Shown: positions 1 to 64,000 of the stretch, piece after piece
How the letters are laid out: the number at the start of each line of letters is the position of its first letter
Numbering within the stretch: the first letter of the stretch is position 1
Source: Pachyseris speciosa
Taxonomy: Eukaryota; Cnidaria; Anthozoa; Scleractinia; Pachyseridae
Reading direction: 5' to 3'
DNA: 64,000 bases
NCBI GenBank assembly: GCA_016490735.1
Contig: JAEMWC010000037.1
Coordinates: 670,001 to 734,000, forward strand
Position numbers and translations under genes: made by a program
The notes under the pieces: generated by a model
The model's database searches: none
Seen by the model: the letters and a program-made list of their open reading frames with translations, nothing else
What the model was told of the DNA's origin: nothing

Positions 1-620
1 CAAAAACCAAATATAGTTGAATTGCCTCATGGCAGCTGTAATAACCACACAGATCATGGTCACCCAAGATGAACTGCTGTAATTAGTATAAATACAAATT
101 TTGCAATGGTCTGTTATACTCTACATTTGGTTCGCCCTAAGCAAATAATTTTATAATGACTACAACATTTGCTCATGAACACAAACATGTCCTTGCATGC
201 ATACTCAATCTGAAAGAGTTTGCAAAAACCAAATACAGTTGAATTGCCTCATGGCAGCTGATAACTACACAGACTGAGGAACACAGATCATGGTCGCCCA
301 AGATGAACTGCTGTAAGTATAAATACAAATTTTGCAATGGTCTATTATACTCTACATTTGGTTCTCCCTAAGCAAATAATTTCATAATGACAATAACATT
401 TGCTCATGAATACAACATGTTCTTGCATGCATACCGGTAACATAATATTACTTGTTGCCACTGAATCTGAAGGAGTTTGCAAAAACCAAATACGGTTGAA
501 TTGCCTCATGGTAGCTGTTAACTACACGGGCTGAAGAACATAGATCATGGTCACCTAATATGAACTGCTGCAAGAACAGATACAAATTTTGCAACGGTTG
601 GGGGTACTCAAGGTGAAAGA
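1..620. repeat. Local tandem duplication, about 225-257 bp unit, 2.5 copies
   Basis: The phrase caaaaaccaaatatagttg recurs with small changes at 1, 222 and 479, each time followed by the same text (a cctcatggcagctg block, then an agatgaactgctg block, then a catttggttc block). The copies differ by small indels and point changes, so the duplication is not recent. The third copy overlaps the last exon of the minus-strand gene (448-786), so the repeat probably arose by duplication of the 3' end of that exon plus its flank. Confidence 0.85.
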
Positions 621-3600
621 CATAAAATACTGCCAAAAGCTGTATTGTGGCATGCCCGACTGAATCTTCGCCTCTGCTAATGTTGTTGTAAGTCAGGTCA
701 CCAACCATCACTGTGAAAGCTTTATCATCTTTTTCTGAATGTATCAGAAGGTAGGGATCTTTTGGATTGAAATCTGTTGACCTTTCCTGTACGATAATCA
801 AAAGCAGTATATGAAAAAACCTTTCAACAATCGATTTAAAACTGAAAATCTACTTTATAGCCTGCATAATACCCACATCTAACTGACAAATGAGTATGCA
901 AACACAGCCAGTTGATCAATGATTTTGTTCCAAATCGGAGACTACAGTTTCAACATAATATTGTTGTTTCTATTCATTAGGCACTCAGACTCAACTTGTT
1001 GGGCAAAGGCAAAGGCAACAAATTTCTTACATGTAGTTTTTCAACAGATTTGTTTGCCACTTGAGATAATGTAACAGTTGTATCTATGTAAAATCTCTGC
1101 CTATAAATATGAAGCTCTGGTCAAGTTCTAGTAAAAATAAAACACTTTTTTGCGGTCATGACTGGAGATACATGTACCTACCGGTACATACTTTAGTGTT
1201 TGTGTTATTATTGCTGTAATATAATATCTGTGAGGGCCTAATCAGGATGATTTAGAAGCACATGAGTAATGTGTATGTGAGTGAGGTAGAGAATAAAACA
1301 GTTGCAATGTGGATCCCATCTGGTTCACTGACTCATTTACAAGATACTATAAACATACAACTCCATTAAGTTTGCAGTGATAATTATTTGTACCTCATCA
1401 GCAGATAGGGCAAAGATGGCTGTCTGTTTACAATCCCCAGTTTTCTTTTTGTTCTTTTTCGTTGGAAATACTTGTTGCATGTTCGTTAGTACTACATTAT
1501 CTATGAAGAAAACTAAACAACGTTAACATTGGTTTCATATTAAACAACAATGAACTAATAACTAGAAGTAATCAAAGATTAGGAAGTGCATTCAAAATTC
1601 ATGTTGGGGGTTAGATAAATGTAGATAACTAATGAGGCTTCATAGCTGCTTTGGGAGGAGAAGTCTGGAAAGAAACAAGAGAAAAATGTTGGGAAAACGT
1701 GGAATACATGTACGAGCTCTGAGCCTGCAAAATGGACATGTAAATAACAGTTTGTGGCCACATGTGCCAGTCCAACCAAGATGGCATCCAAACCCTGAAA
1801 TCAAATGGCATCACCAACAATACCTGTGGGGCATCATAAATCCAGCAGGACATCATGAATTATGTATCAATACAGTGGTCATAAAAGTTCCTTTGGAATG
1901 GACTTCATTTTATAATGTACCTGTAGCTTCATCCCTTGTTAAAGAGAACCTCTGTGATAAGAATTCTTTCAACTTTTCAAACTGACTTCTCCAAGCATGT
2001 AATAGCACCTCAAGTCCTTCTGGGTAAGTTTTATATTTACTCTCGGAAATACCAGAATGGTATACCTTCTCTTCAAGGTTTTATAGCCAGGACAAGGCGT
2101 ATTTACAACATCGAACTCCATATTGCCAGGAAAAGAGACAAATTAAACAATCATTTTAGAAAGTGGGAAAAGTTAATAAGCGTTTTTACGAATAAGTGAT
2201 GTTATGATTAATTAAAGTGATGTCATTATAATTTACATACTAAGTAACTGTATTGCTGTAATAGCTTTGTTTAGCTTTGTATTTTTTTGTTTGTACTATA
2301 TATGTGTGTGTGTGTGTGTGTGTGTGCGCGTGTGGGTGTGTTTTTTTTCTTTCTTAATTTTTATTTTGTATGTTAACGAAAGAAATGCTTTAATTAAAAA
2401 ATACTAAAAAAAACAAAAAAACAAAAAAAAAAAACAAAAAACAAAAAAACCTCAAGTCCTTTGACCTTTGTCAATTTCTTCTCAAATTTCAGGATCCTGA
2501 GCAGTTCTTCCTCAAGCCGAAATCCATAAATAAAGAAACTGCAACTGTCAGAAGTTCAGTGGTATAATTTGTTTCCAGTATTCTAAGGCCTCTACAAGGA
2601 CTAATCCTATAAAGGCAGTACAATTTAAGTAACAACTTTTCAAAAAAAAAAAAACTTACTGTAAATGCAATATAACAATAAATTATTAGTTTACAATAAC
2701 ATAAGTAAAGCCATGTCGCAAAAGTACTTGACTTAAGTGACTAACAACAGTTCCACCATCAATTTAAGATTAAGGATAAGCATTGTTCCATCATTCCAGT
2801 TTGAAGAGATGTAAAACAAGATAATTATTTAAGTGAATTATGGAGGTACCTGATCCCCAGCACTAAGAACATGATACTTTGCTATCGTTTCTCTGATTCT
2901 TGTTCATACATCAAGTTTTGTAATCCAGTTTCTTCGAGCGAGGAATTCAGCATCCATAAGGTCCTTTATGACAGTCAGATCTGGGGCTGTCTTCCTGAAC
3001 TCTTCTTGAAGTCGCTTAGCGTGTCTTGATGACGAGGCATCATCATTAACTGGTTGTTGGGGTTCTATATGGGATGTACAAGAAAGCTTAACATTATATG
3101 CTGGCATTTATGCACTTCTTAAAACAGGGGGACCAAATTAAACTAACATGTAACAAAATCTTCAATTAAAGAATTGAAAACAGATGAACAAATTGACAAG
3201 ATTGTAAGATAATAAGCCAGTCTTAAATTTATGAGATGTGACATCTTGTACTATACACACATTAACTTTATTAAAATCCCTCGTCTTGTGAGTATACTGA
3301 ATCAGTGAATTGTAAGTCCTTTGCAGAGGCCTTTACATGTAAGTCATAATTAAAGGGAAATATAATGTGAACTTTTAAACAACTAGAATGCAATGTCACC
3401 AACAGAATACAGCATACCTTCATCAGAACTTGATTTTGGCCTTTTGATATCCAGCATAACACTTGTTGACTTTCTTCTCGCCTGATAACGCTTGTTTTCC
3501 ATTGCCCTTCGTATCTTCTCAGTAAGGAGTCCCTGGAAACCAATATAACTGAAATCTAAAAGCTGAATACACTAAATGCATGAGGGAGCAACATTTATTC

Positions 3601-4369
3601 CGCTTTATGACATGGTTGCAAACCCTTGAAGCAAACAAAACTTCCCTAACCTTTTTCCTGGCCAAAGCCACTGTACACGTGTAGATCATAATAAGACTGA
3701 TAAAAGGAAAAGATGGTCAATTTATACTTTAAAGTTGCTTACAATAACTATTTTGCAGAAAACATTCAATACTATCTATAGTAAGGAGATGCAACTACCC
3801 ATTCCTTGAAAGCTGGACTGGCACCATTCCATTCATCAGTCATTTTCAGTGTCTCCAGTGGATTGGCTTGCTTTAGCCCAGGGTACAAACTGCAACATTT
3901 CCAGGCAACCCACTCTATTGTCTTGATGCATGGGTGGGGGTTCTCTGCCTCTAGGTGTTCTGTGAGCTGCCGAATAAATGCTTTCATGGCATCTTGGGGC
4001 ATTGACCCGTATGCTTCAGACTCGGAAAGTGCCTTATTCACTTTCTTGCCAAAATTGTTTGGAGTTCAAAGGTCTCTGGTAGGTCATGAGGGATATAGGA
4101 TGCTATGCCAGGTGGTCGGGGTTTGCAACTTTGAGGACGTGTTTTACTCTGACTTGACATCTTTGGACTTTCTGATATTTCTTCTGAGCTTCCCTCTCCT
4201 TCTTCTGAAGATCTTATACAAAAACTGCCTGATGTTGAACTTGAGCTTTGAGATGAAGGAAATGATCGTCTATGTGAAGATGAATTACTGGAACTTGGAT
4301 TTGAATAACTGCTGGAGGGGGAGAATACCTTAACTGTGGAATGCATTCAAGGATATCATCACCTTTCCT
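448..4369 (-). CDS. 3' part of an unrecognised spliced gene (four exons)
   Basis: I infer four minus-strand exons: 4369-3798, 3532-3418, 3064-2910 and 786-448. Each junction shows AG acceptors and GT donors (for example ggtttccag|GG at 3532, AAG|GTATG at 3418, ccatatag|AA at 3064, GAT|GTATG at 2910, gtacag|GA at 786). The last exon ends in TAA at 448. The first exon encodes a serine-rich stretch (about 4330-4230) and then a helical region rich in E, K and A. The third carries an LQEEFRK segment and the last an FLQQFIL segment. From memory the layout resembles large uncharacterised proteins common in fish and cnidarian genomes, some TE-linked; no function can be named. Two single-base frame slips lie in the first exon (near 4315 and 4041), so it may be a pseudogene or hold sequence errors. 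Exons at 11160-11507 may be its 5' end. Confidence 0.5.
787..1935. other. Intron or intergenic stretch, no gene seen
   Basis: AT-rich DNA between two putative exons of the minus-strand gene. Short reading frames here overlap on both strands without splice context or recognisable motifs. I see nothing else supportable. Confidence 0.5.
1936..2199 (+). pseudogene. LINE ORF2 C-terminal remnant
   Basis: An 87-residue open frame ends with a motif set seen at the C-terminus of many animal LINE reverse transcriptases: a KFYIYSRKYQN segment, then IPSLQGFIARTR, a run of basic residues and FRKWEKL before the stop. It sits in an intron of the minus-strand gene. Downstream are a (TG)n tract and an A-rich tract, which would fit a degenerate 3' tail. 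No catalytic RT motif is present, so this is only the tail end. The clade cannot be fixed from so little sequence. Confidence 0.45.
2299..2453. repeat. (TG)n and A-rich low-complexity tracts
   Basis: A (TG)n microsatellite occupies roughly 2302-2342. An A-rich tract with interspersed C (aaaaaacaaa type) covers about 2395-2452. Both follow the LINE-like remnant and may mark its 3' tail. Confidence 0.8.
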
Positions 4370-4379
4370 CTGCAAGTCC

Positions 4380-5309
4380 AAAATACATCAAACAGTTATT
4401 AAACCTAACATGATCTAAAAAGCCTTTTGGGTGATTTTACATTTTCCCCCACAGAATTACTGGAGTCACCAGCTTCATGATTAGAATTAATATAATCACT
4501 GGGTTAATGTTTGTCCAAAGTCTGTTGTAAATTCATTGCAAATATTACAATAAAATGTATTTTGCACGGCACAAGAAACATGGTGGCTCGCCCAATGGTC
4601 AGAACAACACCGAATAACAATGGCACAAAAGAACAAAAGGCAGTTACAAACTGTGTGTGGATGCTGGTGGTGAAGACTGAAAGCATTGAAAGAATTTATT
4701 AGGAAATCGTCGGGGCAGAAACGCTATAGTTAACAAGCAGAAAAAGAAGAAAAACAAGACTACGTAAGTAAATACCAACATTTTTAATGGTGAACTCAAA
4801 TAAAATTGATTGCAACAGTGATCGTTTTTAGTATTAACAACAGGTTTTTAGAAATTGATGTGTAAGTTTTTACAAGTTGCATAAAAGCAGTGTTCTCAAC
4901 ATTTTACAAGATATAAAATACACAGTTAAAAGTAACAAGTGAAACGATAAAATCAGTTTAGCCATTTCTGTAAGAGGATATTTGAGGTGTAGTAATTAAG
5001 GGAAGTATAACATGTGGTATTAAAAACAAAAACGACGAGATGTTGCTGTTGAAATGGTATGATTTTAACGTTGCCTTGGGTAACTTGCTAAATTAACACA
5101 ATTGAATATTTCCTTAGTACTCAGGTTACCGTAAGGGAGTTGGAAAAATAAACAAGAGAAGAGAAATTGTATAACACAACTACGATATTGACGGAAGGTA
5201 AGGTAATGCTCTTAAAGCATTTCTGTGGTTTCCTTGGTTATAAAATTTTTATGCCTTCCCTGGAAAATAATTTTAAGTCTTGTAATTATTAATCGATTAG
5301 GTTGTTTAT
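4380..5309. other. AT-rich spacer without recognisable gene
   Basis: No splice-bounded exon or repeat with clear ends is visible. One short frame is open on both strands around 4504-4702 but has no motif. The stretch contains a likely intron or intergenic sequence of the minus-strand gene. Confidence 0.4.
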
Positions 5310-6620
5310 GGTGTCATTAAAGCAAGTACACTTAACTATGTCTTTGTTTTGCAGGGCTTGAATGAGAGTTTAAGAAAAGGAGAGTTAATGTGCATACATC
5401 TAAATATGACTTAATAAGGGGAGGAACTTTGAAATCATTGAAGTTGTTGGTCTGGTACATTGTATGTTTTTCCCCTGCCTGTGACATAATTTTCTTCAAG
5501 CCTTATAATGGGATACCAGATGTCATCTGACAGTCTGTTGTTATTAGGAAGCTGCTTATAGCATCATTAAAGCAAGTAAACTTGAGAATTTTTTATCCAC
5601 CCTGGACTGAACGAAAATTTGAGCAAATAGGTAACTCTTGTATTGCAAATGCTTGGAAGAGCAGTTATGTTGCACCTGCTACAAGTTACAGTTTTCCTTT
5701 AAGGTGGGCCCACACGAGGGGACATGTTGCAGGAACATGTTGCTGCAACATGTAGCAGGGACAAAATCGTGTTACGTACACACTGACGGACATGTTGCAG
5801 GGATGTGTAGCAGGGACATGTAGCAGGGACCAAATCGCAGAGTTTGCACACTTGTGATAAAGTTCCTGGGATATGTTGCAGGGACATATCCCCTAGTAGG
5901 CGTTGACACCTTTTTCACTTGTGCAACATGAATTTTGTGCAAAATGTGTCCCTGCAACATGTCACACGGAGTTCAACCTGTTGAACTTCATGGGACATGT
6001 TGCGGGGACAAATTTTGCGCAAAATTTATGTTGCACGAGAGAACAAGTGTCAACACACACAAGGGGATGTGTCCCTGCAACATCTACCAGGGATATGTTC
6101 CAGCTACATTTTCGTGTGTGTGTGCTAGTCATCATCCTTCCCCTGATTCATGTCCCTGCTACACGTCCCAGCTAGATAACCCCTAATGTGCACAGTTTAT
6201 AAATGTGTCCCTGCTACGTTTTGCAGCAACTTGTTCCTGCAACAAATCCCCTAGTGTGGGCCCACCTTTAATCTGTGATTCACTATTGGCTATGCATGTA
6301 CTTTAAATCTAAATATCACTGTAAGGGAAGGAACTGTGAAATTACTTGAGTTGTTTTATCTGCTATAATTTTCTTATTCCCTGCTTGTAACATGATTTAG
6401 TGGTATATCAGATAACGACATCTTGGAGTCGGTTGGTTTGAGGAAGCTGCTTATGGTATCATTAAAGCAAGTAAATTTGAGAATCTTTTTGTCTTGTATA
6501 GTTTGAATGACAATTTGAGCAACTAATTTTGTATTGCAAATGCTTGAAAGAGTAGTAATGTTGCAGTTGTTACAAGTTACAGTTTCACTTTCAAGTTGTG
6601 CTTCAGTGATGGTCATGTTG
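5310..6620. repeat. Three-copy local duplication around the RPA-like reading frame
   Basis: The phrase cattaaagcaagta occurs at about 5317, 5567 and 6460. The last two copies continue to align over about 140 bp (a ttgagaat block, a gcaaatgcttg block, then gttacaagttacag). The 6460 copy overlaps the C-terminal end of the RPA-like frame on the minus strand, so the left copies are duplicated fragments of that exon end. A MITE (5703-6266) has since been inserted at the edge of the middle copy. Confidence 0.75.
5703..6266. mobile_element. MITE with about 60-bp terminal inverted repeats, TTTAA target duplication
   Basis: The termini read ggtgggcccacac at the left and gtgtgggcccacc at the right. 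The inversion continues inward for about 60 bp (tgttgcaggaaca / tgttcctgcaaca, then agcagggaca / tgtccctgct). Flanks are TTTAA at 5698-5702 and again at 6267-6271. The interior is built of many variants of catgttgcagggaca in both orientations. The TTAA core of the target fits piggyBac-type insertion, but no transposase is encoded, so the family is inferred only from the site. Frames inside it are not genes. Confidence 0.9.
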
Positions 6621-7319
6621 CATACTATGCAAGAGGCAGTACGCTTGATCTGCACACCAATGCAGTGGCCTTCAGTGGTGTTGTCTTTTATTTCTGGTGT
6701 GGTCAGATTGATGTTCTGTAAATCATCAATTTCTTGAGGGTCAGTGGCTTCACTAGTATTTAAATACTTGACATCATCAAAAATGCCAAGTTTCAATTGT
6801 TTGAAGTAGTATGTTTTCCCAGCCTGAATTTTATCGATTATGCTTTCCCACAAGACCAGTTTCATCAGCTATAAGACAATCACTTTTATATTTTGCCTTC
6901 TGACCATCCTTTATAATGACTTGTTTATTTTCCGTCTTCTTGAGGACTTTGGCCTTGACATCTATAGTTTCGTACAGATCTTTTCCTAGTGCTTGAGTAA
7001 TTGTGCATAGCTGGTTGCTAAAGCTTTCATTAAAGGAAAATGACAAAGAAGTTGGAGAAATTTTCGCATGTTTTGCAATGGTAAATTCTTCTTGCGTATG
7101 GAACCTTTTTGATGGTGTATGTTTCACTCCAATAATCTTCACTGCTGATTTATTAAGGAATGCTTGGTTTAAATTCGTGCGCTTTTGAGGTGAATAGCAC
7201 ACAGTATGTACTGCTTCTTCTTCCCCTGTTTGGATGCGGCAGTTGAAGTAGTTAGTGGTGGAATTTCTTGCTGTTTGAACCTCTGTTAACAAATGTACAT
7301 ATCCTTCTATGGATTCGTC
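6374..7319 (-). pseudogene. RPA-like OB-fold single-strand DNA-binding protein, frameshifted
   Basis: A minus-strand frame enters after a candidate acceptor (ttttttcctag, 7320). Features in order: an EGYVHLLTEV segment, CYSPQKR near 7200-7180, a central helical region, then KSDCLIADETG and VLWESIIDKIQAGKTYYF near 6860-6780. A later region has two CxxC-type pairs (CIVCN and CNNCN), which would bind zinc. OB-fold order plus a late zinc ribbon matches the replication protein A large-subunit plan. From memory, closely similar free-standing proteins occur in cnidarians and fish, often in multiple copies. A one-base slip near 6860 splits the frame into halves of about 153 and 163 residues. RPA-like genes are known passengers of Helitrons, but no Helitron helicase is seen here. 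Confidence 0.55.
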
Positions 7320-7369
7320 TAGGAAAAAAATGGAAGAACAATTTAGTAATTTTGTATTTGTGGCTCAGT

Positions 7370-7990
7370 CAATTCTATATTTCAGACAAGGTCTATATTT
7401 CCTGTCCCCGCCGTTCTGTCAACTGCTTGGTGTCCTACATTGTAGAAACTGGTAGGAACCTTAACACGTGACTGACTGAACATAAACAAGTAAACAAGCG
7501 AGTAGAAATGGCGATGTAAACAATCGCATTTCTGAAGATCACTGACATATTTATCACAGAATCCTGACTGGGACTCTGCTAAATGGTTAACATACAGCAC
7601 CAACTGGTTTCAACGACTGCCTCTGGAAAACTTAGAACACAGACACATCTCTCTACAGATGTCAACAACTATACGCCTTACCAACGACTCATTAATGACA
7701 TAAACAAACTGACAAACAATAGACGGATCAAAACCGACCAATGAGTGTTGAAAAACTACACGAGTCTTACAGCCAATCAGATCATAGCTAAAGTGGCCAA
7801 TCATGTTCAATGAAGCAGACTTTACAACATCATCGACTGACAACTATTATTTTGTCAACTCTGAAGATGACTTCCAAAGAGGTTGTTGAAATGTCAGTCA
7901 CCAACAACTTTTCAGAACTTCTCTCACCTGGATGATCACACTATATGAACTACTGATACTCCTGGGTTCAAAACACTTATTTTATAAAAA
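7370..7990 (+). pseudogene. Penelope-like GIY-YIG endonuclease fragment and 3' tail
   Basis: In the frame starting near 7370 the peptide contains YIVETGRNLNT and then an EHK-type continuation, which is the YIG half of a GIY-YIG endonuclease as carried by Penelope-like elements. Stops and slips break the frame after about 7500. Downstream, the phrase around RLINDINKLTNN (about 7690-7725) resembles the C-terminal end of such proteins. The tail then contains the hammerhead-like motif at 7861-7895. The reverse transcriptase is absent, consistent with 5' truncation. Confidence 0.55.
7851..7905 (+). ncRNA. Degenerate hammerhead-ribozyme-like motif in Penelope-like tail
   Basis: The core CTGAAGA lies at 7861-7867 and GAAA at 7888-7891, followed by TGTC. 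The intervening segment can fold as stem II: gacttc pairs with gaggtt (with G-U pairs) around a CAAA loop. Position 17 would be the C at 7895. The stem III part (ATGT) is only four bases and is weakly self-complementary, as expected for dimeric Penelope-type hammerheads. Stem I is partial (act/agt, then mismatches). I regard it as a decayed copy. Confidence 0.5.
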
Positions 7991-8511
7991 AAAAAAAAGC
8001 TTGTTTTTTTTCCTGAGTCTTTACTTTTGCTACTCTTTGTTTGTGTTGATGTACTTTTACTAAAAGAAAAGAAGAATAAGAGATAATTATATTTGTGTGT
8101 AAATGAATGTAATTGTGTTCATTACCTTTAATGGCAATGGGTTGATGTATTTAGAGATTGCTAGGGTCTTATCAGGATACAAAAACTTACCTTGAGTTTG
8201 ATGCCATGTTTGGAATGTCAGTTACAACTGTACTGTGAAATAAAAGTAACAGTATTGTGACCACTTTTCATATTTGCAGTACAATGAATTAGTTTGTAAT
8301 GTGCTTGATATACTTCATGTAGACATACAATGTAAATGACCAAGTACAAGTATAGTTAAGTTGTTTCTTCTCAGTTTAATGCCATTACCATCAGGAAAGC
8401 TCATAGTCAATGAACATTATGTAGGTTCATATGAGTGGTATGAGCATGTACCAGAACATTAGAAAATAAGGAATATCTCTTTCTCTATTTTCATGCAAAA
8501 CACTTTGATAT
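7991..8511. other. No gene seen
   Basis: AT-rich DNA with a short A tract at about 7986-7998 and no supported reading frame, repeat or RNA. It separates the Penelope-like tail from the next MITE. Confidence 0.4.
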
Positions 8512-8515
8512 TTAA

Positions 8516-9170
8516 GGTGATTCCTCTCAATTGCATGGCGCATCCTTACTGCGCATAATTTATGGCGTCATTTAGCGCGCGCTCGTGCGCACGTACACTA
8601 GAAACATTGCGAATTTGCCTTGACATTGAGCTTTTTCAGCTGAAATTTTCCCTTTGTCGTCGTTTTGTAAAGAAACGAGCGCGGCGACCCCCCTTTTTTA
8701 TTGGTGTAATGTACTTGTAATAGGCACACGAAAAACATATTTTAAGGAGAAAAAAAGTTTAATAGTAGAAGTTGGATTATTTATATATAAATGGGGTGAA
8801 ACTCTGCGTTTGGAGCCAGGAAGGAGTTTGAGGTGATGACGAAGTGGTCCAGTTTCCTCACATTATTTGCAAGATCGGGCAATTTGGTATCACAATACTA
8901 AAAGAATATAGCCCAGAAAAACAATTAGGCTCTAGTTTTCACTACTATTCATAGTTTTTGCTACATAATAAAAGCTTTCTTCAGTTGTTCATGCTTCGAA
9001 CATTTCTCACACAACTCCGTAAAAACACTTAGAACAACGAGTATGCAGGGAGAAAACAAGCACGGTGACCCCATCTTTTTATTGCATTTTTTCAATGTCC
9101 TATGCATGACTATCAATTGTGCCAAGTCTGAAAAAACTCTTACTAGTACATCCTTTTCAGGGGAATTACC
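8516..9170. mobile_element. MITE-like element with TTAA target duplication
   Basis: Left end GGTGATTCC follows TTAA at 8512-8515; right end GGAATTACC precedes TTAA at 9171-9174. The ends are imperfect inverted repeats (GGTGATTCC against GGTAATTCC). TTAA duplication and GGT/ACC ends match the element at 5703-6266, suggesting the same transposition machinery, though the interiors differ. Inside, two related segments near 8670-8705 and 9045-9080 (both with a gaccccc/gacccca core before a T run) are diverged direct repeats. No transposase is present. Confidence 0.75.
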
Positions 9171-9192
9171 TTAAACTGCCTCATTAAAGCAA

Positions 9193-9669
9193 TCAACAAG
9201 TGCACAAACTGACTTGTGATCTGTAAAATATGTTTTTTTCAAGTACTTCTACCTTAATATTTGATATGGGTATGTTACTATAAACATGATCTATGCAAGT
9301 CTTGTTATCAGTGGTGTAAGATGATACAAGCTGTTTATATCCATGATCTCTTACAAATAAGTTATACAGTGATGTTCTCCCTGCGTTTTCTAGCCAGTCA
9401 ATATTAAAATCACCAATAAAAATATTGAGTTGCAAGGCCTGTGAAAATAACACATTAGATAATGCAGAACACATTTGCACTACAGGTATACTAGGTGAGC
9501 GATATATGCCAAATATGTGTATGTGTGGAGCAGTCATTAGTCTGATAGCAGTTATTTCAATCCCATGAGAATTACAGGAGTATGGATAACCAGGATAGTA
9601 ATCAACACCTGAACGGTGTACGTGATCTAAATTGCAAATCGTTTTTCCTACTTTTGAGTTCCTTATCAC
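9193..9669 (-). pseudogene. APE-type endonuclease fragment of a LINE-like retrotransposon
   Basis: A 158-residue minus-strand frame contains IFIGDFNIDW (about 9425-9396), the GDFN motif of AP-endonuclease-like LINE nucleases, and later CIDHVYSN (about 9300-9277), the T/C-x-IDHVxxN motif. The expected SDH-type histidine motif is visible only in another frame near 9215 (TDHK), so there is a frameshift just before the end. Such domains nick target DNA for target-primed reverse transcription, or occur in Helentron-type Helitrons. No reverse transcriptase follows within the window, so the parent element cannot be assigned. Confidence 0.7.
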
Positions 9670-9746
9670 TGATTATTGGTACTTTTGTAACAGAATCAAC
9701 AGCTGTATTGTGTTGTACAGAACCAGGCACAGCTTTCAGGAATACT

Positions 9747-10358
9747 CTAACAAGGGTGCATTTCGCAATGACATTGCTTCGAACAAAAGGTGTCGGATTG
9801 ATTTCCTTCACGGTCAAAAGACTTATCCACACTATCATTTCTGTCAAATATTTTGTCATAAGCAACATTGCATGAAGTCTCACCAGTGTGCATTATCTCC
9901 CGAAGGACGTTCATTGTCTCCCGAAGGAGGTTCATTGTCTCCCGAAGGAGGTTTATTGTTTCACAGAGGAGATTTTTTGTGTCCCAAAAGATCGGAACAC
10001 CCCTCAAATCGGAGCTAGTGCAGACAACTCCTGTTAGGTGCTTTTCAACGGAAACGCGGCTAACATTTTGACAGATACAATGTTTAGCACATCGTGCACG
10101 GTTACTTCCAAACAAAAACGATGAATGAAAATCAATTGTGCTTAAATCAAAAGAATCGTGGATCGCCAAAGTTTTGACAATGTTCGAATTCGTTGCTCGA
10201 TAACTGTTGTCAAACAAACAGGTCTGTCCATTCACCAAATCTCTTTCAAAAACATCTCGAACGGTGCGGAAAGTGTCGAACAGTTCTTTACGAACATACG
10301 AGTTACGTATTCCTCGAAAGCTGCGCCTGATTGAGTGGGTAAAACAGAGAGAAAACAT
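9747..10358 (-). CDS. Unrecognised 203-residue open frame with short internal repeats
   Basis: An ATG-started frame runs from 10358 to 9747. Its N-terminal half is mixed polar and aromatic sequence without a motif I recognise. The middle contains three to four tandem heptapeptides of the LLRETMN type, encoded by a 21-bp tandem repeat at about 9896-9962. The opposite strand is also partly open over the repeat, as expected for a 21-bp array. No start context, splice site or homology supports a true gene, and it overlaps the flank of the endonuclease fragment. It may be chance coding across a minisatellite. Confidence 0.2.
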   Translation of the reverse strand: MFSLCFTHSIRRSFRGIRNSYVRKELFDTFRTVRDVFERDLVNGQTCLFDNSYRATNSNIVKTLAIHDSFDLSTIDFHSSFLFGSNRARCAKHCICQNVSRVSVEKHLTGVVCTSSDLRGVPIFWDTKNLLCETINLLRETMNLLRETMNVLREIMHTGETSCNVAYDKIFDRNDSVDKSFDREGNQSDTFCSKQCHCEMHPC

Positions 10359-10559
10359 TTCTACTTACCAAATTTCGTTGTTGTTGGTACACCCGCTACG
10401 CCGCTAGTTCTGCTTGTCAGCAAAAAAACGTGGCTTACTTGTCATTTCGGGCGCCATAGGTACGTCAGCAAAAAAATTTCCAAGCGTTTGCAGACATTTA
10501 TCGCCAACCATATTTGGAAGATCGGATATATCCGTATCATAGTCGTTTGCGATCGTTGA

Positions 10560-11150
10560 CTGCATTTCTCATGATCTTATTGGCTCCCGAAGTTTCTTTT
10601 GTTACCTTACACATGTGATGGCATAAAGGATGCTGTTCTGACAGCATCCACAAAAATGCAATCTGAAAACAATCCAGTTCTACAGCAAAACCGGAAAGAG
10701 CCACCTTAAGCCTTATAGATGATTGTAAAGTTCATGCTTACGGAGATTTTGGAAATTGTTGGTCCAAACTATCCTGAAATTACCCATAGGGAATTCAACT
10801 CACATATATATAACATCATCTTTAAACGTCAAGGAAGAATTAGTCGTAAACTGGCAAAGAAAATATAAGTCACGACCGTTCATATCGATTTTTGGAGGAC
10901 GCACAGAGACCATTTGAAAAATTTAGCGGCATGTTTTAATTTGTAATCCATTTCCATCCACTCCATCCGTTACAAAACACCATCGTTGATAGTTTCATCA
11001 GACAAATATACCAACTGTTAATAAAAATACGCCATTAGTTAAAGGTTTCCAATCACACAAATACAGATTTTAATTGTTCAAAGAAATGCTTAAATCCATA
11101 ACCATGCCCCTTTAATAAGCTTACTGTAAAGTACAGAAATTGAAATCTTC
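10560..11150. other. No gene seen; intronic if the 11160-11507 exons are real
   Basis: AT-rich sequence with scattered short frames. A short inverted repeat (ggatgctgttctgacagcatcc, split by its centre, near 10629-10650) is present but has no supported role. Confidence 0.35.
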
Positions 11151-11159
11151 AAAACTCAC

Positions 11160-11507
11160 AATATCTCGCAGGAAGTTCCTCAGATACATTCTGTCTTCCG
11201 TGCTAAGTTCTTCCAGCTCGTATTTGATATCTTGCTAAAACAGAAGCAACGTTGATCCCTTTATATTTTTTGCTGTTTGCAGAATAGAAATGGCGCGAAA
11301 TATTAGGAACTGCTTATGGTGAACGGCAACCGAGACCGACACTGTCTGCAATATTCAGTGCATTAAAACGGAAACAGAAAACTAGGACTGACAATCCTTA
11401 CCTTCTAAGGCTCTTGTAAGGCTGTTCGGTAATCCTACCTCCTCAAGGTTCGAAGCCAAAGCCTCTGCTGAAAGATGTACAACATCTTCCCTCTTCAAAC
11501 CCGCCAT
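11160..11507 (-). CDS. Two 5' coding exons of an unrecognised gene
   Basis: Exon 1 starts with ATG at 11507-11505 and ends at 11402 with donor GAAG|GTAAGG (106 nt). Exon 2 begins at 11230 after an acceptor in ttttagcaag, where the second AG of an AGCAAG pair keeps the frame, and ends at 11160 with donor ATT|GTGAGT (71 nt). Together they give 59 codons with no stop: an acidic, leucine-rich helical peptide beginning MAGLKREDVV and ending YLRNFLRDI. Coding phase at the end is 0, which fits the first exon of the 448-4369 gene on the same strand. That link is inference. No domain is recognised. The start lies beside a CG-richer segment (11480-11580) that could be a promoter. Confidence 0.55.
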
Positions 11508-11600
11508 GTTTGCACTTTCGACGAGCTGGCGGCGTCACGTTCCACGAAAGCGAGGCCATCAATTTCGGCGCGCTTTTACAAGCGATGCTATTGGCTCTCG
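11480..11600. promoter_or_regulatory. Possible CpG-richer promoter segment between divergent reading frames
   Basis: This stretch is visibly richer in CG dinucleotides (cgacg, ggcggcgtcacg, ggcgcgc) than its AT-rich neighbours. It separates the minus-strand start at 11507 from the plus-strand zinc-finger/transposase frame. A CRE-like half site (gtcacg) is present. No TATA box is obvious. The promoter role is inferred only from position and composition. Confidence 0.3.
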
Positions 11601-12004
11601 ACTGCAGTACAATTGAGAGGACCCTGGATACGAGGTTGATTTTTCAATGGCATATCAACATGCACTGGAGCTGTGTTTTTACGTTCTGCGTTTTTAGCGC
11701 GGCATCTCTTCGAATACTCATCTCACACTTTAATCAAGTTCATTCTGATGATAACTTTAAAATTATTTGTGGTCTTAGCGATGCACCAGAATGCCACAAA
11801 GTTTTAACGAAGTACAACAGCTTCTATAAACACATCCGAAGAAAACATGACGATCTCTACAGAGGACGTACCAGGCCACCGCAACAGGTCAACTACTTTA
11901 TTTTGCCAATGAAGAGTCAGATGGCGAGCCTCAAAATGCACCAATTATACATGCAGACGACGAAGATCAAGTCATGGAGGATCTACCTGCAACGGATGCT
12001 GTAA

Positions 12005-12559
12005 AAGCTTTAGAGAGCGAAGCACAAGAGCATGCCATTTTATTCTTGGAAAGGTATACCTGAAAATTATGCTTGAGTGAGTGCTTTTCTGTGGGTACAG
12101 TACTTGGGTGGGTATTGGGTGGGCGTACACGGAGGTGCTGGGTAGTGATATTTTGATATTTTTATTTTGGGCAAAACGTATCTTGCAAAACTGTGGAAGG
12201 AGTATCATTTTCACCTTGTTTACACCGCAAATTTTCTGCAGAATTATTGTTTTCAATTTCACTTGGGATTTGTAATTATCATCCCAAGAGAAATTGAAAG
12301 CAATTACTTATTATGCAAAAATGTGGGGGTAAAACAAGGCCTGTAAGTAATGAATGCTCCAATCTTTTTTGCCCCCTTTCTGTGGTTAATTAATTAGGTG
12401 ACCTGATATCACTGTTTCGTATTTAAGGTTAATAAAACTGGTTTTAATTGTAGCTGTTAAATGTGTTCTTCTGAGGGGGTAAAAATATGCCCCACTTTCA
12501 TGTCCCTTTTCTTGCATATAAGGGAGATGTACCATCTACCTTAAACAGCAGTTAACCAT
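12005..12559. other. Probable intron of the transposase relic; nothing else seen
   Basis: AT-rich sequence between the zinc-finger segment and the next coding-like block (about 12560-12755). No recognisable gene, repeat or RNA. Confidence 0.35.
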
Positions 12560-14295
12560 TTCATGCAAGGGATGACAAAACTTTGCCAGGACAGGGTTAA
12601 GATAGCTGAAGAAAAGGTCAGAAGACGATTAGTAGACATTCTTCCAGAAGACTGATTTAAGTGATTGTTTTGACATGACTGATGATGATCTGTTTCAAGA
12701 TTGCCAGAGTGACTGGTTGCGAAATCAGTTTTTCAAGAAACACTTTCATGTTGTGGTATGTATACATTTTGAGGCTGTACGTGGGTGGATCAGAGTAATT
12801 GGGTCTTTTAACTTTTCTTTTGTCTGTACTGTTCTCTGGCTTAAGTATTAATTTTGTACATGTTGTCAAAAAGAATATTAGAATCATGTGGATCATCCTT
12901 AAGGCAGGTTGTCCCAAACATGTACATCACTCATCCAGGAAGAATTTGGAAATGTAATCTAAACTATTTAAGATAGCTATTTTAAAATGTTTTAAAATTA
13001 AATAAATAATGTCAAAATCAGACTGATTCTTTTCAAATGTTTTGTATTTCCTTTAGGAGCCTGTTCAAAAAAACACTCAGCACAACACTTTCATCACAAG
13101 GTGGAAGGAGAAAACGCCGGCAGTTGTTCCAAACACACTGCTTTTGTTTTATTCCTCTCATCCAAAATCTAGTGGCTATGTTGTCAAATGATCTATTGAG
13201 AAAGACATGTGTAAAGACAAGTGCAAGGGTAGTTATGGCAAATTTGAATTCATCCGGGATGGTGCAGTCCTGTCAAACCATCCTTTGTTTTCAAGCAATC
13301 GCACTGATATGCTTGAAATCATCCTTTATTGTGATGAGATTGAACTTTGCAATGCTGTTGGTACGAGGTTGAAAAAATTGAAGCTACTTATGTTTTATTA
13401 CGTAATAAGTAACCTTCCAAAATTTTATCGGAGTGTTTTAAATGCAATCAATTTGTATGCAGTGGTGAGAAGTGAAGATGTGGCAACATATGGATTTGAT
13501 ACTATTCTTCGACCTTTACTGGAGGATATGTGTAAGCTCAGTACAGCAGGGGGATATCCAATTCATTTGAAGAGTGGAGATGTGATTTACCTCAATGCTG
13601 CTTTGGTTGCTTATGTAGCAGATAATCCTGCAGCACACCAAGCCATTGGCTTAAAGGAATCGGTAGGGGGTGCATTTCGAAAGTGCAGGTTCTGCCATGC
13701 AGACTATGATGCCATGCAAAATGGATTCTGTGAAGAGGACTTTAATCGACGGAACCTAGAGCAGCATCTTCAACAATGTGATGTAATTAATAATGCACCT
13801 CAGGCCTTAAAAGATCATTACATGACTGCCTATGGCATAAATCGCAAAAGCATCCTGTGTGAATTTCCTCATTTTGATATATTTAAGCAAACTCCACCTG
13901 ATGTGATGCATGTTTTGTTGGAGGGAGTCATTCCTCTTACTTTGGAGGCTTTGATGAAACACTTTTTAACAGCTAAACAGACTACTCTTGTAGAAATCAA
14001 CAATGGAATTAAGAATTTTTTATATGGCTATAGGGGAATCCTTGTTTACAATATTTGCCTCATTAGCATGAACAATTCAGTTTCTGATGGAGCTACAAAT
14101 AAATCAGTTCTGAATATTGAAAGGTCGTGGCATGAATAACTCTGCCAGTGAATATGAGCCTCATGTATTGAATACTTTTTGTGCAACGCGGGTTTAAAAA
14201 CTCAAAATTTTCAAAGAATGTATGAGCTCATTAGTGCTTTTGCCACCCAGGAATTTTGCAGTTTTTGGAAGACAATATCTCCTTGAATACTATAT

Positions 14296-14620
14296 TATTT
14301 ATTTTATTTATTTATTTAGGGACACTACACAGCTTGAATTACTGTAGGCCCGTAACTGCAAACCCTCATAACACATTCTAGTAGAGTAGACCACTACACC
14401 GGGACTACGTCCCCTACTCTTTTCGAACATGCTCTTTAGTCCACAGATCAATTATGAAGAGTTGTGAGACCCTACGGTTATCGTCCTTATCGAGAAGACT
14501 AGATCTAACCATTTGCAGATGTCATTACAAGGCAGCACTTTCTCTCAATTATTTAAAGACCTGAGTGTTGGTCCAGAACCTCGACTATAGTCCGGTGCTT
14601 TAACTGAGCTAAGGTCGGCG
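14296..14620 (-). mobile_element. tRNA-derived SINE inserted in the transposase relic
   Basis: Read on the minus strand, the head contains ttagctcagttaaagcacc (an A-box-like tRNA segment, about 14604-14586) and aggttctggacc (a B-box-like segment, about 14575-14564). The element ends with a (TTTA)n-type tail, seen as tttatttatttattta at 14300-14320 on the plus strand. It interrupts the coding order of the transposase between 14139 and 14945, so it is younger than that element. Confidence 0.55.
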
Positions 14621-14732
14621 GTTATATACTAATGTTTAAAATTTCACAATGTATTAAATTTCACTAGCTCTTTAGCTGCCTGGAATCAAATCACATCTAA
14701 CATGTTTCCTTCTGTAAGCAAAGCCGTATGCA

Positions 14733-14764
<32 letters not shown>

Positions 14765-15711
14765 TGAATCCCCCTATATGGAGGAGAAAGACAAACTAAC
14801 TTTATACGGCAACAAGATTTACAAAGTTCTTCAACCTGCCTTAACCAAGATGCAGCCAAATCACATTTACTCTTCCAAATTTTTCCTTTTATAATTGGGA
14901 AAAATGTTGACCTTAATGATGACCACTAGGAGCTGTATACTTTATTGGCTGAAATAACTGACATTTCGTTTGCTTCAGTCATCAGCCTAGAAACCACTGC
15001 CAGACTGAAAGAAGCAGTTAGAGGCTACTTAACACTTTTTAAGGAGCTATTTCCAGACCAACCGTTCACCCCAAAACAACACTACTTAGTCCATTTCCCT
15101 AAAGTTATCCTCCTTTTGGGTCCTCTAATTAATTTATGGGCAATGCGGTTTGAGGCCAAACATCAGTATTTCAAACAACTTAAGAAAATAATGAATTTTA
15201 AGAATTTGTGTCTTTCATTATGCCGCCATCACAAAAGCTAGCTGCCATCAGTCGTAATTCAATCTTTAAGGAAAATGTGTATGGACCTGTGTGTCATCTT
15301 AAAGGAGAAGATCTATCCAGAACCAAGCAAAGGATTTCCTCGACCCTCTCAATTGAAAGAAACAGCATAAACACTGTTGAATCTTTCAAGTGGATTATTA
15401 TTCATGGCACTAAGTATCTTATAGATGAATGCTATCTGGCTGTAAAGTTTGATGATGAAGAAAACCTAATGTTCGAAAAGTTTTGCGGTATTCTGGAACT
15501 TAATCTTTCTCTTGTTGTGTTTGATGTAATATTTTTGGAGACGGTTGGGTTTCACGACTTGCTAAGGGCATATGAAGTACGGCCTCAAGCGTCTGGGATT
15601 GTTTCAGTGACACCAGACATGCTGCTTACACACACCCCATTGTCTGTTTATTCTTTTAATGGCCATAATTACATCATGTTAAAATGTGACATTTTAGACC
15701 TCAAGGGCTAG

Positions 15712-16790
15712 TAAGCTGTTACATTACCAGGTCATATTGTGTTGTGATATTTAATATTATTGTTGTTGTTAGTATGTTGAGTTAGTTCTTCAAAAGTAAT
15801 ACACTTTCTATGAATATTTAACCAATTAAAGTTTTGTTCTGTTCAGGAAACAAAGATTTTTGTAAGGAATCATATTCTTATGAAGTACAAGGCTAGGAAA
15901 CCTTATTGTCTTGTTAAAAAGGATGCTTGAGAAGTATCCTTGGCAATAAGGTATGAGGGTTTCAAAGCCTTCAGAAAATGAGAGCCTTATTTTAGGGGCA
16001 AGCAACTTATTTTTGTAAACAATCACTACAATAATATTTTAACACTAAAAAGTGTAAGATCATTTTCGTTGACACTTAAATTAGTCCCTGTTATTCTAAA
16101 AAGAGTGCTCAGCCCTTTCTTCAGGGTATTAACATTTTGTTTAGGGAGGAATTTCTTTTTTAAGGGGATTGGAACTAAATGCAGTATATATGCACTAACA
16201 AGAATGATGAGACACTTAATATAAGTGCAAACACGTTTTTATAAGTGATAACTTCTTACGTTTAGAGTTTTCCACTTTATTAAGGATACTACTTTTTGCA
16301 GTGTTGTTTTTTGAACGTATTCACGACCGAACTACAACTTTCAATTTTTCATCTTGTCAATTTCACGGTGTCAGGGTGAAACAAAAAGATTCATTTGGGA
16401 GTTTTCAAATGGTTTAACAATAAATTTACCTTTTTCCGTGGTTGATTGGGAAATATTTGAATAGAGCCTCGTTGAGGTAATTATCGTTTTCAAAGTCACG
16501 GTTTTACAAACGTTTCACCACATCATCGGTCGCGCTGGTGAGTTATTTGTTAACCCAACTTCTTGCGTTGTTGTTCGCCGGAGAGCGAAAACCGTGGAAA
16601 AAACTGATCATTTCGCGAACTGACTAATCCCATAAAAGCAAAAATATTGAGAAATTTTATCACCTCAAGATTTCATTTCTGCAAAAATTATATCGAAGCA
16701 AGCTCCGTCGAGACTAAAGTGCTTAACTTTGAAATATTTTTCTCGAGTGGAAATCTGTTTTAACTGTTTGTTGTGACCGAGATCGGCAAC
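15712..16790. other. No gene seen
   Basis: About 1.1 kb of AT-rich DNA downstream of the transposase relic. One 66-codon minus-strand frame (15826-16026) has no motif. A (TTG)n-like bit sits at 15760. I found no terminal repeats that would close the transposon. Confidence 0.4.
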
Positions 16791-16795
16791 TTACG

Positions 16796-17957
16796 ATTGT
16801 TAACCATGTTTGCCTGTCAGATGCGATCATTAATCGCGCGTTCCAAGATTATTAACCGTAGAACCATCCAAACACGATTAATAATCGTGAATTTTACGAT
16901 TATTAGTCGTAAAGTACACGATTATTAATCGCAGAACATTAATCGTGTTGACTAGAGCAATGTATCTTCTAGGTTGTTGAGGTTAAATAAATAGTGACAA
17001 ATTGGTCAATGGAAACCTTTTTTTTCTCAGTCAATTCAAGTCTATGTTTTAGAATGAATGGATTAAAACCTATATTTGTGTAAACCTGAGGGAGTTCTCA
17101 CATAACTTTCCGCTAAGTGTGCGCATTGTTTATTGCTGTTTGCTTCCATTAACTTACCACAGCGAAGAAATATCAATGCCATTTCGAGGCAAAAGCACCG
17201 TCTTTGCGAAGGAAAGAGAACTTAGCAGCGACATACGCTGATTCTGCTTTTTCCAAGAGAAGTGGTATTTTGAGTGGTATTTTGACAGTATTTCGCGGAA
17301 ACCTTTCGCATATTTGGCAGACTGTCGGATCCGCGGGTCGTGTCTGTTTCACTGTGAATGGATTCTTTCACGTGCATTGAGGTTTTTTTTTTAGCAATTT
17401 AGAACAGATATCGGCTTGAAGTTACATGAAAGCGGTCAGTTCCCGGCCCTTCATTCGATTTTGCCACGGAGTCGATGGCAATTTTGCAGCGTGTACACCT
17501 TGAAATTAAAACAAAAAACACCCAACGCAGACATCAAACTCGATGACGCTTCGGTATGGCTTCGCATCGATCGTTGCGACGAGCAAACTTTTCCAAATAG
17601 CGCTTTCTTGAGGCAAACATTTCTGTCATGGATTCGCTTAATAAAAAGTTTTAGGGGAAACAACTTCAGGAAATTACTTTTCGGAAAGAAATGTCGAGCA
17701 GCCTTGCAAATTTGACCGACTAAACTTTTTTCCGTAATGGCGGCTGGAGAAAATTTCCTCATGACAAACTTTGGTGAACGTACGAATAATAACCTGAGAT
17801 GACGCCACGTACGATTAATAACCTTGCTTTCTACGGTTATTAATCGTAACTTCCAGTATAATAACCGTAGAACACCGCATTGTACGGTCATTATACTGGT
17901 TTGACGCGAATAGTACGTATAATAACCGTACAATAGCATATAGTACGGATATTATCC
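16796..17957. mobile_element. Candidate element bounded by two arrays of short palindromes
   Basis: At 16796-16945 about six copies of a palindromic motif occur every 20-30 bp (variants of acgattattaatcgt). At 17768-17957 about seven related copies occur (variants of acggttattaatcgt and gtacgtataataaccgtac). The two arrays flank about 820 bp that includes two overlapping open frames (17416-17715 plus; 17451-17939 minus) without recognised motifs. Subterminal palindrome clusters are typical transposase-binding regions of DNA transposons, so this may be a non-autonomous element. No clear ends or target duplication were found. The minus-strand frame partly runs through the right array and is probably not coding. 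Confidence 0.4.
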
Positions 17958-18234
17958 TGTGCTCCAAAAGTATTTTGACACTCCAGAAGTAAATTGACAC
18001 CTGTTATTTGTAGTTTGGTAGTTTTGACCACGTTTAGGTTGTTTGTAAATAAGTTTCATTAATCGATCAAACACTGCTCTACCTTAGCGAATGATTCGAT
18101 GTTATTGTAAATCCATTTCTTATTTTCCAGTTGTAGTTAATTCAATAAATAGAAGTTTGCAAAGATAAACCTTTGGTTTTGTTTGTGCATTTTTTTTTTC
18201 AAATTATGGTCAATAATTAGGGTGCGTATTATAC

Positions 18235-21200
18235 ATGGGCGCACATTATACATGGGTAAATATGGTAATTGTCCCGGTCTGGGTGCATCACAGAGATAGC
18301 CCTGAGACGAAAATTCTTGTTTACGCCCTACTGGATGACCAATCCGATGCCTGCTTCATTAAGAACAAGATCCTTCAAATGTTGGCTCTGAGTGGACCAG
18401 ACGTTCAGCTAAGATTATCAACAGTGCTAGGAAAGGACTTAGTAACCTGCCAGAAAATAAGTGGTCTTGTTGTACGTGGTTTCAATGAATCAGTTTAAGT
18501 AGCCCTACCTCCAACCTATTCAAGAGAAGGAATCCCCGCCAAACGCAGTCAAATTCCAAGGCCAGAATCAGTGCATGGGTGGACTCACTTAAAGTGAGTC
18601 ACAGATCAGTTGATGCCTTATCCACATGACATTCACGTGCGGCTCCTAGGTGTAAACTGTGCTTGAGCAATCAAGCCCAGAGAAATAATTCCCGGCACAG
18701 ACGATGATCCGTACGCAAAGAAAATAACTCTTGGTTGGGGCGTTATTGGTATCGTAGACCAAAAAGAGTATGACGAAGACGGCATTCAGTGTTCCTGTAA
18801 CCAGATAGTGTCACAGGAAACCCAAGACGGTCCAAGCAAGTAGTGGGTCACTTTGTAGCAAAAACACAAGTTAAAGAAATTGTCTGTCCTGCGCAAATTG
18901 GCAAGATGTTCAAGTTTGACTTCAACGAATCAGTGAAGGAAGAAAAGGCCCTCTCCTTTCAAGACAGGAGGTTTCTAGCCATTGTCAACTCAAGCATCCA
19001 TCACAGAGAAGGCAGACACTATGAAATCCTGCTGCCACTGAAAGAGGACACACTAGAGCTGCCAAACAACAAAGAACTCACCTTGAGCCAACTAAACGAG
19101 GTTAAACAGACACTAAAGAGCGACAGCAAGTACCAAGATCACTACCAGACATTCATGAAAGAACTTATCGAGAAAGGGCATGCTGGTAAAGTACCTCCAG
19201 AAGAACTCTCCCTCAACAACAGCCATATTTGGTATATGCTACACCACAGAGTCTACCACCCGCAGAAACAAGACAAGATCCGAGTGGTCTTTGACGCAAG
19301 CACAGAGTTTAAAGGCAAGTCCCTAAACAGATATTTGCTCCAAGGACCTCACCTTACCAACAACCTCACCGGGGTCCTCTGCCACTTTTGAAAGGAACCA
19401 GTCGCCTTTATGTGCGACGTTGAGGGGATGTTTCATCAAGTGTATGTCACTCCAGAATACTGAAATTTCCTAAGATTCTTTGGTGGGAAAACGGTGATAT
19501 GGAGAAGCAACTGGTGGAATTTAGAATGAAAGTGCACTTGTTTGGAGTCGTGTCGTCACCTGGCTGTGCTAATTTTGCTCTGAAAAGGACAGCAAATGAT
19601 TTTGAGTATGAGTTTGGCGCCGAAGCAGCCGATTTCATAAATGATTTCCACGTAGATGATGGCCTCGAGTCAGTTTCTTCGGCCTCCCAAGCCATAGCCC
19701 TGATACAGAATACGAGAAACTTGTGTGCTGAAGGGGGATTCAATCTCCACAAGTTCATTTCCAACGTCAAGGAAGTAGTAGAAGCCACACCCAAGGAACA
19801 GCATGCAAAGGAAATCAGGGAGTTTGACATGATGACATATCTTCTTCCCATCAAAAGAGCCTTAGGGGTCCAATGGTGTGTGGAATCAGATCATCTCCAG
19901 TTTCGCGTTGAATTGGAGGACAGACCTTTAACCAGAAGAGGTATCTTGGCCTCACTCAGCTCAATTTACGACCCTCTTGGTTTAGTGGCACCCTTCCTGT
20001 TAACAGGAAAACACATTGTGCAAGAATTATGCAAGGGCAAGACGGAATGGGACAAACCAGTACCTGATACTATCCGGTCTCAATGGGAGAAATGGAGAAG
20101 TGAAATTCACAGTTTGGCAGAGTTGAAGATATGCAGATGCCACAAACCTGACAAGTTTGGCGAGCTAAAGTCCAATTTCTCTGACGCAAGTGTTGTTGGA
20201 TATGGCCAGTGTTGTTACCTGAGGATGGTCAACGTACATGATGAAGTTCACTGCTCCCTAGTTATGGCCAAGTCGAAGCCTATCACTGTCCCAAGGCTAG
20301 AGCTTGCTGCTGCAGTGGTATCAACAAATATCAGTGCTTTTCTCCAGAGGGAAGTGAAGTACGACCTCTCTGAAGTCTTCTGGACCAACAGCAAAGTAGT
20401 CCTTGGATACATATCAAATGAGGCCAGACGTTTCCATACGTTCGTTGCCAATCGCGTACAACTGATTCGTGACCAAACTTCCCCCGATCAGTGGAACTAC
20501 GTCGAGATGAATGAAAGACAATCTGGCTGATGATGCTTCTAGAGGGCTCACGGCACAAGAGCTGATCCGCAATACAAGATGGTGGAATGGGCCAGACTTC
20601 TTATGGAAGCCACTTATAACGAAGCCTGTGTTGGATCTTCCAGTTTCCCCCGAAGACCCTGAAGTAAAGAAGATAGCAGTCTAGGCATCCAAATCTGCAG
20701 AAAACCCAGTCCTATTGGAACGTATAAACTACTTCTCAGACTGGCACTGCACAAAGGAAGGCTATCGCATTGTGCTTTGTTTTCATGGAAATGTTGAAAC
20801 GCTGCAAGCAGACTGATAAGAAGTGTCCCAATGTGACTGTCTCCAGAGACTCACAGCATCAAGACAACAGAATGACAGAGTCAGAGAACAGGATGCAAGG
20901 AGGGATATTGGTGAGCGTTGGGGATCTACAGAAGGCTGAAAGATTGGTGATCAAAGCAGTTCAGAGTGAAGAGTTCCCAAATGAAATCGAACTGCTACAG
21001 ATGATTCAACGCAAAGACAAGGCAAACATCAAGACAGTTAAAGGAGTGACAAAAAGATCAAGCTCCATTCATCGCCTGGACCCAGTCCTTGACAACAATG
21101 GCATTCTAGGGGTTGGAGGTGGAATTGAACAAGCTGACGTGCCTTAAGATGTAAAGCATCTAATAATACTGCCAAAGAAGTCCCATGTGACAGAACTGAT

Positions 21201-22382
21201 AATTTGACACTTTCATCAGCAGTCTGCCCATCAAGGTCGAGCTAGAACACAATCATGCAGAAATTTGTGTGTCAGGCTGGATAGTAAGCGGCAGCTCCAC
21301 AGTCAGTCAACATGTAATTAAATGCATCACCTTTAGGAAGTTAAGAGGAGCACCCCAACAGCAGAAGATGTCCGACCTCCCAGCCGATCGATTTGAACAG
21401 GCACCGCCGTTTACCTACAGTGCCATCGATTATTTTGGACCATGGTACATAAAAGAAGGAAGAAAGGAGATGAAATGCTATGGAGTACTATGTACTTTCA
21501 TGTCTTCGCGAGCCGTCCATCTGGAAACTGCTGCCTCATTATCCATGAATTCATTCCTGGATGCGTATCGTCGCTTTGTTGGCCGCTGTGGACCAGTCCG
21601 TCAACTGAGATCAGATCAGGGTACCAACTTTGTCGGTGCTAAAAACGAACTTGAAGCAACTCTGTTGGAAATGAACCACGGCACAATTCAAAGGGAACTG
21701 CTGAAGAAAATTGCAACTTGATAGACTAGAAAATTAATGTACCTCAGGCCAGCCACGTGGGAGGTGCTTGGGAAAGGCAAATTTGCACAGTACGAAGCGT
21801 CCTTGCAGAAGAATAGACGACAGCTAGATGACGAGTCTCTAGGAACACTGATGAGAAGCAGAGGCCATTGTAAACAGTCGCCCACTTACCACTGATGACC
21901 TTACTGATTCCAGCTCAGCAGGTGCATTGACACCCAACCACCTTCTCACGATGAAGCCTTCTGTAGTCCTGGCGGCTCCTGGGAACTTCCAAGAAGCTGA
22001 CGTTTACTCAAGAAAGCGGTGGTGTCGAGTACAGCACCTTGCTGATGAATTTTGGCACCGATGGAAAAGGAGTTTTCTGCAGTCTCTTCAAAGCTGACAA
22101 AAAAGGACTGCCCCCCAGAGGAACCTCGAAGTTGGAGATGTGGTGATCCTTAAGGTTGAACACACACCGCATAACTACTGGAAACTTGCCTGTGTCGCCG
22201 AAGTTGATCCAGACCAAAATGGTTATGTGTGGAAGGTAACCATGGCGGTAGCTGACCAATCATTAGATGCGAATGGTAGACGTAGGCAGTCCTTGATTTC
22301 CTACCTGAGTAGACCCATCCACAAGGTGGTCATGTCGACCAGTGAGAAGAAAGACCAGGAGATTGCCGCCAAGGAGCCATGA
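18235..22382 (+). pseudogene. Decayed BEL/Pao LTR-retrotransposon pol
   Basis: Pol segments follow the Pao order. An aspartic protease-like piece (18235-18498) has LLDDQSDACF. The reverse transcriptase starts about 18843-19391 with VVFDASTEFKGKSLN and SLNRYLLQGP. It continues with CDVEGMFHQVYV (about 19411-19445) and then FHVDDGLES at about 19645-19672, the YxDD equivalent. An RNase H/linker region carries PRLELAAAVV (about 20290-20320). The integrase (about 21160-21721) has a core DYFGPWYI near 21430 and LRSDQGTNF near 21605-21632. A C-terminal chromatin-binding-like end (22140-22382) reads GDVVILK and SYLSRPIHKVV. At least six frame breaks or stops split it; no gag is seen upstream. The 5' boundary near 18230 lies next to an unrelated motif, so the left LTR is missing. 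Confidence 0.85.
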
Positions 22383-22945
22383 TGGAGAATTCTATTTTGA
22401 ATGTTTTCAGAACAATTTAGATGGACTGATCTGATGCTTTGATTAAGTTTTGTTTTGCTTTCTTTAATAAATTGTGGTTACAATTTCGGGGAGCCATGTA
22501 AATGATTGTTAATGATTAGGCATTATAGTTACGTAATTTGTATTTTTTTTTCAAATCGAACAAAGGGTCATTTCTTTGACGGTTTTAGTAAGTCGCTTCA
22601 CGCCATATGCAGTAGCATTCACCAACAAAGAACTAGAAAGAATGACTGTTTTATTTGGAAGGATCGGAGAAAGAGGTATGATTTAGTCACTTAGATTTGC
22701 ATGATTTAGAATAAATTATTATGTTCCTTCAGTACTTTTCGATTAGTGATTTGTTTTAGTTTCTACGAGTGAATTTTGTAGCGTTGTGTGTGTCACATGC
22801 AGCATGAGTTTATATCATGTATTGATCGGCATTCATACCAAATTATATTTTCATAGATAGTGTAATAATTTCTTTTTCAGTTTTTACGTGATTCCAAGCC
22901 ACCAATAAACCGTTTTTTAAAGAAAGAGAAGATTGATTTGGTCTC
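22383..22945 (+). repeat. Possible 3' LTR remnant of the BEL/Pao element
   Basis: Just after the pol end a purine-rich ggggagcca precedes tgtaaatgattg at about 22496, which would suit a polypurine tract followed by an LTR start. The following 430 bp are AT-rich and include an aataaa at about 22710 and another aataaaccg at about 22904. No second copy of this sequence is seen upstream, so the LTR call rests on position alone. Confidence 0.35.
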
Positions 22946-23147
22946 TCAGTAATGGCTTTCTCCGTTGCCGAGTTTATGGTTAAACCTCATCCTTTACACA
23001 AGGCTTCTGTGTGCTGTTTTATAAGTCAACCAAGAATGTTGTGAACTGCTTTTGAGCCAAGCAAGCTTCTTGAGCGCTATGATTAAGCAAAATATGGGTA
23101 GTAACACCTGTAGGAAGTGCTGCATTCAAGAAAAAAGTAAACCCGGC

Positions 23148-23561
23148 ATATTTCCAAGTCAGCTTGGACTGTGAATCACTTGTTGATCCTTCTGAGGGCA
23201 AAAGATGCGCTGTTCGCTCAAGAGAATTTAACTTGTCTATTAATTGTATTTGTCTGCTCTAGTCCGCCTGTGAATCACTTGCTGATTCAGCGTCATCTGA
23301 TTGAAATAAAAAATAGCAGCCTGGGAGGCCCACGTAATAGTCCCATTCACTACTTGAAACAGCTGTGTTCCCAGCATGGTTGTCCTGGTGGTGTAGTGGT
23401 GATCACACCCGACTAGCTTCTGGGGGACATGGGTTCAAATCCTGCTCAGGGCATAAGAATTTTTCTTTCAACTAAATTGTCAGTAGACCTGGGATATTTC
23501 CAAGTCAGCTTAGACTGTGAGTCACTTGTTGATCCTTCTGGGGGCAAAAGATGCGCTGTTA
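23148..23561. repeat. Tandemly duplicated unit of about 345 bp, left copy and start of right copy
   Basis: The phrase atatttccaagtcagctt starts both copies (23149 and 23490). It is followed by the same gatgcgctgtt, aatttaacttgtctatta and ctgggaggcccac blocks. The second copy is interrupted first by a SINE (23562-23826) and then by the 3.8-kb composite insertion (24024-27861), and resumes at 27862. This duplication is the oldest layer of the nest. Confidence 0.85.
23376..23488 (+). mobile_element. tRNA-derived SINE head, intact copy
   Basis: The sequence tggtgtagtggtgatca (A-box-like, 23390) and gggttcaaatcctgc (B-box-like, 23431) form a tRNA-related promoter pair with typical spacing. It is followed by a cataagaatttttctttcaa tail block. 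A second copy is split: its left half is at about 23984-24023 and its right half at 27862-27935. The intact copy shows what the split copy looked like before insertion. Confidence 0.7.
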
Positions 23562-23826
23562 ATAATAATAATAATCACTTTATTAAAGTCTCAAATGTAT
23601 TTAGCAAAGCACAGATGCTCTACTAATTGTGGAGACTAAATCAAATCAAATGTTGGTTTTTGAGGAGAGGGGAAAACCGGAGTACCCGGAGAAAAACCTC
23701 GGAGCAGAGAAGAGAACCAACAAACTCAGCCCACTCATGACGCTGAGTGCGGGAATCGAACCCGGGACACATTGGTGGAAGGCGAGCACTCTCACCACTG
23801 CACTAACTCTGCTCCCACTGTTGGCT
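23562..23826 (-). mobile_element. tRNA-derived SINE, minus orientation
   Basis: Read on the minus strand the head has gcagtggtgagagtgctcgc (A box) and gggttcgattcc (B box). The far end is an (AAT)n-type tail, seen as aataataataataatcactt on the plus strand. It lies within the right copy of the tandem unit, with CTGTT on both sides as a probable target duplication. A second member of the family is at 42366-42643. Confidence 0.85.
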
Positions 23827-24023
23827 CAAGAGAATTTAACTTGTCTATTAATTGTATTTGTCTGTTCTTGTCCGTCTTTGAATCACTTGTTGATCCAGTG
23901 TCATCTGATTGAAAGAAAAAATAACAGCCTGGGAGGCCCACATTATAGTCCCATTCATTACTTGAAACAGCTGTGTTCCCAGCATGGTTGTCCTGGTAGT
24001 GTAGTGGTGATCACACCTAACTA

Positions 24024-24180
24024 CAATCTTGGACACAATAAATGGAACATTTGGACCACCCCCCCCCCCCCCCCATTTCAATGATGACAGAATGGCGTGT
24101 TTTGCTCTTCGTGTGCCTTCATCATTGCTTAGGGGGGGGGGAAGGGGGTTGATTAGTCCATTTTATTCCGTCCAAGATTG
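24024..24180. mobile_element. Tc1/mariner-type MITE, left copy
   Basis: Ends CAATCTTGGAC and GTCCAAGATTG are perfect inverted repeats; inversion continues loosely inward through C-run and G-run arms and atgatg/catcat segments, so the element can fold on itself. It is nearly identical to 27703-27861 and lies in the same orientation. Its inner edge is followed by tccaagattc, a 10-bp repeat of its own end, rather than by TA. Confidence 0.85.
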
Positions 24181-24566
24181 TCCAAGATTCACACTGGCGT
24201 GACTACTGGTGTTAAATATGGTAATGGCATGATTAAGGTAGCAGTTGCACGCTGAAAAGTTAAACTTTAGATCAGAATGCAATCCTGACGGTGAATGCAT
24301 ACCCTGGCGAGACTGAAAAAATGTTTTCCATGACACTCATCAGGTGCTATGTTAAGCGTTTTTGATACTTTCTTAACATAGAAACAAAAGATGCATACAT
24401 CAGAGCCATATTAGGAGTGAAAATGTCAAGTTCGCGCCTCAACTAAGTCGGCTTTCTATTCTGTCTGAGGAATGCTTTTCCTAATTATTGCGTGGGAAAT
24501 TAAAAGTACTGTAACGATTCAATATTTCTGCTTATACTTGTCAACAAAGTTTGTCGGAACATAACG

Positions 24567-25621
24567 ATGGAGCTGCTCTCTAAGTATGTATCTAGTAGTT
24601 CACAGTCGGAAAGTTCCCATGACGAATTGAAGCCAGCCAAAGTGAGAAGCATGTACTTAATAACCTATAGCCAAGCTGATCTCAGCATTTTCCCGGACAG
24701 ACAGTTATTCGCAGATGCCGTTTGTGAGGCTGTTTTGAATTGCGAGGGACCCAAAACGAAAGTAATTCAGTGGACTTGTTGCCAGGAAAACCATAAAAAG
24801 CAAGGGAAGTAATCACATGGTCATCAAACTAAACAAAATTAAGAGGTGGCTACCGATCTGGCAATATTTAAGGAACAAGTGGATCTAGATCTAGCAGAGT
24901 TCGAGATGAACAGGGGCAACAGAGTTGTAGAGGAATGTACTTTAACAGCCTGGGAGGTGAAGAAGGTGAGTGAGGTGCTACAAAGAAGTAAACTAACAAG
25001 ACTTCAGATCTTGGAAAAATGTCTGCAGGACCCTTGCACCGCTGAGTGTGACGGTCGGTGGGCGGTATGTGCTCAACAGCTACTCATGTCCAAGGGAACC
25101 TTGTGCCAATTGAGATTTTTACCGAAGTTGTGAGAGATCTCCTAGAACAGGGGAGGGGAAAATTTCGCAACATTCTAATCAAGGGCCCTGCCAATACAGG
25201 CAAGACATTTTTACTTAATCCTTTAAACACTGTTTACAAGTCTTTAACTAATCCCGCCACATCCACTTTTGCCTGGGTCGGTGCAGAAAAGGCAGAGGTC
25301 ATTTTCTTAAACGACTTCAGATGGAATTCACAGATTATACAGTGGCACGATTTACTATTGATGTTCGAGGGCCAGCCGGTGTACCTGCCGGCTCCAAAAT
25401 CACATTTTTCTAAAGATCTTGAATTTAACAACGACACGATTTTTTGCACCACAAAGCATGACTTTGTATACGTGAAGGGAGGGGTCATCGACCAAATGGA
25501 GACAGAAATGATGGCAGTACGATGGAAGGCTTTTCAGTTTGAGAGGCAGATTCTGCAGAACGAACAATTGTCCATTCAACCGTGTGCTAGATGTTTTGCT
25601 GAATTGATTTTAAGTCAATAA
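24567..25621 (+). pseudogene. Parvovirus NS1/HUH-Rep-like protein with SF3 helicase, broken
   Basis: Three open segments in order: 24567-24812, 24846-25133 and 25058-25621. The first shows an N-terminal LITYSQADLS strand and ends in a CCQENHKK region, the expected place for an HUH nicking-endonuclease histidine motif; the histidine-rich continuation lies just past a frame break at about 24812. The third has a Walker A loop GPANTGKT (about 25185-25208), then a VIFLNDFRW Walker B-like strand (about 25300) and an IFCTTKHDF sensor-like segment (about 25440-25465), the order of superfamily 3 helicases of parvovirus NS1 and CRESS-DNA virus Reps. Two frameshifts and an intervening stop make it non-functional as read. 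It could be an endogenised viral gene or the replicase of a Rep-driven transposon family. From memory, similar proteins recur in cnidarian genomes. Confidence 0.7.
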
Positions 25622-26392
25622 ATGAATCAATCAATTTTCCAATGAACTGGTCAAGCAGTGATCGCTCGCGATTTGTGTATTCATTTGTCAATTTCCCAAT
25701 GGAAGTTGCCAGTATAAGAGCAGTTTTACTATTGAATTGCAAAGATATTCACGTAGAATATAATCTTGAATGAAATAAAGTAATTGTTAATTAATCAAGT
25801 CTAAAGTAAACTGCATTACACCACTTATTTACGAAAAGTCGGACTAATTAAGAATCCGAATAAAAAACCAAAAAAAAAAAAAAAAAAGAAGAAGCCAAAA
25901 ACAAACTAGGCGAATGCGATAGTTGAATCCTAGTTGCTCGTTGTACTTCAACTGTCCTACGTGTCACGCGCTACGCGCGATCGCAAGCACCACCAACGCA
26001 CAGGTACTGTCAACCGCGCTAGTTTAAGGAAAATAAACGTCCCATTGGCGATATTTGTCGGCTTATATTTTATTTCTGTTGTAAAGATATTTTCGTGTTT
26101 GAAAATTGAAAACAATTTTTGTTTACAAATTTGTACACTGGCACGGTTTACGAACAATTAACAACGATTTTAAACGATTTTCTACGATTTTGACCTTTGA
26201 AATAAATAACAAGCATTAACTCATATTTTATTGAAATTAGCCCAAAATCATACTAAATCGTTAAAAACTGTCCCAGACACGCTTGAAATTGTATGAAATA
26301 GATCGTAATCCATCGCAAATATGTGAAACGTCATCTGGACATAATTCAAGTGCCCTACACATCTTAAGATTCAATATTTCAGTCTTTCGGCA
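25622..26392. other. Spacer between Rep-like gene and transposase
   Basis: Contains an A run at 25868-25887, a CG-rich palindromic bit (cgcgctacgcgcg, about 25967) and AT-rich sequence with several acgatttt repeats near 26162-26190. No gene seen. The A run could mark the 3' end of an inserted piece. Confidence 0.4.
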
Positions 26393-27290
26393 CTATTTCC
26401 TATTATGTCGGCCACGCGAGAGCTCATAGACTATAGTTCTATCTATCAGTTGTTGTGAAATACCACTAATCGCTCTTTGTACCCTTTCACAAAACTGTTC
26501 ATATGATTCACGTGTTATGCCTCTTTCAAGCGCATCTTTCGCCAACTTCTTAGAGACAATGTGGAATATGTTCTCTATTGGATTCAAGTCTGAACTTCGC
26601 GGTGGGATTTTTAAAAGTTCAGAATGGCAATGGGCTATAGCCTCGTGGGCTGCCTTGCTGTTTTGTGAGGGATCACCGTCTTGCAGCCACAGTCAACTCA
26701 ATCCTTTGCATGATCGCTCAAACATTGTGTTGAAATGCTGGTCAATAAAAGATGCGAAATAGTTTCCATCCAGTTTTTCGTATCTTTCACAAACAAGCAC
26801 TCCTTTGCCGTGAGTTATTGCTACCATGAACCTAGCCACTTTTTCTCCCGTCCCAGATTTACTGCCTTTCTCCAAGCACCCTTGTGTGAGGCCTTCAGAT
26901 ATTTTTCTCCATACTCTCCCTTTGGGGGTGTGTGCTTGGTCCAGTGGATTAGTCTTGTACACGAATGAGACACCATCCAAGTAGAAGGCGATGGAGTCTG
27001 TCCAAACACTCGGGGAGTATTCTGCTTGCATTGTCCGGGCAAACTTCACTCTCTGGTCTTTGTCTGTGTGACTCATTAGCCCCTTTTTGCGTGCCTGAAG
27101 GAAGAAGTAACCATTTCTATTTAGTAAACGCCTAACAGTTGGGTCGGTGACATGATGAATTCCGGTCCGCTCTATCAGACGCGGCTGAGGAAAAGGAGCC
27201 CTCTTGGTCTCTCAATTCTACTAGACTTCGAAGAATTAATGCCTCTTGTTCTGGAGTGAGTTTTTTCTTCCTTCCATAAAACTTTCTTTA
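26393..27290 (-). pseudogene. Tc1/mariner (IS630-type) DDE transposase, broken
   Basis: The N-terminal part (27290-27077) is visible only in fragments, including a FFLQARKKG segment at about 27115-27085 just before the main frame. The main frame (27076-26693) carries AFYLDGVSFV at about 26995-26965, containing the first catalytic Asp region, then VARFMVAITHGKG and a FIDQHF segment. After a gap with the second Asp region broken (about 26690-26590), the final frame has MNPIENIFHIV (26587-26555), the DxxPxE-like PIEN motif of Tc1/mariner. Length and motif order match this superfamily. Stops and slips make it inactive. It lies inside the TA-flanked composite unit and is a candidate source for CAATCTTGG-type ends. 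Confidence 0.8.
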
Positions 27291-27702
27291 GTTGTCTGGC
27301 ACTTTGTCCTCTGTGCTTGCTGTGCGTTGCACACTTGTTTTAGAAATTCTACATCATAGAGCAATTTCTTCTGCTTTTAAGCGCTCTAATTGTAGCCTTT
27401 GTTTCTTCGGGTATTCTTTTTCTCCCTGGCATGTTGAAAGATATTTTTCAGTAATAACAATGTTCTTTATCACTTCCTCTGCTATTACCGAAAGTCACAT
27501 AACAATATAATTCACTGTTATAATTATATTCTCCATGTTGCCAAAAATATCCCTCGTGTAATACCTTAACATAGAGTGCACACCGTAAACAGATGACACG
27601 CGTGACAGTGTCAGGGATCTGTGTTTAATCGCGTTAAACGTGTTGACAGATGGCTATCTAATTACCTGCACCCATTGTTTTGTGACGTTCACAGCCTTGA
27701 TA

Positions 27703-27861
27703 CAATCTTGGACACAATAAATGGAACATTTGGACCACCCCTCCCCCCCATTTCAATGATGCCAAAATGGCGCGTTTTGCTCTTCACGCGCCTTCATCAT
27801 TGCTTGGGGGGGGGGGGGGGGGAAGTGGGTTAATTAGTCCATTTTATTCCGTCCAAGATTG
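27703..27861. mobile_element. Tc1/mariner-type MITE, right copy
   Basis: Same 158-bp element as 24024-24180 with the same end sequences, flanked by TA on both sides (27701-27702 and 27862-27863). The C- and G-runs differ in length between the copies, as expected for unstable homopolymers. The outer edge joins directly to the right half of the interrupted SINE. Confidence 0.85.
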
Positions 27862-27935
27862 TAGCTTCCAGGGGACTTGGGTTCAAATCCCGCTCAGGGC
27901 ATAAGAATTTTTCTTTCAATTAAATTGTCATTTAG

Positions 27936-28940
27936 AAGTTGTCCGTCTTTGGTCTACTTTAAAAAGAAAAAAAAAAGAAAAAAATATATATATATATATA
28001 ATCAAATAGTGAATTGAAATCTTCATCGGCTATTAGAGCGCTCAATAGTTAAAGTAGGAGTAATCACAGATTAGGAAGTGCGTTCCACTTCAATGGTTAA
28101 TAATAGCAGTTGTTTGCAAGAGGTCAGGGGGTAGCGAAGGAGATAGTAACGACTTTAAAGGTATCCATGAAACAAATGATATTTTGTTGTTGGTGATAAG
28201 GATAGAAATCAACGATGGGCATGAACAGAATGAGATTCGTAGCCACAGAGTGAAATGTGAGAAGGCTCAAGCCTTGAACAAATAAATGTTAATGCTACAA
28301 AGGAAAAATGTGAACATTTCCTTCATACTTTCATTACTATGATGCCTTTCAACAACAAAGTATCTGATTTGAAAGAAGTACTCATTTCACTTGCCTCAAA
28401 AATGTCTAGAGCGCCAAATACCAAAATTCTCAACAACTGCGCAATTCTTCCAAAGATGTTGTCATCAACAACCTAATTCAGCATTGTGTGTTTCGAGAAA
28501 ATATCCATACCAATTCAGAAAATATCCATACCAATTCAAATATTAACTGTCAAGTTTCTTTTCTCCCGACCGAGAAAAGCGAGACTCGCTAGTTTATGTT
28601 TTGCAATGAATTTCGTACTGCACACGTTGAACTTGTTCCCTGAATTGCGCTTATCATTTATCGCTGAAAGTTGTGATTGTTTCGTATCTCCGTTCGCGAC
28701 GATTGCATTCGCAAAGAAATTTGCGGTGATTTCTTTGCGGTGAATTTTAAAATTTCGCTGTAATAAGAGATTAACTAAACGATTTTATCTTTGTTGAAAC
28801 AGAAAACTGATAATATTGCCTCGACACTCACGTCTGCAACACTTTCTTGTTAAAGAGCAAACTTTCCAGAGGGGCTTGGGGGTGTTTTAAATAATCCAGG
28901 GAGGTGGGGGGGGGGGGGGGGCTTAAATGAAATTCACTTC
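27936..28940. other. Spacer with no gene seen
   Basis: Includes a short (TA)n at 27985-28001, a G-run at 28907-28921 and an imperfect duplicated phrase (atatccataccaattca at 28500 and 28521). One 85-codon frame has no motif. Confidence 0.4.
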
Positions 28941-29115
28941 GTGGTAGGAGTATGCACATTTTCTGGAAACACACATTCAACAACGTAACCCAATTTACCA
29001 AAACGAGTCATTCCTACATGAAGCCGAGGCTGAACGCAAAAGCAATTACATAACCTCTGAAACTATTTACAACAAAATAAGGAATACAAAAGGAACTGGA
29101 CAAGAAGCAATTCAT

Positions 29116-29361
29116 TTACCAAGCAAGACCATGTGAAATGGACAAGTCATTTGTTGTAATTAACGCGATTTTTAGGGCGAAATTCACGCCTCTTGTTAAG
29201 GCTAGTGGGTTAAGCGTGAATAATTGCGTCATCCAATATGCTTCTCTGGTAAGCAGTAATTGGCGTAAATGTGCAGTGGTTTGAAAAGAATTAATTTGTT
29301 TGATGATAATAAAATTTATATCAGAAAATTCATGTTGGGAGCTATTAAAGTGGATCGCCAA
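29116..29361 (-). pseudogene. C-terminal remnant of a Penelope-like element, minus orientation
   Basis: The 81-residue frame carries HFNSSQHEFSDINFIII, then RQLLLTREAYWMTQLFTLNP, and stops soon after. The REAYWMTQLxTLNPxxLN block is the usual C-terminal end of the GIY-YIG domain of Penelope-like elements. The plus-strand element just to the right shows the equivalent REIFWQRTLNSIQPYGLN. The rest of this minus-strand copy is not seen. Confidence 0.7.
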
Positions 29362-29622
29362 TTCACATGTTCTTCTATTCTTAAAGTGCCCATAATGTCA
29401 AAAAATGTTTTTCGCTCATCTAATTCCACATTTCATCAAACGAACTTCAGTGAAAAAATTTTTCGATTTGGAGAAAACGCGATTTTTTGATGAATTTTTA
29501 CAAAGTTCAAAGTTCTATTTTCTTGCGGTCGACCCCTGCCACTGATCACAAGAGTAACGTGCTCAAAATGACCACGTGATTGATGTCTGTGACGTAGGTT
29601 CAAGAACCTCACTTGACCTTGA

Positions 29623-30177
29623 GTGCATATAAACACAGGTCGAGTGCGGGTCAGACTTGTGCACAGACTTGTGCACAGACTTGTGCGTTCAAGATTTTTT
29701 AGTGAAACACCTCACATTCTGATACCAAAGGGATGTAGAGCATGTGAAAGAACGAAGTGTAGCTGGTGTAAAAAGATTAACCAGACCACAACTTTCACCA
29801 GACCCAACATCAACAAGACTTTTACCATATTTCATGCAGTGGACTGCCAGTCGTCATGGATCATTTACATAATCGAGTGCAACATTTGCAAACTTCAATA
29901 CATTGGCAAAAGTGAAACAGCATTTAACCTACGGTTAAACAATCACAGAAACCATATTAAAAAGGGAGTTAGTAGCTGCGAACTCACTGAACACTTTTTA
30001 CATAACACACGAACTCACGACTTTGATAATAATGTTACCATCACCATTATAGAACAAATCAAAAAAGATCATTTAGAGACTGAAAGAAAGAAGGACGTCC
30101 TTCGAGTAAGAGAGATTTTCTGGCAAAGAACATTAAACTCCATTCAGCCGTATGGACTAAACAAAAGAACTGGATAA
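29623..30177 (+). pseudogene. Penelope-like GIY-YIG endonuclease domain (5'-truncated element)
   Basis: A 184-residue frame holds, in order: a cysteine cluster (GCRACERTKCSWCKK, about 29730-29775), IIYIIECNICKLQYIGKS (about 29860-29915), which is the GIY-YIG signature, and an LRLNNHRNH segment carrying the conserved Arg and His. It then has a TEHFLHN helix and the end block REIFWQRTLNSIQPYGLN. A zinc-finger-like cluster ahead of GIY-YIG is the arrangement of Neptune-type Penelope elements. The reverse transcriptase that should precede it is absent. In-frame start is uncertain because the upstream sequence has a 12-bp tandem repeat (agacttgtgcac, x3, about 29653-29685). A hammerhead ribozyme lies 190 bp downstream. 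Confidence 0.85.
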
Positions 30178-30369
30178 AGTTTTTACACGAGAGCCTTTAT
30201 AAAGTTTTGAGTACACAAATTGTTTAAAACATACGTTATAAAGGTTGTAAAACTCTTAACCGATTAGAAATACTAATTGTTTACAAAACATTCTACTCAA
30301 CATCTAATTAAGCAACACGCATTGTATTACGTCACACAATTAACCAATTAAGGCTGTACCAATTGCATG

Positions 30370-30416
30370 TTAAGGCCCCTGAAGAAGGCAAATGCCGAAA
30401 CGCGTCGGGTCTTGAA
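30370..30416 (+). ncRNA. Hammerhead ribozyme, Penelope type
   Basis: The core is CTGAAGA (30379-30385), stem II ggc/gcc with loop aaat (30387-30396; one extra A precedes it), GAAA (30397-30400) and CGCGTC (30401-30406), so the cleavage site would follow C30406. Stem I is strong: ttaaggccc (30370-30378) pairs with gggtcttgaa (30407-30416), about nine pairs with two G-U. Stem III would be the self-complementary ACGCGT, which suits a dimeric ribozyme as described for Penelope-like elements. It lies downstream of the GIY-YIG frame where such elements carry ribozymes in their flanking pseudo-LTRs. Activity is not shown. Confidence 0.75.
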
Positions 30417-30448
30417 TAAAGCGTTGAAAAGTCCATTCTCCATTGTGC

Positions 30449-30450
<2 letters not shown>

Positions 30451-30541
<91 letters not shown>
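30451..30541. repeat. (TA)n microsatellite
   Basis: A pure run of about 45 TA units. Perfect identity suggests it is young or expanding. It begins 35 bp after the hammerhead motif. Frames reading IYIYIY through it are not genes. Confidence 0.95.
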
Positions 30542-30543
<2 letters not shown>

Positions 30544-30549
30544 TGGTGA

Positions 30550-30860
30550 TCCTAAGTAATTAAGGCAATCAGTTGCTAATATATCCCCTCCCTACCTTAC
30601 TGTACTTAATTAATTTCCAGGGGGATTTGGCCTTGCATCGCCGATCGACCGGGGAGTAGTGACGTGATTCTGATTGCAGAAAATGTGTGAAATTGTCTCC
30701 TCGGACCTTACCATCAGAAGGCCACACTGTGTATGTGTTGTACAGTAAAAATATGTGTTCCCGGTGTGGTTGGTTCAGTGGCCTAGTGGTTAAGGCATCC
30801 GACCGGTAATCTGGAGACCCAGGTTTGATTCCTGGCTGAGCCACATTTTCACTTAATTAC
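30550..30860 (+). mobile_element. tRNA-derived SINE-like segment
   Basis: The stretch tggcctagtggttaaggc (A-box-like, about 30779) and caggtttgattcctggc (B-box-like, about 30821) form a tRNA-related pair ending in gagccac. The preceding 220 bp may be an unrelated insertion or a SINE body in another order. The cloverleaf is imperfect, so I call a SINE or tRNA pseudogene, not a working tRNA. Confidence 0.5.
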
Positions 30861-30905
30861 TTAATAGTTGTGTTGATTTCTGTTCCCAAATTAACCTTGT
30901 ATAAT

Positions 30906-30939
<34 letters not shown>

Positions 30940-31300
30940 TATTATAAGAGGTACCCTGGGGGTGGCAACAGAGTGTGAAGTAAGAAAAAATCTAATTTAC
31001 CATGGGAGTTGTAGGGTGAAGGGAAATGCTAACAGAAGGAGACTAGTCTTTCATAACTTCTTCCCTGTGGCAGACCCTTTTATTCATTTCAGTGATTCAA
31101 TGTTTCTCCCTTACACATGTCCCGTAAAATATTTCTTCCATTGTTGGTTTTTCAGCTTCCAAAGACTATCCCTTTTTACTTTTTGGTGAATCTATCTTCC
31201 TTGTTCTTCTTAATCAAAACACAGTCATAGTTAATTTGTGGGTTGTATGTTCAATAGTTTTTTTCTTTTACTATAATTTACAAAAGTTACATGTTTTCAG
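30861..31300. other. Intron of OMA1; (CATATA)n tract
   Basis: A tandem acatat repeat spans about 30907-30942. The end is a pyrimidine-rich acceptor (atgttttcag) at 31291-31300 for the first recognised OMA1 exon. The true first coding exon with the mitochondrial signal was not found in the window. Confidence 0.6.
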
Positions 31301-34300
31301 GGCCTTTCGGAAGAGGTGGAGGAATTTGTCAAGAGATCATCGGCTATACCTCTCGAAGGGGGTGTCAGTATTCATTGGAGTTTTTGGTGGATTTTGTCTG
31401 GGATTTTATTTCTTCCACCTTGAAGAAACTCCAATTACGCACCGGACACGGTTCATGCCAATATCTCACAAACAAATGGAAGAACTGACAGCAATGGAAA
31501 ACAAAAATTTGTTAGAAGCCTTTGCTGATCATATTTTACCTGCAAATCACCCTGATCACCGTAGAGTGTTTAGGGTTGCTAAAAGACTTGTAATGGCCAA
31601 TCAAAGCAAGGTGATGGAACATTTGTCCTGGCAAGTTAATGTGGTGGACAGTGATGAAATGAATGCATTCGTTTTGCCAGTAAGTTAATATTTGGTTATT
31701 TTGCCAGTAAGTTAATATTTGGTTATTTTTCGTAGGTGTAGTAAAGCTGTACAGGTTACTGTCATTTGCTGCAAGGCCATGAAAGGCCCTCTGAGTACTG
31801 CTTTTGATAGTGTAGTAAAAACCTCACAATTCTTTGTTTTCAGCCACATGCATGTCGCGCAAGTAAAAATATAAAATCATCAACCATTCAATAGATAAAG
31901 TCAAGAATAATAAATAAACAACTTGCCAAAGTCTCAGGGCTGTGAAATATCCTGTACTCAAGTTTTTCGGCAAGATGTACCACTCAAAATTGTAGAGTTT
32001 AGTATGGATACAGCATGTTAACGTTCCTCTGAGGGACACCAATATGGCAGCTGGAAACGAGTGAAAACATCTGGAATTTACTTGGATATCTCAAAGGGTT
32101 TCTTCTCTCTCTTGAGCTTGCAAACTGATTCACATACAGTGTAGATGCTTCTCTTGTCATGTTGGCCTTCCAGACATAAAAACACACTGAATCAATGTTT
32201 TCATGTCACACACTGTGAAAAATCTAATTTAATGCAAACTGCTCTATTTTCAAAAAACAAAGTCAGCTACCAAGCTGAAAACATGCAAGCAGATACACTG
32301 TCCATTTCTAAATGTCTTTTACGTGATGACGATAAGATGCAAAAGTCTGTTTACTTTTGAATTTTACTTTTTTATGACATCATGTGAAAACCATCTACAG
32401 TGTATATAACAATCATCATAAAGCTGTAGCTGTCTTGTTCAGGTTTGAAGGTGTTGCACCACGGACAGACAATCCGAACTGCGTGACATCACAGACGCTA
32501 TTTGATCTCATACATTCTCTCTATTTTGAAATGGCTGTTCTCGGCTGGATTCAAGTGATCGGGAGAAATGCTCCGTAAAATACTGAATTTTACACCTCTT
32601 AATCCCACATGTAGATATAATATAAGCCTGATGAATGCATTTTTATGGTGCTTTTAGTCGCTTGCCTTAATTGCTGAAGCTTCCAACAATAGTATAAGAT
32701 TAACAACAAAGCATGCAATTAAAATAGCTTAAAATGGCCACTGCAGCTGAATGCCTTCTGAATTTTGTCGTTATGAGCAAGCTGCTTTTTGGGCATCGAT
32801 CTTCAAAAATTACCTGACCTTCATTTGGCCGAGGCTTGATTGTGAGAGACGGGTGGAAGTGGGAGAAAATGGACAAAATTCAGAAGGCGTTCAGCTGGGG
32901 CAGCCTTTTTTAATTCCTTAATTGCATGCCTTGTTGTTAATCTTATACTATTGTAGGAGGCTTCAGCGGTTAAAGCGACTCAAAGCGCCATAAAATGCAA
33001 AAAAACACACTAAGAGCATAAGGTAAGTGATCTTCATTCACCAGGCTTACATTATATCTGCATTTGGGATTAAGAGGTGTAAAATAAAAAAAATTATGGT
33101 ATTTTACGGAACATTTCTCTCAATCACTTCAATCAAGCCAAGAACAGCCGTTTCAAAATAGAGAGAATGTATGAGATCAAATAGCATGCGTGACATCACA
33201 CAGTTCGGATCGTCTGCGTGTGGTCCTGAGTAGCAAATGTTTCTGTGGGGTATCTGAGCAAAGAAAGACCGAGCGACAGGATTTTCAATGTTTTGGCTAT
33301 GCGAAAAATGGGGCAAGAGCAAAATAAATAAAAGGTGTGAGCTCTCACCCCATGGAAACGCTTGCTGCACAGGCTAAACATCGTAAAAAATAAAGGGTTT
33401 GAAGATGTCAATGAAATGTTGCAGGTAAATGATCATGAGTACATAATTATTTCACTTTGAATATTTGCTGTGCACGTGTACTTTTCCTTGCACTGCACTC
33501 AAGTTACTCATCGAAAAACAGACGGACTTCTCATTGTGCCGATTGCTCTGTCTTAGATGATTTCTCCATAATGTTTCTGAACTGAAAACCAGAGCGGATT
33601 TAATATCCCATCAGGTGGGACGTTTTACTGTGACAGTGTCCTCTGTGGCAACAATGAATGTTGGATAAAACATGTTCTCGAAGAGCATGGTCAACTCACT
33701 GTCAAAAAATCAGCAATTTTTCCAAGTCTGCAATTACACCCTTCAATTAAATTCAGGCAAATATTTTTTAACCTAGGTTTAATCTCAATTCCGGCTTTGT
33801 CTGCTAGCCCTAATTATTCATAAGTAGGGCTAGGAGACAAAAAGAATTGAAGTTCAACCTAGGTTAAAAAATGTTTGCCTGAATTACGCATTTGAGCTGT
33901 TTAAATGTAAACAGGTAAACATGTTGATGAATTTTAACACATGAATTACTTTTGTGTCGATCACCTAGAATATTTTGCTTCTATGGAGGCTTGTAAACAT
34001 CAGCAAAAAGAATTTTTATGCGAGATATTTTAACAGGTTGTTGTGTAACGCATCAGACAATATTATTGCATGCGATAAAGGGAATGAATTTCATGCAAAT
34101 TTTTTACGTTTTGAAGCCAGTATTAATAATATTTCAGAAAATAGTTTAGTACTCTGTTCAAATTCTTTCCATGTCATCATTTACTTTGTTTTTTTAATAC
34201 AACGCTCATTCCATCTTTTCCATTAATTTTAATGAAGTAATTGAATCCATCAAAAACGTTTCAACTGCCCGAACCACATGCAAGTTTATAATATTTAAAT

Positions 34301-37096
34301 TGGCAAGACAAAAGCTCTGTAAACAGAAAAGCAACAATGACATCAACGCCGAAAAACGAGGGTCCCCCAGGGGTTTTGGGGAACAAGGGAACACGGGAAA
34401 TTTGGCAATGGGAACACGGGAACAAAGCAAAAAAATCGTAGGGAACAAGGGAACATCAAATAGGTTAGGGAACAGGGGAACAAACACAAAAAATTACAAG
34501 GCCCTACGTTTTTTACATAAACGTGGGGGTGATAGAAGATTTTCTGCTGTTTTGTTACGAAATACTTTCACAAAGTCAAAAATATCAGAAATAATGATCA
34601 AAATTTATCAGCAACACTGTAGACCTTCAATCAGTTATTTTGTTTTGTTCAGATTGGTTAATTAGGACGTATATGCAAAGAATAAGAGATAAAATTTAAT
34701 CTTGAAAGGGAACAAGGTGTAATTTTGGACGGGAACAAGGAAACAGAGTTAAAATTTTGAAGGGAACACGGGAACACAGACCCCCCCTGGGGGACCCTCA
34801 AAAACAGCTTACTCTTTTGACTCTTAATTTGTGCCCTTGAACTCCGTTCACTCACGTTTTCAGTGTTTATTTACAAACAGCAGTTCTCTCTGACCAAAAC
34901 ATTTCTTCCATTCAAAACAACTGTGGAAACGATGCAATGTATTTTCGTCAGTAGAATGGACAGTAATAATTTGTTTTGATAGTTAAAGCAAAGATAAAGG
35001 ATTTTGAGGTTTCCAGAAACGAGCAAAGCGAAAATTCTCGCAAGACATGTTTGTTAATTTTCACGCCTGAATGGTCGCTAATCATCCCGGCAACCGAACT
35101 GTAAATGATGATAAAACTTCATCCCACTAACTGAGCCACTAGTTACCGGGCTCATATGCGCAGGCCCTTAGACTCAACCAAGGCTGGAGGTTTTATACCA
35201 GAGATGTTTGTTTCTACTTGAGGTGTTTTGATTGATGATAAGGTGATTTTATAACATGATATTCTTCTTGAAGGAAAGATAACTTTGCATGAAACACACT
35301 TTCAAATTTGCCAAGACTTAACCAAAAAAGGCTTTGTGTATTGCTACCATTCACCCCTGAGACTCACATCCTTAAAGAGGACAGGTTGTGTAGAGACACA
35401 CTAATCAACTCTTGATGTTCTCACATGCAGCTTTGAGTACCGCTATGTAACAACTTTGTGTTTTCTCTTTCAATTTATTACATACTGTACTTACAGGAAA
35501 TGGAACTCACTTAATTATGCACAAATCGTTTTTACTCAGTATAATTTCCAATTTGCTGAAAAGGACAGACATTTAGTTCTGTTGGATTGTTCATTTTCAA
35601 GATTTTGTTGAGGATTCTTATGGAGTAAGATTTTTGGGGATGCACATGTGCAAGGCAGCAGAGGCATGGAAAATTTACGTGAGGCAGCGAGGCATGTGAA
35701 ATTCGCATGAGGCATAAATGACTTGTTCCCAGTTCATCATTCCTCCCCTTTTGTAGCCTGCATGGCAGGCACTAGAAAGGGAAAGGGAGAAAGTGGGCAC
35801 ATGCGAAGCACAATGGGAGGGAAAAGGAAGCGCCTGCAGCAAAGCCATATGTTTTGCAGACTGAGGCATCTGCAAAACATCTCACTAAATGATGATATAA
35901 ATAACATGTGCACCAAACCATGTCGAAGTCAGTGAAACTGGTAAGGAGAAACAACAGAAAGTATGATTCAAACCTTTTATTTACCTTTCTTAAAAGAAAA
36001 CAAGACCGGAGGAAATTCTTTTGGATAGCAGGATAGCAATATCAGCTGAGGCAGAAACAATGGAATACCTTCCCTCTTCATTTTCAGACAGGTCTTCCAG
36101 TTTCCCCACCAGATTGAATGTGGACAAAGTTTCCATAGCCTCTACCTCTGCAATTCAGTTGTTGATATTGCTAGTAAGTGGAGCTATTGCCAGCTCACAG
36201 ACAGCTTGGGTTTGTTCATTGTTTCGTTCCAGCAAGCAACTGGAAGATGAGACTTGACCCGTCGGCAAAACTGCCATTAAGTCTTTCCTTTCCTAGAATT
36301 GCTTCACCACCTTTTTCTGCTGTTCTTTCAGGTTAAATTCGAGACTGTTATTTTCTAACTTTAACGATGTTTTCTTTAAACAATGCTCGATGTCTCCTAC
36401 CAGCTTCACTCACCACATTATTTTTAACGTAGAACAACCAATCAAGTTACTCAGGATGTTGTGGTTTCAGTGTTGACCAATCAGATTAAGTCTGCGATTG
36501 ACATTTAATTAATTCTGACCAATTGCTATTTTTACGTCCCAAAATAGGACATAAAATAAGAAACAAACAATGGCTTTGCTGCAGGGGCTTCTTTTTCCCT
36601 TCTCCTGTGCTCCCCTTGCTTTGCGTGTGCGCCCATTACATGTGCACCCATTGCCCCCTTCCTTTTTCTAGCGCCTGCCACGCAGGCACCCCTTTTGCTT
36701 TTTCCACAGAAATGTGCGGTCCTTCTCAATCGATCGTGCAGGTGTTTGACTCTGCAAGGGTGAGTTTGAGAGGCAATAGTTATTATTCAACTGTTTAGAG
36801 TTTACTATCATTTCCAGTTGTTATCATCTAGTCAAGATGCAAGAGATGGTGCAAGTACTCCAAAAGTAATTTTAATTAATGGTAATTTATGGTATTTTTT
36901 AATGGACTGGAATCTAAGCTGGAGGAGGCAGTATTTTTCCCTTTGATTTGATTTTTCCCTGTAATGTTGAAACACTTAAAAATGCACACCTCGTATGGCT
37001 CGCATGTTTGCCTTGCTGCCTAACTGCTTTGCATGCCTCGCTGGCTCGCATATTCGTATTGGCTCACACATTTGCCTCACTGGCTCGCATATTGTA

Positions 37097-37175
<79 letters not shown>

Positions 37176-38618
37176 GTCTGGATTTGCCAAAACGTACCTG
37201 CGCGAAAGCGGCTCTTCTAAAAGAGTGGTTAGTGCTTTTTTCTCTCCTCCTGCGCCCCTCCTCCTCTCTCACTCTCTCATTGCCTCCCTCTCAGTGCTGT
37301 GGAGTGATTGCCGGGCTCGTCCGATGCAAAAAATGCCAGTTTTGGACCCATTCCGGTCAAACGGCTCCAAATTTCTGCGGGTACGTTCTTGCGAATTCAG
37401 ACGATTTTATTCCTGGTGTTAAACTTTTTTCCCTTCGTCTTTGGGTATGGTAATGTATGATAATTAGTTTAAAACAAAGGGAGAAAAATTTCAAACCAAG
37501 GATCAAATTGAACCAGAACACAATAATACACTCAGAATTTTGCTATATTCAGGATTTTTATTTTTTTAATTTGCAGAATGGGCAGATCTTTGTGTTCACT
37601 GGAATGCTTAAGGTTCTACCAAATGAACACTCACTTGCAACCATTCTTGGTCACGAGATGTCCCATGTAATTTTACAACATGCTGTAAGTACTTCTACAG
37701 ATCTTTTTTGGCCTGCAGACTGGGTATGACACAAATGAAAGTACCTTTTTATCTGTCTCTGATGATGACTTCTGTAATGTCTTTAATGTAAACTGAAAAC
37801 ACAGATTGAGCTCAAACAAATGGGTTCCATTTTTTCTGAGTACCACATGTGTTCAGTAAAATTATTGATGATTCAAAAGCATGCTGGTTCCTCATGTAAT
37901 CTGTTAGTGTTAACTTGACACGGTATGCAGCATCTTGCAGCGTCTTCAACGGCAGTGTGGATGCCTGGGAACCAAACTTTGCTTCTAATCAATGCTTCAG
38001 TCTTGCTTATGCATTGATGACCTTTGTGGGCCAACAGTTAATGGCTCTGGCTTGTAGTGAGACAGCCATAATGATTTGAGTGTTCCTGAGCAGTACATTT
38101 CTGTGACGGTTAACAGTGAGTTCATCTCTGATGTTCTGAAATTGGTACAGTGCGGCCTGGTCAACATCATACTTGTCAACTTCATGCTAGCATCTGGTGT
38201 TGCATAGTTTGATAACAGTTTGAAGTACCTCGCCTTTTGTGGACGCAGCTTGTACTTCCTTGAGTGTGATTGTATTAGGTACCAAAGATTGTGAAATAAA
38301 GTCGACGTTCGCCTCTGCGATCTACTTTTCTCGACTTGATCATACATTCTTGGTTGCAGGGTGTCTTGACGTGTAATCTGCAGGGTTGTCATTTCCTGGA
38401 CAGAATACAATTGTTACGTATAGGGCTGGAGCCTGAGTGACCACCAAGCAATTCACAACAGAGGGTGTGGCTTGCTCCAGATGTGCACGAATGGTTTATG
38501 ATCAAATGAAGAATGATCCTCACAGTTGTAAATGCAATTTATGCAATTGCAAAAAGAAGCCTGAAAAAAATTGAGGACTTCAACGGGTTTGAACCTGTGA
38601 CCTCGCGATACCGGTGCA

Positions 38619-38651
<33 letters not shown>

Positions 38652-41600
38652 TATTGGGAGCAGGTCAATTGTGGGTTCATATCTTCCCGTCCCGTGAAAG
38701 AGAAGAGTGTGAATGATGTATATGATGAGTACTACTTCTGCGCACGAATTAAGCACCTCATACATAGATATCAAAATGTTAACAGGCCCATATGCGTTGC
38801 TGTAGTTTGCAGAGAGCGCGGCCTTGACTCTGTTCTACATGTCAGTCTGCAGTTGCTCCCATTTCCAAGTTGCGTCACTGCGTGTGAGGTTGCGAAGGGA
38901 TTCAGTGATGGTGGCAAAGTTCCAGATGAAACGGATGCTGTACTGAGCCATGCCAAGAAATGAATGGAGCTCAGTTGGATTTTGAGGTTCAGCCGCATCT
39001 TGAAGTGCCTTAACTTTCTCAGGGCGGGGGCGAGACCATCAGTAGAGAATGTATACCCGAAAAACTCGATCCTTGGCTTGTTGAACTCGCACTTTGGTAA
39101 GGCTGGACTTGTGAAGTCTGCGGAGCACTTGGTTGAGCACGGTGTCATGCTCATTCTGGTTTCTGCCATAAACCACAATGTTGTCACTAACATTTTGGAC
39201 CTCGGGAATATCAGCTATGAGCGTCTGGATGGTATGTTGGAAAATCTTGGTAGCAGAGTTAATCCCAAAGCCTCTTATACTTGTATAATCCCACGTGTGT
39301 GGAGAATGTGATGATGTATCTGCATGATGGATGAAGGTCTAGCTGGTGGTACCTGGATTTTAGATCAAGCTTGCTGAAAACAGTTGCGCTGTTGAGGTCT
39401 GCTGTAAGCTCATTAATAGTTGGGGTGATGTGTCTCATTCTCAAGATGGCACGATTCACGTCACGCATGTCAATACAGAGTCGTATTTCATTCGGACTCT
39501 TGGGTTTGGGTGGGGTAACAATTCTGGACACCCATGGGCCATGTTCTAATCGAGTAGGGGCCTGGGAATGAATCAAAACTTCATTGAAAATCAATGAAAT
39601 TGAACTAAATCGATTCTCACATGAAAGGGTATCTCAAAATAAGCAGTTTCAGCAAGTTCGAGCATGTTTGGCTGAAAAGCTGCCAGATAACATGCATTTA
39701 AAACTTTAAAAAATCCCATACAAATGTCTCTATATTGGAAAGTGTGTCCCTCCATACCATACAAGGTCTCTAATTTTCACAATTTTCAAATGCATGTTAT
39801 TTCAGCTCCAATTTAACTGAACAGTGTCTAAGTTGGTTAGGTGACCAATTTTGAGATGCTCTTTCATGCAGTAAAAACAATTTTTTCCAATCGATAAATT
39901 TTAAAACCTTGTTCCCAAGGCCCTTACTCATTTAGAAAATGGCCCATTCGGTCCGGCTGGAGACTTTCTCAATAATACCTTCTTGTTCCAACTTCTGGAT
40001 TTCAGCAGCTACCTTGGTATGCATGTGAAATGGTGTTCAGTCATGTTTGTGCACAACCGGCAGGACAGCTTTGTCAATGTGAAGTGTTACTTGACTGTTT
40101 TTGAGGCAGCTGATCCTGTTACTTAGGCTGGGGTACTTTGCAAAAAGTTTCTCAGATTCCAACGTTTGAGGGTTATTGGAGAGATGTTTTACAGCAATAG
40201 AAAGTACACATAGCCTTTCAGCTGTCTCTTGGCCTAAAAGTGGGGTTGAATTACAACGAACAACAATAAAATCATCCTGCATAGGCTCTCAGCCTTTTAA
40301 CGTGGATGGGCCCAGACACGACCTGATGACACACGATTGGTGAAAAGCCATACAAATGGATGAGACAGTGACAATCTTTAAAGGGTGTGCCAATTTCTTT
40401 ATAGTATTACAAGAAGCGCCTGAGTTAATAACAATGTCAACCCTTACACCATCAATCAAGGCTGGACTGTTACAATAACCACTAAGTCAATACGCATATT
40501 CATCAGTGAAAGAGTCGTCATCATCAGAACTTGTGTTAGTGTCAGCCACGCTTCTTTGGCAACGTCTCCTACATAACACTCATTTGACTTTTTGCCTGGA
40601 AGCACTGGGAGTCACATGAATGAGAGGAAGATCCATGCTGTTTTCGATCAGTGGTGGATTTAGAACGGCACATGGATGCAAAATGACCGACCTTGTGACA
40701 TTTGTGACATGTCACGTTATGAGAGCATTGGCATTCATGACTGGCGTGACCTTTAATGCCACATCAGGAGCACTGGGAGGAGGTTTGTGATTTCTTTTGA
40801 TGGGAAGAACTTTCATTGTCATGCTGACTTCTACCTTTAGACTGTCTAGAACTCATCTGCTTGACTGAGTAAACACTGGTGTATTTATTATCACTTAAAA
40901 TCTGGCATGACTGGCTCTCTGATGTTTCCATTGCTTGTGCTAATTCCAGCGAGGAGTTTCATACGTAATTTCTGAGAAATACAGTTGTCAACGATCCAAT
41001 CGCAGTTAAAATCATCAATGCTTTTGGCTGGAAAGTCACATACAGCTACTAACTTGCGAAGTTGGGTCATAAACTGGTTATAATACGGACTCACCTTCCT
41101 TTTGTTTCTCTTTATGGAAAGTGTGGCAGTTAGAAGAAGTGTTCTTTCTGGGACTAATTTCTCTTAGGCAGTCTTGTAGTTATCCCCAGTTTCTGTCAGT
41201 GTAAAGAAAATGTCTTGCACTTCAGCTCTGGCTATGTGAAGAAAAGCTGACGTTTCTGTTTGTCATCCTCGCATCCAGTAGTGATGGAAAACAGCTTGAA
41301 GCTTCGGATCCACATCTCCTATTGTTGAGTATAACTAATTGAATTTTGATTGCCATGCGGGTCAAATGGAGCTAGCGGCTGTACAGCAGCTATCGGAATG
41401 GCCATTTGGGTTCCGAAAGAGTCCTCATCACCAATGTAGTGCTTAAATGTAAACAGAAAACACAAATTGAGCTCAAATAAATGGGGTGTATTTTTTTCTG
41501 AGTACAACATGTGTACAGTAAAATTACTGATGATTCCAAAGCATGCTGGGGGCCATTACATGAGTCACACATGCATGCGATATTACAACTTCTGCCCAGG

Positions 41601-44600
41601 TTGTCAATAACGTCAGTCATTCTTACTTTAAATAGTCCCTCTCAGGACAACAGTCACCTGGCATTTGCCTCACCAAGTAATGAATATGTATCTTAAAAGT
41701 TCAGAGTGTTGAAAAGGGTTCAAAGAGTGTTGCTGAAGGCAGAATCAGCTGTAAGTTTTGATTTTAATTCATTCCACAAATTGCTAACAGATTGCAATAA
41801 GATGTTCAACTTTGCTTGAAAGTGAATTAGTTTAATTTCTCTGGGAAGAAACAAAGCAAATATTCTAAGCAAGAGGATACAAAAGGTGAATCCATGATGA
41901 CCTTCTTCTCAAACATATTCATGTCGTGTCACTCTACAGTAACAGTATAGCATCACATAACCATGCTCTTTGTCACAGATGTTCAAATCTTCAATTACTG
42001 TAACTAATTAACAGTTTACTAGCTGGAGGTAGCTGGATGGTTTGTTAAGTATTTGTAACTCAGCTGTAGATTCTTATTGCTTAACCTTGCTGGTCTGGGA
42101 GATTATACTGTATAACAAATTGTTTTCTTCAATTTTGAAAATTCTGCTTTGTTTTATAGGCAGAACAAGTAAGTCTTCATGGATTTATTAATATGTTTCT
42201 TATCATATCATTGGCAATGTTATGGGCTCTTCTACCAACTGATCTATTGGCCATTGGTGTTCAGTGGTTACAAAACAGGATTCTCAGTGTAAGAATTTAT
42301 TTGTTCAACAATATATTAATATACTTCTCTTTGTTCCTTGATTAATTCTAAATATAATAATATAATAATAATCACTTTATTTAAGTCTCAAATCTTTCTA
42401 GCCGAGCACAGAAGCTCTACTAATTGAGGAGACCAAATCAAATCAACGCTAAATCAAATGAAATCAAATCAAATGTTGGTTTTTGGCGAGAGGGGAAAAC
42501 AGGAGTACCCGGAGAAAAACCTCTCGGAGCAGAATAGAGAACCAACAAACTCAGCCCACTTATGACGCCGAGTCCTGGAATCGAACCCGGGCCACATTGG
42601 TGGAAGGCGAGCGCTCTCACCACTGCGCCAACCCTGCTCCCCTAGCACCATTTGTTCTTGGTTATGTGCCTTATTGTGTAAGGGAGACTTCTGTGACCTC
42701 TAACCCAAGCATGGCATGGTAGCAGTAGGCTACTGATGTAGCTATTGTAAGTCAAAATGATTTTAACCAAGGTCAAAATGAAATTCCTTCGTCTTCAAAC
42801 TCTAATTATTCATGATTCGATCATGACTAGTTAGGGTTAGAGGACAAAGAACTTTTATCTTGACCCAGGTTAAAATTATTTTGACCTGAATGCTCTCTTG
42901 TCCTGGCAGGAGAAGATTCTAGTACAAACCAACCAAACCCTTTGCCATTTACAGTGCCCTAAAAGTTCATAATCATAATCCCCCTCACAGAGGTCATGCA
43001 ATTAGTTCAGAATGAACAGATCATAACATATCTATAGTAACCCATGACTATATTATTGTGAGAGAAACCACTATCTAATGACATCTTTCATGATGTTGTT
43101 GTTTCTGTTGTTGTCATTCGTAGACTGCATTTTACTTCTGAGAGCCAAATTAATTATTTTTGGCCAATCATAAGAGATTCAGACAATCCAGTGAACCAGT
43201 CTGTTCTTGAAGCAAGTACAGTGTACACAGGAGGGTGGGGAAATGCTTGCAAGCATGTCACGATTGGTTTTGGGTCTACTACTGACTGGTTGAGAAAGTG
43301 GCGTAAGATTTTTTGGCTAGTCGCAAAACCAAAGCAATTAAAAAATTGCTTCTGACGTTCAATCAAAAACCACTGTACTGTTGGTATTATCATTGCTATT
43401 GCTGCTATGTGTACTACATAGCATTGTGATTTGAAGCTTGATTAAATTAAAATAAATACTGCTACTCACTACAGATATTGTTATGGTCATTGCCATTGCC
43501 ATTGCCATTACTTTCAAGCCATATGAGACAATATTGCTAGTCAATTTATATGGTTAATAAAATTAACATGTTTGTGCCATTGCAAAATATATTTATGCCC
43601 AATAGAATATAATATTAATATTATATTTTTACCATTACATCGTGACACTAGCTAATATGTTTAGGAAACGATTAAATATTTGAAATGTGTGTTTTCAGAA
43701 AATATCCATTATATCCCCACCAAGGAGGGAATTAGAAATTCCTAGGGGTGGGAGTTCAAAGCCCCAGGAAAATCCGAAGGGGAGGGGTGGGGGATGGATG
43801 ATTATTTTTTTTTCCAGAGGGTTGCTCGAAAAGTCTCCTCTTGTCTTTAGTCTCATAGTGTGGTAGACATTCTCAAAAACAGAAATAACTATTGGCTTAA
43901 TTATTTTAAACACAATGGTACAAAAAAAGGAAAGAAAACTGAGCACAATTTTCTTGAGAGCACATATAGAAGTGCTTGAATAAGCGAGAAGTGAACGTGC
44001 AAGCTTCCTCGTACGTTTGGTGAATTTTCATTTTGACTAGCGGATTGAGGATACGAGAAACAAGAATCAAAGACTGAGAAGCAAAAAACACCAAGTTAAA
44101 TTACCTTTTATGCAGAATCAACAAGGTTTTAGGAAGTCGTATCATCGAACCAGGAATCTGCAAGAATTTAGAGCATGCATGCATTTATTTTTAAACAAGA
44201 AATCTTAAAATTAACGTCCGCTTAGTATTTTCAAAGCTTTTGATTTATTTACTACAGTATTCGAAACCTTAATCAACGAAAATCTTTTGTTGTTCACTCG
44301 GTAAAATTATGGAAGAAGCCACGAAGCCTTTTCAGTCAAATTATTTCGCACTTGTTTATTGTAGAAGAGAACCGGGGTACTTGTAATGACTGTGAAATGA
44401 GTCAGAAAGTAGGTCCTCTGTCGGACCAAGTTTCCGCCATCTTTGAAGTCTGAGGTAAGCCAGAATTTATCCTTGAACTTGATTCAGCCCCAAATCATTA
44501 TGCACTTGTCATCGGCTTCCCCGTGGGGTCGACCCCTGGGCTACCCAGGGGGATTGTAAAAATCAGTCAAGCAAACTTGAGGAACTTCCCCGGGGGGGGG

Positions 44601-47600
44601 GAATCTCTCAAGACAAAGTCCCCAGGGTGAGGTGTCTCTCAGCTGAAAATCCCCGTGACATCCATATCAAACTTGTGAATTCCCCCACCCCCTAATCTTT
44701 GATCGTAAAACAATGTCAAGATTTTCCCCTACCCTCGGGCAAAGAATCCCATCCATTCTCCTTGTATTCCCCCACATATCTCCCTGGTAGGCCCAGGGGT
44801 CGACCCCACGGGGAAGCCGATGACATGTGCATTATTTATTTTGTTGTTTTACTTTTTCCAATGAATTCTGGAGGGGATCAGCAAGGGGAACAGTGGGGGA
44901 CCAGTAATCGGGGAATCGGTGTTTTGTTGAAGCCCCCTGAAAACAAGTAAATCTCATGCCAATGCAGTAAGCTTTTATGAAAATGAATCATATTTGTCAA
45001 ACATCAATAATAAATCTATTTTCCAAAACTTTTTTCTGGTCTGGGGACAGCATTTGTGTGAGTTTGTACAGCTGCACCTCCTTGGGGCCAAAACCACTCC
45101 CAAAGATCTTTTTCAAAACCTTTTCGGCGTCGAAGCTGAGACCAGCCATACCCAAAGCCTTTGCCGCAGGGGCCAGCAAAGGTCGAGCCAGACTGAATGC
45201 TGTGGAATAAAGGTTGCCGCCACGCAGAGCAGTTTTCGCCATTTGTGTTTTGCTGATTGCACTGTCCGCGCCATGGCCAGCGCTGGCGGCCTTTTTCAAT
45301 CGGTTTATTTCTGTGGCGGTCAACAACAGGTCGTCCCCCTTTCTGATTTGTTCCGGCTTGACACGGGGAGTCACAGCCGCTCTTTCTTTTGTGGCCTTCA
45401 TGAGGCTGCTCCTTTGGCCGTCCGTCAGAGTAATCTTGAACGGGTGATACACCGTCAGCATCTTATACCAAAGAAGAAAATTTCAGGAGCAGGTTTTCAA
45501 ATGACAACCAATTCATTCCCCACCTTGTCCAAGACGAACTCCTCCTCAGACAGAACGGCTGCCAAAACTTTGTAGTCTGCAGTGGCGCCCTGGTTCAAGT
45601 GGTAATGCAAAGTCATCTGCTTCGAATCGCCGGTCATGCTTTCCTTGGTCGACTGGAGATCGAAATAAACGAGGGAGTAAAGAGTGTCATAGTTGGTTAC
45701 ATTCAGCTGAGTTCCAGTGTTGTGGTCATTTTTCCTGTAGCTGTATTCAACTAAATCCCATTGTATCCACGCTTGGTCTTCCCCGTCGTAGTCTAGATCG
45801 GGGTAGAAGGTCGAACCATATTGCAGGCGGCACGTTGACAACTTGGCCCCACCATCGAGAGCGAAGGTGTGAAAGAAATAGGGGTTTGTTGTAGTTGCTT
45901 CCATGTTTGCAGCTTTCTGAAGGAAAACGAAAACGTGTTTCGCATTTTTGACCCCAGCGCTTATCAGCACCTGCCCTGTCAAGTCCGACCTTACCGAGCT
46001 TGTGAACAAAGTCTCTTTCAAGTAGCGCCACCGCGTGGGTTTCGGAATTTTTTATTGACAAGCTTTTGTCCTTTAGCCAAAAAGGCCATCTTTGGCACCC
46101 ACAATTCCAGAAGCGTAACAACCACCCGATGGCCAGCTGTGGCGGTGCCACCGTAGATCATGTTTGCGTCACTTTGCAGCTCTATTTCTCTCTCGGAGGG
46201 AGGAGCTTGTCTGCCAACTCCTAGAAGAAAGAAAAGCGATTGAGAGGTATCACCGCCTTGCCTGACTTCAACGGGTCGCGTTGAGAAGCGCTCGCGAACG
46301 GATGCCACTATTGGTGGTGGCACCTCCCATTACTGTGTCGGCGGCACTGTCGAGATACCAAAATTCATCTTTCAGCACACTTCTTGCGTAATCGTCGGAG
46401 TACCGCAACAAGTCTTTTATGAAGATTATTTTGTTTCTGTCGACAGCCTCATAGAGGGGTTTTCTGTTTGATTTCACATTCAATCGTTACACAAGAGAGA
46501 AGGAGTCTGACTGGCGCTGAAGCTACATCCGCAGCCACAAAAGTTCTGTCGGCCTTTTTCTGCAACTGGAAGTTCACCCGGAAATAGGCGTTGTAGAAAT
46601 CATAAATGATGTCCCGATTGGTTACCTTAAACTTGCGGCCGGTTTTGACTTGTGACTCCCCGTTCCAGGCAGCGTGATCAGGGTTTCCAAACGAAACTGC
46701 TGGTAATCAACCTTGTCAAGCAAACAAGGAGATCTGAACATCCCAGTATATCAACCAAAAACATTTTTTCTATTTCGCGGAAATTTCAAAGTCAGGGGCC
46801 ACACCTGTTCCACAGAAATCTCAAAGTTGGTTGGCCAAAATCTGGCTGAGTTTGACCATTGAATCCATCGCATGCCTTGGTTGGGAGGCGGCATTCTTCT
46901 TTTTGCATTTACTCAGCATCTGGCAGTTCCTTTTACCCCCTTGTTCAACAAGGGCCTGGCTCCCCTTTTCAGCGGCCTTTTCGGCGGTCTTTGAGGCGAC
47001 CTTCTTGACAGCGGGCACGGCGGCTTTCACGAGCCGTTTGGGACGTCTGGCCATGCCCGCCGACATTTTTCAGATGCTGATCTGTGGGCCAAGCAATTCA
47101 GGCAAGACAAACATTCTGCTCCACATGCTCTACGAGTTGTTGGAGTTTGATAAAGTCTCTCTTTTTTCGAAAAACCTTCACCAAAACAAGTACCAGGCGC
47201 TATTGCAGGACTTTGCCGAGGAAATCAACCCTGAGGTGGACTACGAGGTCATCGAGGCCCCCGGCGATGAAATCATTCCGCTGGAAGAACTCCCGCCCGA
47301 CAACCAAAAAATTGTCGTGTTTGACGACCTGGTTTGTGAAAAGAACCAGAACAACATCATAAACTATTTCATCAACGGCCGGCACCGGAACTGCAACGTC
47401 ATTTACCTGACCCAGACCTATTACAAGGTCCCCAAGAACATCCGGGACAACTGCAGCCATTTCTGCCCTTTCAGCTTTCTCCCAAGGGAAAACAAACAAA
47501 TTGCCGACAAGCTGGGGGTGCCCCCTGACCTGCTGGACCGTGCCACCGACAAGAAGTTTTCCTTCTTTTACTTCGACAAGCTGCGAAAGCTGATGAAAAG

Positions 47601-50600
47601 AAATTTCAACAAAACAATATAACATGGGGTGGTTTGCCAAATGAGCTGGAGTGCCCAGGCACCCCGTGACAACGCCACCATCCACCGCTAGCACCCTGAA
47701 GACCTTTCATCTGTCAGGCTCGGTGGCTTTTGCAGAGGACATGACAAGGGCGGACGGAACTTTCATTGGTGGGTCTCCCAGGGCATTGATCCCTGGCCAG
47801 GTGAAACCGACCTTTTTGTGGTTCAAAATAACGCCTGCCCTCCCGACAGGCACACAACTCATGCTATTCACAAAATTCAACAGACGAAGTCGTCTGACAC
47901 GGCTGACTGGGGCGAAAGGGAAGTTGTCTTCCCCCCTCCCAAAGGCTGTCAGCGCTGAAGAAACTTTCACCATCAACACGGTTTACAGCTTTGTCTTCCA
48001 GCAGCCAACCAAAGCGTTTTTTGTCTCTCATTTTTGGTTTCAAGTTGCCTGGTTAAAAATCACTTACGTATAATATGGGGTGGTTCGCAAAAAGACCTGG
48101 AACTTCCAGACATTCAGCGACGGAGAGGTCTCGACAGAGAGTTTCATGCAGCAAGATGGGAGCACCCCAATGGCAGGCCCTCTTGATGTGGGTGGACACC
48201 CTATCGAAAATCTGGGGCCACCGGCCAGCCCGCTTGACGCAGTCAACTCTGAATACGCTTCCACCACTTTTGCCGCAAGGGATGGAAACACCATAAAACT
48301 GGCAACATGGACATGGGGTAGAATCTCATCACCAAAATGGGTTACCCTAAAGACATCCTTGATGCCACGAACAAAACTTATGTTGACTCCCAAGTTCAAA
48401 GAGCCATCCTCCGCGATGGGTCAAACCTGGGAAGGGGCGATTTGAATATGAATGATTATGCCATCACGAATTTGAAAGATGCGAATTCAAGTACACCTAC
48501 TGACAACGTCGTCAACAAAAAATATGTGGACAAAGATCTGCAAAACAAATTTGACGAGACTGCGCAAAAAGACCTCAACTTGAACAACAACGCGATCACG
48601 AATCTTACGGCAACGAAACAATATGTCTACACACATCTCGCCTGGGGTTATTGGCCAGTTGAAAATGACTTTGCTTACCTTATGGGGGACACAGATGAAT
48701 CCTCTTCAGAGAGAAACATACAGGTTGAAGGAATTGTGAACATACCTTTTCCCCCCCCCAGAATAAACAAAAAAGCTTACAAGTTCAAGCTCACTCATCC
48801 CCCGCGACGCCCGATGCTGAAGGATATTACCATTACAACCCAAGAATCGGCTTCAATCTCAACCCACTGGAGGTCGGCAAAGAATACAAAGTCGTTGTTG
48901 AATTCATACCGGCAAGCCACTTTTGATGTCAGCTTCTCCTTCGATCCCGTCCATCACATGAGAGCCACCGAAGTGAGACCAGCAGGCACCAGGCAGCTCC
49001 GGAATGGAAATGCAAACCTCCCTGGACCTAAATGGGTTTTCCTTGTATCAAACAAAACTTGGCGATTTCTTGGATTTGAACGGCCAATATGTGAAAGATG
49101 GGGGCACAACCTTGTTTGATGGAACAAATAGAGAGGTGACAATGCAAAGTGACGTTAACATGAACAGCTTCTGCTCAAAGAGCCAAAGTTGGGTGGAAAT
49201 TTGAATTTGAATGATCAGACTGTTTACAATAATGACGCCCTTTTATTCAGGTTCCAAAATGGGGCTATCCGGTTTTCAAAACCTGTTGTTTGGCCGGGAA
49301 TGGTTTGCCGAGTTGAGAGTGACCTTCTCACATCCACATCTGCGCGCGACAAAAATACTTTCACCATGTCCCAGTTTTGGTCCCCATTCACCCTCTTCTG
49401 AAGCATCAGCTGTCTTGAATTGCAGCTTTCCACACACACCCCCCCCCCCCCCAGAGCGGTGGGCGTCTCTTTATTGAAAACATTTCATGAAGGGGGAATT
49501 TGCAGTTGCGCCACACCCTCCACAGTTTCGATATTGCACAAGGAATGAGCGAGAAGTCAACCAAAACCCCCCATCCCTCTGGGGAACTTCACATTCCCAC
49601 CAACTCAACAGGGTTGTCATTCAAAATAACGGGTCTTGTACACAACACAACAGCCTGGCTAACCGTCGTGTTTGTTGCATGAAAATTCCTTTCTTTGTAT
49701 AATGGCAGGTGCCGCACCCCAGCTCTGCGTTTTCAACTTCAACCACATTGACCCCTCCCTTGAACAGGACACCGTCGAGATGTTGAAGAAGCTGTACGCT
49801 TTCTATCACAAAAAACATTGGGGCTACGACAAGCTCTTTCGCTCCGTTCAGAAAAAAAAAACCTGTTTTGCAACGTTGTGGCTGGCAAGGCGGTCATCAC
49901 TTCTGCAATTGCTGGGGGCATCACCCTGAATCCAGCTGTCTTTGCAACTTTGACCGGTTTCGGGCTTGTCGTCAAAGCTGTTGCCAGCTTCAAAAAATGC
50001 GACAAAAGAGCCTAGAATGCCAAGTTCGCCAGGGTTGAGTACAAGAAAATCCTTGTTGCGATTCGGTTTCATCTCAGGGCTGAGGCTTTCGATGAAAAGG
50101 CATTTCTTGACAAGCTGAAAATGGTTGACGACTTCATCAGCGACCACTGTATGGAGATCCCCGAAAAAATCCAGGCGAAATACGCCAAACGCTTGTCACG
50201 GAGTGAAGACCACAATTACATTGTTCAATTGAAGTCCCACCACCATTCACTGAACCTTTCTTTCGCCCGGCGATGTGTTGCTGGGTTCATTTTTTCAACG
50301 ACAGGAAAGAGGTGTGCGAGAATTTCTTTTTTGCGCGGCCAAACTCCTTCTGGAACCGCCCAAAAATAATCAAACAAAAAGCAAACGTAATTCACCGACT
50401 CCCTGAAATCGCGGATGAGGCTTCCCAATAACTTCCACTGAGACGGGTCGCAAATTTCTCGCCCACCATCTGAAATGGTGTTGACGGTGTCGAGGATTTC
50501 GTGTTTCTCGAGAATTTTGCGAACATGGGTTCATGAAACAGGGTTGGCTGTCCACCCCAGCTCTGCCCTGGTTTTGGTTGGTGTGGCAAGTTCCACAAAC

Positions 50601-53600
50601 GTGTGGCAACTTCGACAAACAAGTTCTCAATTCTCATGGTTCTCAACCATCATTTTCCCACAGCACACTCTTCCGCTTGTGTGCTTCATCTTTCCCACTT
50701 GGTTTATATGCAGAAGTGCCTTTCAAAAATTTACTACAGCCCGAAAGGTTATTGGAAAGGGTCAGCCGTAGTGAAAAAACTGGCCCAAGCCGCAAAGGCT
50801 TCGGAAAATGTGGCCAAACAATGGTTGGAAAAGCAGGCGGTTTGGCAGATCTTTCTTCCCACACTGCGGCATGTCCCTCGCCCAAAATTTGACGTGCCAA
50901 TGGCCAACGCGTTGCACGAAGCCGACCTGCTCTTCATGCTGCACGACAAGGGCCCTCCTGCCAAGAAGCAGGGAAGCCGCAGAACTTTCAAATACACGCT
51001 GACTGTGGTCGACGTGGCCAGCCACTTCAAGGTAGCTGAGCCCCTGACCTCGAAAAATTCTGACAAAGTGGCACGGGCCTTTGAAAGGATTTACAAGTGC
51101 GGGCCTCTCAAATGGCCAAAGCTGCTACAGGTTGATCCCGAGTTCATGGGAGCTGTTTCCAGAGTCATATAAAAACATGGAACAAACATTCGTCATGGGC
51201 ATGTTAAAATTCACCGCGAGCAGGCAATTGTAGAACGCTTCAACCGCACTCTGGCTGAGCGTCTGTCTGGACACCAGTATGCAGTCGAAAATGCATTTGC
51301 CAGAGGGGGTGCGGTCTGTTGCATGGGTGGTAAGGCTTCCCAAGGTTGTTGCTGCTCTCAACAACCAGACCACGCGGCTGACAGGATTGAAACCTGCTGA
51401 TGCGATCCGAAAAAAATCTGTTTTTGCCCAGCCAGCAACTCCGTATTTCAGACCTGTTGGCGCGGCCGAAAAGTTGATGGTTGTCCCACCGAATACCGAG
51501 CTCCCTCCTGTCAAACCTGGTTAAGGGTGTGGGATGTGATATTCGATGGGTTTTGTGTGAATCCCGTCGGGCCTTACCCACTGCTTGTCGTAGTACGCGC
51601 TCAGACCCAACTTCTGCTGCACGTAAGTCACCATCCGTCCTTCTCTCATGCGGAAGCCTGTGTTCGTCGCTATGTCTTTGTGCCCCTCGAGCGCCGCTTT
51701 GAAACACTCACCTGATGACGTTTTGCCTCTGGTTCATCCCTTTCGTGCTGAACTTGTTTTTACCTCCGTCGACATCCACAAAGTAACACTTCGAGCAGAG
51801 CGCAATCATTCAAGGACCCTCGCACTCCAGCTTGAATAACCCTGGGGTGCTGCTGCTCCACTTGTCCAATGCAAGCCCCTGCTTTTTTTCTGCTTCAAAC
51901 TAGACCCTCATCTCCGGCTTCACAACATCTTCCAACTTTGCACCAGAGATCGCCATGTAGTTGCTGTCCGTGTCCACCTGAATCAGCTCGAAGTCGCGGC
52001 GGTCCATGAACTTGTCAAGGAAGTCGAAGTAAAACTCGAGCATTCGAAGCTTGGCCAACTGGTACACTGCGATGCCGACCTGGAATGGTCTTTGGATCGT
52101 GATCCGCGACTTCCGGCTTTCCAGCTCGTATGCCTCCCTAATTTCGTCGAGGTCCGAGAAGAAGGAACTTCTCAAAGCTCTGTCGATGACGTTTTCATCC
52201 TTTGTGTAAATGGTGTTGGTTTGCTTCTCCAAAGCTTCGATCATCTTCCCGTACGTGCTGTTGCCCAAGAGTTTGAACACATCGGCCAACAAGGCCTTGC
52301 TCTTGTCTGCTTCCCCTGTTCGACGCGTCTCTGTCACCTGCTCCACGAACCAGGTGAAAATCTTCTTTGGTTGGTAATTAATTGTTCGGTAAACAGTGGT
52401 GATCTCCACCCCGTGGTCGATGTACCAGCGAAGAAGGGGAGCGTACAGCAACATTTTTTCAGCAGACAGGGCCCCCACCAACTTTCTCCCGTCCCCGCGG
52501 GTTCTGCCGGTGCGCTCCAGGTACTCCAACATGTGATCTGGCACAGCTTCCTGTGGCACCTGTTTGTTGATGAAGAAAGGGCACATCTCCTCGAACTTTG
52601 GGACCAACGCCTCGGGAACGTTCAGATCAACTTCTGCAAAACCAAACCACTTTCCCTCTTGCAACATTTGCTTCAGCCTGGGGGCAGCTCTTTCCCGCTG
52701 CTCTTCAGGGACATGAATCATGTGTTCCTTCCTGCAGGGCATGTCCTGAAGCATTGTTGACAAATACAATGCGTTGGCGTTGTAGCCCAGGATTTTTCCA
52801 CAAGGTTTGGGTTTCTCAACTTTGACCCCAACTTCTTGGGCCCCCGGCCACAGCTCCTTTCAACATTTCACAAGCCTCTTTGCAAGGGCTCCACAACTCC
52901 GCTCCCCACTCAACTGTTCCCCGCATCAAATAGTGAAGGCTGACTCCTGGAATGCTGACAGCGTCTTTCAGAATGTCAATTCCCTTTTCGGTGTAGAAGG
53001 CACGCATTTTGTCCAATGCTTCGAGACCAGGCGCGACGTCCAGGTTGTTGTAGTAGCGCAACCAGTCCGCAAAGGTCCTCCTTTCCCTTTTCTTTGAACA
53101 AACGAACACACCCTTTCCATTCCTCCGGCATCAACACCCACTCACCTTTTAAACTTGAATACCACTCAGGATGGTCTGGCAAATCGGGAAAATCGAGCTT
53201 GTCTGGGCTGTCAAACCATTCACATGGAAACCACGACTTGATGGCCTCACAGCCATAAGCCTTCACCCACTTGTCGTAGCTGGTTCCTTGCCCCAAACAG
53301 TTGATTATGTCAAGAAAGCGGAACTTTGGCAAGAGCAGAAACATTAACTTGTTCCATCTTTGGGCACTTTCACTTTTTTTTTTGGTCAATTCAGCGAGGT
53401 AATTCAATAAATACTCCTTCACAAGATTCAAGTTGTATCGGCCAGAGTTGAAACCAAGCATGGGCACTTCGTCACACCACGCAGCAATTTTGTTTTTGGG
53501 CAGAAAGTCGAAAATGTCTGGCATGAAAACCCTTCTAACTTCCTCCCTGATTCTTTTCCCGCGCCGTTCGATCTACTCTACAAACTTGTGAATCAGCTCT

Positions 53601-56600
53601 TTGGGATCTCTGTCACAAATGTGTGTTGGTTCACGCTCGAGCGTGTCCCTGATTGAGAAACAAATCAGTTTGTGAACGTTTTGAATGTGAAGTGTGGGTG
53701 TTGGGTCCTTCCTCTTGGTTTTGTCCCCATATGCCTGGAAATCGAAAATTATTGTGTGTGGATATGTTCTGGTGAAAACAGAGGAGAGAACCTCCTTTGT
53801 TTGTTTGACTTGCCACAACCATGCTTCGATGATATGAACCCCGCTTCGCGAAGTTTTTGAATCTGTTGAAGTGTTGCTTGATACAACGTAACTCTTTGCG
53901 GGTTTTCCCGGTGTTTGTTATTTTGGTGCGCAGTTGAAGAAACATTTTGGGCAGCTGTGCCAGTAACACCCTCGGTATTGAAACACTGTTTTGGTTTTGG
54001 GGTGGAACCCGTCCACTGGATGCCCCAAAATCCACGGCTCGCCCCCGTGTCCGCATTGGGCGTGATGAATGTGGATTCCTCGTTGGTGGGCTTATTGTTC
54101 CACCCAGCGAATCGCTTCTGATGAAGCCGATGATTTGGGGAAGAAAGTCTTCTCAAACACAGTTTGTGGTTTTTTTTATTTTTTCGTTGGGACATTCCAC
54201 CACAGTTTCACCTTGAGAACATGTTGCGATGTTTCGTTGCAGATTCGCTGCTTTCGTGGATCTTGTTTGACAGTGAGGACAAACGTAGTTTTGGCCCAAA
54301 CTCTCAATCTTCTTCACAACAAACACAACACCCTCAAAGACACGTTTCAAGTTGGTAAAAACTCTTTGCCATTTCCCGGGCCTTTTGGTGCTTCGGTCAG
54401 TTCTGGCCCCTTGATGAACGGCGAGGCATCTCCAAAGGCAGAGGTTGTTTTGTATGTGTCCAAACAAACCATTGGTCTGTGACGTCCACACGCCAAATCG
54501 CGCAGCCACTCCGGCAAAGGACCTGTTCTCAACAGTCGTTGCTGGGTGTTTACAATTTTCATGAATACATCTGAAGGGGCCTCAAAACCCACTGTGTGTT
54601 TGGTCTTTTGAGCCAACTCTGGGATAGTCGCTCTTCCTCTTTCTGTCGCAGCCAGGTTTCCGCGTCGGCGCGCCGGTTGACCCACCGTGAATCCTCTCGA
54701 CGATTGTTATAATACAACACCAGAGAGTCATCATTGATATTCCTCAGCCAATAAGAATATGAATACCGGATATAAAAGGAGGTGTTGGCAACCGCCCCAG
54801 TCCTGTTCATGAAGGTTTGTGTTTGGTCTCTGTCTCTCTGTCTCTGCACGCATTGTTACGTTAACTAAGCGCTTTGACCATATTACTCCTATCATGTTTA
54901 AACTTCACTGGCTACCGTTAAACTATCGCATACATTTTAAAATATTGCTTTTAGTGTACAAGTGCCTTAATGGCTTGGCACCAACTTACCTGTCTGAACT
55001 TTTACACTACCATAAAAGCCCACGTTTACTTCGTTCTAGTTCTCAGAATCTTTTAGCTGTGCCTACATTTGTAAATCCAGGCTAAAGACGTATGGTGATA
55101 GAGCTTTTTCTGTAGTTGCTCCTAGGTTATGGAATCAATTGCCTCTTGAGCTCAGGAATGTTACCTCTGTTGACCAGTTTAAGACGCAGTTGAAGACATA
55201 TTTATTTAAATTTGCTTATGACGTATAGTTATTAGTAGTTTAGTTAATTTCATCATAATAGTTATTAGGTTTGTATTTTATAGTTTTACTATTGTTGTAC
55301 AGCGCTTTGAGCAATTAGTGGACACAGTACTATAAATGATGATGATTATTATTATTATTAACATTTGCTTTATTGTTACTTTTGTTCACTAGACAGAGTC
55401 AGTCCAGACAACGATTTTTTGCGTGTTATCACTGAAATTTTGACTTTATGTGGTTCATTTGGTTGCTTTTTACTGGTTGTGCATGTTTTGTTGGTTGGGT
55501 GGCTAAACAATCAAAAATTTCTTTGTAATGCAAAATGTTAGATGAAAATGTTTGATCTAGATCAAACATGGAAAGCCATTTAAGAACAAATGCAATGTCG
55601 AGAAAGGTGGCTAAACGGTCAAACACGATGTTGGATGAAAATGTTTGATCGCTTTTTGATTAAGTTTGTTTTTGAACAAACATACGCATCGTGTATTGTT
55701 TTCTTGTAATGTTTTAGTGTTTTGAGGTTTTTGAACGACTGTCAATTCCTGTTGACTGCTCTAAACATAAAATATTGGCACAAGGAAAGCCATGCGAAGT
55801 TGCCAGTAAAAAAAATACCAGTAAAAAAAAATAATAATCGTGGAGCTCCGATTTTAGGCTTGGCTAAATCTATATACCGGTATTAAAACAAGTCTTTAGT
55901 ACAATTCAATTGATTAAAGAGTTTGTAACAGTAGCAAAAGCCACTTGAGCAAGGACAAATTTTGTCTTCTGTGCTGAAACAAATTTGCATGAAACTTGAA
56001 ACCTTCTGACATCATGTAACACAATCATTTCATATTATTCGATGAAAAACATCTTTTGCTCATATTTTATATTCCACTGAACCACTTGTATGTGAAATAA
56101 ATAAATAAATAAATAAATTGTATTTATGTTGCACAACTCTCAACAAAAGTTTTCAGATGCACATTACAACAACTAAACATTACAAGGTGCAAGTAACCTG
56201 GGTGCCAGAAAATTTAACGGATCTCCATTCACTTTGCGTTTAGCGGGTTAACCACCAAACTCGCTAAGAAAAATAAAACCTCTGGCACCCAGGGTACGGT
56301 GCAAGATGCTTAAAAGAAAAAAATTCAAAGCTTAACCCACTGGCACCCGTGCCGGCCAAAACTGGCCACACAAGACTCCCATGTTCAAAACGTTGCAACT
56401 TTCTCAATCGCACGAATATTGCCTTAACTGTCAGTTGTGAGCACGAAATGGAATGTCCTTTAAATTTGGATATCCAATAAACACAAGAAACATAGCGATT
56501 TTTACCAAATATGGCCTTTTGAGAGTTTGGACAAGAACGAAACTGACCGTTTTTAACGTCAAAGACAAACGACGAAAATGCCCCTTTTTGCCTTTATCTT

Positions 56601-59600
56601 TTTTAAAGAAATCATCGTCGAAAAACCAAACTTCAACCATCATAACAAAATTCAGTCCTTGTTCTAGCTTAGAAATGACTTTTTTTGTTCATATTTTTCT
56701 CCCTAGCGTAGATACAGCCTTTTGTTCCAGTGCATTTGGGCCTTTCCGCCATTTTCACAGCCACTCCCACCTACCGCCAAAAATTCCTGTTTGTGGTCAT
56801 CTTCAGTGCTCACAAATTCCAAAATATGCGGCGGTAGGTCGAGAAATTCATCAATAGTCGGGTCCCAAAGGTACTAATTGTCCAACCGGCCAAATTCCCA
56901 GTTCATCGAGTAACAAGCCAAATTCGACAACAAAGTACATCACCTTGCTTGATTCTTTGAGAAAGTGGACTCTTAGCTACCGTCACACTTAATGATGCTC
57001 ACCAGGCAGCCACTAAAGATGAAAAATGGCTGTAAACTTAGCAAAAATCGCAAGCAAACTGAACTTGGGCTGTTCTTGTAGCTCCACGGTTGAAAAATAG
57101 CTAGAATGACGTTTTCAGAAACCTTGAGCCTCCAGTGCCTTAGGACAGCATCACTTTTCCATGGTAGTTAAAATAAAGAGTCGTGAAATGCTATGGATCG
57201 TTTATGGGTGAAAATCACTCCGAAAACGTAAAAACGGCTGGTAATCAATGGGTTAACTTAGTTTCAAGTTTCTTTTCGCCTGATTGACCGAGGAAGGTAT
57301 GGCTCACTAATGTTTTCATTTGTAGTAAATTTTGTACTGCACACATACAACTTCAAAGAAAATTGCGGTTAATTTGAAAAATTTGTCTGTCCGAAACATT
57401 TAAATGAATATGTGAGTGATCATCGCAGTTATGAACACTACTTAAGTATTAGTGAAAATAAAGCCTGAAAAAAATTCAGGCTTGTATGGGATTCAAACCG
57501 ATGACCTCTGCAATTCCGGTGCAGTGCTCTACCAACTGAGCTAACATGCCAACTGAGACCGGGTCATTTACATGTAGTTGGTTCATAATATACCCGTGAA
57601 TGATGAACAAATGACTATGAATATATAAAAATCATATCTTTGAACTGTGGATTAATGGATGAATATGTGAGTGATCATCCCAGTTATGAAGACTACATAA
57701 GTAGTAGTGAAAATAAAGCCTGAAAGAAATCCCGTACAAGCCTGAGACAAGTCAAAGAAACATGGCTTTGGAAATGGGATTCTCATGTCCACTGAAACAG
57801 TCTGCAGGGCCAGGCAGGCCTCACTTGAAACAGTATTTGATCATTTAGAATGAGTTTCACATTGGGTTATCTGCAGGACCTGGATAGATGATGTCCAGAG
57901 TAATTGGGATGATTGACCTTACCAGTGCATTTGCACAGAGAACATTGTATGTTCACCTTACAGCTGCTTGGCATTGCCCTGTAGACTGTTCCAATGGACA
58001 TCAGAATCCCATTTCTGGAGCAAAGTTTTCTTTGACTTGTGTGTTGCTCAAATCTTGGAACTGACCATTTAAACCATTGATTTCTTCATGCAGCAAATCC
58101 AACATACAACATCTGAATCAAATCTTGTGTCAGCGCTCTTTTGTTTACATTTTAGAACCATGGATGTAATGACGTAAACATAATAATCTAACCGGTGCTC
58201 AAAATACTCTAGGACGTTGATACTGTCAAAGTGTGCAGATTTCAGGGAGGCAGTGTGGCCGTGTGGTTAGGATGCTGGACCTGAGATGCAGAAGTGCCAG
58301 GTTCAAGTCTTGTTGTGGCCGCTAGTCGGAGAGGGTTACGCTTGTAAACAGCTAACTGGTTTGCCTCCCACCAGTTGGGTTTCTTTAACCCTGTTACGTT
58401 TATTTGAATTATATTATTTGAGGTTGTATAAGTGGATTGCCTGTGAACTAGCTAGAGCAGCTAAGTGCATTTCCACTATAAACAATTTTTTTTTCTCGAA
58501 GGAATTTAGTTGAGAAAGGAAGCCTCCAGGTCATTCTCCTCCGCCTCCATTTGTTTAGTTAACTGCACTGACCGTTAAGACAACAAATAGCTGTATATTT
58601 TTAATAGTAGTATATATGTGGTATTAGTATAACTCTACTAGCCTTCTATCACAAATGCTGTTCTCCGATTGCCTACGCTAGTCGCTATCTATTTGTGATA
58701 AATAGTGAATAGCAGTTGTCAAAAACAGCGGCTGCTTCTTCGTGTTTTTAGAAGTGTCTGCGAGGTGGATTTAGATAATTTACTTGTTTAGTTTTAAACG
58801 ACTTGTAGATTTATACTAAATCAATTACATTATTTGCTCTCAATTTCTATGTGTGATAGCTGACTTGAGCTGTGCCCTCATCAGGTAACATGCGATAGAA
58901 ATCTCGACCTCATAATTATCTCATAGTTAAATAGCCTTACAGGTGATAAGATGGAAGGTTGTATGGTAATAGCCATATACATGTTTATTTTCAATGGAAT
59001 ACATATTTTTAAAAAGAATTAGAATTGAATATTGATTGTTTCATAAATATATTAGCCTCTTAGGCATGAATATTTTTTGCAATAGTACTGAGATCACAAA
59101 TTTTATTAGGCATAAATATATGGGCTTCAACAAAACACTGATCCCCTGTTTACTGATCTCCCACTGATCCCCTTACTGATCACCTTACTGATCCCTATAA
59201 AATTAACTGGAAGAAGTAATTAAAACAACAAAATAAAAAATGATTTGAGGCTGAATCAAGTTCAAGGATAAATTCTGGCTTACCTCAGAGTTCAAAGATG
59301 GCATAAACTTGGTCTGATGGAGCACCTAATTTCTGACTCGTTTCACAGTCATTACATTTATAGTACCCCAGTTCTTTTCTACAATAAACAAGCGGAAAAT
59401 CAATTGAAGCATCATCAAGTATGTTATCCGTGTCTGCGAAAAGCCACGACAATGGCAACAATGAAGACAGAAATGAAAGAAGAAACGAAAACAGTAGGAA
59501 GATAAACACAAGCATCAAGCGAGCGACATAACAAACTGGTTGCAGTGTTGCTCGGTGTGTGTTTATCATTGACCTGTTTTCATTTCTTTCTTCATTGCTG

Positions 59601-62600
59601 CCATTATCATGGCTTTTAGCAGACACGGATAACACACTTGATGATGCTTCAATTGATTTTGCACTCGTTTATCATAGAAGAGAACTGGGGTTCATGTAAT
59701 GACGGTGAAACGAGTCAGAAGTAGGTGCTTCATCACACCAAGTTTCCGCCATCTTTGAACTCTTGAGGTAAGCCAGAATTTATCCTTGAACTTGATTCAG
59801 CCTCAAATCATTTTTTACTTTGTTGTTTTACTTTTTACAGTTAATTTTATATGGGATCAGTAAGGGGATCAGCAGGGGTTCAGTGGGGATCAGTAAACGG
59901 GGGATCAGTGTTTAGTCGAAGCCCTAAATATATTACACAATGGTAGAAATGTATTTATAAACAACCATAATATATAGATTTAGCCAAGCCTAAAAACAGA
60001 GCTCAATGATTATTTTTTTTGTACTGGTATTGAACAACATCGTATGGCTTTCCTTGTACGAATTTTTACGCTTAGAGCAGTCAACAGGAATTGACCGCTG
60101 TTCAAAACCTCAAAACATTAAAACATTACAAGAAAACAATACATGACGCGTTTGTTTGTTCAAAAACAAATTTAAACAATCAAAAAATGATCAAACATTC
60201 TTATCCAACATCGGGTTGGATGAGCAAGTTTGACCGTTTAGCCACATCTCTCAACATTGTATTTAAACGGCTTTCCATGTTTGATCGAGATCAAACATTT
60301 TTATCCAACATTATGAACAAATGTTTGATCATTTAATTAGCCACCCCAACCAACAAACTGTGCACAGCGGGTAAAAAGCAACCAAATGAACCAAGCAATG
60401 TCAAAATTTCAGAGATAATACGCAAAAAACGTTTTGTGGACTCACTCTATCTGCCACTCTATCTGGTGTTTGGTCAAAAATGTCTTGTGTGTGCATGTAG
60501 CCATGCACCCAACGTTGTTTCACAAACACGATGTTGGATGAAAATGTTTGATAGTTTAGCCGGGGCTTTAATCCATTTTTATGAGGACTCATCAATTGTG
60601 ATTATGTGTTAATAAGATAAGGGCAAGCGTTTCTTATTACATTGTAAATGCTGTTGAGGCACAGACATCGAAAAACTCCAAGTGGAGTAAAACACTTGTT
60701 TGCTTGCAAGCACAACAACAAAACAAACAGACAATTCAACTACTTCTTTGCGTACAAAACAAGTAGAAATGATGGTTCTTTATGTCTAGTCGAAAGAAAA
60801 ATACAAGTTTCATTCCTGAACAAAAGTAACAACGATTAAACCAAACGTTAAAGCTTCAATTTATTTCATTTACCTGTGCTGTAGAGGTTCTTGAAAATAC
60901 GTATCCACTTTAGTAAAAACATGAATCACCAAAAATAGCAAGCAGTTTGTCCAAAGGAAGAACTTCTTTCATTAAGTTTGAGCTATTCGTTCCTCCCATT
61001 AATGCTGGTGAACTGTTTAGTGACCTTTCTTGGTGAGCTGCAAGATGCCGCGGTAAAGTGAAAGCCCTTGAAGCATTGAATCATTTTGTTTTTCAACCAC
61101 ACAATCCGAGCGCCATGCAAGTGGATCCAAGCTTTTCCTGAGAAAAATATCTGCTTTCCCTTTCTGTTAGTTGAAAATTCACCTTCCGGAGTATCTTTAA
61201 ACTAGTTCCTGATTTTTATGCCTTTTACGCGTAGAACTTGGAAAGAAGATGAAGTTATTTTGGTCAAAATGAAGAAACCAACTGAATGTGAAATTTTGAG
61301 CTGTAGAATTAGGGCATGAAAAATTAAGCCTCGTTTTGGTTTGGGTTTCCCACACCTGGCTTGAGCCTGCGATCCAATCGAAAGCCAGTACCTGGTCAGC
61401 AGTCAACTTAAAAAAAAAACAGCTGACCTCGATGAGCTTCAAACTTGAGCCTGCGATATGGTCATGTGATATTGGTCAGCTGATGCCTTGTTTTGACTGG
61501 TGTCAACTGACCATAACATGGATGTCCGAGGATGTCTAATGTCAAAGATGTACGCTGTAAACTGGGTGGTCAACTGGAGTATGGCCGTCATGTTGGATTA
61601 TTATTATTAGGATACAATTAATGGGACATTTCACATCCTATACATACGCTCGTATGATTGTATGGGGACCAAAACCAAATTTTCTCGAACAGATGGGTTA
61701 CCACATTTTCTTAACCATGGTGCTCCACTTGGCGGCCCTTTGGGCTGCCGGAGCTCTGCTTTTAATTGACTAGCAACATTACTGTTGTCATTATTGATAT
61801 TGTTGTAAATGTTATTGTCATAATGTTATTAGCACCACACCTCACTCTTACTGTAATTATTTGTAAGGCCTGCAGTTGTCCTTTGTTAGCCCTTAAGCCA
61901 AGTCCCTCTTATCCAATCAAAAGGAGGTCAGAGAGTGTTCAGTTTAACACACACAAGCTACACTACCACAGCAAGGTGGCATAAAATCCAGTTTTTGCTC
62001 ATCAGATTCTTCTACATCTTCCTTACTCAAGAAAATTAGAAGAAGAGGCAGATGCAGTTGGGATGAACATGGCTGCCAAGGTTGAAGAGTTAAGCTGTTT
62101 TAATTTTTTAAAATTATTTTTTCGACATCTGACTTCACTCACACCTCTGTAACATTGACAGTTGGAGGTCCCTTGTTTGTTAATATAGTATGGTTTACAG
62201 CACACAGGAATTTCCTTAAACATGCACCTCTATTATGATGGCTACTGGCTACAATAATGTCACCTGATATTTAGCCATTAAGGCCATAGCTTGAGACCTT
62301 AGTAATATGGTGTCTCTGTCATTTGGTGCTCCTTTTTGCTTAAGGATAGTAAGCAAGTGATCAGTTGACCAAATATTTTTAAGAGCCATTACTTATCATA
62401 CTTGCATGATTGTACATGAAAATGGTTTTCCTTGCACATGGCTTTGCTTGTCTACCACAAAATACAGTCCAGTGGTTTCAAAGTCCACATATTTATGCTT
62501 AGATGTTCATTTCTTCACATAAGCTCACCAGTAACCTCCTCTACTTTCAGGTTCCCCAGTTATCCCAAACCCTAAATCAAATGAAAATTGTAAAATTTAA

Positions 62601-62762
62601 TTTGTCTCATAGGCCTGCTTCGATGTCCGTGAAAGTCCCAAGTTTTGGAAGCAACTGGCAATGACTCAGAATAATATGGATCAACCTGAGTTACTAAAGT
62701 GGCTGTCAACTCACCCTTCTCACAGTGATAGAGCAGAAAAACTTGAAACTGCTCTCCCAAAG
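31301..62762 (+). CDS. OMA1: OMA1 zinc metallopeptidase, five exons, ends incomplete
   Basis: OMA1 is the stress-activated inner-mitochondrial-membrane protease that cleaves OPA1 and DELE1 (M48 family). I place exons at 31301-31679, 37577-37684, 42160-42288, 62006-62080 and 62613-62762; all have AG/GT borders and every break is phase 0. Exon 1 gives a transmembrane helix (VSVFIGVFGGFCLGFYFF) and NHPDHRRVFRVAKRL. Exon 2 carries the catalytic GHEMSHVILQHA (HExxH). Exon 3 gives a second hydrophobic segment (FLIISLAMLWALLP). Exon 4 has SRKLEEEADAVG, with the third zinc-ligand Glu. Exon 5 has FWKQLAM and WLSTHPSHSDRAEKL. All motifs match the vertebrate protein. The N-terminal targeting exon and the last C-terminal exon are not seen; the latter probably lies beyond the window. 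No stop or slip is present, so the gene looks functional. Confidence 0.95.
31690..32450. other. OMA1 intron, no feature seen
   Basis: Contains a 24-bp tandem duplication at the exon-1 donor (gccagtaagttaatatttgg occurs twice, at 31676 and 31701), so two identical donor sites lie side by side. Otherwise nothing recognisable. Confidence 0.6.
32456..33230. mobile_element. Foldback element (long imperfect palindrome) in OMA1 intron
   Basis: The left arm (about 32456-32790) and the right arm (about 32880-33230) are inverted copies. For example gatctcatacattctctcta at 32502 is matched by tagagagaatgtatgagatc at 33158, and attaagaggtgt/acacctcttaat pair as well. Both arms can be read as a similar short peptide, but this is only a result of the inversion. 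The loop is about 90 bp. Divergence between the arms is moderate. No target duplication was identified with certainty. Confidence 0.8.
33751..33884. mobile_element. Short snapback MITE
   Basis: About 45-bp arms are inverted: attcaggcaaatattttt at the left and aaaaatgtttgcctgaat at the right, with aacctaggtt in each arm. The centre holds tagccctaattattcat and its inverted partner. A related element is at 42750-42890, sharing the central ctaattattcat motif and the overall plan. Confidence 0.85.
34357..34799. mobile_element. 443-bp MITE with AAAAAC target duplication
   Basis: Termini GAGGGTCCCCCAGGGG and CCCCTGGGGGACCCTC are exact inverted repeats. AAAAAC flanks both sides (34351-34356 and 34800-34805). 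The interior has many gggaacaagg / gggaacacgg repeats near both ends in inverted order of placement. No transposase. The 6-bp duplication does not single out a superfamily. Confidence 0.9.
34806..35640. other. OMA1 intron, nothing recognised
   Basis: No reading frame or repeat with clear ends. AT-rich intronic sequence. Confidence 0.4.
35650..37080. repeat. Inverted and tandem repeats with a gcaggc core
   Basis: A segment around 35755-35855 (gcctgcatggcaggc, then gaaagggaaa..., cgcctgcagcaaagcca) is an inverted copy of 36570-36700 (tggctttgctgcagggg, ...cctttttctagcgcctgccacgcaggc). The two could be the arms of one element about 950 bp long or two members of a family. Short ctggctcgcat repeats follow at about 36995-37090. 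No gene seen. Confidence 0.6.
37096..37173. repeat. (TA)n microsatellite in OMA1 intron
   Basis: About 39 uninterrupted TA units, second such tract in the window (the first is at 30451-30541). Confidence 0.95.
37786..41551 (-). mobile_element. Decayed Ty3/Gypsy retrotransposon
   Basis: Direct repeats of about 100 bp at 37786-37888 and 41446-41551 (both with ttgagctcaaa, ttttttctgagta and aagcatgctgg) are probable LTR remnants. Minus-strand coding in order: a Gag piece (41094-40891, QFMTQLRKLVAVCDF); CCHC knuckles (about 40780-40680, CHKCHKVGHFASMC); a protease region with NSGAS at about 40440-40426 where DSGAS is expected; and PR/RT linker 40282-40037 (LLGQETAERL). RT follows at 39594-39259 (RLCIDMRDVN, FSKLDLKSRYHQL), the YxDD region with SDN at about 39188-39180, RT end 39120-38990 (FFGYTFSTDGL), and an RNase H end/integrase start (about 38410-37990, PADYTSRHP in a shifted frame). 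Integrase is almost wholly lost. Several frameshifts are present. Confidence 0.85.
38500..38690 (-). mobile_element. tRNA-derived SINE within the Ty3 element
   Basis: On the minus strand, ggcttcatagctcagttggt (A box) and aggttcaaaccc (B box) mark a tRNA-like head between 38646 and 38573. The acceptor arms can pair over seven bases, but anticodon- and T-arm pairing fail, so it is not a working tRNA. The adjoining aagcctgaaaaaaattgag block also occurs next to the head at 57471-57545, showing one SINE family. Confidence 0.7.
41560..42159. other. OMA1 intron end, nothing recognised
   Basis: AT-rich intron sequence ending in the pyrimidine-rich acceptor gttttatag before exon 3. No repeat with clear ends. 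Confidence 0.4.
42366..42643 (-). mobile_element. tRNA-derived SINE, second copy of the 23562 family
   Basis: Aligns to 23562-23826 along its length: cactttatttaagtctcaaa, gaaaaacctc, ccaacaaactcagccca and, at the right end on the minus strand, the tRNA-like head (gcgcagtggtgagagcgctc and gggttcgattcc). It lies 78 bp into OMA1 intron 3 and contains a small tandem aaatcaaatc expansion not in the other copy. Confidence 0.9.
42750..42890. mobile_element. Snapback MITE related to 33751-33884
   Basis: Arms gtcaaaatgattttaacc at the left and ggttaaaattattttgac at the right pair; the centre again has tctaattattcatgat and an inverted ctagttagggttag. Structure and centre match the 33751 element, but the outer arms have diverged (caaaat against caaata). 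Confidence 0.75.
42900..44325. other. OMA1 intron, nothing recognised
   Basis: No gene. A short imperfect tandem of gccattgcc type is at about 43488-43506 and a C/G-rich patch at 43760-43800. AT-rich otherwise. Confidence 0.4.
44330..44937. mobile_element. Solo arm of the foldback family seen at 59122-59924
   Basis: The sequence gcacttgtttattgtagaag... through gtttccgccatctttgaa, gaggtaagccagaatttat and on to the end block gttttgttgaagcccc aligns with the right arm of the 59122-59924 element. It is interrupted by a 329-bp MITE (44502-44830). The uninterrupted copy at about 59806 acts as an empty-site reference. The left arm of this copy is not present. Confidence 0.8.
44502..44830. mobile_element. 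329-bp MITE with 40-bp inverted repeats, ATTAT target duplication
   Basis: Ends GCACTTGTCATCGGCTTCCC and GGGAAGCCGATGACATGTGC are inverted repeats that extend for about 40 bp through ggggtcgacccc. ATTAT flanks both sides (44497-44501 and 44831-44835). The interior carries further inverted ccccgg/ggggga blocks. Insertion is confirmed by the empty site in the related foldback arm at 59806-59815. Confidence 0.92.
44997..45461 (-). CDS. Polinton minor virion protein (pVI/pX-like)
   Basis: Intact 154-residue frame. It has two related motifs, ITLTDGQRSSLMKA and LLLTATEINRLKKA, followed by AISKTQMAK, a pattern of repeated LTxxQxxxLxxA units that I know from cnidarian Polinton virion proteins. Next come a small-residue, alanine/leucine-rich stretch (SLARPLLAPAAKALG) and FDAEKVLKKIFGSGFG, which could be an amphipathic, membrane-active segment. 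Basic residues dominate the N-terminal half. The role as a minor capsid or core protein is inferred from the family and from its place beside the capsid gene. This is the only Polinton frame here with no visible break. Confidence 0.65.
   Translation of the reverse strand: MLTVYHPFKITLTDGQRSSLMKATKERAAVTPRVKPEQIRKGDDLLLTATEINRLKKAASAGHGADSAISKTQMAKTALRGGNLYSTAFSLARPLLAPAAKALGMAGLSFDAEKVLKKIFGSGFGPKEVQLYKLTQMLSPDQKKVLENRFIIDV
45497..46790 (-). pseudogene. Polinton major capsid protein (double jelly-roll), frameshifted
   Basis: The C-terminal part (46021-45497) is one frame with LVYFDLQSTKESMTGDSKQ and a final LSEEEFVLDKVGNELVVI, the usual end of Polinton major capsid proteins. The N-terminal part is spread over frames between about 46790 and 46268. 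It includes a DIIYDFYNAYFRV-like segment (about 46615-46575), a PLYEAVDRNKIIFIKDLLRYSDD segment (read 46460-46395) and YLDSAADT (46360-46338). Total span of about 1.29 kb is near or slightly below the family's usual coding length. Single-base slips near 46500, 46320 and 46020 break the frame. The protein forms the pseudo-hexagonal shell of the predicted particle. Confidence 0.8.
46821..47066 (-). CDS. Polinton basic core-like peptide
   Basis: An 81-residue frame starting at 47066 with MSAGMARRPKRLVKAA, followed by alternating lysine and alanine (VKKVASKTAEKAAEKG) and a CKKKN patch. Highly basic and low in complexity, it resembles adenovirus-type core proteins that neutralise packaged DNA. The coding start overlaps the ATPase start on the opposite strand (47053), so the two genes are divergent with overlapping 5' ends. 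The open frame on the other strand through this region is a shadow. The DNA-binding role is inferred. Confidence 0.55.
   Translation of the reverse strand: MSAGMARRPKRLVKAAVPAVKKVASKTAEKAAEKGSQALVEQGGKRNCQMLSKCKKKNAASQPRHAMDSMVKLSQILANQL
47053..47622 (+). CDS. Polinton genome-packaging ATPase (FtsK/HerA type)
   Basis: A 189-residue intact frame. ATG at 47053 is chosen because it leaves the usual short lead before LICGPSNSGKTN, the Walker A loop (about 47080-47115). KIVVFDDLVCEKN (about 47308-47346) is the Walker B strand with catalytic acidic pair, and NVIYLTQTYYKVPKNIRDNC (about 47395-47455) holds the conserved Q of the sensor region. Length and motif order match A32/FtsK-like packaging ATPases of Polintons. 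It would drive DNA into the capsid. It is immediately followed by a fibre-like gene (start 47624). Confidence 0.9.
   Translation: MPADIFQMLICGPSNSGKTNILLHMLYELLEFDKVSLFSKNLHQNKYQALLQDFAEEINPEVDYEVIEAPGDEIIPLEELPPDNQKIVVFDDLVCEKNQNNIINYFINGRHRNCNVIYLTQTYYKVPKNIRDNCSHFCPFSFLPRENKQIADKLGVPPDLLDRATDKKFSFFYFDKLRKLMKRNFNKTI
47624..48073 (+). pseudogene. Polinton virion-surface candidate with MGWFAK start and early stop
   Basis: ATG at 47624 begins the same MGWFAK start as the next gene (48075), but a TGA at 47642 stops it after six codons. The frame stays open afterwards to 48073, giving an internal ATG at 47651. The body is threonine- and proline-rich, with FLWFKITPALPTGTQLMLF and a FTINTVYSFVFQQ segment, likely beta-rich. 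No catalytic motif. It starts 2 bp after the ATPase stop, consistent with a compact gene block. The role as a capsid-associated or fibre-linked protein is inferred from position. Confidence 0.5.
48075..49400 (+). pseudogene. Polinton fibre-like protein with GG-x-I-x-NL repeats, frameshifted
   Basis: ATG at 48075 gives MGWFAKRPG. After a slip near 48100 the frame shows STPMAGPLDVGGHPIENLG and DAVNSEYA. Further on come DATNKTYVDSQVQ, then LNMNDYAITNL with NVVNKKYVDKDLQ, and DLNLNNNAITNL. These are four to five copies of a repeat of the form LxMxxxxIxNLxxPxxxxDAVNKxYVD, common in tail-fibre shafts and in Polinton or large DNA virus fibre-like proteins. A later part has similar LDLNGFSLY and LNLNDQTVYN segments (about 49015 and 49200). 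At least four frame changes occur. Function as a trimeric attachment fibre is inferred. Confidence 0.65.
49702..50260 (+). pseudogene. Polinton small hydrophobic-segment protein
   Basis: ATG at 49702 starts MAGAAPQLCVFNFNHI. A run of ten A at 49852-49861 is where the frame changes. It then continues with VVAGKAVITSAIAGGITLNP and FATLTGFGLVVKAVASF (a hydrophobic stretch, about 49878-49990), a TAG at 50013, and afterwards EYKKILVAIRFHLRAEAF and a charged helix up to about 50200. I have seen this glycine/alanine-rich membrane-like segment followed by a helical tail in other Polintons, but know no function for it. Confidence 0.5.
50261..50700. other. Polinton spacer before the integrase, no gene recognised
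   Basis: Frames are open on both strands, but none has recognisable motifs. The minus-strand frames could include a lost small gene. I see no adenain-like protease signature here. Confidence 0.35.
50708..51524 (+). pseudogene. Polinton retroviral-type integrase, frameshifted
   Basis: ATG at 50708 begins MQKCLSKIYYSPKGYW. The first part has ALHEADLLFM (about 50908-50940; first catalytic Asp) and LLQVDPEFMGA (about 51122-51155; second Asp). After a slip at about 51170, REQAIVERFNRTLAERL (about 51217-51265) has the catalytic Glu region. The C-terminal part has ALNNQTTRLTGLKPADAIRK. Order and size fit c-integrases of Polintons. A second slip is near 51300. The stop codon TAA (51522-51524) overlaps the stop of the polymerase gene on the other strand in a shared TTAA. 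Confidence 0.85.
51521..54790 (-). pseudogene. Polinton protein-primed family B DNA polymerase, broken
   Basis: Read from about 54790 leftward. N-terminal parts include ERATIPELAQ-like text in broken frames. A zinc-like CPHCQTRSTKAANLQR lies at about 54275-54230. The exonuclease I strand TIIFDFQAY is at about 53762-53737, exonuclease II LGFNSGRYNLNLVKEY at about 53455-53410, and FLDIINCLGQGTSYDKW at about 53320-53275. The palm motif KLLGNSTYGKM is near 52270-52240 and the catalytic QVDTDSNYMA near 51985-51955. After a stop at 51900, the end of the gene continues in broken frames to a stop at 51521. Length of about 3.3 kb suits the full polymerase. At least six breaks are present. The enzyme would copy the linear genome with protein priming. 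Confidence 0.9.
54852..55362 (+). pseudogene. LINE (CR1/L2-like) 3' end
   Basis: The coding tail reads ITKRFDHITPIMFKLHWLPL, then KILLLVYKCLNGLAPTYLSELL, and after a slip at about 55080 RAFSVVAPRLWNQLPLELRN and FKTQLKTYLFKFAY. This is the typical C-terminal tail of CR1/L2/Rex-type LINE ORF2. The element ends in a short gatgatgattattattatta repeat (about 55338-55360), a usual 3' end of this group. It abuts the right end of the Polinton, suggesting insertion or recombination at that point. Confidence 0.8.
55388..55885. repeat. Left member of a 500-bp inverted repeat pair
   Basis: The sequence from cactagacagagtcagtcc to ttggctaaatctatata is an inverted, diverged copy of 59972-60478. Both copies contain the palindromic unit gtttgatctagatcaaac (or gatcgagatc variant) and the atccaacat motif repeated several times. 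The copies may be long terminal inverted repeats of one 5.1-kb element or two members of a MITE family. Confidence 0.75.
55890..57400. other. No gene seen between the inverted repeats
   Basis: Contains an (AATA)n tract at about 56096-56119 and an 18-bp inverted phrase pair around 56200-56300 (aacctgggtgccag / ctggcacccagggt), which may be a small MITE. One pair of overlapping frames at 56431-56857 is open on both strands with no motif. Confidence 0.4.
57405..57780 (-). mobile_element. tRNA-derived SINE with partial tandem copy
   Basis: On the minus strand ggcatgttagctcagttggt (A box, about 57550) and cggtttgaatccc (B box) form a tRNA-like head. The adjacent block (atatgtgagtgatcatc, aaaataaagcctgaaa) occurs twice, at 57407-57475 and again at 57660-57730. 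The same tail block occurs with the SINE at 38500-38690. Confidence 0.75.
58245..58495 (+). mobile_element. tRNA-derived SINE, another family
   Basis: The head reads gtggccgtgtggttaggatg (A-box-like) and caggttcaagtcttg (B-box-like, about 58299-58313). A unique body with ggtttgcctcccaccagttg follows, ending at a T-rich stretch. No sequence similarity to the other SINE heads beyond the tRNA boxes is seen. Frames here are not genes. Confidence 0.65.
58496..59112. other. OMA1 intron, nothing recognised
   Basis: AT-rich; a near-palindromic phrase (atttgtgataaatagtgaatagc) near 58692 has no clear role. No gene. Confidence 0.35.
59122..59924. mobile_element. 803-bp foldback element with 9-bp target duplication
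   Basis: Left end GGGCTTCAACAAAACACTG and right end CAGTGTTTAGTCGAAGCCC are inverted. The inversion extends for about 350-400 bp in each arm, leaving a centre of under 100 bp. Taaatatat flanks both sides (59113-59121 and 59925-59933). A 9-bp duplication is usual for Mutator-like elements, while 8 bp would suit hAT, so the superfamily stays open. No transposase. A partial copy is at 44330-44937. Confidence 0.92.
59972..60478. repeat. Right member of the 500-bp inverted repeat pair
   Basis: Inverted partner of 55388-55885, with outer end ctatctggtg and inner end tatagatttagccaag. Divergence and several indels show both copies are old. Motifs such as gtttgatcgagatcaaac repeat inside. A further partial copy of the atgttggatgaaaatgtttg motif occurs at 60530-60550. 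Confidence 0.75.
60560..62005. other. OMA1 intron, nothing recognised
   Basis: AT-rich with short frames only. A duplicated phrase gagcctgcgat occurs at 61362 and 61446. The stretch ends in the acceptor gctcatcag before exon 4 of OMA1. Between exons 4 and 5 (62081-62612) I also see nothing. Confidence 0.4.
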
Positions 62763-62841
62763 GTACAAAAAAATTAAATGAATAATACTTAAATTCTCAT
62801 AATGTTGGGGAGGGAGAGAACATGTCCATACAGGCGACACT

Positions 62842-63550
62842 TGTTACGGTATCACTCAACCGCCAGAAAAGATGTACTGCAAAACTCTTTTACGAACCCA
62901 ACTTATTTATTTAATGATGCATAACTAAATCCTAGTTACAAGGGAGCGATTTCTAAACAATACAATCTGCTATCAAACTAGCTGTAGGGTGTATTTTGTC
63001 TAGTATTCTGCAACATACACCTTTATTGATATCTAACTGACAATACCAACAACTCCAACAACAACAACATCTTGTTACAAGCTCTGCTTTTATAGGTACG
63101 ACTGAGAATCTAGAACATGCCGTATGATTACAGTAGATTCTATTTATATACTATGTTAGGGATGACTAAGCATGACACAGCAACTTCTAGAACATTCTTG
63201 AAGGTTACAGTACACTAGCTTAAGCCTACTGCTAAAACTTCAGTCACCACTGACACAAACCCACAATAGCTCTCTATGGTTCTCTCGGTATAGCTTCCCC
63301 AGTCGGTCTCCGCCGACAACCACCACTGCTACCTAGCGTAATCCTTATATACAATTAAATAAAATTCTAGAACCTTCTTGGAGCTTCTAACACAACTATT
63401 TATGTAACATTACAACATAATTACATCATTCAGTAGAATGTTCTAAATTGTTCTGTAGCGTGACAGGAGAAGGTTCTGGTACAAACGTTGCGTGACTTAA
63501 CATTCTAGAACTTACTGGAAACTTAGTATTTACAATCGCTCTCCATAACA
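62842..63550 (-). repeat. LTR of a Ty3-like retrotransposon
   Basis: The segment is bounded by TGTTACGG at the left and CCATAACA at the right, giving the TGTTA...TAACA ends usual for LTRs. On the minus strand it directly follows a purine-rich gaagggggaggg tract (63551-63562), a good polypurine tract. It is therefore the 3' LTR of the minus-strand element that continues past 64000. It begins about 80 bp after the OMA1 exon 5 donor. Confidence 0.7.
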
Positions 63551-63562
63551 CCCTCCCCCTTC

Positions 63563-64000
63563 AGAAACAGAAAGTTTGCAAAACTTTCTTGCAATGAACT
63601 CACAATCTTGACAGGCAGTCAGCAATGACACTGTCCTTTCCTTTGATGTGTCTAATGTCTTAAGCATACTCTTGTAACATTAAACTCCACCTTAGCAATC
63701 GTTGATTTTTGTCCTTCAACTTGTGAAGAAAAACAAGAGGATTGTGATCACTATAAACAACCATAGGCAAACTAGAAGAACTGACATAAACTTCGAAATG
63801 CTTCAGTGCCAACACTAATGCTAAACACTCTTTCTCTATGGTGGAGTAGTTCCTTTGACTCTTATTGAACCTCTTTGAAAATTAAAACACTGGATGTTCC
63901 ACACCTGTATCACCTTCCTGTAACAGCGCGGCAGTAGCGGCCACATCACTTGCATCTACAGCCAGCTTGAAGGGAGAGTTGAAATCTGGAGCTACCAATA
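63563..64000 (-). pseudogene. Ty3-like RNase H domain, truncated by window end
   Basis: Minus-strand translation from 64000 gives FKLAVDASDVAATAALLQ, then FSKRFNKSQRNYSTIEKE, CLALVLALKHFEVYV and VVYSDHNPLVFLHKLKDKN, the RNase H order (catalytic D, E, D). It ends KGKDSVIADCLSRL and a stop at about 63600, only about 35 bp before the polypurine tract. Two in-frame stops (after HPVF and LQEYA) make this copy inactive. There is no integrase between RNase H and the LTR, unlike the standard Ty3 order. Reverse transcriptase should lie beyond 64000. Confidence 0.8.

What the first reader, a model, noticed from the sequence alone, without database searches (positions are those of the whole stretch)
24024..27861. 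TA-flanked composite carrying both a Rep/NS1-like gene and a Tc1/mariner transposase
The SINE interrupted at 24023 resumes at 27864 with exactly one TA gained, and the unit ends in perfect CAATCTTGGAC inverted repeats. This suggests that 3.84 kb, including a HUH/SF3-helicase gene and a Tc1-type transposase, may have moved as one unit. A cut-and-paste element that has picked up a rolling-circle-type replicase gene would be a new kind of composite in animals. Alternatively the interior was added later between two MITE copies by recombination.
Basis: partly seen in the sequence, partly recalled or inferred. Interest (0 to 1): 0.8.

Follow-up and report, generated by a model that had tools for sequence, protein, structure and literature searches.

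The report
Jumping gene carrying a virus-like replicase
A jumping DNA element in an animal genome carries two genes side by side, one for cutting and pasting DNA and one resembling the enzyme small DNA viruses use to copy themselves, and many copies and distant relatives suggest that the pair travels together.

Summary
The 3,838-bp unit (24024-27861) sits in a SINE at a CTAG, with TA duplicated, and ends in two near-palindromic modules (157/159 bp) in the same orientation. It is not unique: in the window's own genome a Rep search scored 40 matches at 25 places. Both outer ends were read at 12 insertions whose flanks are unrelated to one another; all 12 read CTA|unit|TAG. Six young units are about 99% identical; the window copy is older and broken (94%). 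Some copies form head-to-tail arrays. Module-less junctions in three arrays carry short Tc1-type scars (CTG, CAG, CATG). Rep has a HUH nuclease and an SF3 helicase fold; the transposase is Tc1-type DD34E. Of 15 divergent Rep places (45-61% identity) in this genome, 14 have a convergent Tc1 gene downstream; two of the three read at length keep the same 11-bp end in a C-run/G-run hairpin module. So this is an old, two-gene mobile family, not a chance nest. Movement of the whole unit is well supported by junctions. Rep's role (copying the element from its hairpin ends) is inferred; unequal crossing-over could also make the arrays.

The parts
23818..24023 (+). left half of the interrupted SINE, ending in the target TA (24022-24023)
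   Evidence: 92% identical to the uninterrupted SINE copy at 23210-23415
27862..27930 (+). duplicated TA (27862-27863) and right half of the SINE
   Evidence: 93% identical to 23414-23482
24024..24180 (+). left terminal module (157-bp near-palindromic MITE, ends CAATCTTGGAC/GTCCAAGATTG)
   Evidence: copies genome-wide
24181..24190 (+). constant inner left junction (TCCAAGATTC here, TCCGAGATTC in young copies), an imperfect repeat of the module end
24567..25621 (+). broken Rep gene: N-terminal (HUH) part and SF3 helicase part; stop codons and a 415-column gap relative to young copies
25052..25621 (+). SF3 helicase piece of Rep (Walker A GPANTGKT)
   Evidence: 278 homologs at E<=0.001 of 298 candidates; query
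26393..27432 (-). broken Tc1-type transposase gene (DD34E spacing; stop codons and frame changes)
   Evidence: DDE_3, HTH_Tnp_Tc3_2 and IS630 matches, all under the curated cut-offs; close copies elsewhere with a 359-aa open frame
27692..27702 (+). constant inner right junction (CAGCCTTGATA here, CAGTCTTGATA in young copies)
27703..27861 (+). right terminal module (159 bp), same orientation as the left one
23210..23482 (+). uninterrupted SINE paralogue: empty-site comparison (CTAG intact)

Best explanation
The 3.84-kb unit is a decayed copy of a two-gene DNA transposon family. Its ends are two near-palindromic modules of about 150 bp in direct orientation. The outer 11 bp of each are the terminal repeats cut by a Tc1-type (DD34E) transposase, most likely the element's own, which inserts the whole unit at CTAG and duplicates TA (insertion pattern shown by junctions at many sites; the acting enzyme is inferred). 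A single module can also be excised, leaving a short scar (shown by junctions). The second gene, a HUH-endonuclease/SF3-helicase Rep, most likely nicks the hairpin core of the module and copies the element by rolling-circle or rolling-hairpin replication, giving head-to-tail multimers with one module per junction, which can be reinserted (inferred from the protein fold, the conserved hairpin and the arrays; not shown).
Against: No activity was measured. Arrays can arise by unequal crossing-over between the direct repeats; C231 forms a long array although the unit junction read keeps 248 of 1473 Rep bases, so Rep is not needed in cis. Only 4 of 19 Rep copies have a frame of 472 aa or longer. 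24 of 62 Tc1 places have no Rep match within 5 kb, though both hit lists were capped. Three of 37 near and 1 of 15 divergent Rep places showed no Tc1. C223 showed no module in the stretch fetched. No allelic empty site was seen: the search did not complete. One of 25 places has no module, 4 have CA instead of TA, and one solo module of five examined lacks TA (L023).
Confidence: 0.85

Rival explanations
1. The Tc1 transposase moves the unit, but Rep plays no part: it is a viral relic trapped between two MITEs, and arrays come from unequal crossing-over between the direct-repeat modules or interiors.
For: A Rep-deleted copy forms an array; Rep is open in few copies; units inside one array differ by 0-2 bases or fall into two groups 12-16 apart, as local duplication predicts.
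Against: Rep stays next to Tc1 at 45-61% identity in 14 of 15 divergent places, and its catalytic residues are invariant or nearly so across 35 and 73 aligned sequences; a passenger would be expected to decay.
Confidence: 0.25
2. Circles made of one module plus the interior entered resident solo MITEs by homologous recombination; the outer TA duplications belong to the older MITE insertion.
For: Solo modules at CTAG with TA exist (4 of 5 examined: L005, L019, L022, L024; not L023) and are nearly identical to those of the units; the resulting structure would look the same; one-module-per-junction arrays fit a circular intermediate.
Against: It must be invoked at each site; two loci of a divergent subfamily carry their own, longer type of module; the element encodes a transposase of the type that fits these ends.
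Confidence: 0.12
3. Chance nesting: a Tc1 element and an endogenous parvovirus-like sequence happened to land between two MITEs.
For: None beyond the single window locus.
Against: Same arrangement and inner junctions at many places and the same gene order in divergent relatives.
Confidence: 0.01
4. Assembly artefact (collapsed or mis-joined repeats).
For: The arrays in C2319, C256 and C1555 run to contig ends, so unit numbers are uncertain.
Against: Single units with clean TA junctions in mutually unrelated flanks, mostly inside large contigs.
Confidence: 0.02

Closest known systems
Tc1/mariner transposons (Tc1, Sleeping Beauty)
   Same: DD34E transposase with HTH, TA duplication, terminal inverted repeats, short excision scar
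   Different: a second conserved gene (HUH-SF3 Rep), ends that are complete near-palindromic modules in direct orientation, CTAG target, tandem multimers (that known members lack these is recalled)
Teratorn (piggyBac fused with an alloherpesvirus, fish)
   Same: a cut-and-paste transposon joined with DNA-virus genes (PMC10175614: abstract, outline and section 10 read; it calls Teratorn the first example of such a fusion)
   Different: 180 kb with a herpesvirus genome; here about 4 kb, Tc1-type, and of virus-type genes only a Rep
Parvovirus NS1 / AAV Rep and CRESS-virus Reps
   Same: HUH endonuclease plus SF3 helicase; palindromic hairpin termini of about 150 nt (AAV ITR length recalled)
   Different: no capsid gene frame found; termini in direct orientation; accompanied by a DDE transposase and TA duplication
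Stowaway-like MITEs and coral CMITEs
   Same: short TIR modules (TA duplication in Stowaway-like ones, recalled); head-to-tail MITE arrays (CMITEs form arrays; PMC2872659, part 1 of 4 read)
   Different: here the modules bound a coding element; CMITEs are linked to piggyBac
Helitrons
   Same: a HUH nuclease joined to a helicase (recalled)
   Different: SF3 rather than SF1 helicase, TA duplication, DDE transposase

Membership tests
Tc1/mariner superfamily | DDE/D transposase of Tc1 type with characteristic spacing | tested here: met
   the window's broken pieces match DDE_3 and HTH_Tnp_Tc3_2 just under, and NCBIfam IS630 well under, the curated cut-offs; D157, D256, E291 invariant in 29 aligned sequences, i.e. 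DD34E; Sleeping Beauty 5cr4 E 2.8e-13; many homologs carry precomputed PF01498 and PF13358
Tc1/mariner superfamily | TA target-site duplication | tested here: met
   12 insertions with both ends read as TA among 25 places; CA instead at 4 of 25
Tc1/mariner superfamily | short excision footprint from the element's ends | tested here: met
   CTG, CAG and CATG at module-less inner junctions of three arrays; indirect, from junction sequence only
Tc1/mariner superfamily | transposase shown to act on these ends | not testable with these tools
   needs an assay
Parvovirus (endogenous) | HUH-SF3 replication protein (NS1/Rep type) | tested here: met
   fold matches; weak Pfam matches to Parvo_NS1 (12 of 35) and PPV_E1_C (15 of 35); the HUH part taken alone is nearest to CRESS-virus Reps in the list
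Parvovirus (endogenous) | capsid (VP) gene | tested here: not met
   the only ATG frames of 120 aa or more in L010, L012 and L013 are Rep and transposase frames or their pieces
Parvovirus (endogenous) | hairpin termini | tested here: inconclusive
   modules fold as near-palindromes but lie in direct, not inverted, orientation
Helitron | no target-site duplication; SF1 (Pif1-like) helicase | tested here: not met
   TA duplicated; helicase part matches SF3 structures
Free virus known from IMG/VR | a relative among viral contigs | tested here: inconclusive
   no relative confirmed in four scans; this shows absence from that collection at that sensitivity only
Teratorn-type transposon-virus fusion | transposon ends enclose virus-type replication genes and move with them | tested here: met
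   unit ends and TA at many sites; by junctions only, and the partners differ (Tc1 + Rep)

The most novel reading that the evidence does not exclude
A dual-chemistry transposon: a DDE (Tc1) transposase does excision and insertion, while a HUH-SF3 Rep amplifies the element extrachromosomally from the hairpin core of its terminal modules, so one 150-bp module serves both as transposon end and as replication origin. This would be a stable, widespread, capsid-less fusion of cut-and-paste transposon and ssDNA-virus replication in marine animals.
Probability: 0.45. Interest if true: 0.95.

Novelty: new variant of a known kind. Interest (0 to 1): 0.86.

Why it matters
Cut-and-paste transposons normally gain copies only through repair or timing with host replication (recalled). 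An element that pairs a Tc1 transposase with a viral-type replicase would carry its own copying machine, could explain its tandem arrays and the burst of nearly identical copies, and would be a second, much smaller and old example of transposon and DNA-virus machinery joined in one mobile unit. It also bears on how ssDNA-virus replication genes persist in animal genomes: some 'parvovirus-like' NS1/Rep relatives in corals and echinoderms may belong to transposons rather than to viruses.

Tried and rejected
Rejected: (1) own TIRs of a separate Tc1 element inside the interior: no convincing pair found. (2) Rep as a retrocopied gene because of the A-tract near 25866: no direct repeats of 8 nt or more between the two stretches compared. 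(3) Free virus: no IMG/VR relative confirmed. (4) Reading the array history as proof of rolling-circle copying: the distance matrix fits unequal crossing-over too. (5) Using module identity to separate transposition from recombination into resident MITEs: solo modules are too similar. (6) Sequence search of Rep against solved structures: no match for the profile and only weak matches to other ATPases and GTPases for the window piece, hence the fold search; families absent from the fold list are not excluded. (7) Paper searches (one search failed) showed no report of a Tc1 element with a Rep gene in the listings seen; only open-access papers are held, listings are partial, and repeat databases were not searched. 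PMC5013282 (parvovirus-related sequences in animals) was seen in passages only and does not settle the question.

Selection and bias: one search found places by the module (40 of 339 candidates scored), so the count of 25 places rests on the Rep search (40 scored of 60 candidates). The genome protein searches were capped too (86 of 564 candidates scored; 114 of 724), so 'no partner found' is weak. The homolog lists show the best 120 of 278, 1075 and 725 hits. For one search I entered 71 of the 101 Rep rows and most, not all, of the 119 Tc1 rows, leaving out further pieces of places already entered; near means 65% identity or more. One search looked at one 1.15-1.2 kb stretch per locus. At C821 the two flanks resemble each other, so it lies in repeated DNA.
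Full report
Observation. The SINE breaks at 24023 after CTAACTA and resumes at 27864; between lie 3,838 bp (24024-27861) and a second TA. An uninterrupted SINE copy in the same window (23210-23482) has ..CGACTAGCTTC.. at that point, so the insertion went into CTAG and gained one TA. Each end is a complete 157/159-bp module bounded by CAATCTTGGAC/GTCCAAGATTG; the two modules point the same way and each folds as a long near-palindrome with a C-run/G-run stem and a CAATGATG/CATCATTG inner arm. The interior carries a Rep relic (+) and a Tc1-type transposase relic (-).

Other copies. The window's own genome is held (984 Mb, 2,368 contigs). A module search returned 56 matches (40 of 339 candidates scored), including pairs on one strand 3.8-4.2 kb apart. 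Fetching these showed the same interior between same-strand modules, with constant inner junctions (module|TCCGAGATTCCC and CAGTCTTGATA|module). To avoid choosing places by the module, I searched with the Rep piece alone: 40 scored of 60 candidates, at 25 places. Of the 25, twelve have both outer junctions read, all TA, and all with C before and G after (CTA|unit|TAG): the window, C1315, C99, C76, C47, C4, C214, C221, C821 as single units and C1535, C414, C1444 as arrays. Up to 200 bp of flank on each side do not match between these twelve insertions; the only match is between the two flanks of C821 itself. Eight places have one outer junction read, all TA: C2319, C256, C1555, C1 (two places), C22, C16, C281; in this group C16 lacks its left module and C281 and one C1 place are truncated on the right. 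Four (C576, C1034, C207, C687) show CA instead of TA where read; the last three share flanks and look like one insertion inside a larger repeat. One (C376) is truncated at both ends and has no module. CTAG makes up 119 of the 3,787 TA sites of the window, so the target preference is strong if the insertions are independent.

Age. Six young units (from C1315, C99, C76, C256 and two of C2319) are 99.1-99.9% identical to one another; the window copy is 94.4-94.5% identical to them, with a 415-column gap in Rep, and is a dead older copy. Outside the homopolymer runs its left module differs from the young module at 6 positions, its right one at 1. In the contigs first fetched, 17 of 22 transposase copies (matches of 1,000 bases or more) have the full 359-aa frame and 4 of 19 Rep copies with a matched 5' end have a frame of 472 aa or more. 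So full-length or nearly full-length frames of both genes exist.

Arrays and scars. C2319 has 7 units head to tail and the start of an eighth at the contig's end; C256, C1555, C414, C1535, C1444 and C576 are further arrays, and C520 looks like one from coordinates alone. Where junctions were read, C2319, C256, C1444 and C576 have one module at each. In C1535, C414 and C1555 the inner junction has no module but TTGATA-CTG-TCCGAG, TTGATA-CAG-TCGAG and TTGATA-CATG-TCCGAG. With module ends CA..TG these are what a Tc1-type cut followed by end joining would leave; Sleeping Beauty's CAG is from PMC8151067 (passages), the CTG and CATG comparisons are recalled. C16 has a possible scar of the same sort (CGTG) in place of its left module. 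So single modules appear to be excised by a Tc1-type transposase as well as whole units being inserted. Within C2319 the units fall into two groups 12-16 bases apart, 0-2 within a group, which fits local duplication of either kind.

Is the pair old? A protein search of the genome (86 of 564 candidates scored) gave Rep matches at 37 near places (65% identity or more) and 15 divergent ones (45-61%). By coordinates, 33 of 37 near places have a convergent Tc1 match within 5 kb, and C821 has one seen directly. For the divergent places I read DNA: Tc1 is present in C9 (its last 81 residues; beyond that the sequence is not readable), C223 and C185, in 10 of 12 further stretches, and in C534 by search: 14 of 15; C249 had none in the 1.15 kb examined. 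In C9 the left module is CTA|CAATCTTGGAC...GTCCAAGATTG (266 bp), with a different sequence but the same C-run, CAATG..CATTG and G-run hairpin; C185 has a left module that lacks its outer part and a right module starting CAATCTTGGAC and ending GTCGAAGATTG|TAG; C223 shows no module in the stretch fetched. In the protein database three Rep/Tc1 pairs share an identical longest-contig length (4601; 384268; 327380), which suggests, without proving, linkage in other genomes.

Against. Rep is dispensable in cis: 24 of 62 Tc1 places have no Rep match within 5 kb (both lists capped), and the C231 array unit read keeps 248 of 1,473 Rep bases yet sits in a long array with a module at the junction. Such copies look like non-autonomous derivatives. 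No empty allele could be tested, because that search did not complete. The host is probably a cnidarian from the nearest named proteins, but this is inference.

How it works. Shown by sequence: insertion of the whole unit at CTAG with TA duplication, module-less junctions with short scars, head-to-tail multimers, long co-occurrence of Rep and Tc1, with the same ends in two divergent loci. Inferred: the Tc1 protein of this element does the cutting; Rep nicks the hairpin core of the module and copies the element. Unequal crossing-over is a sufficient rival for the arrays, and recombination of circles into solo modules for some insertions.

Known or new. It meets the tested features of the Tc1/mariner superfamily, so I file it there as a new variant that carries a conserved virus-type replicase and compound palindromic ends. 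The nearest idea in print that I saw is Teratorn (PMC10175614, abstract, outline and section 10), called there the first fusion of a cut-and-paste transposon and a DNA virus; partners, size and genes differ. The searches listed under Tried and rejected found no report of this combination in the listings seen.

Noticed in passing
window 46738-53572: Relic resembling a Maverick/adintovirus-type element (label recalled): A32-like packaging ATPase (46738-47619, E 6e-14) and type-B DNA polymerase (51903-52859 minus, E 7e-06).
   Followed up: no
window 18801-21721: BEL/Pao-type retrotransposon pieces (Pao peptidase at 19424-20527, E 3e-36).
   Followed up: no
window 13192-14136: Plavaka-type transposase fragment (E 3e-07).
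   Followed up: no
window 23560-23816 and 42358-42641: A repeat of about 260-285 bp, 82% identical, just left of the unit within the SINE-rich stretch.
   Followed up: no
L020 998-1780; L004, L021; also L007, L008: Head-to-tail arrays of the module alone (five copies in L020); fused ends GATTGATCTTGG (L020, L004) or GATTGAATCTTGG (L021), outer flanks CTA/TAG in these three.
   Followed up: partly
G000 C231:81926-124137 and C80: Many transposase copies without a Rep match (13 and 6 Tc1 rows entered); one C231 junction read shows Rep deleted.
   Followed up: partly
C1034 (L034), C207 (L049, L050), C687 (L055, L056): The same unit insertion seems to sit in three copies of a larger repeat, flanked by CA instead of TA where read.
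   Followed up: partly
protein hits: Many Rep and Tc1 homologs lie on contigs of about 3.8-4.4 kb, close to the unit length: extrachromosomal forms, or just short contigs.
   Followed up: no
window 30453-30542 and 37101-37172: Perfectly self-complementary stretches.
   Followed up: no
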